From an uncultured Veillonellaceae bacterium (GTDB lineage: Bacteria > Bacillota > Negativicutes > Veillonellales > Negativicoccaceae), in NCBI GenBank assembly GCA_945876385.1, contig CAMCNU010000001.1, positions 310,001 through 374,000 on the forward strand: 64,000 bases of DNA, read 5' to 3'. How positions within the stretch are numbered: position 1 is the stretch's first letter; every line of letters starts with the position of its first letter. Both the position numbers and the translations under genes were made by a program. Of the stretch, positions 1 through 64,000 are shown piece by piece. The notes under the pieces are model-generated. The model saw only the letters and a program-made list of their open reading frames with translations, was not told where the DNA came from and searched no databases.

Positions 1-111
1 GCCGCTGGCACCGACCAAAAAGACAAATTCCCCTTTTTCAATTTGAAGACTCAAGCGATTCAATGCGGGACTTTTCCCGTACCGCTTGGACACATTCTCA
101 AAGCGAATCAT
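1..111 (-). CDS. ftsE: Cell-division ABC ATPase FtsE, N-terminal fragment
   Basis: The first 37 codons of an ABC ATPase are present, running off the left edge. The start MIRFENVSKRYG followed by an ALNRLSLQI stretch and FVFLVGASG (beginning of the Walker A loop) is typical of FtsE, which pairs with the membrane protein FtsX to control peptidoglycan hydrolases at the septum. The ATG overlaps the stop of the transketolase C-terminal gene as ATGA, so translation is probably coupled. ftsX is expected just outside the window. Only the N-terminus is seen, so another ABC ATPase remains possible, but the sequence fits FtsE best. Confidence 0.8.
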   Translation of the reverse strand, partial: MIRFENVSKRYGKSPALNRLSLQIEKGEFVFLVGASG

Positions 112-1055
112 ACCTGCGCCTCGTTTTTGCGTGCGATGGCACGCTTGGCGGCCGCGGCAATTGTCTCTGCAGTCAAGCCGTATTTTTCCAAGAGCAAGGC
201 CGGTTTGCCGGATTCACCGAACGTATCTTGCGTGCCGACAAACTCTATCGGTACCGGCGCATACTGCACGGCGACTTCAGCTACTGCCGCCCCCAGTCCG
301 CCAATCCGTGTATGTTCTTCAGCCGTCACTATCGCTCCGGTCTCGCGAGCGGCCGCGATAACAGCGTCTTCATCAATCGGCTTAATGCTGCTCATGTTGA
401 TGACTCGTGCCTCAATCCCTGCGTCTGCCAACAGTACTGCTGCCTGCAAAGCGGCGGCTACCATCACACCGCACGCGATGAGAGTCACTTCCGTACCGTT
501 GCGCAAACAAGTCGAGCATCCCGGAGTAAACACCGTATCCTCCGGCATGACATCGTCAACGGACGCCCGTCCCATACGGATATAGACCGGTCCTTCATAC
601 CCGACCGCCCAGCGGACGACAGCCTTGGTTTCTGCCGCATCTGCCGGAACGGCTACCGTCATATTCGGCAACGCCCGCATCAAGGCGATATCTTCCAACA
701 TTTGGTGCGTAGCACCATCTTCTCCCACCGTCAATCCGGCGTGAGTCACCGCGATTTTAACATTCAACTTCGGATAACAAATCGAGTTGCGAATTTGTTC
801 ATATGCGCGTCCTGCACCGAAAATAGCAAATGTTGACGCAAACGGAATTTTTCCGGCCGCCGCCAATCCGGCCGACACGCTCATCAAATTTTGTTCCGCA
901 ATCCCGACGTTGAAATGCCGATCCGGAAATATTTTTTTAAATTCAAATGTCTTGGTCGATTGGGAGAGGTCCGCATCCAACACGACAACATTCGGATACT
1001 CCCGACCGATTTCCTGTAATACCTCGCCGTAGGCGTCACGTGTCGCTTTACCCAT
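108..1055 (-). CDS. Transketolase, C-terminal subunit
   Basis: A 315-residue protein equals the pyrimidine-binding plus C-terminal domains of transketolase. It begins MGKATRDAYGEVL and has the DADLSQST and FNVGIAEQNLM stretches that hold the conserved Glu for thiamine diphosphate activation. It works with the N-terminal half encoded directly upstream, moving two-carbon ketol units between sugar phosphates in the non-oxidative pentose phosphate pathway in the cytoplasm. Its start overlaps the stop of the upstream gene as TGATG, and its own stop overlaps ftsE. Two-gene transketolases are common in anaerobic Firmicutes and archaea. DXS is excluded by the split architecture and length. Confidence 0.93.
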   Translation of the reverse strand: MGKATRDAYGEVLQEIGREYPNVVVLDADLSQSTKTFEFKKIFPDRHFNVGIAEQNLMSVSAGLAAAGKIPFASTFAIFGAGRAYEQIRNSICYPKLNVKIAVTHAGLTVGEDGATHQMLEDIALMRALPNMTVAVPADAAETKAVVRWAVGYEGPVYIRMGRASVDDVMPEDTVFTPGCSTCLRNGTEVTLIACGVMVAAALQAAVLLADAGIEARVINMSSIKPIDEDAVIAAARETGAIVTAEEHTRIGGLGAAVAEVAVQYAPVPIEFVGTQDTFGESGKPALLLEKYGLTAETIAAAAKRAIARKNEAQV

Positions 1056-1891
1056 CAGTCTTCTCCCTCCAATTCTGCCGCAAATATCGTATATTGTTCC
1101 GCACTCGGTGCTTTGCCGTGCCAGCCGGCTTGATTTTCCATTTCCCGTACGCCTTTACCTTTGATTGTCTTCATGACAATCGCCGTCGGCGCAGACGTCT
1201 CCGCCCGTGCCTCCTGAATCGCGGCATGCAGTGCTTGAATGTCATGTCCGTCCGCTTCGATGACATGCCAGTTGAAGGCTCGGAACTTATCCGCAATCGG
1301 TAGCGGTGACATGACATCTGTCACATTGCCGTCAATTTGCAAACCGTTGTTGTCGATACAGGCGGTCAGTGTATGCAAACGGTAATGTCCGGCAAACATC
1401 GCCGCTTCCCACACTTGCCCTTCTTGCAATTCACCATCACCCAAAACGGCAAACACATGAAATGCATCCTGATCCGATTGTGCTGCCAGCGCCATCCCGC
1501 ACGCGGCACTGAATCCCTGCCCCAAGGAACCTGTCGTCATGTCAACCCCGGGGGTATGCTTCATATCCGGATGCCCTTGCAACATGGCGTCAATTTTTCG
1601 CAGTTTCCACAACTCTTCGCGCGAGAAATAGCCTTTATGGGCCAACGCCGCATATAAGGCCGGCGCTGCATGCCCCTTCGACAAAACCACGCGGTCTCGA
1701 TTGGCCAGTTGCGGCACACGAGGGTCTACATGCAATTCCACTTCATACAGTAATGCCAGCAAATCCGCGCAGGAAAAAGAGCCTCCCGGATGGCCGCTGT
1801 TCGCTTCCGTCACCATACGCAAAACATCCTTGCGTATTTGCTTGGCCGCCGCTTTTACTTGCTGTTGTTGCTCTACGGTTAATTCAGTCAT
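1055..1891 (-). CDS. Transketolase, N-terminal subunit
   Basis: A 278-residue protein equals the thiamine-diphosphate (PP) domain of transketolase. Visible motifs are the N-terminal GHPGGSFSCADLL, the DRVVLSKGHAAPALY segment and the GDGELQEGQVWEA motif that binds Mg and the diphosphate. It forms the active enzyme with the C-terminal subunit encoded next. The start is supported by a strong GGAGG ribosome-binding site 5 nt upstream. It lies 10 bp after csaB in the secA-to-ftsE gene series. Confidence 0.93.
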   Translation of the reverse strand: MTELTVEQQQQVKAAAKQIRKDVLRMVTEANSGHPGGSFSCADLLALLYEVELHVDPRVPQLANRDRVVLSKGHAAPALYAALAHKGYFSREELWKLRKIDAMLQGHPDMKHTPGVDMTTGSLGQGFSAACGMALAAQSDQDAFHVFAVLGDGELQEGQVWEAAMFAGHYRLHTLTACIDNNGLQIDGNVTDVMSPLPIADKFRAFNWHVIEADGHDIQALHAAIQEARAETSAPTAIVMKTIKGKGVREMENQAGWHGKAPSAEQYTIFAAELEGED

Positions 1892-1901
1892 GACACCCTC
1901 C

Positions 1902-2993
1902 TTATTTACACAATGCCAACGCCAATTCCGCCGTCAATTCCGATTGGTAGCGCAATTCCGAGACAGCTCGCCGTACATGCTCTTCTTGCTTTTGCAGGTG
2001 AAGTTTTTCCCGTATCGCATTCACCAATATTTCAGGCGAAACGGTTTGTAAATTTCCTCGAGGGGATTCGCCAATCATATGCAAAAAGCTGTCTACCTTC
2101 GGATCATAGGAAACCCCGACCAAAGGAGTGTCCATCAAGGCCGCAAACACCAACGCATGCAAGCGAACCCCGATAACGGCATCCATATTGCCCGCAATCG
2201 ACATCATTTCCGCCGTCGTATATGAATCCTCCAGTACGGTGGCGGAATGTTTCATTTTGGCTTGGATATCCCGAGCTGCCGCCACATCATCAGGCACTTG
2301 CATCGGCACAAAAATCACTTTACACCCCTGCTCGTCAATCAAGGAGTCGGCCGCCTGCGCAAAGACCGTTTTATAATTCTCATCATTACGCCAATTGCGT
2401 ACGTAGATACCGACTTTCGGCGCCACACCGCCGATTCCGTATTTCGCCAGCAACGCCCGCCCGATGCGTCTGTCAACCGGATGCATGGCCAGCACCGCAT
2501 CCGCAGTCACTCGTACCGGCGGACGGACAACCCCCAATTCCTGTAACAGATTTGCCGACTTTTGGTCGCGAACGGTAATGTAGTCACAGCGATTCAGCAC
2601 AGTTGCCACCGTTGCGCGCGCATGCGCCCGATTGAGAGGGCCGATGCCCTGCGCGTACAGGAATACTTTTTTGCCCAGCCAGTGTGCCATTCGCATAATA
2701 CTCAAGTAATAGTACAAGCTGCGTTTACTGGTCACATCCTGCAATAAGCTGCCGCCGCCGCTAATCAGTAAGTCACATTGACGCAATGCGTTCCAAATCA
2801 ACGGCAGGTGCAAGCGGGACACGGCGTTAACGCCGTGGGTACGCCTTGTCTGTCGCGGGTTGCCGGAAATGACCGAAATCTCAAGCCGGGGGTTCTCGTT
2901 ATACAAAGACTCTAAAATCGCGGTCAACATCGCCTCATCTCCGGCATTACCGAATCCGTAGTAACCGGAAATAACGATTTTAGTTTTTCTCAT
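1902..2993 (-). CDS. csaB: Polysaccharide pyruvyl transferase CsaB
   Basis: A 363-residue protein with the polysaccharide pyruvyltransferase fold: N-terminal ISGYYGFGNAGDEAML, a glycine-rich ISGGGSLLQD loop, YAQGIGP, and a C-terminal half with GVRLHALVFAAL. In Bacillus, CsaB adds ketal-linked pyruvate to the secondary cell-wall polysaccharide that SLH-domain proteins bind. Here it probably has a related envelope role. The internal ATG at 2993 is chosen because GGGAGAG precedes it; an in-frame upstream extension lies inside the preceding gene and has no ribosome-binding site. The start overlaps the end of the DUF5693 gene by 14 bp, and that neighbour also accompanies csaB in Bacillales. Confidence 0.9.
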   Translation of the reverse strand: MRKTKIVISGYYGFGNAGDEAMLTAILESLYNENPRLEISVISGNPRQTRRTHGVNAVSRLHLPLIWNALRQCDLLISGGGSLLQDVTSKRSLYYYLSIMRMAHWLGKKVFLYAQGIGPLNRAHARATVATVLNRCDYITVRDQKSANLLQELGVVRPPVRVTADAVLAMHPVDRRIGRALLAKYGIGGVAPKVGIYVRNWRNDENYKTVFAQAADSLIDEQGCKVIFVPMQVPDDVAAARDIQAKMKHSATVLEDSYTTAEMMSIAGNMDAVIGVRLHALVFAALMDTPLVGVSYDPKVDSFLHMIGESPRGNLQTVSPEILVNAIREKLHLQKQEEHVRRAVSELRYQSELTAELALALCK

Positions 2994-5013
2994 AACGTGC
3001 TCTCCCGTACGCCGCGATCTGCGTGAATACATGGCAGATGACCAAGGCGACCAGCCCGACTGCGATACCTACCAGCCAACCGTTAATCCCCCGCTCCGTA
3101 CTCATCAGCAGCGGTGAGCGCATATGGGCAAAGGTCTCCACGATAGACGCTTGCCCGATACCTGCCGCCACGACCAGCAAAAAATGAATCCAACGCGGCC
3201 ATTTATCCTGCCAAACCATCGCTACCGCCAAAAAAGCCGGATGGCCGATCAGCAGTTCCTTAAACCGAGGCCGTGCCGACAAGAGCGTTTCCAATATCCG
3301 CCGGAAACGAATTTCCGCACCGGCGACCGGAATACCCCCGGTATGCCCACTCCGCCCGACAAAAATCAGCGCCCCGATTGCCAAAAAAGCCAGCAGTACC
3401 ATAGTACCGATGGTCACAGGGCGAGTCAATGCGCGTCGTCCCAGCACCCATACATCCGCCATGGTGTCCGCGGGATGGTCAAGCAAAGTGGCATAATGCC
3501 GCAAATATAAGCAGGAAATCAACAGGACCGGCAATACAAATGCCAACTTGACTCCGCGAAAAATCTCAATCTCCAGCAAAAATTCGGGCGTGGTCAAGAT
3601 TCCTCCCAATAACCAGCCGCCACTCAAGGACATCAATGTCGCGCCGCTCAACATCAGCAATGATACACCGACCAAATGCGCGGCCGACCGTTTAACCGAT
3701 CCCAGTTGCCGCCATCCTTGCATGACGGCATACATCACCGCCACCGGCGTCATCACCGCTGCCAAAAGAGCCGCAATTTGCCGCGGCAGTACCGCCGGTG
3801 AGAGCATGAGCCAGAGCGCCAATCCCGCGTACACCCCGGCGGCCACCCAACATTCCGTCCGCCGCCGCCACGAGATAAGCCCGCGCAACGCCATCATCGT
3901 CACCGCAACGATTCCCAGCAGCACCAGCAACTGCGCCGGACGGTATTGCGGCTGCCACGTCAGCAGGCCCGGTTTCCCCAACGTAAATCCTCGTTCGCGC
4001 AGCTTTTCCGATGTCAGACCTATATATTCCAAATCCGACTCGAAAACCGTTTTGCCCGGAATGGGGCGCTTATAGCTGGCAAACAAATTCAACCGAATAT
4101 TTCGCTCAATATCACTGATAAAATGACGTTGAGATGCTTCACGTGCGTCCAACTTGACCAGCTCGTCACGGTACATGGAGTATGCGCGAATTCCTTGCAG
4201 CCCCGTTGTCCGCCATAAATCGATAACACCTTTTTGCTCTTCAAATTGCAACTGATTCGGCGCTTCAATCACGGCCACGGGGAGGTGTCTGCGCATCAAT
4301 TCATGCGCCATTTCGTCCAATCCGTTCGGATATCCCAACGCCTGCGCACCGACAAACATCACTGCCCGTGCGCCGCCGCCCGCATCTACTCGCTGCCAAA
4401 ACCGCTCTATTTCCGTCTCTGTCAGCCCTGCATAATTCGTCGGCCGCACCACTACGCCGAATCCTCGCTCGTTAATCGAACGCATCCTCGCGGACGAAAT
4501 CCCCGTATTCAGTTTCATAAACGCATCAAACGAAGGGGCGATAACGGCAATTCCTTCTTGCCGGTCAGCCGTCGTAAACGGATATAGACTGGCCGGCGGC
4601 AATCGATGTTGCAAATCTTCCGTCAGCTCACGATAGTACACTGCCGCAATTTCGCTCTGCCCCCGCCACACATAGGCAATCGGCGTTGCCTGCGGAGCAG
4701 ACGAGAGATAACTAATCTCCGCATCGGGCACCTGTGTGATACGAATATAGCCTTCATCTTGCAGCTTTTTCGGAGTTTCGTCATAAACGGCAAAAGACGT
4801 GATGCCGGCTTTGCCAAGCAAATCCAACATCTCGTCCGTTGTTTTTTGTTCTGCCGCTGCGTACTCCAACACACGCCCGTAGTCATATACCATTTCCACT
4901 GCGTGATTGGTATTTTCAGTTTGGATGCGGCCGTATCCAATCCAAAGTGCCGCACAAAGTCCGATAATCCAAGCCCACAGATAGTATTTGTGCATCGACA
5001 AAAACGCTCTCAT
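2980..5013 (-). CDS. DUF5693 family membrane protein
   Basis: A 677-residue protein with one N-terminal membrane anchor (about residues 10-27), a large extracytoplasmic domain to about residue 365, then about eight or nine hydrophobic segments in the C-terminal half. The soluble part has alternating beta/alpha segments (for example AVMFVGAQALGYP and LPVAVIEAP) that look barrel-like. I recognise it as the DUF5693 family, usually found beside csaB. Its function is not known; a role in export or modification of the CsaB-pyruvylated polymer is inference. The start at 5013 follows AAGGGG 7 nt upstream, one base after the stop of the previous gene. Confidence 0.78.
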   Translation of the reverse strand: MRAFLSMHKYYLWAWIIGLCAALWIGYGRIQTENTNHAVEMVYDYGRVLEYAAAEQKTTDEMLDLLGKAGITSFAVYDETPKKLQDEGYIRITQVPDAEISYLSSAPQATPIAYVWRGQSEIAAVYYRELTEDLQHRLPPASLYPFTTADRQEGIAVIAPSFDAFMKLNTGISSARMRSINERGFGVVVRPTNYAGLTETEIERFWQRVDAGGGARAVMFVGAQALGYPNGLDEMAHELMRRHLPVAVIEAPNQLQFEEQKGVIDLWRTTGLQGIRAYSMYRDELVKLDAREASQRHFISDIERNIRLNLFASYKRPIPGKTVFESDLEYIGLTSEKLRERGFTLGKPGLLTWQPQYRPAQLLVLLGIVAVTMMALRGLISWRRRTECWVAAGVYAGLALWLMLSPAVLPRQIAALLAAVMTPVAVMYAVMQGWRQLGSVKRSAAHLVGVSLLMLSGATLMSLSGGWLLGGILTTPEFLLEIEIFRGVKLAFVLPVLLISCLYLRHYATLLDHPADTMADVWVLGRRALTRPVTIGTMVLLAFLAIGALIFVGRSGHTGGIPVAGAEIRFRRILETLLSARPRFKELLIGHPAFLAVAMVWQDKWPRWIHFLLVVAAGIGQASIVETFAHMRSPLLMSTERGINGWLVGIAVGLVALVICHVFTQIAAYGRARYEKN

Positions 5014-5014
5014 C

Positions 5015-5710
5015 TCAATTCCCCTTGTACGGAGTAGCCGCAATGACAACCATTCCGTCTCTCAACTCCACTTTTTGTGCGGTCACAGGAATCGGAAATT
5101 GGCGAAAATCGTATACGTCGACAGTTTTCATCAGGGAAGAATTGATACCGCTGATGCCCCACCGATTGAGACGCAGTCCGCTCGGAAGCATAACCAAGCG
5201 ATTATCCTTTAACAGCGGTACACCTTCAAGCTCCATTCTGCCCAATGCCAAGTTACCCAGGCTCAACTCACCGCTGACCGCAATCCGCTCTGTATTGATA
5301 TCGACTTGCACGTTTTGGACGGCATCGATTTGCGCCCGCAGACGACGCTGCAACTCCTGTGCAGACAAAAACGCGCTGACTTCTCCGCCGCCGATACGCT
5401 CAACCACAAACTCTCCGTCTTGCCACAACCGTTGCAGCCGAAAATCGACTTGCCGCAAATCCGCCTTGAGATGCGCATACGTCAAGCCGGCAGTTTGTAC
5501 CTGATCACCTTCCGCTGTAATCCGCTCGATACGACCTTGCCAAATATCCGACGGACTTCCCAAAACGACATGAACTTGGCGATTTTGCATCGGCACATGC
5601 TGATCCAAGTATGTTTCAATGCGACTTTGCAAAAACGCCGGCAACGCCCACCAAAGCCCGGCCGCCGCCAAAAGAACCACGGCAACGATACCGAACAAAA
5701 ATTTTTTCAT
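5015..5710 (-). CDS. DUF2993 (LmeA-like) anchored protein
   Basis: A 231-residue protein with an N-terminal signal or anchor (MKKFLFGIVAVVLLAAAGLWW) and a beta-rich domain typical of DUF2993/LmeA proteins, which include a mycobacterial phospholipid-binding protein needed for lipomannan elongation. Repeating strands such as VDINTERIAVSGELSLGNL fit a lipid-binding fold facing outward from the inner membrane. Position just upstream of DUF5693 and csaB suggests a role in envelope lipid or glycan traffic; this is inference. A GGGGAG ribosome-binding site precedes the ATG. Confidence 0.7.
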   Translation of the reverse strand: MKKFLFGIVAVVLLAAAGLWWALPAFLQSRIETYLDQHVPMQNRQVHVVLGSPSDIWQGRIERITAEGDQVQTAGLTYAHLKADLRQVDFRLQRLWQDGEFVVERIGGGEVSAFLSAQELQRRLRAQIDAVQNVQVDINTERIAVSGELSLGNLALGRMELEGVPLLKDNRLVMLPSGLRLNRWGISGINSSLMKTVDVYDFRQFPIPVTAQKVELRDGMVVIAATPYKGN

Positions 5711-5712
5711 GC

Positions 5713-6826
5713 TTACTCCCCGACCTTTTGGTTTACCTGCTGTTTCAAAAACCCTTCAATAAAAGGATCCAGTTCTCCGTCCATCACCGCTTGCACATTG
5801 CCCGTTTCGACGCCGGTACGGTGATCCTTGACCAAATTGTACGGATGAAACACATACGAGCGAATTTGACTGCCCCACTCGATAGCCGAATGTTGGCCGC
5901 CAATATTTTCTTTCAACTGCTCGCGCTTTTCCAATTCCAATTCAAATAATTTCGCCCGCAAAAACTTCATCGCCTGCTCGCGGTTTTGCATTTGCGAACG
6001 TTCGTTTTGACACTGCACGACAATGCCTGTCGGGATATGCGTCATCCGCACCGCCGAGCTGGTTTTGTTGACATGCTGTCCGCCGGCACCGCTCGCACGG
6101 AAATAATCCACACGGACGTCATCCATATTGATATCGACTTCGACATCGTCTTCAATTTCCGGCATGACATCCACCGCGGAAAAAGAAGTGTGACGACGCG
6201 CTGACGAATCAAAAGGAGAAATCCGCACCAAGCGATGTACACCCTTTTCCGGACGCAATAAACCGAATGCATTTTTCCCTTCGACCAAAATCGTGGCGCT
6301 TTTCACGCCCGCTTCGTCCCCCGGTAAAATATCCGCCAGATTCATCTTGAATCCGTGCCGCTCACCCCAGCGTGTATACATGCGCAGCAACATTTGCGTC
6401 CAATCCTGTGCCTCGGTACCGCCCGCACCCGCGTGGAAGGTCAAAATGGCGTTATTCGCATCATACTCTCCGGACAGCATCAGCTCGATTTCTTTTGCTT
6501 CCGTCAGATGTGCAATCTGTTCATACTCGGCTTCAATATCCGTTTCCAAGCTGCGGTCTTCCTCATCGACGGCCAGCTGCCACAGCAGTTCCAACTCATC
6601 AATGCGATTGCGCAGTGCGCTGTACGTATCGACCGCATCTTTCAGCTCCGTTGCCTGTTTGGAAATGCGTTTTGCTTCTTCCGCATCATTCCAAAAGCCC
6701 GGGTCACTCATTTTGATGTCATAATTAATGATTTGTTCTTTGGCCCGATCCAGGTCAAAGTGAATCCCCGATTTCTACGATTCTCTCTTTCAATGCTTCC
6801 AATGGTTGTTTCCAATCTTCCAACAT
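5713..6826 (-). CDS. prfB: Peptide chain release factor 2, programmed +1 frameshift
   Basis: RF2 releases peptides at UGA and UAA. The gene is in two frames. A 23-codon leader starts at ATG 6826 (MLEDWKQPLEAL...) and ends at an in-frame UGA (6755-6757) within CTTTGAC. A +1 slip on CTT continues as DLDRAKEQII into the main frame, giving about 370 residues, the normal RF2 length. The tripeptide anticodon SPF (ISPFDSSARR) and the catalytic GGQ (ASGAGGQHVNK) are present. Reading only from the first in-frame ATG of the main frame would lose the N-terminal helix. A GGGG stretch a few bases before the slip site can act as the internal Shine-Dalgarno stimulator. Confidence 0.96.
6754..6760 (-). other. 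RF2 +1 frameshift site CTTTGAC
   Basis: On the coding strand CTT TGA C is read as CTT then GAC after a one-base slip, the same heptamer used in E. coli prfB. Purine-rich ATCGGGGA lies just upstream. It lets low RF2 levels increase RF2 synthesis (autoregulation, established for the family). Confidence 0.95.
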
Positions 6827-6861
6827 ACGTTCACATCCTTCATCTCAACATCTTCTCACTA

Positions 6862-9318
6862 TTATTTATTCTCTTGCGGAGTACCGCCGGCAGGTTCCGC
6901 CGGTTCCGCCTTGTCGCCCGCATGAGAGGTGGCCTGCACCAAGTGGTCTTCCGTTTCCGGCGGCAATGCGAAATGAATCTGAATATGATACAAGTACATC
7001 ACCACGGTTTCCTGGATGGCCTGCATCATTTCCTGGAACATTTCATAGGCTTCAAACTTATATTCGACCAACGGGTTTTTCTGCCCGTAAGACCGCAATC
7101 CGATACCCTCTTTCAGCATATCCATCGCATCGAGATGGTCCATCCACTTCGCATCGACGACCTTAAGCAAAATAGCCCGTTCCAGCTCACGCATATTTTC
7201 CTCGCCAAGCTGTTGCTCACGCTCTTCATACATCCGGTGCGCCGTATCCAAAAACCAATCCAAGGCTTCCGTACGCCCCATATTTTCCAAGGTTTCCAGG
7301 CTGATAGCACCTGCCGGCAAGTAAAATCCTTCCAAATATTTCAACAGTCCCGGATAGTCCCACTCTTCCGGATACAACTTTTCGTCCGCAAATCGATCCA
7401 TCGCCTCGTTGATAATCCGATCCGTCATCGCCACGATTTGTTCCTTCAGATTTTCTCCCATCAAAATCCGGCGTCGTTGATCGTACAGAACCTCACGCTG
7501 CTGGTTCATGACATCATCGTATTCCAAAATGTATTTACGGATATTGAAGTTGCGGTTTTCCACCTTTTTCTGCGCTTTTTCAATGGACTTGGTGACCATC
7601 GAGCTTTGAATTTCTTCGTCTTCCTGCATCCCCAGTTTATCCATCACCTTGGAAATACTGTCCGAACCGAAAATCCGCATCAAATCATCTTCCAACGAAA
7701 GGAAAAACTGTGTCGATCCCGGGTCGCCCTGCCGCCCGGCACGACCGCGCAACTGATTATCGATACGACGGCTTTCATGACGTTCCGTACCGATAATGTG
7801 CAATCCGCCGAGCTCCGGCACTCCTTCTCCCAGCACGATATCCGTCCCGCGCCCGGCCATATTTGTCGCAATGGTCACTTGCCCCATCTGCCCGGCCTGC
7901 GCCACGATTTCGGCTTCTTTTTCATGGAATTTCGCATTCAATACATTGTGCTCGACATGAATTTTATCGAGCATATGGCTCAATTCTTCCGACTGCGCAA
8001 TCGAAGTCGTCCCTACCAAAAGCGGCTGCCCCGTTTCATGGCGACGGGCAATCTCCTGTACCACCGCATTGTACTTGGCTTTTTTCGTCTTGTAAATAAC
8101 ATCCGGCAAATCGACTCGCTTGACTTCGCGATTCGGCGGTACCACATATACTTCGAGCCCGTAAATCTTGACAAACTCCTGTTCTTCCGTTTTGGCCGTC
8201 CCCGTCATCCCGGCCAGCTTGTCATACATACGGAAATAGTTTTGGAAAGTAATCGAGGCCAGCGTCTGGCTTTCCCGCTCGACCTTCAGACCCTCTTTGG
8301 CTTCAATGGCCTGATGCAAGCCGTCCGAGTAGCGACGACCGAACATCAAACGTCCGGTAAACTCGTCGACAATCACGACTTCACCGTCTTTGACCACATA
8401 GTCTTTGTCCCGTTCCATCATGGCATGTGCCCGCAATGCCTGATTCAGCAAATGGTTCAGTTCCAAATTGTCCGAATCGTACAGGTTTTCGACATGCAAC
8501 ATCTGTTCGACTTTGGCAATCCCCTGTTCCGTCGGCGCAATGGTTTTCGCCTTTTCATCGATGGTATAGTCTTCCTCTTTCACCAGTTTCGGAACAATTT
8601 TCGCCATCGTATAATAGTTATCCGTCGAGCGTTCGCCCGGTCCGGAAATGATGAGCGGGGTTCGCGCTTCATCAATTAAAATGCTGTCCACTTCATCGAC
8701 GATGCAGTAGTGCAACGGCCGCTGTACCATTTGTTCGGCGTGAATCACCATATTGTCACGCAGGTAATCAAATCCGAACTCATTGTTCGTCCCGTAGGTA
8801 ATATCCGCATGATACGCAAATTTTCGTTGCGAAAAATCCAAATCATGGACAATCAATCCGACCGAAAGTCCCAGAAAACGATACAATTGCCCCATCCATT
8901 CACTGTCACGGCGTGCCAAATAGTCATTCACGGTGATGACATGAACACCCTTCCCCGTCAGCGCATTTAAGTATACCGGCAATGTCGCGACCAGCGTCTT
9001 CCCTTCGCCCGTACGCATTTCCGCAATATTTCCCCGATGCAGTACGATACCGCCCAGCATCTGCACATCAAAATGGCGCATCCCCAAGACGCGCCGCGAA
9101 GCTTCGCGTACTACCGCAAACGCTTCCGGCAACAAGTCATCCAGTGTTGCCCCGTCACGTAATCGCCGCTTGAACTCATCCGTTTTACCGGAAAGCGAGC
9201 TGTCACTTAGCCCGGTCATCTCACTTTCATAACCGTTGATTTCATCTACAATATGACGCATATTCTTTAACTCACGATCGGTTGAGCCGCCAAACAATTT
9301 TTCTAAAAATCCGAGCAC
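6862..9318 (-). CDS. secA: Preprotein translocase ATPase SecA
   Basis: The motor that drives preproteins through SecYEG. The 818-residue sequence has the Walker A-type MRTGEGKT, the DEVD box [16 protein letters not shown], the preprotein-crosslinking region and the second nucleotide fold with [13 protein letters not shown]. The C-terminus ends in a short Pro/Glu-rich tail without the Cys-rich zinc motif that binds SecB. The start is taken as GTG 9318 ([11 protein letters not shown], the usual SecA opening), 8 nt after AAGGAG; a GTG nine bases earlier overlaps that ribosome-binding site. First gene after a good promoter and probably cotranscribed with prfB. Confidence 0.97.
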
Positions 9319-9370
9319 AGTCCCCACTCCTTATTTTTTATTTCTGCTATGCAAAGGACATATCTAATTT

Positions 9371-9399
9371 ATTGTATCAGATGTGTTTTAAGTAGTCAA
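9371..9399 (-). promoter_or_regulatory. sigma-A promoter of secA operon
   Basis: TTGACT and TACAAT are separated by exactly 17 bp, about 50 bp upstream of the secA start. The -35 box begins in the T-run of the hpf terminator. Confidence 0.8.
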
Positions 9400-9416
9400 A
9401 AAAGGAGCGAAAAGGG

Positions 9417-9458
9417 AGATGCTCCCCGTTTCTTTTCGTTAAGAAACAGAAAGCATCT
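9417..9458 (-). terminator. Terminator after hpf
   Basis: Two stem segments, AGATGCT/AGCATCT and GTTTCTT/AAGAAAC, are separated by a 4x4 internal loop, and a T-rich tract follows on the minus strand. It lies 15 bp past the hpf stop. Confidence 0.75.
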
Positions 9459-9472
9459 CCGTACGTTCCTGT

Positions 9473-10009
9473 TCAGTTTTTCATTTCAATCATTCCGTAC
9501 TTCCCGTCTTCGCGTCGATACATCACCGCGACAAGCTCTGTCTCGGCATTACGGAACACATAGAAACTGTGCCCCAGCAAATTCATTTGTAATACGGCTT
9601 CCTCCGAACTCATCGGCTTGAGTTCAAAAGATTTCCGGCGCACAATCTCGAACGCCGCTTCCTCTTCGCCGCCTCCGGCCTCCTGCGCCACCAGTTTTTC
9701 ATTGAGAACCTCACGCCCTTTGAATCGTTTTGCCAAACGCGTCTTGTATTTATGGATTTGCCGCTCGATTTTATCGAATATGATATCAATCGACTTATAC
9801 ATATCATCTGTTTTTTCCACCGCGCGAATAATCACGCCGTCAATATGTACCGTCACTTCCGCAGTATGCGTTTCCTTGGTTACTTTCAGCAAGACATTCA
9901 TCCGCAGCGGCTTTTCGAAATACCGCTGCACGCTGTCCGTATGTTTCTCTACATATGCACGCAATGCAGGAGTTACATCAATATTTTTACCGCGTACTGT
10001 CAATTCCAT
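9473..10009 (-). CDS. hpf: Long-form ribosome hibernation promoting factor
   Basis: A 178-residue long HPF (RaiA/YfiA family). The N-terminal domain (MELTVRGKNIDVTPALRAYVEKH) binds the 30S decoding region. The C-terminal domain (about residues 120-178, with SSEEAVLQMNLLGHSFYVF and the GKYGMIE ending) dimerises and drives 100S ribosome formation in stationary phase. Three close ATGs exist; 10009 is preferred because AAAGGA lies 8 nt before it. The gene is monocistronic, between the cspA terminator and its own. A TATAAT lies about 45 bp upstream without a convincing -35 box, so it could be under an alternative sigma factor. Confidence 0.93.
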   Translation of the reverse strand: MELTVRGKNIDVTPALRAYVEKHTDSVQRYFEKPLRMNVLLKVTKETHTAEVTVHIDGVIIRAVEKTDDMYKSIDIIFDKIERQIHKYKTRLAKRFKGREVLNEKLVAQEAGGGEEEAAFEIVRRKSFELKPMSSEEAVLQMNLLGHSFYVFRNAETELVAVMYRREDGKYGMIEMKN

Positions 10010-10091
10010 ATCCATCATCCTTTCTATAGTGCATACATGGAATCCCTATCTATATATTATATTCGCCGTCCGCATTAAAATTCCTTTTACC

Positions 10092-10114
10092 AAAAACACA
10101 CCCCGAAGGGTGTG
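10092..10114 (-). terminator. Terminator after cspA
   Basis: A 7-bp CACACCC/GGGTGTG stem with a TTCG tetraloop is followed by TTTTT on the minus strand, about 20 bp past the cspA stop. Confidence 0.9.
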
Positions 10115-10135
10115 CCTAAAGTTGCTATTTATATC

Positions 10136-10336
10136 TTATTGCACTTTATAAACGTTGGCTGCTTGCGGACCGCGCGGGCCGTCAACAATTTCAAATTCGA
10201 CTTCTTGACCTTCGTTCAGGTTTTTGAAGCCGTCTTCCTGGATAGCCGAAAAATGAACAAATACATCGCCGCCGTCTTCGCGTTCAATGAAGCCGTAGCC
10301 CTTTTCCGCGCTAAACCATTTTACTTTACCTTGCAT
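10136..10336 (-). CDS. Cold-shock protein, CspA family
   Basis: A 66-residue single cold-shock domain, an RNA chaperone. RNP1 (KGYGFI) and RNP2 (VFVHF) are both intact, and the protein opens MQGKVKWF. The start at 10336 has AGGAGG 7 nt upstream. It has its own strong promoter and terminator, so it is probably made at high level as a single-gene mRNA. No terminator separates it from glnQ, so it could also get read-through. Confidence 0.95.
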
Positions 10337-10388
10337 GTCAATTCCTCCTGACAATAAACAACTGAGCGCTGATGCGCCTGCTCATTAA

Positions 10389-10417
10389 ATAGTAGCACAA
10401 GGAATGATTAATGTCAA
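10389..10417 (-). promoter_or_regulatory. sigma-A promoter of cspA
   Basis: TTGACA, 17 bp, TACTAT. The predicted 5' leader is only about 45 nt and contains a small GCGC-ATCA-GCGC hairpin, much shorter than the E. coli cspA cold-sensor leader. Confidence 0.85.
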
Positions 10418-10424
10418 TTAATTT

Positions 10425-11144
10425 CTACAAAATCTTTGACAAAAAGCTCTGTGTCCGAAGCTCCTGCGGGTCTTCAAAAATCGCCTGCGGAGTTCCTTGC
10501 TCGACAATCATGCCCTCATCCATGAACACGACACGATCGCCGACTTCCTTGGCAAATCCCATCTCATGCGTGACGACCACCATCGTCATCCCTTCCACGG
10601 CCAATTTTTTCATGACGTCCAGCACTTCCCGTACCATCTCCGGGTCCAGTGCCGACGTCGGTTCATCAAACAGCATCACTTTCGGCCGCATCGCCAATGC
10701 ACGCGCAATCGCCACGCGCTGTTGTTGGCCGCCCGACAACTGTTCCGGGTACGCCGCCCCTTTGTCGGCCAAACCGACTTTCACCAACAGTGCTTCGGCG
10801 ATTTGTCGACTCTCTTCCGCCGACATTCCCCGCACTTTCATCGGTGCCAGCATGATATTGTCCAGGACGGTCATATGCGGAAACAGATTGAAACGCTGAA
10901 ACACCATCCCGACTTCTTTACGCACGTCATTCAGATTCTTTTGATTTGACAAATCCAGTCCGTCGACCACCACCCTGCCGGATGTCGGTTTTTCCAAATA
11001 ATTCATACAACGAAGCACCGTGCTTTTCCCTGATCCTGACGGACCGATAATCACCACGACCTCCCGTTCCGCAATCTCCAAATTAATATCTTTCAGCACT
11101 TTCAGCGAGCCGAAATTTTTGTGCAAATGTTCAACGCTGATCAT
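10425..11144 (-). CDS. Polar amino acid ABC transporter ATPase, GlnQ type
   Basis: A 239-residue ABC ATPase of the polar amino acid uptake family. Walker [11 protein letters not shown]-loop region [16 protein letters not shown], signature [16 protein letters not shown] and Walker [15 protein letters not shown] are all intact. It energises the permease whose gene overlaps it by 14 bp. The ribosome-binding site is weak (GAGG 10 nt upstream), which fits coupling to the upstream gene. The substrate is glutamine, arginine, cystine or similar and cannot be read from the ATPase. Confidence 0.92.
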
Positions 11145-11796
11145 GTATCGAATTCCTCTTTTCTAAAAACGCAACCAATTGTGAAATGCTCACTGTCATC
11201 ACCAAATAGATCAGTGCCACCGTGCTCCAAATTTCAAATGAGCCGTATGTTTTCGCAATAATAAGCTGTCCGCGGCGCGTCAACTCTTCAAACCCGATGA
11301 CGGATACCAATGATGTATCTTTCAGCATGGCAATAAATTCATTACCGAGCGGCGGTAAAATTTTGCTAAACGCCTGCGGTAAGACGACAAAACGCATCGC
11401 TTGCCACCAGCTGAGTCCCAAGGAACGTGCGGCCTCCATCTGGCCTTTATCAATCGCTTGAATCCCGGCACGGAAAATTTCCGATACATAGGCACCGCTG
11501 TTAATACTGCAGGCTACCACTGCGGCCGCAAACGGATCGATTTGCCGTCCGATTATCATCGGCAACGCAAAATAAATCAGAAATATCTGAATCAGCAGCG
11601 GCGTCCCGCGAATCGTATCCGCATAGATAATCGCCATATACTTTAATAATTTGACCTGCGAGAGCCTGGCAACGCCGACACACAGCCCGATAAAGAAACC
11701 GATTCCCACCGCCAGTGCGGTAATCTCAATCGTGATGAGCGCGCCGGACAGTAACAACGGCAACGAATCGACAATCAGTTGAAAATTAAAACTCAT
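11131..11796 (-). CDS. Polar amino acid ABC transporter permease, GlnP type
   Basis: A 221-residue HisMQ-family permease with five predicted membrane segments. The [19 protein letters not shown] segment follows the third, and the EAA-loop region ([20 protein letters not shown]) contacts the ATPase. It probably works as a homodimer with the GlnQ-type ATPase. Ribosome-binding site AAGGTGAAGTC precedes the ATG. The gene has its own strong promoter downstream of the terminator that ends the upstream binding-protein gene. Confidence 0.92.
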
Positions 11797-11831
11797 GACT
11801 TCACCTTCGCATTCTTAATTTGATAGGTTAC

Positions 11832-11860
11832 ATTATATATGTATTTTTATGCATAGTCAA
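11832..11860 (-). promoter_or_regulatory. sigma-A promoter of glnPQ-type genes
   Basis: TTGACT, 17 bp, TATAAT; it sits just after the terminator of the preceding gene and about 35 bp before the permease start. Confidence 0.85.
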
Positions 11861-11878
11861 GTATTATTTATCATACAA

Positions 11879-11909
11879 AAATATCTCCCCGCCACGCAGG
11901 GAGATATTT
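11879..11909 (-). terminator. Terminator after binding-protein gene 1
   Basis: Perfect 11-bp stem AAATATCTCCC/GGGAGATATTT with a 9-nt loop, followed by Ts on the minus strand, 17 bp past the stop. Confidence 0.88.
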
Positions 11910-11926
11910 CGTCGTACGCAAGCGGT

Positions 11927-12694
11927 TTAGGCTTCGCCAAACCACTTCTTGTAAATTTCATCATACTTGCCGTTGTCTTTCAAGGTCTTCAGCGCGGCAT
12001 TGATTTTGTCCATCAGTTCCGTATTGTTTTTCGTCACGGCAATGCCGTAATCTTCCGCTTCCAACACATCCCCGGCAACTTTGAAACTGTTATCCGCATC
12101 TTTTTTCATATAATCCTGCGCCACGGGAAGGTCAATCATGACCGCATCGGCACCGCCGTTTTTCAGTTGCAAGAACGCCTGATTGGCGCCGTCAAAATTA
12201 ATGACTTTCGTATCGGCAATTTCTTCGGCCAGCATCGAACCGGTATTCCCGATTTGGCACGCAATCGTTTTGCCTTCCAAATCCGCCTTGCCGGCAATAT
12301 CCTGATTATCTTTACGAACGACAATCGCAACGCCCGAACGATAATACGGCTCGCTGAACAGAACGGTCTGTTTGCGTTCATCGGTAATCGACATTGCTGA
12401 AATAATCGTGTCGATTTGCCCGCTGTTCAACGCCGGAATCAATGCATCAAACCCCATACTCTTAAATTCTACCTTGTAGCCCATTTCGTCGGCAATCGCA
12501 TGAATCAAGTCCAAATCGAATCCGGCATAGTTGCCCTTGTCATCGGCAAATTCAAACGGCGGGAACGTCGTTTCCGCGCCGACGCGCAACACCTTATCCG
12601 AAGACGATGTCGACGCAGATTCTCCGCCGCAACCGACCAACAGTGCCAAACAGCACACCATCATCACTAATAAACTTCCCCATTTTGCTTTCAT
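11927..12694 (-). CDS. Amino acid ABC transporter binding lipoprotein 1
   Basis: A 255-residue family-3 solute-binding protein. It has a lipoprotein signal ending in the lipobox LLVGC, a mature start rich in Ser, then LRVGAETTFPPFEFAD and GFDLDLIHAIADEMG, the standard ligand-binding core. It captures a polar amino acid for the downstream permease/ATPase. It has its own promoter and terminator, so it is transcribed separately from the transporter. It is clearly paralogous to the next upstream binding protein. Confidence 0.92.
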   Translation of the reverse strand: MKAKWGSLLVMMVCCLALLVGCGGESASTSSSDKVLRVGAETTFPPFEFADDKGNYAGFDLDLIHAIADEMGYKVEFKSMGFDALIPALNSGQIDTIISAMSITDERKQTVLFSEPYYRSGVAIVVRKDNQDIAGKADLEGKTIACQIGNTGSMLAEEIADTKVINFDGANQAFLQLKNGGADAVMIDLPVAQDYMKKDADNSFKVAGDVLEAEDYGIAVTKNNTELMDKINAALKTLKDNGKYDEIYKKWFGEA

Positions 12695-12725
12695 ACCTCA
12701 GCCTCCCATTAGTAGTATTACCGTC

Positions 12726-12754
12726 ATTGTAGCGATAATCAGCAAATGATTCAA
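12726..12754 (-). promoter_or_regulatory. sigma-A promoter of binding-protein gene 1
   Basis: TTGAAT, 17 bp, TACAAT. The -35 box overlaps the stop-codon region of the upstream binding-protein gene. Confidence 0.75.
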
Positions 12755-12755
12755 G

Positions 12756-13538
12756 TCATTTCGGCATTTTCGGAGCGTTTTCGTGGAAATATTTTTGGTA
12801 CAGTGCATCCAACTTCCCGTTATTCTTCAGTGTTTCCAACGCCGCATCCACCTTTTCTTTCAATTCCGTATTTCCTTTTTTGATACCGAAACCGAAATAC
12901 TCCGGCTTGTCGGTTGTCAACGGAATCAGTTTCATCGACGTGTTGGCACTCGTTGCCATAAAGTATTGCAATACAGGCAAGTCCGAAACCACCGCATCGA
13001 CACCGCCTTTTGTCAGTTCCAGCAACGCGTCGGAATTGTGATCGAACGTCCGCAAGGTGACGCCCTCAATCTCCGCCGCCTTTTGCGCGCCGGTCGTGCC
13101 CATCTGGACCGCTACTTTCTTATTACGCAAATCGTCAATCGACTGCACGGACGAGTTTTGCGGCACCACAACACCGAGACCTGATTGATAATACGGACTG
13201 CTGAAATCGATTTTATCGGCCCGCTCCGGCGTAATCGTCATCCCGGAAGCCGCCAAATCGATCTGGCCGGTCCCCAAGGCCGGTATCAATCCGTCAAATG
13301 CAATATTATGCGCTTCGACCTGCATTCCCATTTCCTTGGCAACTGCTTCGACCAGCTCGACATCAAAGCCTGTCAATTGGTGATCTTCGCCGACAAACTC
13401 AAAGGGGACAAACGTCGCATTCGTGCCGACTTTCAACACCTTGGCCTGTTCTGCCGCCGACTCGCCGGCATCGCTTCCGCATCCGACCAGCGCCAGCACC
13501 CCCATCGCCAACGCAATGACTGCTACCTTTTTCTTCAT
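12756..13538 (-). CDS. Amino acid ABC transporter binding lipoprotein 2
   Basis: A 260-residue family-3 solute-binding protein with lipobox LALVGC. Core motifs LKVGTNATFVPFEFVG and GFDVELVEAVAKEMG parallel those of the neighbouring binding protein, but the rest has diverged, suggesting a tandem duplication with a different ligand preference. AGGAGG lies 7 nt before the ATG. No permease or ATPase accompanies it directly; it probably shares the glnPQ-type transporter. Confidence 0.92.
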   Translation of the reverse strand: MKKKVAVIALAMGVLALVGCGSDAGESAAEQAKVLKVGTNATFVPFEFVGEDHQLTGFDVELVEAVAKEMGMQVEAHNIAFDGLIPALGTGQIDLAASGMTITPERADKIDFSSPYYQSGLGVVVPQNSSVQSIDDLRNKKVAVQMGTTGAQKAAEIEGVTLRTFDHNSDALLELTKGGVDAVVSDLPVLQYFMATSANTSMKLIPLTTDKPEYFGFGIKKGNTELKEKVDAALETLKNNGKLDALYQKYFHENAPKMPK

Positions 13539-13560
13539 AATGATTCCTCCTTTTTCGATA

Positions 13561-13589
13561 ATTATACCCTTTTATGAATAAATAGTCAA
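13561..13589 (-). promoter_or_regulatory. sigma-A promoter of binding-protein gene 2
   Basis: TTGACT, 17 bp, TATAAT, followed by a short leader and an AGGAGG ribosome-binding site. Confidence 0.87.
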
Positions 13590-13603
13590 TAGGTGGCATA
13601 AAA

Positions 13604-13631
13604 ATAACTGCCGTCTTTCGACAGCAGCTAT
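13604..13631 (-). terminator. Terminator after gltX
   Basis: A 12-bp stem (with two G-U pairs in RNA) and a GAAA loop, followed by TTTTT on the minus strand; it begins about 10 bp past the gltX stop. Confidence 0.85.
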
Positions 13632-13641
13632 CCTCAACGAC

Positions 13642-15090
13642 TCAATGCCACGTGTGCAGACGTGCTAGACTTTCTTCCTTACCTAATACGGAAACAATCA
13701 TCGTCAAGTCCGGTCCGTGCATCGCCCCGGTCAAGGCCACACGCAGCGGTGCATACAAACTCTTGCCCTTAATCTTGTATTCCTTTTGAATGCTTTTAAT
13801 CATCGCTTTTACCGCATCTTCCGTCAGCTCTTCGGCAGCTTGCAACTGCACGGCAAATGCGGACAGCACCGTCGCCGCGGTATGTTCGTGCAAGATGTCC
13901 GTGCACTCTTCATCCAATTCGGTCGGTCGTTCAAAGAACGTCCGCGCGTGTTCAACGACTTGCGCGCCGAAATAGATATGATCCCGCAAACCGTCCACCA
14001 TACGCAATAGACGTTCGCGCTCTTGCGGCGTCGGTTCGGTCACAAATCCGGCGGCCTGCAAATGAGGCAGCGTCACTTCCAACAGTTTGTCCGGTGTCAG
14101 TTGCTTCATATAGTGGAAGTTAATCCAATTCAACTTGTCAATATCAAACACCGCCGGGTTTTTGGAGACGCGGTTCATCGAAAAGCGCTCGATTAATTGG
14201 TCCACATCAAACAACTCTTCTTCATCCTCCGGCGCCCACCCCAGCAACGCTAAAAAATTAATAATGGCTTCCGGCAAATATCCCAGATTTTTATACTGTT
14301 CAACGGATGTCGCGCCATGGCGTTTGCTCATCTTCTTATAGTCTTTACCGAGAATCAGAGAGATATGCCCGAACTGCGGCTCCGCAAATCCGAGTGCCCG
14401 ATAAATCACCAGCTGGCGCGGTGTATTTGACAAATGCTCTTCCGCCCGAATGACATGCGTAATCTCCATTTCGGCATCATCAATCACGACTCCGTAATTG
14501 TATACCGGCATCCCGTCGGATTTTACAATAATAAAATCACCGATACCGTCGGACTCAAAACTCATTTTGCCGCGGACCATATCATCAAATACCAGCGTTT
14601 CATGCACAGGACAGCGCAGACGCACCGTCGGTTTGCGCCCTTCCGCTTCAAATGCACGTCGCTGCTCATCGGTCAGGTGCCGGCAACGTCCGCTGTAAAT
14701 CGGGGTTTTCCCTTCCGCCATTTGGCGCGTCCGTGCCTCTTCGAGTTCGTCTTCCGTGCAATAACAATAATAGGCCTTACCTTCTTCCAACAAACGCTGT
14801 GTATACTTTTGATAGATATCCAGCCGTTCGCTTTGCCGATACGGCGCATGCGGACCTCCGACATCAATACCTTCATCCCAAGTAATTCCCAACCAACGTA
14901 ATGCCGCCTTGATATTTTCTTCCGACTCTTTCGTCGATCGTTCCAAGTCCGTATCTTCAATGCGCACTAAAAACGTGCCTTGCTCATGTTTGGCCAACAG
15001 CCAGTTGAAAAGTGCCGAACGGGCGCCTCCGATATGAAAAGGTCCTGTGGGGCTGGGCGCAAATCGAACTTTCATTGTCTTGTTTTCCAT
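13642..15090 (-). CDS. gltX: Glutamyl-tRNA synthetase
   Basis: A 482-residue class I synthetase that charges tRNA-Glu. The HIGH-type motif is HIGG in PSPTGPFHIGGARSALFNW and the KMSKS-type motif is KMSKR (YKKMSKRHGATSVEQY). The start at 15090 has AAAGGA about 10 nt upstream and overlaps the end of ispDF by 19 bp; a second ATG five codons later would give MKVRFAPSP and is also possible. Last gene of the yacL-ispDF-gltX series. Confidence 0.96.
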   Translation of the reverse strand: MENKTMKVRFAPSPTGPFHIGGARSALFNWLLAKHEQGTFLVRIEDTDLERSTKESEENIKAALRWLGITWDEGIDVGGPHAPYRQSERLDIYQKYTQRLLEEGKAYYCYCTEDELEEARTRQMAEGKTPIYSGRCRHLTDEQRRAFEAEGRKPTVRLRCPVHETLVFDDMVRGKMSFESDGIGDFIIVKSDGMPVYNYGVVIDDAEMEITHVIRAEEHLSNTPRQLVIYRALGFAEPQFGHISLILGKDYKKMSKRHGATSVEQYKNLGYLPEAIINFLALLGWAPEDEEELFDVDQLIERFSMNRVSKNPAVFDIDKLNWINFHYMKQLTPDKLLEVTLPHLQAAGFVTEPTPQERERLLRMVDGLRDHIYFGAQVVEHARTFFERPTELDEECTDILHEHTAATVLSAFAVQLQAAEELTEDAVKAMIKSIQKEYKIKGKSLYAPLRVALTGAMHGPDLTMIVSVLGKEESLARLHTWH

Positions 15091-16247
15091 ATTGATATCA
15101 TCCTTTCCGATACGGTTGCTACCGCCTGTGCGGCGATTCCTTCCCGCCGCCCGAGCGCACCGATACGCTCATTGGTTGTCGCTTTGACGGATACTGCCGC
15201 TGCGCTGACTTGCAAAATCTCCGCCAAACATTCCTGCATCGCTTGTTTGTAAATCCCCAGATGCGGCTCCTCGGCAATCACCGTCACATCGATATGAACG
15301 ATGGCATATCCCCGTTGCGTGAGTGCCCGCGCCACTTCCCGCAACAAATCCGCCCCGCGAAGACCGCGCCAACGCTCATCAGAGGGGGGAAACCATTCGC
15401 CGATATCTCCCAGGGCAGCGGCGCCGAGCAACGCATCCGCGACGGCATGAATGACGACATCCGCATCCGAATGCCCCGCCAAACCGTGTGAATGAGGAAT
15501 TCGGATTCCTCCTAACCACAACGGCCGCTGATCCGAAAACGTATGAATGTCATAGCCGTACCCGACGCGCGTCATCCCCATCGCGGCATCTTGCACAAAA
15601 CGGCGGTAATCTTCCATTGTTGTAATTTTGTCATTGGCATGCGCGGTAACAAGAAAAAACGGACGAACGCCGATACACTCCAGCAACGCGGCATCATCCG
15701 TCGCCTCTCGAATCGTCTCCGCCGGCAATGCATACATCCTCATCCACGCACTCCGTCGAAATCCCTGCGGCGTTTCCGTTAAGAACACCTCGTCGCGGGG
15801 GATGATTGTCACTCCCGCCGGTGTCACGCGACGTACGGTGCTGACCGCGTACTTCCCGGGGACAACGCCCTCGTGAGACGCCAGCGCATCCACCACCGCC
15901 TGAACGGTTTCCGCCGTCACATAGGGACGTGCCGCGTCATGAATCAGAATACTGTCCGTCTCCGCAGGCAATGCGGCAATCGCCGCACGCACCGAATCGC
16001 CGCGCGTATCACCGCCGGTTACCACCGTAATATCCAGTTTCGGAAGGCATGTCCGCGCGATTTCACGCACCTGCTGTTCTTCCCCCGCAGCTGCAACCAG
16101 GCAAATCCTGCGCACGCCCTTAACCTCTCGAAACGGGGCCAGTGTATACGCCAGCAGCGGTTGTCCCGCGACCGGCAATAGCACTTTATTCTTGTTTGCG
16201 CCGACTCGCCGACCGCTGCCGCCCGCTACAATGATTGCGGTAATCAT
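15072..16247 (-). CDS. ispDF: Bifunctional IspD-IspF (MEP pathway)
   Basis: A 391-residue fusion. Residues 1 to about 228 are IspD (2-C-methyl-D-erythritol 4-phosphate cytidylyltransferase): IIVAGGSGRRVGANKNK nucleotide loop and HDAARPYV. From about residue 232 it is IspF (MEcPP synthase): GYGYDIH metal site, AGHSDADVVIHAVADALLGAAALGDIG, and the C-terminal VSVKATTNERIGALGRREG. It catalyses two non-consecutive steps of isoprenoid precursor synthesis. The internal ATG at 16247 (MITAIIVAGG) is the start, preceded by AAGGGG. Confidence 0.95.
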   Translation of the reverse strand: MITAIIVAGGSGRRVGANKNKVLLPVAGQPLLAYTLAPFREVKGVRRICLVAAAGEEQQVREIARTCLPKLDITVVTGGDTRGDSVRAAIAALPAETDSILIHDAARPYVTAETVQAVVDALASHEGVVPGKYAVSTVRRVTPAGVTIIPRDEVFLTETPQGFRRSAWMRMYALPAETIREATDDAALLECIGVRPFFLVTAHANDKITTMEDYRRFVQDAAMGMTRVGYGYDIHTFSDQRPLWLGGIRIPHSHGLAGHSDADVVIHAVADALLGAAALGDIGEWFPPSDERWRGLRGADLLREVARALTQRGYAIVHIDVTVIAEEPHLGIYKQAMQECLAEILQVSAAAVSVKATTNERIGALGRREGIAAQAVATVSERMISIWKTRQ

Positions 16248-16260
16248 ACCGTCGTACCCC

Positions 16261-17370
16261 TTATGCTCCACTGTCTTCCACTCGCGCAAAAATCATTTTG
16301 CCGGCAGAGGTCTGCAAGACCGATGTTACAATCACGCCGATTTCTTCCCCGAGATGCGGATAGCCGTGATCGATAACAATCATCGTCCCGTCATCCAAGT
16401 ACGCCACTCCCTGTCCTTCTTCTTTGCCTGCCTTGATGACTTGTACATACATCATCTCGCCGGGAATGACGACCGGCTTGACCGCATTGGCCAAATCGTT
16501 CATATTCAATACCGTCACACCTTGGAGTTCGGCCACCTTGTTCAAGTTGTAATCATTGGTGACCACCGGTACACGATGGCGTTGCGCCAGCTTAATCAGC
16601 TTGGAGTCGACTTCTGTCAATTCGTCAAAATCTTCCGTCACAATATGAATCGCAATGATTTTTTTCTTTTGCATTTCATTGAGAATATCCAATCCGCGAC
16701 GGCCGCGATTTCGTTTCAGCACATCCGCCGAATCCGCAATATGTTGTAATTCCTCCAATACAAAAACCGGCACCGCCAGCGGTCCTTCCAAAAACCCGGT
16801 TCGTGCGATATCCGCAATTCGTCCGTCGATAATCACACTGGTATCCAGCAATTTGCCGTACGTCGATTCTTCTTCCGGACGCTCTTTTTCTTTTCCCGCG
16901 GCACGCAAGTTATTATAAATGGCAGCCAATTGCTGCTTTTGGCTGACAGCCAAATGCATACAGGTATAGCCGATGACGATGCTCAGAACAATGCCGACAT
17001 AGGGCCCGATGAGCGGCACATTGGTAAACGCCACACCGAGCAATCCGGCAATCAAAAGCCCGATTAACAACCCCGCCACGCCCAGCAACAAATCACTGAA
17101 AGAAATGCCCGCCAGCATGTTCTCGCCCCACGACGCAAACGAAAACAACCGGCGCTGTAAAAACGGCGCTACCAGCAAGCCGATTCCCAACCCCAACAGC
17201 GCACCGCCGACCGTAATGAGCAGCGATACGATAGTAATTCCCAGAAAGCTATGCACCCAAAACGTGTCCTGCGCCACACTTTCCAGCGTCGGAATCAGTT
17301 GTCCGGCAAGCACTACGCCCAAAACGGTGAAGAGCAAAGTAAATATGGCGCGTAGCACTTTTCCAATCAT
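16261..17370 (-). CDS. Membrane PIN/TRAM-domain protein, YacL family
   Basis: A 369-residue protein with four N-terminal membrane segments (to about residue 155). A PIN ribonuclease-like domain follows with acidic metal ligands in LLDTSVIIDGRIADIA and VTNDYNLNK. The end is a TRAM RNA-binding domain (about residues 300-360, GYPHLGEEIGVIVTSVLQT). B. subtilis YacL has this architecture and the same neighbourhood (radA, ispD, ispF, gltX). A membrane-bound RNase or RNA-binding role is inferred from the domains; substrate unknown. Its stop is 13 bp before ispDF. Confidence 0.87.
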   Translation of the reverse strand: MIGKVLRAIFTLLFTVLGVVLAGQLIPTLESVAQDTFWVHSFLGITIVSLLITVGGALLGLGIGLLVAPFLQRRLFSFASWGENMLAGISFSDLLLGVAGLLIGLLIAGLLGVAFTNVPLIGPYVGIVLSIVIGYTCMHLAVSQKQQLAAIYNNLRAAGKEKERPEEESTYGKLLDTSVIIDGRIADIARTGFLEGPLAVPVFVLEELQHIADSADVLKRNRGRRGLDILNEMQKKKIIAIHIVTEDFDELTEVDSKLIKLAQRHRVPVVTNDYNLNKVAELQGVTVLNMNDLANAVKPVVIPGEMMYVQVIKAGKEEGQGVAYLDDGTMIVIDHGYPHLGEEIGVIVTSVLQTSAGKMIFARVEDSGA

Positions 17371-17437
17371 ATATCCACCACCTTGATTATTCCGCCCCCT
17401 GCAATCATTCTTTTCCGTTAGCCAAACGCTCAGTTAA

Positions 17438-17466
17438 ATCATATCACAATAGCGGGTGCGCCACAA
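17438..17466 (-). promoter_or_regulatory. Candidate promoter of yacL-ispDF-gltX
   Basis: TTGTGG, 17 bp, TATGAT with a TGA extended -10, in the 99-bp gap after radA. No terminator separates it from radA, so read-through is also possible. Confidence 0.5.
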
Positions 17467-17469
17467 CGA

Positions 17470-18843
17470 TTAATTCCGCATTGTCAACATTCGAACCGCA
17501 TCACGAATACTGCCGATACCGATGAGCGAAATCCCCTTTACCTTATCGTGGAGTCGTGCATAATCGCTCTGCGGAACGAGCGCTCGCGAAAATCCCATTT
17601 TAGTCAACTCCGTCAAGCGCTTTTCAACTTGTCGCACCCGCCGGACTTCTCCCGTCAAACTGATTTCTCCCATCGCGGCCCAATCACCCGGCAAAGGAGT
17701 CCCGCTTTGCACGGATACGATGGCCAGTGCAACCGCCAAATCAATACTCGGGTCGTTGATTTTCATGCCGCCGACCACATTGATATACACATCATCATTG
17801 GCCAATGCCATACCGGCTTTCTTTTCCAATACCGCCAGCAACAACGCCAGCCGGTTGTAGTCGTAGCCGATGGCCGTGCGCCGCGCGCTACTGTAAAACA
17901 TGCGGTTGGTCAGGGCCTGCACTTCCATCAAGACAGGACGAACCCCTTCCATTCCGGGAAATACTGTCGTACCGATTTGCTCGTGACTGCGTTCCGACAA
18001 CATGAGTCGTGAAAAATCCGCCACCGCCTGCAAACCTTTTTCTTTCATGATGAAAACACCGCTTTCCGCCGTATCGCCGAAACGATTTTTCACCGCTCGT
18101 AAAATACGTAGAGACTGCTCTTTTTCCCCTTCCAGATAAAGCACGGTATCGACCATATGTTCCAACATGCGCGGTCCGGCGATATTGCCCTCTTTTGTTA
18201 CATGACCGATAATAATAACCGACGTTCCGGTTTCTTTGGCAAATCGTAAAATCGTACCCGTGCACTCTTTGACTTGCGAAATACTTCCGGCCATTCCATC
18301 ATTACCGGCTGTCACCATCGTTTGAATCGAATCGATGATGAGCACTTTCGGTGAGATTTCCCGCGCACTGTCGAGAATCCGAGCCAAGTCAGTCGTGGCC
18401 AGCAAGTACGTATTATCCGTCGCGACCTGCAAGCGACGAGAGCGCATACCGATTTGTGCGGCCGATTCTTCTCCCGATGCATACAGCACCGCCTGTCCGC
18501 TCTGGCCCAAAGCGGACGCTACTTGTAAAATCAGCGTCGATTTGCCGATTCCGGGATCACCGCCGAGCAGGAGCAGGCTCCCCGGCACGATACCCCCGCC
18601 GACCGCACGATCCCACTCCTCATTGCCGACCGCCAAACGTCCCGCTTCTTGCATCGGTACGTCCGCCAAGGGAATCGCCGTAATCGGTTCCGAAGAAAAT
18701 AGCGGCAGTGTCGCGACCTGTTTCGCACTGACCGTTTGCTCATTTAATGTATTCCATGCGCCGCATTGCATGCACTGGCCGTTCCAGCGACTGCTCTCTG
18801 CGCCGCACTCCGCACACACGAACACCGTTTTACTTTTTTTCAT
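17470..18843 (-). CDS. radA: DNA repair ATPase RadA/Sms
   Basis: A 457-residue RecA-like helicase that promotes branch migration in recombination and repair. The N-terminal C4 zinc finger (CAECG ... CMQCG), Walker A GDPGIGKST, the KNRFG motif (AVKNRFGDTAE) and a C-terminal Lon-protease-like domain (MKINDPSIDLAVALAI) are in order. The start at 18843 (MKKSKTVFV) follows GAGGTG with 6-nt spacing; an in-frame upstream extension crosses the promoter and is rejected. Confidence 0.96.
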   Translation of the reverse strand: MKKSKTVFVCAECGAESSRWNGQCMQCGAWNTLNEQTVSAKQVATLPLFSSEPITAIPLADVPMQEAGRLAVGNEEWDRAVGGGIVPGSLLLLGGDPGIGKSTLILQVASALGQSGQAVLYASGEESAAQIGMRSRRLQVATDNTYLLATTDLARILDSAREISPKVLIIDSIQTMVTAGNDGMAGSISQVKECTGTILRFAKETGTSVIIIGHVTKEGNIAGPRMLEHMVDTVLYLEGEKEQSLRILRAVKNRFGDTAESGVFIMKEKGLQAVADFSRLMLSERSHEQIGTTVFPGMEGVRPVLMEVQALTNRMFYSSARRTAIGYDYNRLALLLAVLEKKAGMALANDDVYINVVGGMKINDPSIDLAVALAIVSVQSGTPLPGDWAAMGEISLTGEVRRVRQVEKRLTELTKMGFSRALVPQSDYARLHDKVKGISLIGIGSIRDAVRMLTMRN

Positions 18844-18864
18844 CTCTAGCACCTCATTACTAAA

Positions 18865-18893
18865 AGTGTACCACACCCCTTGCCGAATGAAAA
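18865..18893 (-). promoter_or_regulatory. Candidate promoter of radA
   Basis: TTTTCA, 17 bp, TACACT, immediately after the clpC terminator. Confidence 0.55.
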
Positions 18894-18896
18894 CAA

Positions 18897-18926
18897 ACAA
18901 CGGAGAGCCGTTCGGCTCTCCGTTGT
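18897..18926 (-). terminator. Terminator after clpC
   Basis: A 13-bp perfect stem (ACAACGGAGAGCC and its complement) with a 4-nt loop, followed by TTGTTTTC on the minus strand, 13 bp past the clpC stop. Confidence 0.9.
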
Positions 18927-18938
18927 GGCTATTCCTGC

Positions 18939-21395
18939 TTATTCACCGTCAGTCTCGGACGAAGTTTCTTTCTGTTGCGAGAATGTCAACTTGTCCTGTG
19001 CATCGACATGCACTTCAATCGGTCGTCCTTTGACCAAGTCCCCCGCCAAAATACGCTCTGAAAGAGGATCTTCTATCAACGCGCGCAAAGCACGTTTGAG
19101 CGGGCGAGCTCCGTATTGGGTATCACTTCCTTCGCGAATCAGAAGTTCTTTCGCTGCATCACTCAAGGTAACACGCAACTGATTGGCGGCCAGTGTCCGG
19201 TTCAAGCGTTCCAATAAGCGGTCCACAATGGCCTGCAAATCTGTTTCCGTCAGCGGATGGAATACAATGATTTCATCCAGCCGATTGATGAATTCCGGGC
19301 GGAAAAAGCGCTTGACTTCCGCCAACATTTCTTTACGGTCGGCTTCTTGCGCCTGCGCCGCATTCGCTTCGTCTTTGCCGGCCAAAAAGCCCATCGCCGC
19401 ACTGTCTTGCTGTAACCGTTTCGCGCCCAAGTTACTCGTCATGATGATAATCGTATTGCGGAAATCGACCGTTCGTCCCTGGCTGTCCGTCAGGCGGCCG
19501 TCATCGAGCACTTGCAAGAGGATATTGAAGAAATCGCTGTGTGCTTTCTCAACTTCATCCAACAAAATCACACTGTACGGTTTACGTCGTACCGCATCCG
19601 TCAATTGCCCGCCTTCTTCGTAGCCGACATAGCCGGGAGGTGCCCCGACCAAGCGAGCGACCGTATGCTTTTCCATGTATTCCGACATGTCAAGACGAAT
19701 CAAGGCGTTTTCGTCACCGAATAAATTCTCCGCCAGTGTTCGCGCCAACTCCGTCTTACCGACCCCTGTCGGCCCCAAGAACAGGAATGACCCGATAGGA
19801 CGTTTCGGATCCTTCAAGCCGACACGTGCCCGTCGTACCGCTTTGGCGACGGCCGCCACGGCCTCGTCTTGCCCGACAACGCGTGCATGCAAGTCATCTT
19901 CCAAATGTAGCAAACGCTGACTTTCTTCTTCCTGCAAGGTATTCAACGGAACACCCGTCCAGCGGGACACCACTTCCGCAATATCCTGCTCCGTGACAAC
20001 CAAATCATCCGCGTCGCCTTGGTTCCACTTTTCTTTTGCCTCACCGATTGACGCTTGCAATTCTTTCTCACGGTCCCGCAACACCGCGGCCCGTTCATAG
20101 TCCTGTGCGGCAATTGCCTCTTCTTTTTCCTTCAGCAATGCCTGCAATTCTTCTTCTTTGCTTCGCAGTTCACTCGGCGTCGACGCCGCGGCAATTCTGA
20201 CTTTCGCTGCCGCTTCATCCATCACATCGATGGCCTTGTCCGGCAAAAACCGATCGGCAATATACCGCGATGACAACGCAACCGCTTGATGAATCGCCGC
20301 ATCGGTAATTTTCGTCTTATGAAAGGCTTCGTAGCGATCACGCAAACCGAGCAAAATCCGTTCGGCATCTTCCTCGGAAGGTTCTGCGACCAGCACCGGT
20401 TGGAATCGGCGCTCCAACGCAGCATCTTTTTCAATATGTTTCTTGTATTCATCCAACGTCGTCGCACCGATACATTGCAACTCCCCGCGCGCCAACGCCG
20501 GTTTCAAAATATTGGCCGCATCCATAGCCCCTTCCGTTGCGCCGGCACCGATTAATGTATGCAATTCGTCAACAAACAAAATCCAATCATCATGCTCACG
20601 CACTTCATCAATAATCTTTTTCAGCCGTTCTTCAAACTCGCCGCGGTACTTCGTCCCTGCCACCGCCGCCGCCATATTGAGCGACAAAATGCGTCGATTG
20701 CGCAGGATTTCCGGCACATCGCCGGCCACAATGCGTTGCGCCAACCCTTCCGCAATGGCGGTTTTGCCGACGCCGGGCTCGCCGATAAGGACCGGATTGT
20801 TCTTCGTCCGCCGACTCAAAATCTGAATCACGCGATCAATCTCCTGATCACGGCCCACCACGGGATCGATTTTTCCTTGCTTGGCCATTTCATTTAAGTC
20901 CCGTGCATACTCGGCCAACGCCCCCAATTCGGAATTTGCAGGCGTCTCTCCCGCTCCTTTTTCCTCCTCTTTCCCCCAATATTTGCGAAATGCTTGTTCC
21001 AAATCATCCCGACGGACATTGGCATGGTTCAACATCGCGACCGCCACGCCGCCGCCGTCACGCAAAATTCCCAATAATAAATGTTCCGTTCCGATATAAT
21101 TATTCCCCAGTCGGTTGGCTTCGCCGACCGCCAATTGCAATACACGTTTACTGCGCGGACTCAAATGCAATGACCGTTCAGCGCCGGTCGTCTGCGGAGC
21201 GTCGCCCAACATCTCTTGCAATTTTGCAACGTTCAACCCGACTTCGGCGAGCACCTTGGCACCGATACTCTGGGTTTGTGAGGCAATACCGATTAACAAA
21301 TGCTCCGTTCCGACCTCGCCGCTGCCGTATTGAAGCGCCTGTTCCTTGGCAAATTGAACTGCCTGTTGCAGACTCTGCGTAAACCGATTTTCCAT
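18939..21395 (-). CDS. clpC: ATP-dependent Clp protease ATPase ClpC
   Basis: An 818-residue HSP100 unfoldase that feeds ClpP. It has the double Clp N-repeat (residues 1-145), NBD1 with Walker [10 protein letters not shown], a UVR-containing middle domain ([14 protein letters not shown]), and NBD2 with GPTGVGKTE and LLDEVEKAH. In Firmicutes ClpCP degrades proteins phosphorylated on arginine by McsB. Last gene of ctsR-mcsA-mcsB-clpC. Start supported by GGAG 9 nt upstream. Confidence 0.97.
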
Positions 21396-21409
21396 ATTGT
21401 TTCACTCCT

Positions 21410-22513
21410 TTACTTGCTAACTGATTGATGATGCTCCGTATGACTCTTTTCATACGACTGCAATTTATCCCGAATCACTACCGCCCGCCAACTGTCCCGC
21501 TCCGTCTCCGGTAATTCGGGGCGACGGATATAACGTTGTAAAAAGCCGGGGCGGGTCAATACCGTCAATTCCCGAAATGCCGCATGCGGCACCTGCGGTA
21601 GCAGCCCCAGTACGCGTCCCAACTCCACTTGGCTGAGCCGGGTCATCGCTTCCTTGCCGCTCATGCTGCGGGCATAGCGAAGTACGCCGTACGAGCGCCA
21701 AATCTCATCCTCCAAGACATCTTTTTCAGCGGCCAGCAACTGCTCCCGCGCTTCCCGTTCTTCCTTAATCAACTCTTCGCCGACACGTTGCAACGCCGCG
21801 ACAATATCCGACTCGCTCATGCCCAATGTAATTTGGTTTGACAGCTGAAAGACATTGCCGATGATCTCAGAGCCTTCTCCGTACATTCCACGCACGGAAA
21901 AGTTCAGTTTCATCATATTTTGGATGAGGCGCTGGATTTTTTTTGTCCTGACCAATGCCGGTACATGAATCATCAACGACGCCCGCATGCCGGTGCCGAC
22001 ATTGGTCGGACACGCGGTCAAGTACCCCCACCGGTCATCAAATGCAAACGTCAGCTCGCTTGCCAAGGCGTCATCAACGGCTTGCGCATGTGCCAATGCG
22101 GACCGGAGTTGAAATCCGCCCGCCATGCACTGGATTCGCAAGTGGTCTTCTTCATTGACCATCATCGCCAACGACGCATCGCGGTTGACCACCAAGCCCC
22201 GATGCGCAGTCTCGGCAACGAATTGCGGGCTCACTACATGCTTTTCCACCAGTACCTGTGTATCAATTCCGTCCAAACCGCCCAGTGCGATATAAGTCGG
22301 CGGTTCTCCTTCTTCTTTTGTCAACGCCTTCAATGCGCCTTTGACCTTTTCTTCTACCGCTTGTAACTCATCTTGCTCCGCAAAGTACGGGAAACGGCTG
22401 CCGGTCAGATTGCGGGCCAATCGCACACGACTGGAAATCACCACATCATCTGCCGGTGCGGATTGCGCTTGCCATGTTTCCAACGGCACGGATAGCAATG
22501 CATTAATGTCCAT
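21410..22513 (-). CDS. mcsB: Protein arginine kinase McsB
   Basis: A 367-residue phosphagen-kinase-like protein that phosphorylates arginines and marks proteins for ClpCP. Conserved VVISSRVRLARNL, the active-site region LACPTNVGTGMRASLMIHVP and GEGSEIIGNVFQLSNQ are present. The start is set at 22513 (MDINALLSVPLETW) after GGAGG, overlapping the mcsA end by 11 bp; an in-frame Arg/Lys-rich extension further upstream is only mcsA sequence read in another frame. Confidence 0.95.
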   Translation of the reverse strand: MDINALLSVPLETWQAQSAPADDVVISSRVRLARNLTGSRFPYFAEQDELQAVEEKVKGALKALTKEEGEPPTYIALGGLDGIDTQVLVEKHVVSPQFVAETAHRGLVVNRDASLAMMVNEEDHLRIQCMAGGFQLRSALAHAQAVDDALASELTFAFDDRWGYLTACPTNVGTGMRASLMIHVPALVRTKKIQRLIQNMMKLNFSVRGMYGEGSEIIGNVFQLSNQITLGMSESDIVAALQRVGEELIKEEREAREQLLAAEKDVLEDEIWRSYGVLRYARSMSGKEAMTRLSQVELGRVLGLLPQVPHAAFRELTVLTRPGFLQRYIRRPELPETERDSWRAVVIRDKLQSYEKSHTEHHQSVSK

Positions 22514-23027
22514 TTTCACCCGCCTCCTTCGCTTTCGTCTGCTCTTCCCGCTGCTTGATTTCATCACGCAGACGAGCTGCCCGTTCATACTCTTCCGCCG
22601 CAACGGCCTGCATTAATTCCTGCCGCAGCCGATATAATTCCCGCGACGTGCGAAACGCCTCTTCCGCTTGCGCCGGTGCTTTACCGACATGACGGGCCGC
22701 TCCTTGCCAGCGCTTGATAATCGGTGCCAGCTTTGCGGAAAATTGTCGGTAGCACGACGGGCATCCCAGCTTGCCGCTGCGAGTAAAATCCCGATAGCTC
22801 ATACCGCACCCGTCACAGCGAACGCCTTCATCCGCAGGATAAGCGCCGGGCGCCATTAAGCTTTTAAAAAACTCATTGTCCCACAAATTAAACTGTTGCC
22901 ACATCATACTCCCGTATTCGTTTTTACCGGCACAAGTCTCACATAAATGATGTTCCTGCTTGTTTCCGTTGTGAATTGTGGTGACATGCACCGTAGCATC
23001 GTGTTTTCTGCACTTTTCACATTTCAT
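22503..23027 (-). CDS. mcsA: McsA, activator of McsB
   Basis: A 174-residue zinc-binding protein with four CxxC pairs (CEKC, CETC, CDGC, CPSC) and a C-terminal UVR motif (AEEYERAARLRDEIKQREE). It binds and activates McsB and modulates CtsR. The start is ATG 23027 with GAGGTGAAGG upstream, overlapping the ctsR end by 11 bp. Four gene starts in this operon overlap or abut the previous stop, so translational coupling is likely. Confidence 0.94.
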   Translation of the reverse strand: MKCEKCRKHDATVHVTTIHNGNKQEHHLCETCAGKNEYGSMMWQQFNLWDNEFFKSLMAPGAYPADEGVRCDGCGMSYRDFTRSGKLGCPSCYRQFSAKLAPIIKRWQGAARHVGKAPAQAEEAFRTSRELYRLRQELMQAVAAEEYERAARLRDEIKQREEQTKAKEAGENGH

Positions 23028-23478
23028 ATCCTTCACCTCGCAATGCCGCACCGATGCGTTCTTGCAATCGCCGCACCAAGCGCAACCGTGTCTGTTTCTG
23101 CTCCTCCGCCAGGGCTGCCGCAAACACCTCATGCAACAAGCGCGCTTCCCGTTTGCTGATAATCTCATCTTGGAGCAAGGCGTACAATTGCCTGTCAATC
23201 ATACCGATAGAGATATCTTCCTCTTCCCATTCCGCAGCCTGCGGCAACTGCCGCGTTTCCAAAATCGTAATGCGGATAAACCCGCCCAGACCGCGCTTGG
23301 ACTCGACGGCAAACCCCCGCTCTGTGGAAAAACGCGTATTCAATACATAACTGATTTGTGACGGCGCACACTGGATTGCATCCGCGATCTCCTTACGTTG
23401 CAATACCACTTGTTGCGCCTGCTCTTCCATCAGCTTTCGCATAATAAATCGCTCAATGCGATCCGCCAACAATCCCAT
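23017..23478 (-). CDS. ctsR: Heat-shock repressor CtsR
   Basis: A 153-residue class III heat-shock repressor. The winged helix-turn-helix is at LQRKEIADAIQCAPSQISYVL with the wing KRGLGGFIRI, and the C-terminal four-helix dimer domain contains ISKREARLLHEVF. ATG 23478 (MGLLADRIERFI) is preferred: GGGGTG lies 8 nt upstream and CtsR family members begin here. In-frame codons further upstream lie inside the promoter region. Probably autoregulated. Confidence 0.94.
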   Translation of the reverse strand: MGLLADRIERFIMRKLMEEQAQQVVLQRKEIADAIQCAPSQISYVLNTRFSTERGFAVESKRGLGGFIRITILETRQLPQAAEWEEEDISIGMIDRQLYALLQDEIISKREARLLHEVFAAALAEEQKQTRLRLVRRLQERIGAALRGEGYEM

Positions 23479-23513
23479 CTGATTCACCCCTTCACTCGCC
23501 ATGGTGATGTAAA

Positions 23514-23571
23514 TTGCTCTTTTGACTTTTTGCTCTATTGTCATTATACTTGACCTTTTGACTAATTGCAA
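23514..23571 (-). repeat. Phased TTG-hexamer repeats over the ctsR promoter
   Basis: On the plus strand, TTG-starting hexamers begin at 23514, 23522, 23530, 23538 and again at 23550, 23558, 23566: TTGCTC, TTGACT, TTGCTC, TTGTCA / TTGACC, TTGACT, TTGCAA. Spacing is 8 bp within each group. The known CtsR operator is a direct repeat of RGTCAAA with 10-bp phase. The half-sites AGTCAA and GGTCAA match, but the phase does not. Confidence 0.55.
23543..23571 (-). promoter_or_regulatory. sigma-A promoter of ctsR operon
   Basis: TTGCAA, 17 bp, TATAAT. The 17-bp spacer holds two CtsR-like half-sites (AGTCAA and GGTCAA on the minus strand), so repressor binding here would block RNA polymerase. Confidence 0.8.
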
Positions 23572-23596
23572 GTCTTTTCCGAAACTTCTCGTCATT

Positions 23597-23605
23597 TGTT
23601 ATAAT
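23597..23605 (+). promoter_or_regulatory. Extended -10 promoter of SpeD-like gene
   Basis: TGT-TATAAT about 30 bp before the start, with no good -35 box. It is divergent from and about 25 bp away from the ctsR promoter, so CtsR binding might affect it. Confidence 0.6.
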
Positions 23606-23636
23606 AGGTCTACTATAGAGACGAACGGGAGACGTG

Positions 23637-24131
23637 ATGACGATGAAAGAAAACCTGGGCAAACATTTATTAATTGACTGCTACGGCTGCAAAAACAATA
23701 CCATCAGCAGTATGAGCGCTCTCGCCGACATTGCCAATGAAGCCATTGCTATCGCCGATATCGAAGCCTATGACACGCATGTCCATCAAACCGAGCACGA
23801 ACTCACGCTGACGGTCATCGGACGCGGCAGTCACATTTTCATTCACTCCTATCCCGATTTTTCCTATGTCGCGATTGACGTATTTGCATTTAACGCCGAT
23901 TTGAATCCGACAACGGTCATGAAAATCTTGCGCCAGCGTTTCCGCCCGGACAAAATTCGCGCGACCAGCGTTCGTCGCGGCAAAGTGGACACCGACAACG
24001 ACCCGGACATGAAACCGAAAACAAAGTCCAAAACCACTACGTTCCGCCGCATGAAGTCGACCGGTCAGCAACTCAAGCAGACCGGGAGCAAAATGTTACG
24101 CGTCCTGACCGCCCCCCGCAAAAAGAAATAG
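23637..24131 (+). CDS. SpeD-like (AdoMet decarboxylase family) protein, atypical
   Basis: A 164-residue protein aligning with bacterial class 1b S-adenosylmethionine decarboxylase (LGKHLLIDCYGC near the start, then IHSYPDFSYVAIDVF). Ser65 (future pyruvoyl) and His70 (processing) are conserved. The residue before the Ser is Gly64 instead of the usual Glu, and the catalytic Cys position is Phe85. After residue 115 there is a Lys/Arg-rich tail of about 45 residues. It may have a changed substrate; repurposed SpeD homologues acting on ornithine or arginine are known. No speE neighbour is present. One of two plus-strand genes. ATG 23637 is 5 nt after GGGAG; ATG 23643 is an alternative. Confidence 0.75.
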   Translation: MTMKENLGKHLLIDCYGCKNNTISSMSALADIANEAIAIADIEAYDTHVHQTEHELTLTVIGRGSHIFIHSYPDFSYVAIDVFAFNADLNPTTVMKILRQRFRPDKIRATSVRRGKVDTDNDPDMKPKTKSKTTTFRRMKSTGQQLKQTGSKMLRVLTAPRKKK

Positions 24132-24210
24132 CCACGGTTCACCGGCAACGACCGTCGGCCTGCCGGCCAAACGCACGGCAAGGGTTTCCGGCAAACAATC
24201 AGCATAACTG

Positions 24211-24243
24211 AAAAGCAGGTTCGGTAATACCGAACCTGCTTTT
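24211..24243. terminator. Bidirectional terminator, SpeD-like gene and folC
   Basis: A 15-bp perfect stem (AAAAGCAGGTTCGGT and its complement) with a 3-nt loop and T-runs on both sides, between convergent genes. The 79 bp between the SpeD-like stop and this hairpin holds only a GC-rich inverted repeat and no gene. Confidence 0.92.
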
Positions 24244-24244
24244 T

Positions 24245-25525
24245 TCAATGGATTGCCAGCCACTTCCGGGCGTCTCCCAACAAATATAAAGATCCGCACA
24301 CACAAACGATTGCATCCTCACCGGCTCGCTCCATCGCCAGCGCCAATCCGGCCTCGATCGAGTCCGCGGTCTCCGTTTGTGCCTTGATCACCGATTGCAT
24401 GTCTTCCGGACGGCGAGAGCGCGGAGTCGGCGCGGGTACCAAAATCACCCGGTCTTCCGACCGAAACAGCGCCTTGCTGACACCGTCCAAATCTTTATCC
24501 TCCAACGAGGAAAATACAAATACGCGCGCCTGCGTCGGATAGACCTCGTCGAGCGTCATGCGAAGTGCCGTCGCTCCGTCCTCATTGTGCGCACCGTCCA
24601 TAATCACCGGTACCTTCTTGGGCGTCACTTCAAATCTGCCCGCCCATGTACTGCAAGCGATACCCTCACGCAACGCGTCCTCCGACACTCTCGGCTCCTG
24701 CTTCATCACGACCGTCAGCGCCATAATCGCGACCGACGCATTCACCGCCTGGTGCATGCCGAAGAACGGTACGAAGAACATCCCGACGTCTTGTCCGGGG
24801 CGGCTGACTTTAATGATTTGCCCGCGTGATCCCGGCGAGCGCTGCTCGACAGAAAAATCACGTCCCCAAACCCAACATTTTGCCTTCTTTTCTTTGGCGG
24901 TCTTCTTGATGACCGTCAGCGAGTCTCCGCGTGCCGCCGTCACAACCGGCACATTCGGTTTAATGATGCCGGCCTTGTGAGCGGCAATTTCTTCCACAGT
25001 ATTCCCGCAGTAGCGCATATGATCCAGTGATACATTCGTAATGACCGACACTTCCGGTACGATGACATTGGTCGAGTCCAGCAGGCCGCCCATCCCCGTT
25101 TCAATCACGGCATATTCGCAGCCCTCTTCACGAAATGCCAGAAACGCAGCCGCCGTCAGCAACTCAAACTCTGTCGGCATATCGACGCCTTGCGCCACCA
25201 CTTGTTCGGCGGCGCGGCGAACCAGCGTCAGATAATGCGCGAATTGGGCTTGTGAAAGATCCTGTCCGTCAATGGCTATGCGCTCCGTATACTCTTCCAA
25301 ATGCGGCGAAATATACCGGCCCGTACGAATGCCCGACTGCGTGAGCACACTGCTCATCATCGCGACGACGCTGCCCTTGCCGTTCGTTCCCGCTATATGG
25401 ATAGTACGATACGCCGTTTGCGGATTATCCAGCACCTCCAGCACCGCCCGAATCCGTTCCAAACCCGGATGAATGCCGAATGCGGCTTGCTCCGCCAACC
25501 ATTCCAATGCTTCTGTATACTTCAT
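24245..25525 (-). CDS. folC: Folylpolyglutamate/dihydrofolate synthase
   Basis: A 426-residue Mur-ligase-family enzyme that adds glutamates to folates, and in many bacteria also makes dihydrofolate. Visible: IAGTNGKGSV (P-loop), TGRYISPHL, the central VIETGMGGLLDSTN and LDHMRYCGNTVEEIAAHKAGIIK, and the C-terminal IMDGAHNEDG. Starts one base after valS stops, with GGAG before the ATG; valS-folC is a common Firmicute pair under one T-box. Confidence 0.95.
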   Translation of the reverse strand: MKYTEALEWLAEQAAFGIHPGLERIRAVLEVLDNPQTAYRTIHIAGTNGKGSVVAMMSSVLTQSGIRTGRYISPHLEEYTERIAIDGQDLSQAQFAHYLTLVRRAAEQVVAQGVDMPTEFELLTAAAFLAFREEGCEYAVIETGMGGLLDSTNVIVPEVSVITNVSLDHMRYCGNTVEEIAAHKAGIIKPNVPVVTAARGDSLTVIKKTAKEKKAKCWVWGRDFSVEQRSPGSRGQIIKVSRPGQDVGMFFVPFFGMHQAVNASVAIMALTVVMKQEPRVSEDALREGIACSTWAGRFEVTPKKVPVIMDGAHNEDGATALRMTLDEVYPTQARVFVFSSLEDKDLDGVSKALFRSEDRVILVPAPTPRSRRPEDMQSVIKAQTETADSIEAGLALAMERAGEDAIVCVCGSLYLLGDARKWLAIH

Positions 25526-25526
25526 C

Positions 25527-28181
25527 TCAATCTCCTACTTGCTGCAAAAATGCCCGCCGTTCGGAAACAGCCGCCAGTTTTTCTTGATAATTCGCCAACT
25601 TTTTCCGCTCGCCGTCCACCACCGCCGACGGTGCCTTGGCCACAAAGGCTGCATTCGCCAATTTCTGTTCCAACCGGGCAATCTCCTGTGTCAGCTGCGC
25701 TTCTTCTTTGGCAATGCGGGCATTTTCTTTATCGACATCAATCAGACCTTGTAGCAGCAAGTAGACTTCCATGCCGTCGGTCACTGTCGTCATGGCATTT
25801 TCCGGTGACGGTTCTTGCCCCAGCAGTACCACTTCCTGCGCGTTGGCCAGGGTATGGAAATAACCGACATGGGATGCAATGACCGCATGCAAATCCTCCC
25901 GCTTCGGTCGAATCATCAAGCGACATTTGCGCCGCGGCTCGACGCCCGCTTCCGCACGCATGTTGCGTACCGCACGGATGGCTTCGCACACGCGTTCCAT
26001 TTGCTCTTCCTCCTGCGCAAATCGCCACGCGGCATCCGCCCTCGGCCAATCCGCCACGACCAGCGCCTTGCCTTGGTGCGGCAAATGCTGCCAAATATGC
26101 TCCGTCACAAAGGGCATAAACGGATGCAAAAGTGCCAATGCCTGCGACAACGTCCGCACGAGAACATATTGCGCGGTTTTCCGTGAAATCGGGTTATCGG
26201 TCGCATACAAACGTGGCTTGACCGCCTCAATATACCAGTCGCAGAAGGAATTCCAAACGAACTGATAAATACTGTCGGCCGCTTCCCCCAACTCAAACTT
26301 GTCCAAGTTGTGCGTCACATGCTCTGTGGTCGCCGCCAAACGTTCCAAAATCCAGCGATCCGCCAGTTCCAAATCGTCCGGCTGCGGCACATACGCTTCC
26401 TCATAGTCCGTCAAATTCATCAACACAAACTTGGCGGCATTCCATATCTTGTTGGCAAAGTTACGATTGGCTTCGACCCGTTCCATGTAAAAACGCATAT
26501 CGTTGCCGGGCGTATTGCCGGTGACCAAGGTAAAACGCAAGGCGTCGGCTCCGTATTCTTCAATCACTTCCAACGGATCAATGCCGTTACCGAGCGACTT
26601 GCTCATCTTCCGTCCTTGACTGTCGCGTACCAGACCGTGGATGAATACATGCCGGAAGGGCGCCTCTTTCATAAATTCCATTCCCGTAAACATCATCCGT
26701 GCGACCCAGAAGAAAATGATGTCATATCCCGTGACCAGCGTGCTGGTCGGATACCATTGCTGCAACTCCGGCGTTTTTTCGGGCCAGCCCATTGTCGAAA
26801 ACGGCCACAGCGCCGAGCTGAACCAAGTATCCAAGACATCCGGATCCTGCTTGACTTCGCCGCCGCAATGCGGGCATGCCGTCACATCTTCCCGGGCCAC
26901 CACCGTAGCACCGCAAGATTGACAGTACCACGCCGGTATTCGATGTCCCCACCACAATTGGCGTGAAATGCACCAATCACGAATATTGCTCAGCCAATGC
27001 ATATAGGTAGTGACAAAACGCGGCGGCACGAATTCGGTCTGCCCCTGTTGCACCGCTTCCATCGCCGGTCCTGCCAGCGGCTCCATTTTGACAAACCATT
27101 GTTTCGTCGTCAGCGGCTCGACAGTCGTATGACAGCGGGAGCAATGACCGACGGCATGTTCGGTCGGCTCCACCTTGACCAGCACGCCCTCTGCACGCAA
27201 CGCTTCAACAACCGCCTTGCGTGCCGCATACCGCTCCATCCCCGCAAAGCGCCCTGCCGCTTCATTAAGCGTACCGTCCAAGTTCAAAATCACAATCGAC
27301 GGCAAATCGTGCCGTGCACCGACCTCAAAGTCGTTCGGGTCATGTGCCGGCGTAATTTTTACCGCCCCGGTACCGTAGGCAGGATCGACATACGTATCCG
27401 CAACAATCGGGACTTCGCGACCGGCCAGCGGCACACGCAATGTTTTGCCGATGAAAGCCGTGTACCGTTCATCCTCCGGATGTACCGCCACCGCCGTGTC
27501 ACCCAAAATCGTTTCCGGCCTTGTTGTCGCAATCCGCACCGTACCGCCCCCGTCTGTCAACGGATAATCGACATAGTACAACTGTCCCTGTTCATCCTCA
27601 TATTCCACTTCGATATCCGACAGCGCCGTCTGGCATCGCGGACACCAGTTGGTAATTCGAAAACCTTGGTAAATCAATCCTTTTTCATACAGCGATACAA
27701 ATACTTCACGCACGGCTTTCGAGCACCCTTCATCCAATGTGAACCGCTCCCGCTGCCAATCACACGACGCCCCCAGACGACGAATCTGTTGACTGATTCG
27801 ATCGCCGAATTGTTGTTTCCATTCCCAGACACGTTCGACAAACTTTTCACGCCCTAAATCATCGCGTGTCAATCCTTCTTTGGCCAATTGCTCTTCGACC
27901 TTGATTTGGGTGGCAATCCCCGCGTGGTCTTTACCCGGCAGCCAGAGCGTATTGTACCCCTGCATCCGCTTGTAGCGAATCAACACATCTTGCAATGTGT
28001 CATCCAACGCATGCCCCATGTGCAGCTGGCCGGTGACATTCGGCGGCGGCAAGACAATCGAATATCCTTCCCGTGACGGATCAGGCTCTTGATGAAACAT
28101 GCCGTTTTCTTCCCAGTACGCATACCACTTGGTTTCCAGCTCCGACGGCCGGTACGTGCCTAAATCTTTATACTCTCCCAT
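25527..28181 (-). CDS. valS: Valyl-tRNA synthetase
   Basis: An 884-residue class I synthetase that charges tRNA-Val and edits Thr. HIGH motif is HMGHALDDTLQD, KMSKS motif is KMSKSLGNGIDP, and the C-terminal coiled-coil arm (about residues 815-880) is present. The start is strongly marked by GGAGG. It is controlled by the T-box leader directly upstream. Confidence 0.97.
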   Translation of the reverse strand: MGEYKDLGTYRPSELETKWYAYWEENGMFHQEPDPSREGYSIVLPPPNVTGQLHMGHALDDTLQDVLIRYKRMQGYNTLWLPGKDHAGIATQIKVEEQLAKEGLTRDDLGREKFVERVWEWKQQFGDRISQQIRRLGASCDWQRERFTLDEGCSKAVREVFVSLYEKGLIYQGFRITNWCPRCQTALSDIEVEYEDEQGQLYYVDYPLTDGGGTVRIATTRPETILGDTAVAVHPEDERYTAFIGKTLRVPLAGREVPIVADTYVDPAYGTGAVKITPAHDPNDFEVGARHDLPSIVILNLDGTLNEAAGRFAGMERYAARKAVVEALRAEGVLVKVEPTEHAVGHCSRCHTTVEPLTTKQWFVKMEPLAGPAMEAVQQGQTEFVPPRFVTTYMHWLSNIRDWCISRQLWWGHRIPAWYCQSCGATVVAREDVTACPHCGGEVKQDPDVLDTWFSSALWPFSTMGWPEKTPELQQWYPTSTLVTGYDIIFFWVARMMFTGMEFMKEAPFRHVFIHGLVRDSQGRKMSKSLGNGIDPLEVIEEYGADALRFTLVTGNTPGNDMRFYMERVEANRNFANKIWNAAKFVLMNLTDYEEAYVPQPDDLELADRWILERLAATTEHVTHNLDKFELGEAADSIYQFVWNSFCDWYIEAVKPRLYATDNPISRKTAQYVLVRTLSQALALLHPFMPFVTEHIWQHLPHQGKALVVADWPRADAAWRFAQEEEQMERVCEAIRAVRNMRAEAGVEPRRKCRLMIRPKREDLHAVIASHVGYFHTLANAQEVVLLGQEPSPENAMTTVTDGMEVYLLLQGLIDVDKENARIAKEEAQLTQEIARLEQKLANAAFVAKAPSAVVDGERKKLANYQEKLAAVSERRAFLQQVGD

Positions 28182-28196
28182 ACAAACCTCCTGCCA

Positions 28197-28425
28197 ACAA
28201 AAAAGATCTTTCCTCCCTTAGGACGAAAGATCACTTCCGCGGTACCACCTAACTTATCCGACGATCACTCAATGCGCATAACGGACGCTGCCGGGCGATG
28301 CTTTTCATCGCCGACTCCGGGGTGACTCGCGTCGGTCGCATTGCGGTCATTCCACCAGTCTGTCCGCTCTCTGTCAATGCCTCACGACGCTTCTTCCCAT
28401 CACAGTCGATACTTGTTCTCTTGTG
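28197..28425 (-). promoter_or_regulatory. T-box leader of valS-folC
   Basis: The conserved T-box core AGGTGGTACCGCGG is at 28237-28250. It is followed by a terminator (28205-28232) whose 5' arm GATCTTTC can alternatively pair in the antiterminator, then a T-run. A candidate specifier codon GTC followed by A is at 28324-28326, consistent with sensing uncharged tRNA-Val. Stem I is only roughly traced. Confidence 0.9.
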
Positions 28426-28429
28426 TTGT

Positions 28430-28459
28430 ATTGTACTAAACCGCATGCCAATCTGTCAA
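28430..28459 (-). promoter_or_regulatory. Promoter of valS T-box transcript
   Basis: TTGACA, 18 bp, TACAAT. The -35 box overlaps the stop codon of the upstream PLP-lyase gene. Confidence 0.75.
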
Positions 28460-29730
28460 ACGCGCATCCGTCCGAATCCGTCAGACTCCTCCGCCAACAA
28501 ACGTCGTGCCGCTTCCATGGCCGCGAGCACATTGTGTTCAAACACAAGGCCGCCCTGCAAGTACACCACATACGGATCGCGCATCGGGCCGTCGGCACTG
28601 ATTTCAATCGTTGACCCCTGCGAAAACGTGCCGGCCGCCATAATCACCGGATCGGAATAGCCCGGCAAATCGCCCGGTATCGGCCTCACAAAACCGTCCA
28701 CCGGAGAGTACGACTGGATTCCCTCACAAAAGCGTTGCATATTATCCGCACTGCGTAAAACCACGGATTGCACCAGATCGCTGCGAGACTCTCCCAGCTG
28801 CGGCGACACTTCATATCCCATGCGACTGAACAGTGCCGCCGCGAAATCCGCCCCCATCAAAGCCTGACCGACTACGTGCGGCGCCATAAACAAGCCCTGG
28901 AAAAACCAACGATACCCGCTCGCATACGAGCCCATCTCCGCGCCCAGTCCCGGCGCCGTCAATTGATGGGCCGTGCGCTCCACCAAGTCCTCGCGACCGA
29001 CGACATATCCTCCCGTCGGTGCCAAACCTCCGCCCGGGTTTTTAATCAACGAGCCCGCCACAATATCCGCTCCGAGTTCATAAGGCTCTTGCTGTCGTGT
29101 AAATTCGCCGTAGCAATTATCCACAAAACAAATCGTGCGCGGATTTTTTTCTTTAATCGTACGAATGATGTCTCGCATATCTTTCGGCAGCAAAGAGGCT
29201 CGTGCCGAATATCCTCGCGAGCGCTGAATCAGCGCCACTGTCGTATCCCGAGTAATACCGTCGGCAATCGCCTGCAAGTCATAGTGACCGTCCGGCGCAG
29301 GAATCTCCCGATACTTCACGCCGATGGACAGCAAGTTGCCCGGCGCGTCGCCGCGTGTGCCGATGACACTTTGCATGGTGTCGTACGGTGCCCCGACCAC
29401 CGCCACCAGTTCATCTTGCGGTCGCAACAACGCCAACAACACTGTCGCCAGCGTATGCGTGCCCGAAACAAAATGCGGTCGAACCAATGCCGCCGGCGCC
29501 TGAAAAACATGCGCAACGATTTCTTCCAGCTTTTCTCTCCCCGCGTCATTGTACCCGTAGCCACTGCTGCCGTGAAAATGGTGCTCCGACAGACGACACT
29601 CCCGAAATGCGCGGATCACCTTGTCCGTATTATACGAAACAATATCTTGATACTCGACAAATGCCTCACGACAATCCGCCAATGCCTCACGCTTTAATTC
29701 TTGCAGACGTAAATCAAGCGCCGTCGTCAT
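28456..29730 (-). CDS. PLP-dependent lyase, aluminium-resistance/YnbB family
   Basis: A 424-residue fold-type I PLP protein of the family annotated aluminium resistance or methionine gamma-lyase-like. [26 protein letters not shown] and the probable PLP lysine in [16 protein letters not shown] are visible. Related to cystathionine beta/gamma-lyases, but its physiological substrate is not established. The position after miaA-hfq is conserved in Firmicutes (ynbB). The start overlaps the hfq stop as ATGA and its ribosome-binding site is weak, so coupling is likely. Confidence 0.85.
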
Positions 29731-29927
29731 CGTTGCACCGTCGAAATCGCATGCTTGTATACCAATTGCTCATGGCCGTTATTGACCAGCAGCACCGTAA
29801 AATTGTCGTATGCTTTAACCTGGCCTTTGAGCTGCACGCCGTTCACCAGGTAAATACTGAGCACCGCATTGTCTTTCTTGGCCTGTTCCAAATAGCTTTC
29901 TTGTAAATTAATCTTCGTGTCTCCCAT
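29727..29927 (-). CDS. hfq: RNA chaperone Hfq
   Basis: A 66-residue Sm-like hexameric RNA chaperone. The proximal-face Gln in INLQESYL, Sm1 ([22 protein letters not shown]) and the Sm2 YKHAIST motif are present. It lacks the long acidic C-terminal tail seen in enterobacteria. ATG 29927 (MGDTKINLQ) follows GGAG by 8 nt; a GTG three codons upstream is less likely. Overlaps the miaA stop by 20 bp. Confidence 0.96.
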
Positions 29928-30858
29928 CCGATTCACTCCATTCCTGTTTGATTTCCGCCGCCAATTCCTGCACTGAGCGTACCGGTTTCATGTCGTCCGT
30001 CATGACCAGCGGACGGACATATACCATTCGCCGCAGCCATGTCCGTTGCCGCTTGGCGAATCGCCGCGTATTGCGCTGAATCAACTCCACCGTGCGCGAA
30101 TACGTTTGCGTTCCTTCAAAATACGGCCACCACTCTTTATAACCGATACCTTTGGCAGCCTGTGTTTGCACACCTTGACAGCGTTCATACAGCCAGCGCG
30201 CCTCCGCTTCCAAGCCTCCGGCAATCATCTCATCCACCCGCGCGTTGATGCGGGCATACATCCGCTCCCGTTCCGGCCACAGCGCATACACCGGGCCGCG
30301 GTACAACGGCGAGGAAGACGCCTTACCCGCACGATAATCGCCCCCGACGGACAGCACGGACAATGCGCGAATCAGTCGCTGCCGATCCGGGACGGGATGC
30401 GAGTCGAAATACTCCGGTGCACGAGTTTGCATTGCTTGTACCAAGCCTGTCAATCCCTCGCGCGCAAACACCGCTTCCCACTCGTGATACGCCTCTTGTA
30501 ACGCGCCGCATGCGGGGAAGTCATATCCTTCCAGCAAGGCCTGTACATAGAGTCCCGTCCCCCCGACAATCAACGGAATGCGTCCGCGCGAAGTAATATC
30601 CGCAATCCATTCTCGGGCATAGCGGCAAAACTCCGCCACCGTATATCCGTCAGTCACATCTTTGATGTCAATCAAGTGATGCACAACACCCTGTGCCTCG
30701 TCCGCTGTAATCTTTGCCGTGCCGATATTCAGCTGTCGATAGACCTGAAACGCATCGGCCGAAATGATTTCGCCGCCCAGCTCTCGTGCCAGCGCGACCC
30801 CCAATGCACTTTTCCCGGACGCGGTCGGTCCCATCACGGTGACGATTCGTTCATGCAT
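29908..30858 (-). CDS. miaA: tRNA dimethylallyltransferase
   Basis: A 316-residue enzyme that adds dimethylallyl to A37 of tRNAs reading UNN codons; MiaB, encoded in the same operon, then methylthiolates it. P-loop GPTASGKS, the [15 protein letters not shown] substrate loop and [13 protein letters not shown] are visible. ATG 30858 ([12 protein letters not shown]) has GGAG 9 nt upstream and overlaps the preceding methyltransferase gene by 8 bp. Confidence 0.95.
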
Positions 30859-31624
30859 GTTGCCACACTCCATAGCATACCTTACTGTATTTACCGCCAC
30901 GCAATACATCGGGCGGATGCGTCCGCAACCACGCGCCGAAGGGACGCTCTTTGCGTACAATCCGTCCGCGGCAGACCCGTGTTGCCTCCCGCCAAAGCGC
31001 TTCGGTCATTCCCCCTTGCAGGCCCCAGCGCCGCACCGCTTGCAAATTACCGCTGCCTGGCACCGGATGCGTAAACATAAAATCAAAATAAATCAAATCA
31101 AATGACTCGCTTTCTTGCTGTGACAGGTAAGTAAGCGCATCCGTATGCCACAGATGAATGCGCTCGGCCGCCGCCAACGGCAATGCGCTTTCGGTTGTCT
31201 CCGCCAAACCGACTTTGCCGACGACATATAGCGGCCACGATGCCTCCAAGGCCACCACCTCCGCCCGTGTTGCGGCGGCCAACATCAATGCATCGCTCCC
31301 GATCCCGTACGTCGCATCCAAGATGCGTTGCGGGCGCATTTCCGCCGCAATGGCGCTCAAGTAGTCCTTGCCGTTCTGCTCCCATTCCCGCCACCGTAAC
31401 GCCGCCATATTCAGATGAAAACGGTTTCGAATACCGTCCGCGGCTACATAAAATCCGTCTTGCTCGACCACCAGCCACAAGTCGTGTCCTGTTTCCCGTG
31501 TCAACTGCGACAATCCTCGACCGCAACGCTCGATATAGGGGACTCCGAACCATGTCGCATAGCGGCGGGCACGTACCGTTTCCGCCGTGCCGCCCTTGCG
31601 GGCGACCACCGTTGCCATATTCAT
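30851..31624 (-). CDS. Class I SAM methyltransferase, DUF548/RsmJ-like
   Basis: A 257-residue protein with a Rossmann methyltransferase core: motif I LDATYGIGSDALMLA, acidic motif II (VVALEAS) and LIYFDFMFTHP near the motif IV position. It resembles the DUF548/RsmJ family; RsmJ methylates G1516 of 16S rRNA in E. coli, but whether this protein has that target is unknown. Start overlaps mutL as ATGA and its end overlaps miaA, so it is translated with the mismatch-repair/tRNA-modification genes. Confidence 0.78.
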   Translation of the reverse strand: MNMATVVARKGGTAETVRARRYATWFGVPYIERCGRGLSQLTRETGHDLWLVVEQDGFYVAADGIRNRFHLNMAALRWREWEQNGKDYLSAIAAEMRPQRILDATYGIGSDALMLAAATRAEVVALEASWPLYVVGKVGLAETTESALPLAAAERIHLWHTDALTYLSQQESESFDLIYFDFMFTHPVPGSGNLQAVRRWGLQGGMTEALWREATRVCRGRIVRKERPFGAWLRTHPPDVLRGGKYSKVCYGVWQHA

Positions 31625-33534
31625 GTCCGGCGAAAGAGTTGTGCCAAATCTTGCGGTGTAAAACGTACGATTACCGGTCGACCGTGCGGACAGACAAACG
31701 GCTTGTCCGTCGTGAACAAATCCGTAATCAATTGCCGCATCTGGCGCATTTGTAATCGGTGACCGGCCTTAATCGCGCCGCGACACGCGGCATATGCCAA
31801 CGTCCGATGACGCAGCTGTGCCCGATTCGGCGTATGGTATTCATGCAGGGCTTGCAAGGTTTCTTGTATCATTCGTTCATGCTCGTCCGTCGGCACATCC
31901 GCCGGCACTTCCGTAAAGCGGATAATCCGCGGTCCGGCCTGCTCCAACGCAAATCCCAGTTCCGTAAGCGCCTCACGATGCGCCAAGAGGAGGGAAACGT
32001 CCTGCGCATCCAAAGAAAGCATCAGCGGTACCAATAACTGTTGCGAAGGGATACGATCCGTCGCCTGACTCAAACGATCGTAGCGCACACGCTCGTGCGC
32101 GGCGTGCTGATCGATAATATACAAATCCTCTCCGCGCTGACAGATGATGAAACAGTCGGCAATCTGCCCCAGCGGCAGTACCGGCAACTCTTCTTCCGGC
32201 GCAACGGTAAACAAGGGCGTTTCCGTCTCCCGTGATTCGTCATACTGCCGCACCCAACTGGTTTCCTCCCAGCCGGTCGACACACTTCCCGCATACGGCG
32301 TCTCTCGTCCGACGGTCGACGAAGATCGCGGCGGCGCAACCGACAAGCGGGGTGTCGGAAACTCGTTTTGTGTCGGTATACGCGTGCTCTCCGTATCCGC
32401 CTCGCCTACTTCGGCACCGTTCGCCACGGCTCCGTGTGCGGTCGTTCCTGCCGCCTCGGCCTCCTGTGCCTGTTGCCAAAGGTCATTACGCCGCTGTACG
32501 CCGGCCGGCACCCGGCGAATATCCGTCGCAATCTCTTCCGGCGTATGTGCAGCAGTCAGCGCTCCCAATACCGCATGGTATACCGGTCGGAATACATCCT
32601 GCTCGGCGACGAATTTAATCTCGCGTTTTTGCGGATGCACATTCACATCCACCTGTTCCGGGTCGACCGTCACCACGAGCACCGCGACAGGATATCCCCG
32701 CTTGGGTAACAGCGACTGATAGGCATTCGTCAACGCCTTTGCCAGGACCGCATTCTCGACGACCCGCCGATTGACGATAAAGGTCTGCCAGTTACGAGAG
32801 CTTTTCAGCGTGGCCGGCTTACCGACCAGTCCGCAGATTTGCATTCCCTCATAGGATTCCGCAAACGGCAACATATCCGCTGCCAAATCCGTCCCGTAAA
32901 CCGCCGCAAAGGCATCTGCCAACGAGCCGTTCCCCGGCGTCTCCATCACCGCCCGCCCGTTATTAATCAAACGAAATGCCACCTCGGTATGCGCCAGCGC
33001 CAGTTTTCCGACCAATGCATGAATCCGTCCGCTTTCCGTACGCTCCGTTTTCAAAAACTTTTTTCGCGCCGGCGTATTGAAAAACAAGTCGGCAACCTCC
33101 ACTGTTGTACCGACCGCCGTCCCGATCTCCAACGGCTCACTCAGTGCGCCGCCCTCCACGCGGATTTGGAGACCGATTTCCGCATCCGGCGTCCGCGTGG
33201 TCAACGTCACTCTCGACACCGAGGCAATACTGGCCAATGCTTCGCCGCGAAACCCCATCGAGCTGACGGAAAAAATATCCTCCGCCTGACGGATTTTGCT
33301 TGTCGCATGACGGACAAACGCCAGCTTGACATCGTCGGGCGCCATCCCCTCGCCGTTATCCGTTACCCGTAAGTAACGAACCCCGCCTTCGGCGATTTCC
33401 ACTTCCACTTCCGTCGCGCCCGCATCGACACTGTTTTCGATTAACTCCTTTGCGACCGACATCGGCCGCTCGACGACCTCTCCGGCCGCAATTTGATTGG
33501 CCGTCTGCGCATCCAAAATATGAATCGTCGCCAT
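31621..33534 (-). CDS. mutL: DNA mismatch repair protein MutL
   Basis: A 637-residue MutL. The N-terminal GHKL ATPase has ANQIAAGEVVERP, ELIENSVDAGA and GFRGEALASIASVS. The C-terminal domain has the endonuclease metal site DQHAAHERVRYD, ACRGAIKAGHRL and CPHGRP, so it is the nicking type used by bacteria without MutH. The start is ATG 33534 in a TAATG overlap with the mutS stop; the in-frame upstream stretch is mutS sequence. Confidence 0.96.
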   Translation of the reverse strand: MATIHILDAQTANQIAAGEVVERPMSVAKELIENSVDAGATEVEVEIAEGGVRYLRVTDNGEGMAPDDVKLAFVRHATSKIRQAEDIFSVSSMGFRGEALASIASVSRVTLTTRTPDAEIGLQIRVEGGALSEPLEIGTAVGTTVEVADLFFNTPARKKFLKTERTESGRIHALVGKLALAHTEVAFRLINNGRAVMETPGNGSLADAFAAVYGTDLAADMLPFAESYEGMQICGLVGKPATLKSSRNWQTFIVNRRVVENAVLAKALTNAYQSLLPKRGYPVAVLVVTVDPEQVDVNVHPQKREIKFVAEQDVFRPVYHAVLGALTAAHTPEEIATDIRRVPAGVQRRNDLWQQAQEAEAAGTTAHGAVANGAEVGEADTESTRIPTQNEFPTPRLSVAPPRSSSTVGRETPYAGSVSTGWEETSWVRQYDESRETETPLFTVAPEEELPVLPLGQIADCFIICQRGEDLYIIDQHAAHERVRYDRLSQATDRIPSQQLLVPLMLSLDAQDVSLLLAHREALTELGFALEQAGPRIIRFTEVPADVPTDEHERMIQETLQALHEYHTPNRAQLRHRTLAYAACRGAIKAGHRLQMRQMRQLITDLFTTDKPFVCPHGRPVIVRFTPQDLAQLFRRT

Positions 33535-36101
33535 TACAGTCCCTTTCTTTCTTTCGCCTGCCGATTGAGACGATAGAGAATCTCCAGCGCCTCTATCGGC
33601 GATATACTCATCACATCCAGCTCGGCCAGTTCGTCCCAAATCCCCATGGTAAACAAATCCGTTTCCGGCTCCGCCGTCGTTACCGGACGAGACACCGTCG
33701 CCGTCCCTTGTGCCTCCAGCCCCGCCAGTACCGTTTCCGCTTCGCGCAGTACGTCTTTCGGCAAGCCCGCCAGCCGGGCAACATGAATCCCGTAACTGCG
33801 ATCTGCGCGTCCGGGAACAATTCTCCGCAAAAAACGGATACTGCCCTTGTTTTCTTTGACGGAAACCGTATAATTACGAATTCCCGTATCCGTATCTTCC
33901 AGGTCGGTCAATTCATGATAATGGGTCGCAAAGAGAGTGAATGCACCGATTTTTCGGCTGATATATTCCATCACCGCCCGCGCGATACTCATTCCGTCAT
34001 AGGTGCTGGTCCCGCGCCCGATTTCATCGAGCAACAATAAGCTGTGCCGATCCGCTTGCTGTAAAATATGCGCGACTTCGCGCATCTCGACCATGAATGT
34101 GCTTTGCCCCGTCGAAATATCGTCACTGGCACCGATTCGCGTAAAAATACGATGTACGGGGTAGAGTTTCGCCGATTGTGCCGGAATATATGAACCCGCT
34201 TGTGCCATCAAGACCAGCACGGCTACTTGGCGCATGTAGGTTGATTTGCCTGCCATATTCGGCCCGGTAATCAGCATCCCGGTGCATTCCTCACGCTGCA
34301 GAACCGTGTCGTTCGGTACAAATAATTCCCGTTGCATCGCGGCGTCCAGCATCGGGTGTCGCCCTTCCCGAATCACAATCTGCTCAGTCGTGCCGAATTC
34401 GGGTCGCGTGTATCGACGCTCCTGCGCCACTTGCGCCAACGCCGCCAACACATCCGCCTCGGCGACGATCGCTGCGGTCTGTTGCAAACGCGAAATATGC
34501 GGTCGAATATCGCGCAATATTTCCTTAAAGAGATGATGCTCCAGCACGACGATTCGTTCCTGTGCGTGCAAGACCTTGACCTCAAATTCCTTAAGCTCCG
34601 GAGTAATATAGCGTTCCGCATTGGCCAGCGTCTGCTTACGCACAAAATACGCCGGCGCCTGCTCCGATTGGGAACGCGGGATTTCAAAATAATATCCGAA
34701 CACATTATTGAATCCGATTTTCAGTTTCAGACCGGTTTTTGATTTTTCTTCTTCTTCCAGTTCCTGTATCCAACGCCGGTTATCATGAATCAACAGGCGC
34801 AGCTCATCCAATTCCTCGCTGTACCCTTCCCGAATAAATCCGCCGTCACGCAGCAAGCCGGCCTCATCCGTCAATGCCCGCCCGAGCCACGCGGCCATCT
34901 CCGTGTGCAACTCCAGCCCGCTTGCCAATGTTTGCCATCGTGCGGCAGGCGCGGCCTGCATGTCGGCTTGAATCAGCGGTAATTGCAACAGCGAGGTGCG
35001 CAATGCGACCAAATCTTTCGGGCTTGCCGTTTCCATTTCTACCCTGGTCACAATGCGGGCAAAATCAAATACTTGCGCAAGCTTGTCCCGCAAACTGTCT
35101 TTTAGTCGGGCTTGTGCCAGCATTGCCGCAATCGCTTCCTGCCGTGTTTCAATCGCGACGATATCAATCAGCGGCGACTCCAGCCAGGACCGCAACAAGC
35201 GGCTGCCCATGGCGGTTTGTGTCTTGTCCAACAACGCATACAGTGTCCCGCGACGGCTGCCGTCCCGTAGGTTTTTGATAATTTCCAAATGTCGCAGGCA
35301 ATCACTGTCAAGTACCATCCGATCCGCTGCCCGCAATCGTGTCAAGCGTGTAAACTGCCCCGCATCTCGCCGCAAGGTATCACGCAGGTATACGAACAAC
35401 CGCCGCAATGCCTGCCGTACCAGTCCGTCCTCCGGAATGTCGTCGGGATCAATTCCGCCGTACGCACTGTCATCCGAATCCGTTGTCGGGCGATCGACAC
35501 TGATGAGCGTATTCCCCAAATGAGACTGCACATAGTCACGTACCATGGTCGCCCATTCGTCGTCGCCGGCCACTATCATTTCACTCGGCGCGTAGACATT
35601 CAACTGATCGAGCAAGCTCGCCGTCTCGTCACGCGCAAACCGCTCCCAGCGGCACTCGCCGACCGACACCTCCGCGAGGAGCAACACAACGGCCTGCTCC
35701 GTGGCACAGACGTACGCCAAATAATTTCGACCGGTATCATGCGCGCCTTCTTGCAACAAAATCGTTCCCGGTGTAATCACCCGTACGACACCGCGTTTGA
35801 CAAGTCCTTTGACGGCTCGCGGGTCTTCCAGCTGCTCACAAATCGCTACGCGATACCCCTTGCGAATCAAACGGGCAATATAGGTATCGGCCGAATGATA
35901 CGGCACACCGCACATCGGGGCGCGTTCATTATTCCCGGCTGCGCGCCCTGTCAATGTCAACTCCAATTCTTTGGAAACCAGCACGGCATCATCAAAAAAC
36001 ATCTCATAAAAATCGCCCAAGCGAAAAAATAAAATGTCATTCGGATGCTCCGCTTTCAGCTCCTGATATTGTTGCATCATCGGAGTCGGCTGTTTGCTCA
36101 T
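33534..36101 (-). CDS. mutS: DNA mismatch repair protein MutS
   Basis: An 855-residue mismatch sensor. The N-terminal mismatch-binding FYEMF motif, the clamp and lever domains, Walker A GPNMAGKSTYMRQ and LLLDEIGRGTSTYDG are present. Length is normal for MutS1. The ATG overlaps the miaB stop (ATGA); GGAG is 12 nt upstream, a weak site that fits coupling. Confidence 0.97.
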   Translation of the reverse strand: MSKQPTPMMQQYQELKAEHPNDILFFRLGDFYEMFFDDAVLVSKELELTLTGRAAGNNERAPMCGVPYHSADTYIARLIRKGYRVAICEQLEDPRAVKGLVKRGVVRVITPGTILLQEGAHDTGRNYLAYVCATEQAVVLLLAEVSVGECRWERFARDETASLLDQLNVYAPSEMIVAGDDEWATMVRDYVQSHLGNTLISVDRPTTDSDDSAYGGIDPDDIPEDGLVRQALRRLFVYLRDTLRRDAGQFTRLTRLRAADRMVLDSDCLRHLEIIKNLRDGSRRGTLYALLDKTQTAMGSRLLRSWLESPLIDIVAIETRQEAIAAMLAQARLKDSLRDKLAQVFDFARIVTRVEMETASPKDLVALRTSLLQLPLIQADMQAAPAARWQTLASGLELHTEMAAWLGRALTDEAGLLRDGGFIREGYSEELDELRLLIHDNRRWIQELEEEEKSKTGLKLKIGFNNVFGYYFEIPRSQSEQAPAYFVRKQTLANAERYITPELKEFEVKVLHAQERIVVLEHHLFKEILRDIRPHISRLQQTAAIVAEADVLAALAQVAQERRYTRPEFGTTEQIVIREGRHPMLDAAMQRELFVPNDTVLQREECTGMLITGPNMAGKSTYMRQVAVLVLMAQAGSYIPAQSAKLYPVHRIFTRIGASDDISTGQSTFMVEMREVAHILQQADRHSLLLLDEIGRGTSTYDGMSIARAVMEYISRKIGAFTLFATHYHELTDLEDTDTGIRNYTVSVKENKGSIRFLRRIVPGRADRSYGIHVARLAGLPKDVLREAETVLAGLEAQGTATVSRPVTTAEPETDLFTMGIWDELAELDVMSISPIEALEILYRLNRQAKERKGL

Positions 36102-37441
36102 ATCGCTGTCGATCTCCTTTCCGTCGGCGTGCCGGTCAACACCCAGGTCTGTGCTCGATCGACCCGCACCTGCATCGTTTCGCCGATGGTCATCCCCGCT
36201 TGATACGGGAATAAAATCATTTTATTGCCGGAGGTACGACCGAACCAGTTATCCGCATTTTTCTTCGACGGGCCTTCGGCAATCACTTCAAATACCTGTC
36301 CGACCATATCCTGATTTTTGCGCAAACTGATTTCATTTTGCACATCCATCAGTTCCTGCAGTCGCCGTTTTTTTGTATCATCATCGACCTGATTGTTCAT
36401 CGCGGCCGCCGGTGTCCCCGAGCGCTTGGAAAAAATGAATGTATACGCCATATCGTATTCCACCGTTTCCAGCAGACGGAGCGTATCGGCATGCATCGCC
36501 TCCGTCTCGCCGGGGAATCCGACAATCAAGTCCGTCGTCAACACGGTCTGCGGCAAACGAATGCGAATATAGTCGAGCAGCTCCATATAGTCCGCCAAGG
36601 TATACCCGCGATTCATCCGCCGCAATAGTTCATCCGATCCGGATTGAATCGGCAGATGCATCTGTGTACAGACTTTCGGGCAAGCGGCAATCGCATCAAT
36701 CATATCCCGACTCATATCACGCGGATGTGAGGTCATATATCGAATCCGCTCAATTCCCGGTACTTCATTGACGGTATATAACAAATCGGAAAAGTCCGTA
36801 CCGTTTTTGAAGTCAAGACCGTACGCATTGACATTTTGCCCCAAAAGCGTAATTTCTTTGTAGCCCTCCTGCGCCAATTGTTCGACTTCCGCCCGTATTG
36901 AAGCCAGCGGGCGGCTCCATTCCCGTCCCCGCACATACGGCACGATGCAATAGGTGCAAAATTTGTTACATCCCTGCATAATCGGCACCCATGCAAAGAC
37001 ATTGCTTTCCCGCTTGGCCTTAATATCGGTAAAATCTTCAATCGAGGCCGCCCGCATATCGGTCATCAATGTATGCGAGGCCACCGTTTGCTGCTTTTGG
37101 GAAACCAACTCTTCCAGATGATGTAAATTATACGGCCCCAGCACAAAATCAATATGCGGCGCACGGGCAAACAGCGCTTTTTTGTTTTTCTGCGCCATGC
37201 ACCCGGTAATCCCGATCAGTAAATTCGGATTGTGTTGTTTCAAATGCTTGAGCTCGCCGATTTTGCCGTATACTTTGTTTTCCGCGCTTTCGCGAATGCA
37301 ACAGGTGTTGATAATAATGACATCCGCTTCGGCCGGTGTCTCCGTCCGCCGATAATGCAGATGCTCAAGCTGACCTGCCAATCGTTCCGAATCGCTCTCA
37401 TTCATTTGGCATCCGTACGTAATAATATGATACTTCTCCAC
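36098..37441 (-). CDS. miaB: tRNA-2-methylthio-N6-dimethylallyladenosine synthase
   Basis: A 447-residue radical-SAM methylthiotransferase. The N-terminal UPF0004 domain carries three cluster Cys (TYGCQMNES, CCIRES, GCMAQ), the radical-SAM CxxxCxxC is in NKFCTYCIVPYVRG, and a C-terminal TRAM domain follows. It converts i6A37 made by MiaA to ms2i6A37. The start codon is GTG (37439-37441), 6 nt after AGGAG. Confidence 0.96.
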   Translation of the reverse strand: MEKYHIITYGCQMNESDSERLAGQLEHLHYRRTETPAEADVIIINTCCIRESAENKVYGKIGELKHLKQHNPNLLIGITGCMAQKNKKALFARAPHIDFVLGPYNLHHLEELVSQKQQTVASHTLMTDMRAASIEDFTDIKAKRESNVFAWVPIMQGCNKFCTYCIVPYVRGREWSRPLASIRAEVEQLAQEGYKEITLLGQNVNAYGLDFKNGTDFSDLLYTVNEVPGIERIRYMTSHPRDMSRDMIDAIAACPKVCTQMHLPIQSGSDELLRRMNRGYTLADYMELLDYIRIRLPQTVLTTDLIVGFPGETEAMHADTLRLLETVEYDMAYTFIFSKRSGTPAAAMNNQVDDDTKKRRLQELMDVQNEISLRKNQDMVGQVFEVIAEGPSKKNADNWFGRTSGNKMILFPYQAGMTIGETMQVRVDRAQTWVLTGTPTERRSTAI

Positions 37442-37450
37442 AAACCGCTC

Positions 37451-38278
37451 CTATCTTTCCGGGCGCGCATAATCCCGCACCGAAATCTTCATCACATTGA
37501 CAGACATGCCTGTCGTATACTCAATTTCTTTTTGTACCGCCCGCTGAATCCGACGAATCGCCTGCCGCGTATCCACACCGTACACCAGCACCAGCGAAAA
37601 CTCCAGCTCCAACCCGATGCCTGCACCTTTCGTCTTACGAATCGATATATCCTGCACGGAAAGCGCACCGCGGGTTTGTTTGACCGCATGTGCAATCAGT
37701 GCCGTAATCGCATCATCCGTAAACGTCAGCTTTCCGTAATAGCTGAATATCGGTCGAACGACGGTTTTTTCATCTTCCGCTTTGCGGTTTTTGCCACGTT
37801 GCAACAACGACTTAATCGGGTCGATCAGGTATCCGCGAAAATGCGGTTTGAGCTCCATCGTCGGTAACGGAATAATGTGTTTTCCTTCTTTGAGTCGTGA
37901 TTCATTGGCGCGGCGAATCTCTTCCGCCGTCGCCACATCTTCAATCTGAATATATCGGGTCGGCTCCGGTAAATCCAGTGCCACCGTAATTTTATTGACC
38001 ATCCGTTCGGATGTCCCCAGAATCAATAGCCGCTCCGGTCGGATTTGCGCCAGCTTGGCTTTGACATCCGCAACCTGCTCGGGATCCTGAAAAATCGCAC
38101 GACGCACCGCTTTCAAGCGGCTTTTCTCGCGCTTGGCGGAAAAACCGGCGGCCAGCTCATTACGGTAAATCAAAATACCGTCGTCGATAATACATTCAAT
38201 ATGATGTTCGTGTGCGACGACCGTCGCCCGATGACTTTTGCCCGTACCGCTGGGGCCGACAAATGCAATCACTTCCAT
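37451..38278 (-). CDS. P-loop ATPase with Asp23/Gls24-like C-terminal domain
   Basis: A 275-residue protein. Residues 1 to about 165 form a P-loop domain (MEVIAFVGPSGTGKS, Walker A residues 8-15) with IDDGILIYRNELAAGFSAK. Residues about 180-275 look like an Asp23/Gls24 envelope-stress domain (GKLTFTDDAITALIAHAVKQ ... SVNVMKISVRDY). Such fusions occur in Firmicutes but the function is not known to me. It heads the miaB-mutSL operon. ATG 38278 has GAGGTG 9 nt upstream; more upstream in-frame codons lie in the promoter. Confidence 0.7.
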   Translation of the reverse strand: MEVIAFVGPSGTGKSHRATVVAHEHHIECIIDDGILIYRNELAAGFSAKREKSRLKAVRRAIFQDPEQVADVKAKLAQIRPERLLILGTSERMVNKITVALDLPEPTRYIQIEDVATAEEIRRANESRLKEGKHIIPLPTMELKPHFRGYLIDPIKSLLQRGKNRKAEDEKTVVRPIFSYYGKLTFTDDAITALIAHAVKQTRGALSVQDISIRKTKGAGIGLELEFSLVLVYGVDTRQAIRRIQRAVQKEIEYTTGMSVNVMKISVRDYARPER

Positions 38279-38303
38279 TTTGCGTTCCACCTCGTATTTA
38301 TTT

Positions 38304-38312
38304 ATTATAACA
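38304..38312 (-). promoter_or_regulatory. Extended -10 promoter of the P-loop/miaB/mutSL operon
   Basis: TGT-TATAAT about 25 bp before the start codon; no good -35 box at the right distance. Confidence 0.6.
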
Positions 38313-38356
38313 CGAACACCGTAGCGATTGCGTTCGCCACCTCCCCCGAACAAACA

Positions 38357-38392
38357 AAACACGCTCTTTGCGACATCGTAAAGAGCGTGTTT
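38357..38392 (-). terminator. Terminator after pheT
   Basis: A 13-bp perfect stem (AAACACGCTCTTT and its complement) with a 10-nt loop, followed by TGTTTGTT on the minus strand. Confidence 0.88.
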
Positions 38393-38404
38393 GTCATATA
38401 ACCG

Positions 38405-40825
38405 TTACCGCAAGCGACAATCCCGTTCTGCCAATGCGGCTATAATGCGTTGCATATGTTCGTCTACTTCTGCATCCGTCAGCGTCCGATCCGCCGCCCG
38501 GAAGTGCAACGCATACGCCAGACTGAGCCTGCCGTCCGGCACTTGGTCGCCGGTATAGCGATCAAACAACCGCACCGATTCCAATTCCGTCCCGCCGTTG
38601 TCCAAAATTATTTGCTCAACCTCCGCATGCGGCATCGTGCAGGGCACCACCACGGCCAAATCGCGTTCCGCGCCCGGCTGCTTCGGCAACGACTGATAAC
38701 TCGGAACCGTCACGCTGGCGTCGGTCAATGCCTGCATATCAATCGTAAACAGATAGACTTCCCGATTGATTTCCCAAGCCTCCGTAACGGACGGATGTGC
38801 GGCTCCCCAAGTCATCACCGTCGTTTCACCGACAATCATGCGGGCCGACTTGCCGGGATGGTAATACGATTCTTCCGCCCGCTCGATTTGATACGACGTA
38901 ATCCCCCGCACCGCCAAAATCGTTTCCATCCATCCTTTCACGGTATAGAAATCGACCGGCTCGACCGCTCGATTCCAGGCGGCCATACTGTCGGCACCGC
39001 AGGCCAAGCCGCTCAACCATTTCCGTTCTTTAGGAAGCTCCGTCATCGGCAAGGCATGCGGCGTAAATACCGTACCGTATTCAAACACGCCGACATTCTC
39101 GTTTTTGACAGACAAATTGCGCTGCAAAACCTTCATCAAGCCCGGAATCAACGTCGTCCGCATAATCGGCATCTCTTCCGTAATCGGGTTTTTAATCGGT
39201 ACCGCCTGCCGCAAGGAATCATCCGGCGGACACTGCAGTCGGTCCGCATCTTTTGTGTCCATAAAGCTGAAAGAAACGGTTTCGCTGAGTCCGAGGCCGA
39301 CCAGCACATCCCGCACCTCTTCCGCACACGCCTGCAAGTCGCTCATGCGGCCGCTTTGCGTGCGGACCAGCGGCATCGTGTTCGGGATGCGATCATACCC
39401 GTACAAACGGGCGACCTCCTCTTCAATGTCCGCCGGCACACTGACATCTTGGCGCCACAACGGCACCGCAATCCGCATGTCGTCGCCGTCCGCATCTACG
39501 ACAAACCCCAGCGGTGCCAAACACGCGCCGATTTCCTTCGGGGACAATGTCACACCGATGGCACGGCTGATATCCGCCGCCTTGACCGTCAACTCCCGCG
39601 GCGACGGCAGGGAATCATTGCTGTCCAAATAGCCCGGTGCGACGCTGCAAGCATCCATACGTTGCAACAGTTCCGCCGCTCTATCCAAGGCTTTACGGGT
39701 CAGCGTCACGTCCGCACCGCGCTCATACCGCCCCGATGCCTCCGAACGCAAACCGACCCGACGCGATGTCCGCCGGATAGTTGCCCCGTCGAACACTGCC
39801 GCTTCGAGCAATACGGTCGTGGTCGTCGCAGTCACTTCCGTGCGTAGCCCGCCCATGATGCCTGCCAAGCCTGCCGCCTGCTCACTGTCGGCAATCACCA
39901 ATTGTGTCGACTGCAAGGTGCGCGTTTGACCGTCGAGCGTCGTCACGGTCTCCCCGTCACGGGCCCGACGACAAATCAATGTATGCCCTGCCAGCGTATC
40001 ATAGTCATACGCATGCAACGGCAACCCCAACTCATGCATCACATAGTTCGTCACATCCACTACATTGTTGATGCTGCGGATACCCGCCGTCCGTAACCGC
40101 TCCTGCAGCCATTGCGGTGACGGCATCACACGCACATCGCGCAGCAAACGCGCCGTAAAGCGCGGACACAACGCGGCGTCTTCGACGACGATGCGGGGCG
40201 CCTGCGCAATCGGCTCCCCGCTTTCGACGACTGTCGGCTCAACATCTGTATACGATCCGCCGATGACCGCGGCAAACTCTCGTGCCAAACCGAGCATGCT
40301 GAAGCAGTCCGCCCGATTCGGCGTCAGTTCAAACTCAAATATCGTATCGCCGAGACCGTAAAATTCGTGAATATCGACTCCGACCGGTGTATCTTCCGGC
40401 ATAATCAAGATTCCGTGCCGTTCTTCTTCCGTCAGTAAGCTCGGCTCCAGCCCCAGCTCACGTGCCGAGCACAGCATGCCGCACGACGGCAACCCGCGCA
40501 ACTTGGATTTTTTGATATGTACGCCGCCGGGCAAGTAAGAGTTATGCTTGGCCACCGGCACGACCTGTCCCGCACGGACATTATCCGCTCCCGTGCAAAT
40601 TTGTACCGTTTCCTCACCGGTATCCACCTGGCAGACCACCAATTTATCCGCATTCGGATGCGGTGTCACGGAAAGAAGCTTGCCCGTCACGACATTCTTG
40701 ATTTCTGCCCCCGGCTGATGTACCGCTTCCACCGGTATTCCCGCCATCGTCAATCGATCCGCGATCATCTGCGCATCACCGCGCACGTCGGTGTAATCAT
40801 GCAACCATTGGTATGACGCTTTCAT
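38405..40825 (-). CDS. pheT: Phenylalanyl-tRNA synthetase beta subunit
   Basis: An 806-residue beta subunit of the heterotetrameric enzyme. It has an N-terminal EMAP/tRNA-binding domain (VVTGKLLSVTPHPNADKLVVCQVDTG), B3/B4 editing domains (FELTPNRADCFSMLGLAREF), B5, and the C-terminal ferredoxin-like anticodon-binding domain. ATG has GGAGG upstream; 12 bp after pheS. Confidence 0.97.
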   Translation of the reverse strand: MKASYQWLHDYTDVRGDAQMIADRLTMAGIPVEAVHQPGAEIKNVVTGKLLSVTPHPNADKLVVCQVDTGEETVQICTGADNVRAGQVVPVAKHNSYLPGGVHIKKSKLRGLPSCGMLCSARELGLEPSLLTEEERHGILIMPEDTPVGVDIHEFYGLGDTIFEFELTPNRADCFSMLGLAREFAAVIGGSYTDVEPTVVESGEPIAQAPRIVVEDAALCPRFTARLLRDVRVMPSPQWLQERLRTAGIRSINNVVDVTNYVMHELGLPLHAYDYDTLAGHTLICRRARDGETVTTLDGQTRTLQSTQLVIADSEQAAGLAGIMGGLRTEVTATTTTVLLEAAVFDGATIRRTSRRVGLRSEASGRYERGADVTLTRKALDRAAELLQRMDACSVAPGYLDSNDSLPSPRELTVKAADISRAIGVTLSPKEIGACLAPLGFVVDADGDDMRIAVPLWRQDVSVPADIEEEVARLYGYDRIPNTMPLVRTQSGRMSDLQACAEEVRDVLVGLGLSETVSFSFMDTKDADRLQCPPDDSLRQAVPIKNPITEEMPIMRTTLIPGLMKVLQRNLSVKNENVGVFEYGTVFTPHALPMTELPKERKWLSGLACGADSMAAWNRAVEPVDFYTVKGWMETILAVRGITSYQIERAEESYYHPGKSARMIVGETTVMTWGAAHPSVTEAWEINREVYLFTIDMQALTDASVTVPSYQSLPKQPGAERDLAVVVPCTMPHAEVEQIILDNGGTELESVRLFDRYTGDQVPDGRLSLAYALHFRAADRTLTDAEVDEHMQRIIAALAERDCRLR

Positions 40826-40837
40826 CCTATCGCCTCC

Positions 40838-41860
40838 TCAAAATTGCGCCAGGAAGCGCAAATCATTTTCATAAAACAACCGCAAGTCGTCAATCCCGTA
40901 CAACAACATCGCAATCCGTTCCACCCCCATACCGAAGGCAAAACCGTTCATGACGTCGGGGTCGTACCCGTTGAGACGCAGGACATTCGGATGAACCATC
41001 CCGCACCCCAAAATTTCAAGCCAATTATCCTGTGTGTCTACCGCACCGCCGCGCGTATGCCGCGTACGGAATAAAATATCGACCTCCGCACTCGGTTCGG
41101 TAAACGGGAAAAAGCTCGCTCGGAATCTGACCTTTGTATCCGCGCCGAATATTTCCCGGCAAAAATGCTCAATCGTACCTTTCAAATCGGAGAATGCAAT
41201 CTGTCGATCGATTAACAGGCCTTCCACCTGATGGAACACCGGCGAGTGGGTCGCATCGTAGTCCCAACGGAACACCTTGCCCGGTGAAATAATTCGAATC
41301 GGCGTATTCGGTTCATGCGCCTGCATCGTCCGCGCCTGTACCGGCGAAGTATGTGTACGAAGCAAAATCGAATCCGTGATATAAAACGAATCCTGCATGT
41401 CACGTGCGGGGTGATCCGGCGGGAAATTCAGACATTGGAAATTATAGTAGTCGCTTTCAATCTCCGGACCGTCGGCCACCGTATACCCCATTTTCATAAA
41501 TACATCCTGAATTAACCGATTGACCCGTGTCAACGGGTGCAAGTGTCCGCGCCGCGCCGGCTTCCCCGGCAACGTGATATCCAGACGCTCCGTCGCCAAG
41601 CGCGCGGCCAGCGCCTGCGCCTTCAGTTCGGCCAAGCGCGATGCCAATTGCGTTTCCAGCTCGGCGCGCACTGTATTCGCCAACGCACCGATGACCGGCC
41701 GTTCTTGTGCCGTCAAGTCTTTCATGCCTCGCAAAATCGCAGTAAGCTCCCCTTTTTTACCCAAAAAGGTGACACGGACTTGTTGTAACGTCGGCTCATC
41801 GGTCGCGGCGGAGATTTGGGCACATGCCCGCTGCCGCAATGCTTCCATTTCTGCTTTCAT
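40838..41860 (-). CDS. pheS: Phenylalanyl-tRNA synthetase alpha subunit
   Basis: A 340-residue class II catalytic subunit. The N-terminal coiled coil, KPARRGHLHPLTRVN, motif 2 region (GKVFRWDYDATHSPVFHQVEG) and motif 3 (GFAFGMGVERIAMLLYGIDD) are present. ATG 41860 is chosen since GGAGG precedes it by 6 nt. Expression is set by the T-box leader upstream. Confidence 0.97.
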   Translation of the reverse strand: MKAEMEALRQRACAQISAATDEPTLQQVRVTFLGKKGELTAILRGMKDLTAQERPVIGALANTVRAELETQLASRLAELKAQALAARLATERLDITLPGKPARRGHLHPLTRVNRLIQDVFMKMGYTVADGPEIESDYYNFQCLNFPPDHPARDMQDSFYITDSILLRTHTSPVQARTMQAHEPNTPIRIISPGKVFRWDYDATHSPVFHQVEGLLIDRQIAFSDLKGTIEHFCREIFGADTKVRFRASFFPFTEPSAEVDILFRTRHTRGGAVDTQDNWLEILGCGMVHPNVLRLNGYDPDVMNGFAFGMGVERIAMLLYGIDDLRLFYENDLRFLAQF

Positions 41861-41872
41861 CCTATCCCTCCT

Positions 41873-42097
41873 AATCAAAAAAAGACTTTCCCCTCATGGG
41901 GCGAAAGTCTTTTCCGCGGTACCACCCAACTTGTTACTCTGCCTCGTTAACGCCGAGTCACGTTCGACCTACTCCGTTCAGTCGAAAGCTCACGAATGAA
42001 CGGTTGACGACGACACACCGATATTCTCAATCACGCTATCGATTCCCTGTAGTGCCGCGAGCTGTCAACCTCTTTCGCTCATTGCCTGTTCGTATTA
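41873..42097 (-). promoter_or_regulatory. T-box leader of pheST
   Basis: The T-box core GGGTGGTACCGCGG is at 41914-41927. It precedes a terminator (41881-41913, AAAGACTTTC and its complement with a GGGG/CCCC extension) and a run of Ts. Candidate Phe specifier TTC followed by A is at 41998-42000 (a second TTC is at 41994-41996). Confidence 0.9.
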
Positions 42098-42103
42098 CTT
42101 GGT

Positions 42104-42132
42104 AGTATACCAATATTTATATCTTTGCGCAA
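42104..42132 (-). promoter_or_regulatory. Promoter of pheST T-box transcript
   Basis: TTGCGC, 17 bp, TATACT with a TGG extended -10. It lies right after the acyl-CoA dehydrogenase stop; no terminator is seen between them. Confidence 0.55.
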
Positions 42133-42135
42133 ATC

Positions 42136-43269
42136 TTATTTGATGCCGTTGGCAATAATGCCGCGTTGGACTTGATTGCTGCCTTCAAAAATTTGCATGA
42201 CTTTCGCATCACGCGCCAGTTTTTCCACGCCGCTTTCCCGCGAATATCCCATGCCGCCCATGACCTGAATGGCATCCACGGTCGCCTTCATCGCGACATC
42301 GGAGGCAAAGCACTTCGCCATCGCGGCATATACACCCGCGTTTTTCTCTTGCGCGTCCGTTTTGGCCGCCGCCTGATACACCAGCAACCGCGCCGCTTCT
42401 ACTTGCATCGCCATATCCGCAATAATTTGCTGTACCATTTGGAGAGCAATCAGCTTGCCGCCGAACTGCTCACGCTGATGCACATATGTCAGCGCCCGCT
42501 GTAACGCTTCTTCCGCAATCCCTACGGAGATGGCGCCTACATGGGGTCGGGACGCATTCAATGTGGCCATGGCCAAGGGGAAACCCCGTCCTTCTTTGCC
42601 GATTCGCGCGCTTTCCGCAACTTCGCAATTTTCCAAAATAATCTCCGATGTCGCCGACGCACGAATCCCCATTTTGTCTTCGACCTTGCCGACACTGAAC
42701 CCCGGTAACGACGCATCGACGATAAACGCCGTCATCCCCCGTACGCCGCGCTCTTTGCGGGCGTTGGCAAAGACAACGACCTGATCGGCCAGCGGACCGT
42801 TGGTGATAAAATGCTTGACACCGTTCAAGACATACCCGCTATCCGTTTTGACCGCGGAAGTCGTCCCCGCCGCCGCATCCGAGCCCGCACCGGGTTCGGT
42901 CAGGGCAAACGCCGCCATGCCGCCCTGCAACAGATTGTGACAAAATGCCTGCTTCTGTTCTTCCGAGCCGCCGATGAGCACCGGCAACAACGCCAGCATA
43001 TTCGCCGCACACGCCGTCGCAATACCGGCGCACCCTTTGGCCAGTTCTTCAAACAACAGCGCCAGCGTGACATGGTCCAGCCCCATCCCGCCATATGCTT
43101 CCGGCACGGCCAAGGCGGTAATACCGGTCTGTTGTAAAACGGTCCACAACTCGTCCGGCACCTCGCCGTCTTGATCCATCGCCAATGCCCGCGGGCGAAT
43201 TTCTTCATCGACGACCTGCCGAACCAAATCCATTAATTCCTGCTGTTCTGCCTGAATAGTAAAATCCAT
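42136..43269 (-). CDS. Acyl-CoA dehydrogenase
   Basis: A 377-residue flavoprotein that oxidises acyl-CoA to enoyl-CoA (or, with a suitable electron donor, the reverse). AFALTEPGAGSDAAA, the FAD-binding region and the C-terminal QIFEGSNQVQRGII with the catalytic-base Glu of short-chain enzymes are intact. No etfAB genes are near. It ends the operon that starts with macA and follows two thioesterase genes. Start at the second of two adjacent ATGs (GGAGG 5 nt upstream). Chain length cannot be read from sequence. Confidence 0.93.
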   Translation of the reverse strand: MDFTIQAEQQELMDLVRQVVDEEIRPRALAMDQDGEVPDELWTVLQQTGITALAVPEAYGGMGLDHVTLALLFEELAKGCAGIATACAANMLALLPVLIGGSEEQKQAFCHNLLQGGMAAFALTEPGAGSDAAAGTTSAVKTDSGYVLNGVKHFITNGPLADQVVVFANARKERGVRGMTAFIVDASLPGFSVGKVEDKMGIRASATSEIILENCEVAESARIGKEGRGFPLAMATLNASRPHVGAISVGIAEEALQRALTYVHQREQFGGKLIALQMVQQIIADMAMQVEAARLLVYQAAAKTDAQEKNAGVYAAMAKCFASDVAMKATVDAIQVMGGMGYSRESGVEKLARDAKVMQIFEGSNQVQRGIIANGIK

Positions 43270-43278
43270 CATGCCCTC

Positions 43279-43710
43279 CTATATATCCGTCGCCAAATCA
43301 ATACTGTGATGAATCCAATATGTCCCCTTGCCGACGACTGCCAACCGATATTCCTCGTCATACAGATGCGCCTCGCACACCAACGTTTTCGTACCGTGAT
43401 GAACGACCTTGCCCTCTCCGTAAGCCCATGTATTTTCCGGTATCGGTCGGACGTAGGAAATATCCATGTTCACGGTCACCACATGATAGCCGAGCGTACG
43501 GCATGACCAACCCATGCAGGCATCACACAGTGCCGCCAACGGAGAACCGTGGGCGATACCGCGCCGATTCGTATGAAAATCCGAATCAATATGCACCTTT
43601 AAGACCACATTGCCGGGAGTCAAGCGGTGTACACGGAAGCGCAAAAATCGGAAATACGGATCTTCCGTCGTCGCCCGTTGCAAAAAGTGAGACAAATCCA
43701 CCGTACTCAT
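43279..43710 (-). CDS. Hotdog-fold thioesterase, PaaI-like (second copy)
   Basis: A 143-residue hotdog protein with the PaaI-type active region NRRGIAHGSPLAALCDACMG, where HGS replaces the more typical HGG. It probably hydrolyses an acyl- or aryl-CoA. ATG 43710 follows AGGAGG and overlaps the stop of the other thioesterase gene (ATGA). The pair likely arose by duplication and may form a heteromer. Confidence 0.82.
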   Translation of the reverse strand: MSTVDLSHFLQRATTEDPYFRFLRFRVHRLTPGNVVLKVHIDSDFHTNRRGIAHGSPLAALCDACMGWSCRTLGYHVVTVNMDISYVRPIPENTWAYGEGKVVHHGTKTLVCEAHLYDEEYRLAVVGKGTYWIHHSIDLATDI

Positions 43711-44141
43711 TGTACCACCTCCTGCGCGTTCCGCACATCTTGCAACACGAAAAACGTTCCTTCGCAATGCGCCAGCGTGTGTCCGTCCTCGGCATGAAAA
43801 TCACACTCGGTGCGCATGATGTGATGCCCTGCTTGCCGAACTTTGCCGACGCCGATTACCCGCGTATTGACCTTCGCGGGGCGTAAATAATTGATTTGCA
43901 GTCCCATTGTTGTGACCCGTTTCCCCATGCTGAAACAAGCCGCCCCCATGACCGTATCGCTCAGCCCGTAAAGCACCCCGCCATGAACTGCACCGCGTGA
44001 GTTTTGAAATATATCATCGCGCATGTACAACGACAGTGTGACCATGCCCTCTCGGATATCTTCCAGCCGATAATCCATTTGGGCATCAAAGGGATTTTGC
44101 TGAAGCAAGCGAAGCACCTCCGCTTTTCCCTCCTCCGTCAT
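43707..44141 (-). CDS. Hotdog-fold thioesterase, PaaI-like (first copy)
   Basis: A 144-residue hotdog protein with NSRGAVHGGVLYGLSDTVMG, the classic PaaI signature, and LQINYLRPAKVNTRVIGVG. Probably a CoA-thioester hydrolase. ATG 44141 has GGGGGAG 5 nt upstream; a slightly earlier ATG would give an eight-residue extension. It starts 17 bp after the MacB permease gene. Confidence 0.85.
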   Translation of the reverse strand: MTEEGKAEVLRLLQQNPFDAQMDYRLEDIREGMVTLSLYMRDDIFQNSRGAVHGGVLYGLSDTVMGAACFSMGKRVTTMGLQINYLRPAKVNTRVIGVGKVRQAGHHIMRTECDFHAEDGHTLAHCEGTFFVLQDVRNAQEVVQ

Positions 44142-44157
44142 CTCTTCTCCCCCTTTG

Positions 44158-45375
44158 TTACTCATGATGCAACGCATCGATCGGATGCAGTCGTGCCGCT
44201 TTGCGTGCCGGATACAATCCGAACACAATCCCGATCAGCATGGAAAACACGAACGATCCGATAATCGGAAGTATCGTAATTTCTGTAGATACTTGGCCGA
44301 CTTGCGAGATGACCACCGCCATGGCAATCCCGCAAAGTATACCGACCGTGCCCCCTACCAGACCGATGACCGCCGCCTCAATCAAAAATTGCGTAATAAT
44401 CATCCGATACGTGGCGCCCAGTGCTTTCCGAATACCGATTTCTTTCGTCCGCTCCGATACCGATACCAACATAATATTCATAATTCCGATACCGCCGACC
44501 AACAACGAAATCGCCGCCACCGCTCCGAGAAACAATGTCAATGTGCGCGTCGCTTCCTGCATGGCGCTCATCACATCTGCCATGTTCTCCACCATAAAGT
44601 CATCCTTCTCTCCGGGCGTAATGCCGTGACGCACGCGAAGCAAATTGGTAATATCCGCATCGACTTGTGCCATATGTTCCGGAGAATCGGTTTTGACATT
44701 GATACTTTGAATATGCGTAATTCCCAGCAGGCGATCCCGTACGGTAGTAAACGGCGCCAAAATCTGATTATCCTGATCATCAAATCCGGACAGCCCCTTG
44801 CTCTCCAGTACGCCGATGACAGTATAGGGATCATTGTTGATTCTGATTTTCTGGCCGAGCGGCGACATGTCCCCGAACAATTCTTTGGCGACACTGGTAC
44901 CGATGACTGCCACACGTGCCCGGCTTTTCTCCTCCCGATCCGTCCAATAGCGGCCCTCCCCGATTTCCATTCCCCGCACTTCGCGATACGACGAGGTGAC
45001 TCCGCGTACATTCGTCGTCCAGTTTTTGTTCCCCGCGATCGCGATAAACGTACCGCGCAATCCCGGCGAGGCATTGGCGACATGCGGCAAATGCGTAATC
45101 GCTTCATAATCCGCCGCCGTCAATGTTTCCAAGCTGCCCGCAAGCGGCTGTACACGATGCGAACGCGGCGCCCCCGGGTAGACCAGCAACAGATTTGACC
45201 CCAATCCGGAGATTTGTTTTTCAATGTCTTTCTGCACGCCGTATCCGATTGATACCAAGGCAATCACTGCCGCCACCCCGATAATAATCCCCAGCATAGT
45301 CAGCAATGAGCGCATCTTGTTGGCCAACAGAGATTGCCACGCCATTTTGGCATTTTCCGCTACCATTGCATTCAT
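44158..45375 (-). CDS. MacB-type ABC transporter permease
   Basis: A 405-residue FtsX/MacB-like permease. One N-terminal membrane helix (MRSLLTMLGIIIGVAAVIAL) is followed by an extracytoplasmic MacB_PCD domain (about residues 45-240) and three C-terminal helices with ERTKEIGIRKALGATYRMI. It transmits ATPase motion to the periplasm instead of acting as a classical pore. The ATPase is a separate gene upstream. Substrate unknown. Confidence 0.9.
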   Translation of the reverse strand: MNAMVAENAKMAWQSLLANKMRSLLTMLGIIIGVAAVIALVSIGYGVQKDIEKQISGLGSNLLLVYPGAPRSHRVQPLAGSLETLTAADYEAITHLPHVANASPGLRGTFIAIAGNKNWTTNVRGVTSSYREVRGMEIGEGRYWTDREEKSRARVAVIGTSVAKELFGDMSPLGQKIRINNDPYTVIGVLESKGLSGFDDQDNQILAPFTTVRDRLLGITHIQSINVKTDSPEHMAQVDADITNLLRVRHGITPGEKDDFMVENMADVMSAMQEATRTLTLFLGAVAAISLLVGGIGIMNIMLVSVSERTKEIGIRKALGATYRMIITQFLIEAAVIGLVGGTVGILCGIAMAVVISQVGQVSTEITILPIIGSFVFSMLIGIVFGLYPARKAARLHPIDALHHE

Positions 45376-46067
45376 GACGTCATCTCCTCACCGTTGACCC
45401 GGATCCGACCGTCCAACAACTCGATGTGCGAATCCGCCGCCGCCGCGATATCCGGCTCATGCGTCACCAGCAAAATGGTCCGTCCTTCGCGGTGAAGCGC
45501 CGTAAAAATCCGCATTACGTCTGCGCCGGACTTGGTGTCCAAATTGCCTGTCGGTTCGTCCGCCATAATGATAGATGGCTCATTGGCCAATGCGCGGGCA
45601 ATCGCCACACGTTGCCGCTGCCCGCCGGAGAGCTCGGTCGGCAAATGCTGCAACCGATTGCCCAATCCGAACATCCCCAGCAATTCCGTTGCACGCTGCC
45701 GCCGCTGCTCTTTACCGACGCCTGCATAAATCATCGGCAACTCGACATTTTCAAGCGTCGACAGCTTGGTCAGCAAATTAAAACTTTGAAACACAAATCC
45801 GATTTTGCGATTACGGATATGGGCCAATTCATCATCCGTCAGATGCGCCACCTCGTCACCGTCCAAGCGATATGATCCGTCCGTCGGCCGATCCAGACAG
45901 CCTAAAATATTCATCAGTGTCGACTTGCCGGATCCGGATGGCCCCATAATGGAAAAAAAATCGCCTTTTCGCACCGTCAACTGAATATCCCGCAAGACAG
46001 GCACTTCCACAGCCCCCAAACGATACGTCTTGCTGATATGTTGCAAAGCAATGACCGGTGTCGTCAT
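45372..46067 (-). CDS. MacB/LolD-type ABC transporter ATPase
   Basis: A 231-residue ATPase with Walker [10 protein letters not shown], signature [16 protein letters not shown] and Walker [17 protein letters not shown], typical of the LolD/MacB group. ATGA overlaps at both ends (with macA and the permease) show a coupled three-gene exporter. Confidence 0.93.
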
Positions 46068-47128
46068 ATGCGGAACCTGCGTGTCGTCACCGATTTCGTG
46101 ACTTCGTCCGGAACTCGTCCGTTGACGACAATCGTATCACCGACAACCAGACCGCTCACGACTTCCGCATGCATATCGTCGACAATGCCGAGCGTGACGG
46201 GCACTTTTTCAAATCCGTCCGCCGTACGACGATAGACATATTGCCCGTTGACACCGCTGCGCAGCGCCGTAATCGGAATCACCGGCACATTTTCCGCATG
46301 TCGCCCGAACACCAACGCCCGTGCGGTCATTCCCGGATACAACCGAGCGATGTCCGTCGGATCGATGGCGACATAGACCGTGTAATAAATCACGGCGGTC
46401 GACTGATTGCTCGGAATCCGGCGCGAAATATCCGTCACCGTACCGTGAAATTCCGTCGACGGATACGCGTCTACCGTAAATGTGACCGCTTGACCGACCG
46501 CCACACGACCGATATCCGTCTCATCCACGGCCAGTTTGATGCGCATCTGCGTCAAATCGGCAACGGTGGCGATAATCATCTGATTGGCCAGTCCTTGCGA
46601 TACCGTTTCCCCTTCCCGCATCGGCTCTCCGATGACCGTCCCTGCAATCGGAGACACAATCACCGTATCGTTGAAGTCGCCCCGGGCGCGATTATATTCC
46701 GCCGCGGCGCTTTCATAGGCCAGTCGCTTGTCGTCCAGCATCTCGGCCGAAACGGCACCGGAGCGATACAACTCTTCATACCGTGCCAGGGATGCTTTTT
46801 TATTCTGCAGATTACTCTGTGCTTGATGCAACTGACTTTCCGCAGTTTGCGACTCGATGACGGCAATAATCTGTCCTGTTGTCACCGCATCATTTTCACG
46901 CACCCGCACCTCACGCAGTGTCCCTGCCACCGTCGCACTCAAATCCACCCGGCGCAACGGTTCAATCGTGCCCGTTACATCGATTTTTTCCTTGATGTCC
47001 ATCGATTCGACTTGCCCGATCGTATACTCCGCCTCCGGCGCTTCCTCCGGCAGTAACCACCATGCACATGCACCGACAATCAGCACGGCCGCTACCGCTC
47101 CGATCCACCCTTTTTTTCTACTGTTCAT
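46064..47128 (-). CDS. MacA/HlyD-type periplasmic adaptor
   Basis: A 354-residue membrane-fusion protein: N-terminal membrane anchor (residues 7-24), lipoyl halves (TVAGTLREVRVREND and DTVIVSPIAGTVIGE), a short coiled-coil hairpin, beta-barrel and membrane-proximal domains. In diderms it links the inner-membrane exporter to an outer-membrane channel; no TolC-like gene is in the window. First gene of the operon. Confidence 0.9.
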   Translation of the reverse strand: MNSRKKGWIGAVAAVLIVGACAWWLLPEEAPEAEYTIGQVESMDIKEKIDVTGTIEPLRRVDLSATVAGTLREVRVRENDAVTTGQIIAVIESQTAESQLHQAQSNLQNKKASLARYEELYRSGAVSAEMLDDKRLAYESAAAEYNRARGDFNDTVIVSPIAGTVIGEPMREGETVSQGLANQMIIATVADLTQMRIKLAVDETDIGRVAVGQAVTFTVDAYPSTEFHGTVTDISRRIPSNQSTAVIYYTVYVAIDPTDIARLYPGMTARALVFGRHAENVPVIPITALRSGVNGQYVYRRTADGFEKVPVTLGIVDDMHAEVVSGLVVGDTIVVNGRVPDEVTKSVTTRRFRI

Positions 47129-47162
47129 AGATTCCCTTCCTTTGTTGTTCGACTTATTTATT

Positions 47163-47171
47163 ATTATAGCA
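47163..47171 (-). promoter_or_regulatory. Extended -10 promoter of macA operon
   Basis: TGC-TATAAT, about 35 bp before macA, no clear -35. The same nine bases are used by the divergent MATE gene. Confidence 0.6.
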
Positions 47172-47225
47172 TAGCCGACTATTTTCCACCGCCGTCCGTC
47201 ATGTCTGTCTCTTCACCCGTGCATA

Positions 47226-47234
47226 TGCTATAAT
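47226..47234 (+). promoter_or_regulatory. Extended -10 promoter of MATE gene
   Basis: TGC-TATAAT, 33 bp before the MATE start. The 139 bp between the divergent starts holds both promoters and no gene. Confidence 0.6.
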
Positions 47235-47267
47235 GGAATTGTTAGTTATTCAATGAAGGAGAACCAT

Positions 47268-48602
47268 ATGCAACATGTCACAACAACGCGCTCTATGTGG
47301 GGGCAATTTTTTTCTGTTTCATTACCTGTATTTCTGACCCAACTCTCACTCGTATTGGGCAGTTTTTTTGCGGCGACGATGGCCGGTCATCACGGCCGCA
47401 TCGACTTGGCGGGTGTCGCGGTCGGTGTCAATCTGTGGATGCCCGTATTGATGACCTCAATCGGGCTGTTTATGGGCGTCACCCCGATTATTTCCCATCT
47501 GCTCGGCGCCGGAAAAACGCAACGCATTCCGACAATTATCCGCCAGGCTGTCTACTTGGCCGCCGCCATCGGTATTGTCGTCACCCTTCTCGGTGCCTGC
47601 GCCGTTCGTCCGGTGTTGGATATATTAGCCTTGGAGCCTGCTGTCGATACGATTACCTATCGGTTTCTGCTCTATATCGGCCTGGGCATCATCCCGACGT
47701 TCATCTCGATTACCCTGCGCAACATCGTCGATTCACACGGGTTGACCCGTATTTCTCTGATGATTATGACCTGCGGATTTTTGGTCAATATCGTCTTAAA
47801 CTATTGCTTTATTTACGGTGCATGGATTTTTCCCGACATGGGCGGTGCCGGAACCGGTGTCGCGATTGCGCTGTCCAACACCTTCAACTGCCTGTGCTTT
47901 TTAGTCCTGATGGGGACTTGCGCACCGTTCAAGCACTACCGTGTATTTGCGTGGGAGCAATTCCGTCCCGATATTTGGCGTGACCAACTCAAAATCGGTC
48001 TGCCTATCGGCGGTGCCAATTTCTTGGAAATCAGTCTGTTTGCCATCATCGGTTTGCTTGTCACGACGTACGGCACCGATATCATTGCTGCCCATCAGGC
48101 CGCCAATAATTTTTCCAATCTCGCATATACCCTACCGCTCTCGGCCGGTATTGCCACAACAATTTTGTGCGGCTACGAATTGGGCGGCGGACGACGGGAC
48201 TATGCCCTTCGCTACGCCCGCATGGCACAGTTGTTCACGATTATCATCGCGCTGCTCTTATTCGGATTTACCTACCTGCATATGGACCGGGTCGCCGGTC
48301 TGTATTCCTCTGACGAGGACATGATTGCATTGATTTCGACCTTTGTTCCGTTCGCTATGTGCTTTATTTTTGCCGATGCCACCGGCACACCGATTCAAGG
48401 CGCCTTGCGCGGCTACAAAGACGTCCGCTTCATCTTTTGCATTTCGTTTATTTGCTATTGGCTTGTCGGTCTCGGTACGGGCGGTGTATTTGCGCATCTG
48501 CTCGGATTCGGCCCCTACGGGTACTGGATCGGTGCGATTACCGGTCTGGCGGCCGCCTCCGTTGCCTACAATTTGCGCTTGATTTATCTCAACCGCAAGT
48601 AA
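47268..48602 (+). CDS. MATE family efflux transporter
   Basis: A 444-residue inner-membrane antiporter with twelve predicted helices. MATE features include PVFLTQLSLVLGSFFAATMAG in helix 1 and GLPIGGANFLEIS at the start of helix 7, which mirrors the first half. It exports cationic drugs or metabolites using Na+ or H+. ATG 47268 is 6 nt after AAGGAG; an in-frame ATG five codons earlier contains that site. Single-gene transcript ending at a strong terminator. Confidence 0.94.
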   Translation: MQHVTTTRSMWGQFFSVSLPVFLTQLSLVLGSFFAATMAGHHGRIDLAGVAVGVNLWMPVLMTSIGLFMGVTPIISHLLGAGKTQRIPTIIRQAVYLAAAIGIVVTLLGACAVRPVLDILALEPAVDTITYRFLLYIGLGIIPTFISITLRNIVDSHGLTRISLMIMTCGFLVNIVLNYCFIYGAWIFPDMGGAGTGVAIALSNTFNCLCFLVLMGTCAPFKHYRVFAWEQFRPDIWRDQLKIGLPIGGANFLEISLFAIIGLLVTTYGTDIIAAHQAANNFSNLAYTLPLSAGIATTILCGYELGGGRRDYALRYARMAQLFTIIIALLLFGFTYLHMDRVAGLYSSDEDMIALISTFVPFAMCFIFADATGTPIQGALRGYKDVRFIFCISFICYWLVGLGTGGVFAHLLGFGPYGYWIGAITGLAAASVAYNLRLIYLNRK

Positions 48603-48607
48603 GAACA

Positions 48608-48645
48608 AAAGGACCTGCAAGGAATATTCCTTGCAGGTCCTTTTT
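48608..48645. terminator. Bidirectional terminator, MATE and GT9 genes
   Basis: A perfect 19-bp palindrome (AAAAGGACCTGCAAGG...) with T-runs on both sides, between convergent genes. Confidence 0.93.
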
Positions 48646-48655
48646 GTCTTGTAAA

Positions 48656-49699
48656 CTACTTCAAGATCGGTATGTGACGCAATTGCCTATCAATCAATGC
48701 TGTCACTTCCTGTACTGGTAAATTCTGCATGTCCACACGATCATCCCGCTTCGCATGCAAAGGGCGATTGGGAGGTTGCGGTGCGACCGCCGTCAGTCCG
48801 AGCGGGTGCAGGTACGGACCGCTTCGTTCCGGCAATGTCGGCCCATATACACCGATCAGCGGGGTGCGAAGCGCATTGGCAATGTGAAGCGGTCCCGTAT
48901 CGCCGGAGATATGCAGGCACGCCTCCGCCTCCCACGCCATCAATTGCCGGAGAGTCGTCTTGCCGGCCAGTGGCAGCACTTCTCGCTCGGCAAACGGACG
49001 CACAACGGCATCCACCATACTTTGCTCAGCTGCGCTACCCATCACCGCCACCGCCACCCCGTAACCGAGCAAATACGCAATAACCTCTTGCCAGCGAGAC
49101 ACCGGCCACATTTTCCCCGCACCGCGTGAGCCGGGTACGACGACAGCAAACGGCTTATTCATCCCGATATCGGCCAACTTCTGCCGCACTTCACGACGCT
49201 CCGTCTGAATATCCGGCAACGGGTACTCCGCTCCCTCCGTCGCAATGCCCAACTCCTGCAAGACATCGAGCAGACGCGCCGTAATATGACCGTATTGATT
49301 TTCCCCGGTGAGCGGACGACTGACCAGCCCGGCGCCTTCCCGTGCTTCCCAATACCCGTACCGTTGCGTTGCGCCGCTCAATATCGCCACCAATGCACTC
49401 TTGGCAATCATCTGCAAGTCCAGTACACAATCGAATCGTTTTTCACGCAAGCATTTCCCCAACGCAAGCCAGTACTTCGGACTGCGAATACGGGCTCGAT
49501 GAACGGGGATAATCTCGTCCAAGTAAGGTGCGCCCGGTAAAACAGACTGAAACTCCGTCTGCACCGCCCACGCGATGTACGCCTGTGGCCTTGCCTTACG
49601 CAACGCCGCCAATACCGGCAGCGCTGTCATGATGTCTCCGAGAGAGCTCATTTTGATAAGTAAAATACGTTGCTCACTGCGAATTTCTAATTCTCTCAT
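48656..49699 (-). CDS. GT9 glycosyltransferase, heptosyltransferase-like
   Basis: A 347-residue GT9 enzyme: ILLIKMSSLGDIMTALPVLAALR at the N-terminus and SGDTGPLHIANALRTPLIGVYG near the C-terminus, both typical of ADP-heptose:LPS heptosyltransferases (WaaC/WaaF). It transfers heptose from ADP-heptose to the LPS inner core on the cytoplasmic side. Position at the end of the gmhA-hldE-gmhB series supports heptose use. ATG 49699 has GGAG upstream and overlaps gmhB by 26 bp. Confidence 0.9.
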   Translation of the reverse strand: MRELEIRSEQRILLIKMSSLGDIMTALPVLAALRKARPQAYIAWAVQTEFQSVLPGAPYLDEIIPVHRARIRSPKYWLALGKCLREKRFDCVLDLQMIAKSALVAILSGATQRYGYWEAREGAGLVSRPLTGENQYGHITARLLDVLQELGIATEGAEYPLPDIQTERREVRQKLADIGMNKPFAVVVPGSRGAGKMWPVSRWQEVIAYLLGYGVAVAVMGSAAEQSMVDAVVRPFAEREVLPLAGKTTLRQLMAWEAEACLHISGDTGPLHIANALRTPLIGVYGPTLPERSGPYLHPLGLTAVAPQPPNRPLHAKRDDRVDMQNLPVQEVTALIDRQLRHIPILK

Positions 49700-50207
49700 G
49701 CCGCTCTCCGCCAACCAATGCCCTGACAAACGTATATAAATTGCCGCCCGAAAACAGGCGCGCCTCTACGCCCGCCCGTTGTGCCGCGAGAACATCCCGC
49801 TCACTGTCGCCGACCAAGACTGCTTCCGCCGGTGCACAGCCTGCATCCCGCAATGCTTGCATAATCATCCCCGTTGCCGGTTTGCGACAGTCGCAAACGC
49901 AATCATACGCAGGTACCTTCGCCTGCGGCAAATGGGGACAATAATAAAATCGCGCAATTTCGCCGCCGTACACACGCAGCTCGTCATTGACCCATTGATG
50001 CAGGGACTGCACCTGTGATTCCGTGTACATCCCCCGCGCAATACCGCTTTGGTTGGTCACGACAACAACACGACAACCGCAACGGACCAAGTAAGCCACC
50101 GCCTGCGGGGCACCGTCTATCCACTGCCATTGCGCCGGGGTATGGACGTAACCGCTATCCACATTGAGTACCCCGTCCCGATCCAGTAACACCAGCCGCT
50201 TATGCAT
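49674..50207 (-). CDS. gmhB: D-glycero-beta-D-manno-heptose 1,7-bisphosphate 7-phosphatase
   Basis: A 177-residue HAD phosphatase of the GmhB/HisB-N type. The nucleophile motif LLDRDGVLN, VVTNQSGIARG, a zinc-binding loop (CPHLP ... CVCDC) and VGDSERDVLAAQRAG are visible. It removes the 7-phosphate in ADP-heptose synthesis. Two adjacent ATGs exist; the second fits the GGGAG spacing better. Overlaps the hldE stop by 8 bp. Confidence 0.93.
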   Translation of the reverse strand: MHKRLVLLDRDGVLNVDSGYVHTPAQWQWIDGAPQAVAYLVRCGCRVVVVTNQSGIARGMYTESQVQSLHQWVNDELRVYGGEIARFYYCPHLPQAKVPAYDCVCDCRKPATGMIMQALRDAGCAPAEAVLVGDSERDVLAAQRAGVEARLFSGGNLYTFVRALVGGERHERIRNSQ

Positions 50208-51672
50208 CATGCTCCCGCTCCGTACCGGGTGCCCCTATCCGTGCAATCAGCCCTGTCGTCGAATATCCTTCAATAAACGGAAGTACCGTCACCCGCTCGG
50301 CAAATTCTTTGCCGATAATATCTTCCGGCCGATAATCGCCGCCCTTGACCAAGATATTCGGTCGCAAGCGCGCTAACAATTCGTAGGGCGTGTCTTCCGC
50401 AAACACAATCACAGCGTCCACACAAGAAAGTGCCTGCAACAAGTAGGCCCGATCCGCCTCCCTACAAACCGGACGTGTTTCTCCCTTCAACCGTCGTACG
50501 GACGCATCACTATTCAGGCCGACGACAAGTCGATTGCCTAAGCGCGCAGCCGCATGTAAGTAGCTGACATGTCCCCGGTGCAGTATATCGAAACAGCCGT
50601 TGGTAAAGACGACCGTATCTCCCTGTGCCTGCCAAGATCGGATTTGTGTTGCCAATGCGGATACGGATACATAAATTTTATTGCCGTCTTCGACACTGCT
50701 CCCGATGTTTTCCATATCCGCCCGCGTAATCGGATAGGTGCCGACTTTGCCGACGACCACTCCCGCCGCCTGATTCGCCAAATCCAACGCGGCAGGAGCC
50801 GGAATCTTCAATGCACAGGCAGCTGCAAGGATTGCACATACCGTATCACCCGCGCCGGACACATCAAACACTTCACGCGCTGCCGCCGGATGATGACCGG
50901 ATTCTCCGTTTTCCGTCACCAAGCTAATCCCCTGCTCCGAGCGTGTCACCGCCAATTGTCGCAACCCGTAACGGCGAGCCGCCTCCATTCCTGCGGCAAT
51001 CACATCCCCATCCCGATTGGGTACGTTTCGCCCGCTCACCAGCGACAATTCCGCCAAGTTCGGCGTAATCAACTCCGCTCCCGCATATTTCTCCCACGCC
51101 GTTCCTTTCGGGTCGACCACGACGGGAACTTGATATTGCCGACACAGGGCAATCACTCTCTGACAAAGTTCAGCGCGGCATACGCCTTTGTCATAATCGG
51201 AAATCACTACGCCCCGTAGTCCCGCGCGCAAATCGGTTTCCAACTGTTGCAGTAAATCATCTGTACCGACAGACGATAACTCCGTATATTCCTCAAAATC
51301 GACGCGCAACATTTGCTGTTGCCCGCCGACAATTCGCATTTTGGCAGTCGTTTGGCGCTCTTGATCCGTTACCATGCGATTCGATGCCGCCGGTAGCTGC
51401 ATCAACAGGTCACCGATTGTCCGTCCTGCTTCATCATCACCGACAGCACTGTACAGATATACATGCGCCCCCAATTGCGCGAGATTGGCCGCGACATTGC
51501 CCGCACCGCCCAACCGTGATTCCGTACGAGTGACTGCATGAACGGGAACCGGTGCTTCCGGAGAAATACGCCCCACGGTACCGAACAAGTAACGGTCCAA
51601 CATCACGTCCCCGATCACACCGACCGGCAGACCTTGCACCTCCGCCAAAAATGTCCGAATATTAGCATGCAT
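50200..51672 (-). CDS. hldE: Bifunctional heptose kinase/adenylyltransferase HldE
   Basis: A 490-residue fusion. Residues 1 to about 320 are a ribokinase-type D-glycero-D-manno-heptose-7-phosphate kinase (RLGGAGNVAANLAQLG, DVSGAGDTVCAILA). The rest is the nucleotidyltransferase (VVFTNGCFDILHRGHVSYLH) that makes ADP-heptose. Start assigned at 51672 (MHANIRTFL), overlapping gmhA by 11 bp; earlier in-frame ATGs are possible but unsupported by a ribosome-binding site. Confidence 0.95.
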   Translation of the reverse strand: MHANIRTFLAEVQGLPVGVIGDVMLDRYLFGTVGRISPEAPVPVHAVTRTESRLGGAGNVAANLAQLGAHVYLYSAVGDDEAGRTIGDLLMQLPAASNRMVTDQERQTTAKMRIVGGQQQMLRVDFEEYTELSSVGTDDLLQQLETDLRAGLRGVVISDYDKGVCRAELCQRVIALCRQYQVPVVVDPKGTAWEKYAGAELITPNLAELSLVSGRNVPNRDGDVIAAGMEAARRYGLRQLAVTRSEQGISLVTENGESGHHPAAAREVFDVSGAGDTVCAILAAACALKIPAPAALDLANQAAGVVVGKVGTYPITRADMENIGSSVEDGNKIYVSVSALATQIRSWQAQGDTVVFTNGCFDILHRGHVSYLHAAARLGNRLVVGLNSDASVRRLKGETRPVCREADRAYLLQALSCVDAVIVFAEDTPYELLARLRPNILVKGGDYRPEDIIGKEFAERVTVLPFIEGYSTTGLIARIGAPGTEREHDA

Positions 51673-52225
51673 AGTACGCATCCACCATCGCACACCAAAT
51701 ATGACCGACCATCATGTGCATCTCCTGAATACGGGCCGTCACTGTAGACGGTACATGCAAAACATGAGTTGCCCGGTGATCCAGCTCACACGCTTCGGCA
51801 CCGGTCAAGCCGATAACCCGCATATCACGCGCTGTCGCCGCTTGCGCTGCCGCCACGACATTTTCACTGTTGCCGCTGGTCGAAATCGCCACCAGTAAGT
51901 CCCCCGCGCGCCCCAGTGCTTCGATTTGACGCGCAAACACGCGCGCATACGAATAATCATTGGCGACCGCCGTCAAAATCGACGTATCCACCGTCAAGGC
52001 AATACCGGGCAGTGCACGCCGCTCGGCATGATAGCGCCCGACCAGCTCCGCCGCCAAATGTTGCGCGTCCGCCGCACTGCCGCCGTTGCCGCAGAAAAAG
52101 ATTGTCCCGCCGGCCGCCAGAGTCTCCGTCCACCAACCGCCCAACATAGCAATCTCATCCGCACGTGCCGCCATGGCCGCCAGCACTTCCGCATGCTGCG
52201 CCATGCCCTGTTTGACCACATCCAT
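51662..52225 (-). CDS. gmhA: Phosphoheptose isomerase GmhA
   Basis: A 187-residue SIS-domain isomerase that converts sedoheptulose 7-phosphate to heptose 7-phosphate, the first step of ADP-heptose synthesis. FFCGNGGSAADAQHLAAEL and AISTSGNSENVV are the sugar-phosphate loops. Sedoheptulose 7-phosphate is a transketolase product. TAATG overlap with the dipeptidase stop. Confidence 0.95.
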   Translation of the reverse strand: MDVVKQGMAQHAEVLAAMAARADEIAMLGGWWTETLAAGGTIFFCGNGGSAADAQHLAAELVGRYHAERRALPGIALTVDTSILTAVANDYSYARVFARQIEALGRAGDLLVAISTSGNSENVVAAAQAATARDMRVIGLTGAEACELDHRATHVLHVPSTVTARIQEMHMMVGHIWCAMVDAYYAC

Positions 52226-53301
52226 TACGCCTGCTCCGCATGCGGCAATGTATCACGCAAGAAACGCAGCGCGTTCTTGGCAAAAATCCGATCAATATCA
52301 TCATCCGAGAAATCTTCCCGCTTAAGTGCCTGCACCAACTTATCCATTTCACTCGCATCATGCACTTCCAAGTAAGGCTGCACACCGTCAAAATCCGTCC
52401 CCAAGGCGACCGTTTCAATCCCTGCCAAATTCACCATGTACCGTGCATGCTTGGCGATATCCGCCACTTTGGACACAATCAACGGCTCCGTCAACTCGCC
52501 TGTCGGACGAGGTGCCTGTCCGGTTTGGATGGCGTGATATTCCTCTGTCGTGACCAGCCGCGAAAACATTTTCGGGTTATCAATTTCCCGCAACGACGTA
52601 ATCGGTTCGGGACTGACAAAATTACGAGAAAAATTGAGCCCGATAATTCCGCCTTTCTCCCCGTAGAGCCGCAACAAATCATCCGGCAAATTCCGCGTAT
52701 GTTCCTTGACGCGGCGGGCATTGGAATGAGACGCCATAACGGGGCGCGATGTGCGTTCCAATAGCTCACGCGTACCTTGGTCATTCAAATGGCTGGTATC
52801 CACGATGACACCATGGGACTGCATCCATTCGACAAACTCCCAGCCGCGCGCTGTCAGACCTTTGTCCTCACCTTCCGTTCCGTTCGGATAGCCGAGCTCA
52901 TTGGGGTAATTCCACGTCAACGTAATCAACCGCACCCCGTCATCATAAGCGGCCTGTAATTTATCCATGTCGCCGCCCAAGACGCCGCCTTCTTCGATTG
53001 ATAACATGGCACCGACGACACCGTCACGGGCACAAGCGGAAATATCCTCATACGTCCGTACCTGCCGAATATACTGCGGATACTTTTCCATCTGCTCGGT
53101 AAACACCCGTTTCATCTCCGTATACCGCGCATATGCATCGGGATGCTCTTGCAAATCGACAAAAATCGCAAAATCCTGCAACAAATAATCGGAATGCCGC
53201 AACTTTTCGATATCGATGTTCCAGCAATTTCGATACAAATCGCCGCCTGCCGGGACATCCAACAATTTCATTAATGTGTCACAATGCAAGTCAATAATCA
53301 T
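52225..53301 (-). CDS. Membrane dipeptidase-type peptidase, family M19
   Basis: A 358-residue zinc metallopeptidase of the renal-dipeptidase family: metal motif IDLHCDT, bridging Glu in LSIEEGG, HLNDQG and MASHSNAR with the metal His. Members hydrolyse dipeptides, some with D-residues. No signal peptide is seen, so it is probably cytoplasmic. It starts directly at the nrdR stop with GGAGGAG upstream. Its place ahead of the heptose genes suggests peptidoglycan-peptide recycling, by inference. Confidence 0.92.
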   Translation of the reverse strand: MIIDLHCDTLMKLLDVPAGGDLYRNCWNIDIEKLRHSDYLLQDFAIFVDLQEHPDAYARYTEMKRVFTEQMEKYPQYIRQVRTYEDISACARDGVVGAMLSIEEGGVLGGDMDKLQAAYDDGVRLITLTWNYPNELGYPNGTEGEDKGLTARGWEFVEWMQSHGVIVDTSHLNDQGTRELLERTSRPVMASHSNARRVKEHTRNLPDDLLRLYGEKGGIIGLNFSRNFVSPEPITSLREIDNPKMFSRLVTTEEYHAIQTGQAPRPTGELTEPLIVSKVADIAKHARYMVNLAGIETVALGTDFDGVQPYLEVHDASEMDKLVQALKREDFSDDDIDRIFAKNALRFLRDTLPHAEQA

Positions 53302-53796
53302 TTACGACTCCTCCTTCGGTGCTGCTGACGATGCACCATTCTGCGCCTGATTCATCAGCAATTCCAGCTCACGCATAAACTCATCGAGATTTTGAAATTT
53401 ACGATATACCGATGCAAATCGCACATAGGCGACTTGATCCAAATCCTTCAACTTACCTAATACCAATTCGCCCAGTTTGTCCGAATGGATTTCCTGCATC
53501 AGACCGTTGCGGATTTCCCGTTCTACTTCGCTGACCAGTTCTTCCATCCGCTCCGTACTGATATTCCGTTTATCACATGCCCGCATAATTCCGCGCAACA
53601 ATTTGCCACGGTCAAACATCTCCCGCCGATTTCCTTTTTTGATGACCACAAGCGGAGCCTCTTCCACCAGTTCATACGTCGTAAACCGCCGCTGGCATGA
53701 CAAACACTCCCGCCGTCGACGAATGGCGTTGCCGTCGTCGGTCACACGGGAATCCGTCACCTTGGTATCCTTGAATTGACAAAACGGACACTTCAT
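53302..53796 (-). CDS. nrdR: Transcriptional repressor NrdR
   Basis: A 164-residue regulator of ribonucleotide reductase genes. A zinc ribbon (CPFC ... CLSC) with DSRVTDDGNAIRRRRECL is followed by an ATP-cone (about residues 49-139) that senses dATP/ATP. The C-terminus has an extra Ala/Ser/Glu tail. No nrd gene is in the window. It heads the dipeptidase-heptose operon. Confidence 0.96.
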   Translation of the reverse strand: MKCPFCQFKDTKVTDSRVTDDGNAIRRRRECLSCQRRFTTYELVEEAPLVVIKKGNRREMFDRGKLLRGIMRACDKRNISTERMEELVSEVEREIRNGLMQEIHSDKLGELVLGKLKDLDQVAYVRFASVYRKFQNLDEFMRELELLMNQAQNGASSAAPKEES

Positions 53797-53832
53797 AATA
53801 AACCTCCTTACCGAATCAGGATTGATTACTTT

Positions 53833-53841
53833 ATTATATCA
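53833..53841 (-). promoter_or_regulatory. Extended -10 promoter of nrdR operon
   Basis: TGA-TATAAT about 37 bp before nrdR, followed by GGAGG ribosome-binding site; -35 unclear. No obvious NrdR-box pair is visible. Confidence 0.6.
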
Positions 53842-53898
53842 CAGACACGATTGCGCTATACAAACCGCCTTGCCTTTTCCCTATTGCCCGCAACAAAA

Positions 53899-53925
53899 AA
53901 CGGTCGAGAATCACTCTCGACCGTT
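53899..53925 (-). terminator. Terminator after leuS
   Basis: An 11-bp perfect stem (AACGGTCGAGA and its complement), 5-nt loop, then TTTT on the minus strand, 6 bp past the leuS stop. Confidence 0.92.
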
Positions 53926-53930
53926 GGTCA

Positions 53931-56402
53931 TTATTTCACAACAATATTGACAATCTTCCGCGGAATGACAATCACTTTGACAACGGTTTTGTCACCGATA
54001 AATTCCTGCACCCGCTCGCGTGCCAATGCCCGTTCCCGTACGGATGAGTCCTCTTCATCGACACCGACTTGCAACGTATCGCGCACTTTGCCGTTGACTT
54101 GAACGGCAATTTCCACTTCGTCAACGACCAGTGCCTTCGCGTCGACTTGCGGCCACGGCGCACTATGCACGCTCGCTTCCGTTTCCCCCAACCCCTGCCA
54201 CAACTCTTCCGCAATGTGCGGGGTAAAGGGTGCCAACATGAGTATCAAATCGCGCAACAGCTCCTTACGGAACGCCCGTCCGATACGCACCGTATCACCG
54301 TCAAACGCATACATCGCATTCACCAGCTCCATAATACTGCTGATGGCGGTGTTGAAATTGAATCGGCCGTCCAAATCGCTCGTCACCTTCTGGACCGTCT
54401 GATGCAATTTGCGGCGGAGCGCGATCTCACTTTCCGTCAGCGCGTCATCATGTGTCGGTAACGCAGCATACCGGTGTACAATCCGCCACACACGCTGCAA
54501 GAAACGGAATGATCCTTCAACCCCCTGCTCACTCCAATCGAGATCGCGTTCTACCGGCGCCGCAAACAAAATGAACAGGCGAGCCGTGTCCGCGCCGTAC
54601 TGACGGATGATATCTTCCGGAGACACGACATTGCCTTTCGACTTGGACATTTTACCGCCGTCTTTGAGCACCATCCCCTGTGTCAGCAGTCGCTTGAACG
54701 GTTCTTCCGCCGCAATCATCCCGGCATCATGCAAGACCTTGGTAAAGAAGCGGGAGTACAGCAAATGCAAAATCGCATGCTCGATACCGCCGATATATTG
54801 ATCGACCTGCATCCAATAATCCGCCTTCTGACGGTCAAACGGCGCCTCCGTATTGCGTGCGTCCGCATACCGCAAAAAGTACCACGACGAATCGATGAAC
54901 GTATCCATCGTGTCGGTTTCCCGACGAGCCTGACCGCCACAATGCGGACAAGTCGTCGTAATAAAGTCCTCAGACGTTTCCAGCGGCGATGTCGCTCCGC
55001 CGACGAAATCCACCTCCAACGGCAAACGTACAGGGAGATCTTCGGCGGGAACCGGCACAATGCCGCAAGTATCACAATATACCACGGGAATCGGTACGCC
55101 CCAATAACGTTGTCGGGAAATCAACCAATCGCGCAAACGATAACGCACGTTTTTGTGACCGATGCCTTCCTTTGCCAAGCGTTCCGTGATTTTGTCACGT
55201 GCGACGGCGCTTGTCATTCCACTGAATTCCTGCGAATCATACAGTACGCCGTCATCTACAAATGCACCGCCGGCCAAATCGGCGGCTTCGCCTGCAGCCG
55301 GTGCAATCACACCGGTCATCGGCAACTCATACTTACGAGCAAACGCCCAGTCGCGTGTATCATGCGCCGGGACGCCCATCACCGCGCCGGTCCCGTATTC
55401 TACCAAGACATAGTTCGCCACCCAAACAGGCACTTGCTGCCCGGTCAGCGGATGAATCGCATACCCTCCGGTAAAGACGCCTACCTTTTCCACCTCATCC
55501 GAAGTACGTTCGAGTTCGTTTAAATTGCGTACTTGTTCGACAAATTTACGCACGGCGTCCGCCTGCGGTTTGCCCGCGATGATTTTTTCAACCAGAGGAT
55601 GCTCCGGCGCCAACACGACATACGATACACCGTAAACCGTATCGACACGCGTCGTATAAACCGCAACGGATTCCTCGGGGAAATCCGCCAGCGCAAAGGA
55701 AAATTCCGTCCCTTCACTGCGACCGATCCAGTTGCGCTGCATCATCTTGACCCGTTCCGGCCATCCTTCCAACTGATCAAGATCTGCCAACAAGCGATCC
55801 GCATAATCGGTAATCCGCAAGAACCACTGTTCCAGATTCTTTTTGACGACCGGCTCATCACACCGCCAGCAGGCACCGTCAATGACCTGTTCATTGGCCA
55901 GAACGGTATGACAGTGATTACACCAATTCACTTTGGCCCCTTTGCGGTAGGCCAGTCCTTTTTCGTAGAACAGCAAAAAGAGCTGCTGGGTCCAACGATA
56001 ATATTCCTCATCACAAGTGGCGAACTCTTTATCCCAATCGTAAAACAACCCCAGCGCCTTTTGTTGGCGCTTCATATTGGCGATATTCTTATAGGTCCAT
56101 TCATCCGGATGAATCCCGCGCGCAATGGCGGCATTTTCCGCGGGCATGCCGAAGGCATCCCATCCCATCGGATGCAATACATTATATCCTTGCATCGACT
56201 TGAAGCGTGCGATGACGTCGCCGATTGAATAATTGCGCACGTGGCCCATGTGCAAATTGCCCGACGGATACGGAAACATCTCCAATACATAGTACTTGTC
56301 TTTATCCGCATCCGTACCGGTCTTCGCCTGCTGATGCGCATCCCAAACCGCCTGCCATTTCGGCTCAATCTCTGCCGGTATATATTTCGACTCGACTTCC
56401 AT
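53931..56402 (-). CDS. leuS: Leucyl-tRNA synthetase
   Basis: An 823-residue class I synthetase of bacterial type. HIGH motif HMGHVRNYSIGD, CP1 editing domain with the conserved Thr-rich YTTRVDTVYGVSYVVLAPEH and a zinc-type CDTCG/CPHCG pair, and KMSKS motif GGKMSKSKGNVV. ATG 56402 (MEVESKYIPAEI) is 7 nt after GGAGG. Unlike valS and pheST it has no room for a T-box leader. Confidence 0.97.
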   Translation of the reverse strand: MEVESKYIPAEIEPKWQAVWDAHQQAKTGTDADKDKYYVLEMFPYPSGNLHMGHVRNYSIGDVIARFKSMQGYNVLHPMGWDAFGMPAENAAIARGIHPDEWTYKNIANMKRQQKALGLFYDWDKEFATCDEEYYRWTQQLFLLFYEKGLAYRKGAKVNWCNHCHTVLANEQVIDGACWRCDEPVVKKNLEQWFLRITDYADRLLADLDQLEGWPERVKMMQRNWIGRSEGTEFSFALADFPEESVAVYTTRVDTVYGVSYVVLAPEHPLVEKIIAGKPQADAVRKFVEQVRNLNELERTSDEVEKVGVFTGGYAIHPLTGQQVPVWVANYVLVEYGTGAVMGVPAHDTRDWAFARKYELPMTGVIAPAAGEAADLAGGAFVDDGVLYDSQEFSGMTSAVARDKITERLAKEGIGHKNVRYRLRDWLISRQRYWGVPIPVVYCDTCGIVPVPAEDLPVRLPLEVDFVGGATSPLETSEDFITTTCPHCGGQARRETDTMDTFIDSSWYFLRYADARNTEAPFDRQKADYWMQVDQYIGGIEHAILHLLYSRFFTKVLHDAGMIAAEEPFKRLLTQGMVLKDGGKMSKSKGNVVSPEDIIRQYGADTARLFILFAAPVERDLDWSEQGVEGSFRFLQRVWRIVHRYAALPTHDDALTESEIALRRKLHQTVQKVTSDLDGRFNFNTAISSIMELVNAMYAFDGDTVRIGRAFRKELLRDLILMLAPFTPHIAEELWQGLGETEASVHSAPWPQVDAKALVVDEVEIAVQVNGKVRDTLQVGVDEEDSSVRERALARERVQEFIGDKTVVKVIVIPRKIVNIVVK

Positions 56403-56439
56403 CACTCTTCCTCCTGTCAGCACCATTCATTTCTAAAAA

Positions 56440-56467
56440 AATATACAAAAAATGCAGTTGGCGTCAA
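56440..56467 (-). promoter_or_regulatory. Candidate promoter of leuS inside a terminator
   Basis: TTGACG, 16 bp, TATATT. The -35 box and most of the spacer are the 3' half of the terminator stem of the upstream gene. Confidence 0.45.
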
Positions 56468-56475
56468 CTGCATTT
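56450..56475 (-). terminator. Terminator after coiled-coil gene
   Basis: An 11-bp perfect stem AAATGCAGTTG and its complement with a 4-nt loop, then TTTTTTG on the minus strand. Confidence 0.88.
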
Positions 56476-56501
56476 CCCCGCAATTGCGGTTGACTTGCAT
56501 A

Positions 56502-56981
56502 TTAATGCTCCTCGGAATGCACATCCGTCGGATTCGTATGCTGTTGCATCAGGCTTTCCCGATTTTGCCGCAACGAATCCAGTGTCTGTTCCATGTTATC
56601 TTCCACATACTTCAGCACATCCGTCGCATAGGTCAGTGCATTGGTATTCATAGTCCGTGCCGACTCTTCCGCCGCCGCCACAATCTCATTGGCACGTTCC
56701 TGTGCCATCTTCACCAATTCGCTTTCTTCGGTGATTTGCGCAATATAATCTTTCGCCTGCGCCACGATTTTTTCCGCTTCTTTCTGTGCTTCCAGCTTGC
56801 GTTGGTCAGCATCAGCGACAATCGACTGCGCTTTGGCCAGTTCATTCGGCAACGACTGATTGATTTCATCAATCAAACGCATCGCTTCGTCGACATTGAC
56901 CGCTCTCTTCCCGACAAACGGAATTCCGCATCCGTCCATAATCAAATCTTCGAGTTCTTTCAACAATGCTTGCGTGTCCAT
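56502..56981 (-). CDS. Conserved coiled-coil protein (often annotated 'ATPase')
   Basis: A 159-residue soluble protein. A short N-terminal region (ELEDLIMDGCGIPFVGKRAV) precedes a long coiled coil rich in Ala, Glu and Gln (about residues 45-125, QKEAEKIVAQAKDYIAQ). There is no Walker motif despite the common database label. It resembles V-ATPase subunit H/DivIVA-like coiled coils by composition only. The gene follows coaD in many Firmicutes. Function unknown; a scaffold in cell division or envelope synthesis is a guess. Start at 56981 is 8 nt after GGAG. Confidence 0.7.
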   Translation of the reverse strand: MDTQALLKELEDLIMDGCGIPFVGKRAVNVDEAMRLIDEINQSLPNELAKAQSIVADADQRKLEAQKEAEKIVAQAKDYIAQITEESELVKMAQERANEIVAAAEESARTMNTNALTYATDVLKYVEDNMEQTLDSLRQNRESLMQQHTNPTDVHSEEH

Positions 56982-56986
56982 ACTCA

Positions 56987-57487
56987 TCACTCCTCGGTTT
57001 CTTTTTGCAATCGATTCATCTTCGCCGCCAGTGCTTGTTCCACACAGGGCGGCACCAAATGTGTCACTTTGCCGCCGAAGCGGGCCAATTCGCGTACGCC
57101 GGACGAGCTTAGATACGAATACTCGCCGCGCGTCATAAAAAACGCCGTTTCGATATCCGGATCAATACTTTTAATCAACAGCGCCCGCTGAAACTCATAT
57201 TCGAAATCACTGAATGCCCGCAGACCGCGAATAATCAATCTCGCCCCGCGGCTGCGAACATATTCGTTCAACAGCCCCGAAAAAGAGTCCACCTCGACAT
57301 TCGGAATATCGCGTGTTGCTTCTGCCAGTAGCGCGACCCGCTCTTCAATCGTAAAGAGCGGTTGTTTATTCGGATTGATAAATACAGCGACAATCAACTT
57401 GTCTACCAATCCGGCGCTTCGCTTAATAATATCAATATGACCTTTCGTTACGGGATCAAAACTCCCGGAACAAACTGCTGTCCGCAT
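56987..57487 (-). CDS. coaD: Phosphopantetheine adenylyltransferase
   Basis: A 166-residue nucleotidyltransferase making dephospho-CoA. GSFDPVTKGHIDIIKR (HxGH-like TKGH), the substrate loop RGLRAFSDFEYEFQ and the C-terminal YLSSSGVRELA are all present. It overlaps rsmD by 32 bp; this pair is conserved across bacteria. Confidence 0.97.
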   Translation of the reverse strand: MRTAVCSGSFDPVTKGHIDIIKRSAGLVDKLIVAVFINPNKQPLFTIEERVALLAEATRDIPNVEVDSFSGLLNEYVRSRGARLIIRGLRAFSDFEYEFQRALLIKSIDPDIETAFFMTRGEYSYLSSSGVRELARFGGKVTHLVPPCVEQALAAKMNRLQKETEE

Positions 57488-58049
57488 CTACGTTCTCCCC
57501 TGCCGTATATTGTAAATATGTCATACAAGTATGTCGGTATCGTTTCTCTTTTACCACGTCGAATGCAGTCGGCCACGCCACCTGCTCGGTATCTGCATGT
57601 TCCACCGCCACATACGCGTTCGGGCGCAACAGCGAATACACCGTAAGCTGCTCCAATACGGGTAAAATCAGACCTTTCCCGTAAGGCGGATCCATAAAGA
57701 CATAATCAAAGGGCAATGCATCTGTCACCGCCAAGCGTTGTAACCCCGCCTGCGCGGAAAGAGGAAGCACTGTCAATCGATCCTGCACTCGACAATGTAC
57801 GGCATTTTGTAGGATGCACCGTGCCGTTGCGCGATCAATGGCGACTGCCGTCGCCGCTCCGCGGCTTAAAGCCTCAATCGCCATAGCACCGGTTCCTGCA
57901 TAGACATCCAACACGCGCGCATCTTCCAGCCCCCATGCCGTCACCACGTTAAACACCGCTTCGCGCACCTGATCCTGAGTCGGTCGGGTACGCATTCCTC
58001 TCGGCGCATTAATCGTATGGCCTTTTGCCGTTCCGGCAATAATTCGCAT
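57456..58049 (-). CDS. rsmD: 16S rRNA m2G966 methyltransferase RsmD
   Basis: A 197-residue N2-guanine methyltransferase. MRIIAGTAKGH, motif I VLDVYAGTGAMAIEAL and the catalytic FMDPPYGKG are visible. A promoter lies directly upstream. It modifies G966 in the 30S head during assembly. Confidence 0.95.
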   Translation of the reverse strand: MRIIAGTAKGHTINAPRGMRTRPTQDQVREAVFNVVTAWGLEDARVLDVYAGTGAMAIEALSRGAATAVAIDRATARCILQNAVHCRVQDRLTVLPLSAQAGLQRLAVTDALPFDYVFMDPPYGKGLILPVLEQLTVYSLLRPNAYVAVEHADTEQVAWPTAFDVVKEKRYRHTCMTYLQYTAGENVDADSSLFREF

Positions 58050-58069
58050 GATACACCTATTTCATCCAC

Positions 58070-58098
58070 ATTATAACATTCATGACTTATCTTGCAAA
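58070..58098 (-). promoter_or_regulatory. Promoter of rsmD-coaD
   Basis: TTTGCA, 17 bp, TATAAT with a TGT extended -10; the -35 box overlaps the end of gpsA. Confidence 0.75.
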
Positions 58099-59109
58099 GA
58101 AGCCGTCAAAAACAGGCTCCTGTACTTCCGCCTTTTTCTCTCGATTCATCAGCGTCCGCAACGCATCTTCCGGATTGGTCTCACCGCCAAGTACCCGATA
58201 CACTTGCTCGGTAATCGGCATCTCAATCCCGAATCGCTCCGCCAGCGGATACACAATCTTCGTCGTACGGACGCCTTCGACCACCTTGTTCGTCCGCCCC
58301 AAGACTTCGTCGAGCGGCGTGCCTTGACCGAGTGCATAGCCGGCCGCATGGTTGCGACTGTGCACACTGGTGCAAGTCACAATCAAATCCCCCATCCCCG
58401 ACAGGCCGAACAGCGTACTCGTCTCCGCGCCGTAATGGCGGGCAAAGCGGGCGATTTCCGTCAATCCGCGGGTAATGAGCGCAGCCCGGGTATTGTCACC
58501 GTACTGTAGACCGTCGGTCACGCCGGCGGCCAGCGCGATAATATTTTTCAGCGCGCCGCCGTACTCCACCCCCACCAAGTCAGTACTGAAGTAGACCCGA
58601 AAATGCGGCATCATATAGACATCCTGCGCTGCCAATGCCGTCGACCGCTCCGCGGCCGCCACAACACTGGCCGCCGGCTGTCCTTTGCCGACTTCTTCGG
58701 CATGATTCGGGCCGGACAGCACGGCAATGCGACTTGTTTTAGCCGCCACTTGCTCGGCAATCACCGCCGACAGCCGCCGCCCGTCACGGGACAAACCTTT
58801 GGCCGTAGAAATGACCAACGCATTCTTTTGCAAAAACGGAGCAATCGAGGCGGCGGTTTCTTCAATTGCCAAAGACGGCGTTGCCAAAATCACCGTATCC
58901 GCCCGTGCCGCTTCTTCCAAATCGGAAGTCAAGCGCACATGCGTCGGAATATATACCCCTTTTACATAATCCGGATTCTCATGGATGTCTGCAATATCCG
59001 CCAACACTTTCCGATTGCGCGAATATAAAATAATATCTTCATGTTTTTGTGCCAGTTGTGATACCATCGCGGTTCCCCAACCGCCGGCACCGATCATTGC
59101 CACACTCAC
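58087..59109 (-). CDS. gpsA: Glycerol-3-phosphate dehydrogenase [NAD(P)+]
   Basis: A 340-residue enzyme that reduces dihydroxyacetone phosphate to glycerol 3-phosphate for phospholipid synthesis. NAD fold MIGAGGWGTAMVSQLA, LSGPNHAEEVGKGQPAA, the catalytic Lys in GGALKNIIALAAG and the DLIVTCTSVHSRN substrate loop are present. The start is GTG (59109), with a weak ribosome-binding site; GTG 59103 is an alternative. It follows plsY, which uses its product. Confidence 0.96.
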   Translation of the reverse strand: MSVAMIGAGGWGTAMVSQLAQKHEDIILYSRNRKVLADIADIHENPDYVKGVYIPTHVRLTSDLEEAARADTVILATPSLAIEETAASIAPFLQKNALVISTAKGLSRDGRRLSAVIAEQVAAKTSRIAVLSGPNHAEEVGKGQPAASVVAAAERSTALAAQDVYMMPHFRVYFSTDLVGVEYGGALKNIIALAAGVTDGLQYGDNTRAALITRGLTEIARFARHYGAETSTLFGLSGMGDLIVTCTSVHSRNHAAGYALGQGTPLDEVLGRTNKVVEGVRTTKIVYPLAERFGIEMPITEQVYRVLGGETNPEDALRTLMNREKKAEVQEPVFDGFFAR

Positions 59110-59113
59110 ACTA

Positions 59114-59701
59114 TCACTTCTTTCCTCGCTGAATTTGTGACTCTTCTCCGCGCCATAAACGGATGATATTATCGCGGTGCTTGGCGATTACCAATACACT
59201 CCCGACCGCACCGAAAACCGCATATTCCCACGGTTCTCCCCGCCACCAAACTACAATGGGCGGTACCAATGCCGCGACGATAGACGCCAATGATACGATT
59301 CGTTTCCAGGCCACAATCACCGCCCAGACGAAAAATGCCGCCAGGGCAGCCACCGGCGAAAGATACATAAAGACACCGACACCGGTTGCAACCCCTCGCC
59401 CGCCGTGAAATCCCATCCAAACGGACCACATATGCCCGATGACAGCAAACGCCGCACAGCCGACCATCCGCAGAGGATCGGGATCACCGAATGAGACGGC
59501 CACAAACCCTTTGAAAAAATCCCCTAAAAAGACCAATATCGCAGCTTTCGCCCCTAACATGCGATAGGCATTCGTAGCGCCCGTATTGTGGCTGCCGACT
59601 TGACGCAAATCGGTTTGATACAGCCACCGACCAATCCACAAACCGCTCGGAATCGACCCCAGCAAATAGGCTGCTAACCACGCCAACAGCGTATATATCA
59701 T
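59114..59701 (-). CDS. plsY: Acyl-phosphate glycerol-3-phosphate acyltransferase
   Basis: A 195-residue integral membrane enzyme that makes lysophosphatidate from acyl phosphate and glycerol 3-phosphate. The three family motifs are visible: SIPSGLWIGR, GSHNTGATNAYR and HGGRGVATGVG. About five membrane segments. ATGA overlap with der. Confidence 0.96.
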   Translation of the reverse strand: MIYTLLAWLAAYLLGSIPSGLWIGRWLYQTDLRQVGSHNTGATNAYRMLGAKAAILVFLGDFFKGFVAVSFGDPDPLRMVGCAAFAVIGHMWSVWMGFHGGRGVATGVGVFMYLSPVAALAAFFVWAVIVAWKRIVSLASIVAALVPPIVVWWRGEPWEYAVFGAVGSVLVIAKHRDNIIRLWRGEESQIQRGKK

Positions 59702-61029
59702 TCCTGCTCATCCTTTTTGCCGCGAATTACCAATCGAATCGGGCTGCCTTCAAACCCGAACGCTTCCCGCAGTCTGTTTTCCAAAAACCTGACATACGAA
59801 AAATGTACCCATTCCGCTTGATTGACAAACAGTACAAAGGTCGGCGGTTTCACGGACACCTGTGTCATATAATATAAATTGACCTTGTTTCCGTTTTTCA
59901 TCGGCGGCGGATTAATCAGCTTCGCATCCGCCAGCAGTTCATTCAGAACACCGGTCGAAACGCGCATACTTTGCTGTTCCGCCACATAGTTAATCAAATC
60001 TCCCAAACGGTAAATCCGCTGTTTCGTCAATGCGGAAGCGAACAAAATCGGCGCGTATTGCAAAAACGCCAGCTTGTCCCGTACCGTTTCCGCATACGCC
60101 TCGGCGGTTTTGCTGTCCTTCTCGATTAAATCCCATTTGTTGACCAAGATAATGATTCCTTTGCCGGACTCATGGGCATACCCGGCAATCTTGGTATCCT
60201 GCTCCGTGACGCCGTCAACCGCATCCAAGACCAATACCACGACATCCGAACGGTCAATGGCCCGCAACGAACGAATCACACTGTAATGCTCAACCGGCAA
60301 GTCGATTTTGGCTTTACGACGCATCCCCGCCGTATCAATCAACACCATCTCTTCGCCGTGATGCTTCCATACGGTATCGATAGAGTCTCTCGTTGTCCCG
60401 GGCACATCGCTGACAATGACGCGCTCTTCTCCCAGCAGCGCATTCGTCAATGACGACTTCCCCACATTGGGTCGTCCCACCAGGGACACATGCACCCGCT
60501 CGTCGGGCTCGTTTTCCGTAACGACTTTCGTAAATGCCGAGGTAACCGCATCCAGCAAGTCCCCCAGCCCTAAAAAATTGCTTGCGGAAATGCCGTACGG
60601 TTCACCCAGTCCCAGCGAATAGAATTCATACACATTCATTTCCTGCGCCGGACTGTCCACTTTATTGACCGCCAAAACGACCGGTTTACCGCAGTTTCGC
60701 AGCAATCGTGCTACTTGTTCGTCATCATTGGTTACGCCGGTACGTCCGTCGCAAACAAAAATGATTACGTCCGCTTCCATTATCGCAAGCTGTGCCTGCG
60801 CCTTCGTACTGATGGCGATATGATTGTCGCTGTCGGCCAAAAACTCGATGCCGCCCGTATCAATCAATGTAAAATGATACTGTAGCCATTCGGCATCAAA
60901 ATAAATCCGGTCTCTGGTAACGCCCGGTATATCTTCAACGATTGAAATCCGTTTGTTGACAATGGCATTAAACAGTGTCGATTTACCGACATTCGGTCTA
61001 CCGACAACTGCAACCAAAGGTTTGTCCAT
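59698..61029 (-). CDS. der: Ribosome-assembly GTPase Der (EngA)
   Basis: A 443-residue protein with two tandem G domains (each with GRPNVGKS; NKVD in the first, NKWD in the second) and a C-terminal KH-like domain, acting in 50S subunit maturation. ATG 61029 (MDKPLVAVVG) follows GGAG by 5 nt. Its gene follows a hairpin that may end the ispH-rpsA transcript. Confidence 0.96.
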   Translation of the reverse strand: MDKPLVAVVGRPNVGKSTLFNAIVNKRISIVEDIPGVTRDRIYFDAEWLQYHFTLIDTGGIEFLADSDNHIAISTKAQAQLAIMEADVIIFVCDGRTGVTNDDEQVARLLRNCGKPVVLAVNKVDSPAQEMNVYEFYSLGLGEPYGISASNFLGLGDLLDAVTSAFTKVVTENEPDERVHVSLVGRPNVGKSSLTNALLGEERVIVSDVPGTTRDSIDTVWKHHGEEMVLIDTAGMRRKAKIDLPVEHYSVIRSLRAIDRSDVVVLVLDAVDGVTEQDTKIAGYAHESGKGIIILVNKWDLIEKDSKTAEAYAETVRDKLAFLQYAPILFASALTKQRIYRLGDLINYVAEQQSMRVSTGVLNELLADAKLINPPPMKNGNKVNLYYMTQVSVKPPTFVLFVNQAEWVHFSYVRFLENRLREAFGFEGSPIRLVIRGKKDEQE

Positions 61030-61049
61030 ACTCACTCCATTGAATGAAA

Positions 61050-61082
61050 AATGCGGGAAATTCAACTGCCATCTCCCGCATT
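61050..61082 (-). terminator. Probable terminator after ispH-rpsA
   Basis: A 9-bp stem AATGCGGGA/TCCCGCATT with a 15-nt loop, followed by TTTTC on the minus strand, 20 bp before der. Since no promoter for der is clear, it may only attenuate. Confidence 0.6.
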
Positions 61083-61122
61083 CGTTCTACTATCCTACCA
61101 ACACTACCTTCTCGGCAGATTC

Positions 61123-63024
61123 TTATTCGTTTTCGGGTTCCGTATCTGCCGCCGGCGACTCTACACTCACCAAGCTGAAGCTGATGCGCTTGCGCGCCGG
61201 ATTAATACCAATAATCCGTACTTCGACCGTATCACTTAATTGCAAGATGTCACTTGCCTTGCGATTGCGCTCTTTCGTCATCTCGCTGATATGCAACAAT
61301 CCGGTCAGACCGTCTTCCAGCTCGACAATCGCGCCGAAGTCCATCAATTTGACCACTTTGCCGACGACCACATCATCGACTTCATGATTTTTGATATCTT
61401 CCAACCACGGATCTTGCATCGTGTCCTTGCGGCTGAAGGAAATTCGTTGCTTTTCTTCGTCAAACGATTTGATTTTGACCTGTACTTCTTCGTCCTGCGC
61501 CAATACATCTTCCACTTTATCAATTTTGTTCCAAGCAACATCGGAAATGTGCAGCAGGCCTTCGATTCCGTTTACATCAACAAATGCACCGTACGGCATG
61601 ATTTTTTTCACGACACCGGTCAGGACTTCCTGATTTTCAAAAGCGACTTTCATATGTTCCATTTCTTCATCGCGATGTTCTTCCAACACCGCTTTGCGGC
61701 TCAATACCAATCGATTCTGACCGCGGTTGACTTCCAAGACTTTGGCTTCAAACTGCGTGCCGACCAGGAACGACAGTGAGCGCACGAAACGCAAATCGCC
61801 TTGCGACAACGGAATAAATCCGCGTAACGATTTTATCTGTACCAACAGACCGGCTTTGATTGCTTCAATCCCTTCACACACGACCGGTTCGTCTTTTTCC
61901 AATGCCTCTTCGACAATATCCCAATCCGCCAAACGATCCAGTTTGATTTTGGAAATATAAATCGTGCCGTCTTCTTTGACTGCATTGGTAATCTGGGCTT
62001 TAATCGAATCGCCCACCGCCAACACATCCTTCATGGATTTCGGGGCCGGAAATGAATATTCGCGCGCCGGCAAAACCGCCTCGGTTTTGTATCCGAAGGA
62101 CACTTGTGCTTCGTCATCAGTGACTTCGACTACCGTACCTTCGACCACACTACCTTTGTGAAACTCGCTCATTTCCATTTCTTCCAGCATTTTGTTCATG
62201 TCTTCCATTACTTCCAATACCTCCTCGATTATCCAATCCGGGGTGGACGCTCCTGCCGTAACGCCGACTTTCATATCGGAACGAAACCACGAAATCTGCA
62301 ACTCGGACGCTGTTTCGATGTGGCGGGTCATTTTGCCCGATTGGGCTGATATCTCTGCCAAACGGCGTGTATTGCCGCTGTTTTTACCCCCTACCACAAT
62401 CATCACATCGACCTCGTCGGCCAGCAACTTGACGGCCGCTTGGCGTTCGGCTGTCGCATTGCAAATCGTTTTATGTACGTCCACTCGCGTCGCTTTCTCG
62501 GACACAATCGCCAGCATTTGCTGAAATGTCTCCTGGGAAAACGTCGTTTGGGACACAATACTGACGTCATCCATCTGCGGAAGAGTATGCAAATCTTCCG
62601 GGGATTCCGCCACCAGTGCCTGTCCCAACGCCCATTCGGCAATACTCCGTACCTCCGGATGATTCTTTTCGCCGAAAATAATCACCTTTTTGCCGGCCGT
62701 TACCAAACGGTGCGCTTCTTGCTGTGCACGCAACACAAACGGGCATGTCGCATCGATAATCTTTAGTTTTTTTTCATCTGCTCTATTATAACACGTCGGA
62801 CCGACTCCGTGGGAACGGATAATGATTGTACCGCTGTCTACCTCTTCGATATCGTCGACATACCCGACGCCGCGCTCGGCAAGTCGACGAACCATCTGGG
62901 GATTGTGAATAATCGGCCCGAGCGTAACCGTCTTACCTCCCGCCGTATAAGCATTTTCAGCAATTTTAATCGCCCGTTTCACCCCATAACAAAACCCGAG
63001 GCTCGACGCCACAATGACCTTCAT
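61123..63024 (-). CDS. ispH: IspH (HMBPP reductase) fused to ribosomal protein S1 domains
   Basis: A 633-residue fusion. Residues 1-280 are IspH (LytB), the [4Fe-4S] enzyme making IPP and DMAPP; the three cluster Cys are C12, C94 and C188. Residues about 289-618 contain four S1 RNA-binding repeats (GVVKKIMPYGAFVDVNGIEGLLHISDV is the third), taking the place of RpsA. The acidic tail ends EPENE. This fusion is known in Clostridia and Negativicutes. The other fused MEP gene in the window is ispDF. Starts in an operon with plsC and cmk. Confidence 0.95.
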   Translation of the reverse strand: MKVIVASSLGFCYGVKRAIKIAENAYTAGGKTVTLGPIIHNPQMVRRLAERGVGYVDDIEEVDSGTIIIRSHGVGPTCYNRADEKKLKIIDATCPFVLRAQQEAHRLVTAGKKVIIFGEKNHPEVRSIAEWALGQALVAESPEDLHTLPQMDDVSIVSQTTFSQETFQQMLAIVSEKATRVDVHKTICNATAERQAAVKLLADEVDVMIVVGGKNSGNTRRLAEISAQSGKMTRHIETASELQISWFRSDMKVGVTAGASTPDWIIEEVLEVMEDMNKMLEEMEMSEFHKGSVVEGTVVEVTDDEAQVSFGYKTEAVLPAREYSFPAPKSMKDVLAVGDSIKAQITNAVKEDGTIYISKIKLDRLADWDIVEEALEKDEPVVCEGIEAIKAGLLVQIKSLRGFIPLSQGDLRFVRSLSFLVGTQFEAKVLEVNRGQNRLVLSRKAVLEEHRDEEMEHMKVAFENQEVLTGVVKKIMPYGAFVDVNGIEGLLHISDVAWNKIDKVEDVLAQDEEVQVKIKSFDEEKQRISFSRKDTMQDPWLEDIKNHEVDDVVVGKVVKLMDFGAIVELEDGLTGLLHISEMTKERNRKASDILQLSDTVEVRIIGINPARKRISFSLVSVESPAADTEPENE

Positions 63025-63617
63025 TTGCCCATCTCTCCGTATTTTTCGATACTCTTTTCCATCTCATTTCTAACCAAATCATTAATCTCTTTAATCTTTT
63101 CTTTACTTACTTCCTGCCGCTCGACCGCAATCGGCGGGCTGATGACGATTACAGGACCGCCATTTTCTCGCGGATGTTCCGAACCGATAATCGTTATCGG
63201 TATAATCGGTACCCCGATACGCAATGCCAAGGAGGCCATGCCGTTGTGAAAACGACCGATGCGATTACCTCGTACCCGCGTACCTTCCGGAAAGATCCCG
63301 AGCAGGTCGCCCCGCCGCAAAACGCCGAATGCCTGCTTCATCGCTTGGCGGTCCACATGTCCCCGCTGCAGCGGAAAAGCCCCGAGCGCACGACAAATCT
63401 TCCCCAATACATAGTTGCGAAACAGCTCTTCTTTCGCAATAAAATACGCCATTCGGGGAATCATCCCGCCAATCAATACCGGGTCCCAATTGCTGCTGTG
63501 GTTGGGAGCCAAAATGCCGGCACCCGTCAACGGAATATTTTCAATTCCGTAGACCCGGGTACCGAAGCAACGGAAGGTAATCCACTCAAATAGTGCTTTG
63601 ACAATGTTAATGAACAT
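63021..63617 (-). CDS. plsC: 1-acyl-sn-glycerol-3-phosphate acyltransferase
   Basis: A 198-residue acyltransferase that turns lysophosphatidate into phosphatidate. HX4D motif NHSSNWDP, the FPEGTR substrate motif and a membrane-associated N-terminus are present. ATGA overlap with ispH-rpsA, 11-bp overlap with cmk. With plsY and gpsA nearby, most of phosphatidate synthesis is in this stretch. Confidence 0.94.
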   Translation of the reverse strand: MFINIVKALFEWITFRCFGTRVYGIENIPLTGAGILAPNHSSNWDPVLIGGMIPRMAYFIAKEELFRNYVLGKICRALGAFPLQRGHVDRQAMKQAFGVLRRGDLLGIFPEGTRVRGNRIGRFHNGMASLALRIGVPIIPITIIGSEHPRENGGPVIVISPPIAVERQEVSKEKIKEINDLVRNEMEKSIEKYGEMGK

Positions 63618-64000
63618 GATTCATCACCTGCTCCGCCCAATCGGCCAGTACACCGACCGTTTCTGCCGCCGTCATCTCGCTGTTGTCCAGCAAACGGGCG
63701 TCGCCAGCCTGCCGCAAGGGAGATACTTCGCGCTCACTGTCTTGGCGGTCGCGTCGCAGGATGGCTTCCTTCAGTTCCTCAAGCCCGGCACGTGTCAGCG
63801 CCTGCGCTTTCCGGTTTTGTGCCCAGCGACGACGGGCGCGCACCTCGGCCGATGCAGTCAAAAACACTTTTAATTGCGCGTCGGGTAACACGACGGTGCC
63901 GATATCCCGACCGTCCATGACCACACCGCCTGTTTGGGCCATTGCCCGTTGCTCTTGCACCAACAACCGCCGGACACACGGATACGCCGCCACAGTCGAC
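63607..64000 (-). CDS. cmk: Cytidylate kinase, C-terminal part
   Basis: The last 130 residues of CMP kinase; the start lies beyond the right edge. MAQTGGVVMDGRDIGTVVLP and FLTASAEVRARRRW, followed by the Arg-rich lid region RRDRQDSERE, are typical. It phosphorylates CMP and dCMP. cmk-plsC-ispH/rpsA is a conserved order in Firmicutes. Confidence 0.94.
   Translation of the reverse strand, partial: STVAAYPCVRRLLVQEQRAMAQTGGVVMDGRDIGTVVLPDAQLKVFLTASAEVRARRRWAQNRKAQALTRAGLEELKEAILRRDRQDSEREVSPLRQAGDARLLDNSEMTAAETVGVLADWAEQVMNHVH

Follow-up and report, generated by a model that had tools for sequence, protein, structure and literature searches.

A tailed SpeD homologue of Negativicutes with recurrent loss of catalytic residues

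The locus and its SpeD-fold product

The stretch of DNA analysed here, a window of 64,000 nucleotides, belongs to a 1.5-Mb Negativicutes genome whose nearest named match, at 54% identity, is Negativicoccus massiliensis. It contains an open reading frame for a short SpeD-like protein, which starts at an ATG codon (a GTG at 23634 or a further ATG at 23643 could serve instead), diverges from ctsR, and is followed by a convergent folC gene (Table 1). Between ctsR and the SpeD-like gene lies a GTCAAA-type direct repeat, TTGACYNNTTGACY, with an 8-bp period (23550-23563), for which there is 1 match in the window versus 0.03 expected. Judged from its sequence, this repeat is a possible CtsR operator of non-canonical spacing, the canonical period being 10 bp; a search of the window for canonical 10-bp CtsR operators found none, only the 8-bp repeat. 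This 8-bp-period repeat between the two genes was also noted at loci L042, L044, L045, and L057. The divergent arrangement of ctsR-clpC and the SpeD-like gene is found in Negativicoccus and Veillonella as well, and Sporomusa-like families have ctsR, methyltransferase, FprA, and nitronate-monooxygenase-like (FabK-like) genes, the SpeD gene, and rubrerythrin. Megasphaera and Acidaminococcaceae-like genomes carry recD2/comF beside the SpeD-like gene, and the ctsR arrangement is missing from Acidaminococcaceae-like, Selenomonas-like, and Megasphaera loci. Since the neighbourhood is common within and between many families, the gene has been inherited mostly vertically. No relative was found in viral contigs, and only a single distant match came from each of the plasmid and phage collections, so the gene is apparently not mobile.

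Table 1. Features of the locus, in window coordinates
Feature	Position	Strand	Basis or remark
ctsR, transcribed divergently, first gene of the ctsR-mcsA-mcsB-clpC operon	23017..23502	-	Pfam CtsR, 1.1e-28
Overlapping divergent promoter-like sites of ctsR and the SpeD-like gene	23522..23571	.	Include the GTCAAA-type repeat
ORF of the tailed SpeD-like protein, a likely pseudoenzyme	23637..24131	+	164 aa plus stop; orthologues in 236/250 genomes of the class
SpeD-fold core, residues 3-115	23643..23981	+	Pfam AdoMet_dc and predicted-structure match
Former self-cleavage motif GSHIFIH, residues 64-70	23826..23846	+	Glu62 is Gly64; Ser63 is Ser65; His68 is His70
Phe85 in place of catalytic Cys83	23889..23891	+	All 35 Veillonellales orthologues have Phe here
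Negativicutes-specific cationic tail, residues 116-164	23982..24128	+	Conservation, charge, hydrophobic moment, AlphaFold
DMKP with invariant Pro127	24006-24017	+	Family alignment

The Pfam AdoMet_dc model matches residues 10-115 of the window protein (89.9 bits, 1.6e-25), sequence comparison matches it to the Thermotoga maritima structures 1tlu and 1vr7 (E about 5e-10), and its AlphaFold model (pLDDT 86.6) has an rmsd of about 1.4 Å to 1tlu, 1vr7, and 1tmi. This confirms a protein of the class 1b SpeD fold, and the SpeD homologue proposed by the first-pass annotation thus held in coordinates and residues. The score against TIGR03330, the NCBI AdoMetDC equivalog, is 72.5 bits, below the cut-off of 75.65 bits, and judged by this score and by its Cys position, the tailed protein is not a strict member of that group.

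An alignment with T. maritima SpeD, spanning residues 5-127 of the window protein, places G64/S65/H70/F85 opposite E62/S63/H68/C83. Relative to class 1b AdoMet decarboxylase, the equivalents of Ser63 and His68 are therefore present and the proton donor Cys83 is absent, exactly as had been read from the sequence at first pass. Because Cys83 is replaced by Phe in every Veillonellales orthologue (Table 1), the substitutions are not a matter of chance or sequencing error. An active-site Cys elsewhere, which would have undone the earlier reading, was looked for in the alignment: the only cysteines of the window protein are residues 15 and 18, neither near the Cys83 position. Many Veillonellales do have a Cys at the position of T. 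maritima residue 66, but they have it equally where Ser is replaced by Ala, and in the window protein this position is Phe; a relocated Cys was therefore rejected. The missing Glu before the Ser, also taken as a sign of lost function, proved less telling. Gly64 is real, but Glu marks class 1b and class 2 only; since the window genome's own class 1a SpeD (L002) reads Lys-Ser (DKSHITVH), loss of the Glu alone is weak evidence. Strong evidence comes from the loss of the Cys, together with the loss of the Ser across the family. From these residues we infer that the window protein itself is inactive, and slow Gly64-Ser65 cleavage or residual processing is possible because Ser65 and His70 remain. 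An N-terminal D-x-Y-x-C motif at 23676-23690 (residues 14-18) was noted across all orthologues, and even among dead members its Asp14 and Cys18 are 99% conserved.

The window genome has a second SpeD, which is a full-length class 1a protein with Lys-Ser-His and Cys intact and is encoded on another contig. The spermidine synthase gene speE also lies on a separate contig (G000:C9), in agreement with the initial remark that none is adjacent.

Catalytic residues have been lost recurrently in the family

Using a profile of short homologues, short SpeD-like orthologues were found in 94% of 250 Negativicutes genomes. All 60 closest relatives contain SpeD homologues, nearly all of them one short and one long. 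Among 188 distinct sequences, the pyruvoyl Ser position is occupied by Ser in 51, Gly in 110, Cys in 10, and Ala in 9, while Phe also occurs; the Ser is thus missing in 137 orthologues, and because it is replaced by Gly, Ala, or Phe, formation of a pyruvoyl group is impossible in many of them. The Cys83 position holds Cys in 117 and Phe in 40 sequences, and His68 is gone in 11. The full Glu-Ser-His-Cys (ESHC) set remains in 28 sequences; because L208 from genome G061 is an untailed class 1b SpeD, 27 of these are intact tailed proteins. Other positions of the family alignment are well kept: His66, His70, Tyr77, and Asp81 are at least 80% conserved, and Arg114 and Pro127 are 100% conserved.

Untailed SpeDs were sampled from other classes of the phylum, and all 20 have the complete ESHC set; the intact state is therefore ancestral. 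Parsimony on a gene tree built without the trait columns required at least 11 changes for the Ser, at least 8 for the full set, and at least 18 for the Cys, counts that are approximate given 149 columns and many open forks. The case for independent loss goes beyond the tree, since the genome families f12, f26, and f29 each include both intact and broken members. The catalytic residues have thus been lost many separate times. Within one genus of family f26 (g40; L144, L159, L162, L168, L172, and L180), the stages ESHC, KSHC, HCHC, QSHC, QSHY, and QSHF occur side by side. Two substrate-binding positions of class 1b structures, F49 and E72, which serve adenine stacking and ribose binding, respectively, are retained in intact members, whereas dead members show degradation at both (in this comparison the rows for E12, Y14, and C16 were left out, being offset by one residue). 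Despite this decay, the dN/dS ratio in dead clades is about 0.01-0.14 (the pair L114/L161 was left out as misregistered), and dead members are under purifying selection.

The cationic tail and independence from class 1a SpeD

The tail of the window protein comprises 49 residues, 15 of them Lys or Arg and 4 Asp or Glu, so that the basic extension described at first pass is real. The family consensus around it reads RGDFGxxxDMKPxxKxxxxPLRRxxNTGxKxxxxL, and over 38 residues the net charge averages about +10. For the best 18-residue stretch, the hydrophobic moment has a mean of 0.54 versus 0.33 for shuffled tails, with p < 0.05 in 70% of tails, and AlphaFold predicts, with moderate confidence (pLDDT about 70-83), a strand at 128-133 and an amphipathic helix at 135-157. 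The amphipathicity of this modelled helix could instead reflect packing on the protein's own core. Matches outside Negativicutes, mostly proteins of 120-135 aa, stop at about position 117-126 of a model with 152 positions, and the tail was seen in no other class. Mean pairwise identity falls from 0.79 in intact to 0.34-0.42 in dead members for the core and from 0.67 to about 0.41 for the tail, a comparison that is supportive rather than conclusive because group depth differs.

Class 1a SpeD was found in 166 of the 250 genomes, of which 161 also carry the tailed protein; among the 84 genomes that lack class 1a SpeD, 75 have it. When 80 class-1a-lacking genomes were checked with PF02675, the tailed protein proved to be the sole SpeD homologue in most of them, and SpeE, too, is absent from about 17 of those listed. 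These distributions indicate the INDEPENDENCE of the tailed family from AdoMet decarboxylation and show its independence from class 1a SpeD. We also considered whether intact catalysis is tied to absence of the class 1a enzyme and discarded the idea, since a class 1a SpeD is present alongside 24 of the 27 intact tailed proteins. A further two occur together with an untailed class 1b SpeD, and the intact tailed protein may therefore already have been a redundant enzyme. At the speE loci L279-L289 (G014, G098, G142, G124, G089, G137, G216, and others), speE is clustered with an AAT-fold arginine/lysine decarboxylase-like gene, speB, and a carboxyspermidine-dehydrogenase-like gene, as identified by eye; in these genomes a dead tailed protein is the only SpeD homologue, and G152 has none. 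In the Veillonella-like genome G028, the SpeE match is 1.5e-59 compared to about 1e-97 in sister genomes, perhaps owing to a truncated speE.

Several other roles can be envisaged. The protein might be a ligand sensor, with a vestigial pocket binding AdoMet or a polyamine and the tail signalling to a regulator, perhaps of the CtsR/Clp stress regulon. The conserved His66, His70, Tyr77, and Asp81 would fit such a pocket, and the divergence from ctsR with overlapping promoter-like sites and GTCAAA repeats would fit the regulon; however, the adenine-stacking F49 and E72 are degraded in dead members, and the ctsR arrangement is missing from the three groups of loci named above, so that we regard a sensor as rather unlikely. 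A dead paralogue that binds and switches on the cell's own intact class 1a SpeD, as proven for the AdoMetDC prozyme of trypanosomes (PMC5201418), would agree with the joint presence of both proteins in the window genome and in nearly all class 1a genomes. This cannot be the sole job of the tailed protein, since it is kept in most genomes without class 1a SpeD, often as their only SpeD homologue and at times where SpeE is lacking too; moreover, its nearest kin are class 1b and not class 1a proteins, and an activator of this kind seems improbable.

Enzymatic explanations fare worse. The first-pass annotation had considered a repurposed pyruvoyl decarboxylase of ornithine or arginine (SpeDC or SpeDA), for which the retained Ser65 and His70 would speak, but such enzymes are expected to have Ser63, His68, and Cys83 (PMC10407285), and the window protein has lost the Cys, as have all Veillonellales orthologues, with the Ser gone from most of the family and F49 and E72 degraded; this suggestion is very improbable. 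We likewise give hardly any credence to an ordinary AdoMet decarboxylase with unusual residues: the homology exists at the level of annotation, but the score falls below the equivalog cut-off, the catalytic Cys, Glu62, F49, and E72 are lost, and an intact class 1a enzyme is encoded elsewhere in the window genome. The repeated decay of the active site could also mark a functionless relic; the low dN/dS values, the retention in 94% of genomes of the class, and the invariant Pro127 and Arg114 contradict this, leaving it barely conceivable.

The homology, predicted fold, recurrent residue losses, class-restricted tail, and purifying selection together point to a SpeD-derived, non-catalytic, and tail-centred pseudoenzyme that is class-wide in Negativicutes, which we consider the likely explanation. 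An ancestor would have combined a pyruvoyl active site with the tail; the active site would then have been lost in most lineages, including that of the window, because the cell had a further AdoMet decarboxylase or could do without the pathway, with tail and fold being retained. The SpeD fold, which forms a dimer in known class 1b enzymes and might do so here, would serve as a scaffold from which tails of a strand and an amphipathic cationic helix dock on an anionic surface or partner (membrane, RNA/ribosome, or protein), docking being the putative selected function. It is reasonably probable that the tail was added to a redundant SpeD, that its function was conserved while catalysis was discarded independently, and that the product is a class-wide, tail-presenting factor, structural or regulatory, with no part in polyamine synthesis. 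The earlier suggestion of a protein that no longer self-processes and whose tail matters is borne out at the family level, by the missing Ser and a tail under purifying selection, but less so for the window protein, which retains Ser65 and His70.

The present-day job of the tailed family is probably non-enzymatic. Its genes carry an AdoMet decarboxylase annotation, and metabolic models of Negativicutes would credit them to spermidine synthesis, yet most members cannot be spermidine-synthesis enzymes. With intact, degenerating, and dead members in one orthologous family, whose non-catalytic tail apparently preceded and outlived catalysis, it offers a natural experiment in how pseudoenzymes evolve.

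Comparison with known SpeD-related systems

No relevant description of SpeD pseudoenzymes in bacteria or Negativicutes was found in the open-licence literature. With class 1b SpeD/SpeH (TIGR03330; T. maritima TM0655, PDB 1tlu/1vr7), the tailed protein shares the fold, the core, and the equivalents of His68, Asp79, and His64, and intact orthologues still carry ESHC; it differs in the Cys83 to Phe and Glu62 to Gly changes, the loss of F49 and E72, the score below the cut-off, and a tail of about 49 residues that class 1b enzymes lack. SpeDC and SpeDA are likewise SpeD-fold proteins that departed from AdoMet decarboxylation, but they retained the pyruvoyl machinery that the tailed family lost, and they spread mainly horizontally, whereas the tailed family is vertical within one class (PMC10407285). 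Another related system is the trypanosomatid prozyme, a dead AdoMetDC paralogue kept by selection alongside an active enzyme and described as confined to trypanosomatids (PMC5201418). The window genome too combines a paralogue that appears dead from its residues with a class 1a SpeD; the prozyme, however, is eukaryotic, has the class 2 fold, and requires its active partner, whereas the tailed protein is retained even where no active SpeD exists and bears a tail specific to one bacterial class. The SpeD-SpeDC fusion of Victivallis vadensis provides a bacterial SpeD domain lacking key active-site residues, namely its dead C-terminal domain (PMC10407285), but this is joined to an active SpeD and occurs in Lentisphaerota only, while the tailed protein is free-standing and class-wide. 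By analogy, the tailed family would resemble other pseudoenzymes that have outlived their catalysis.
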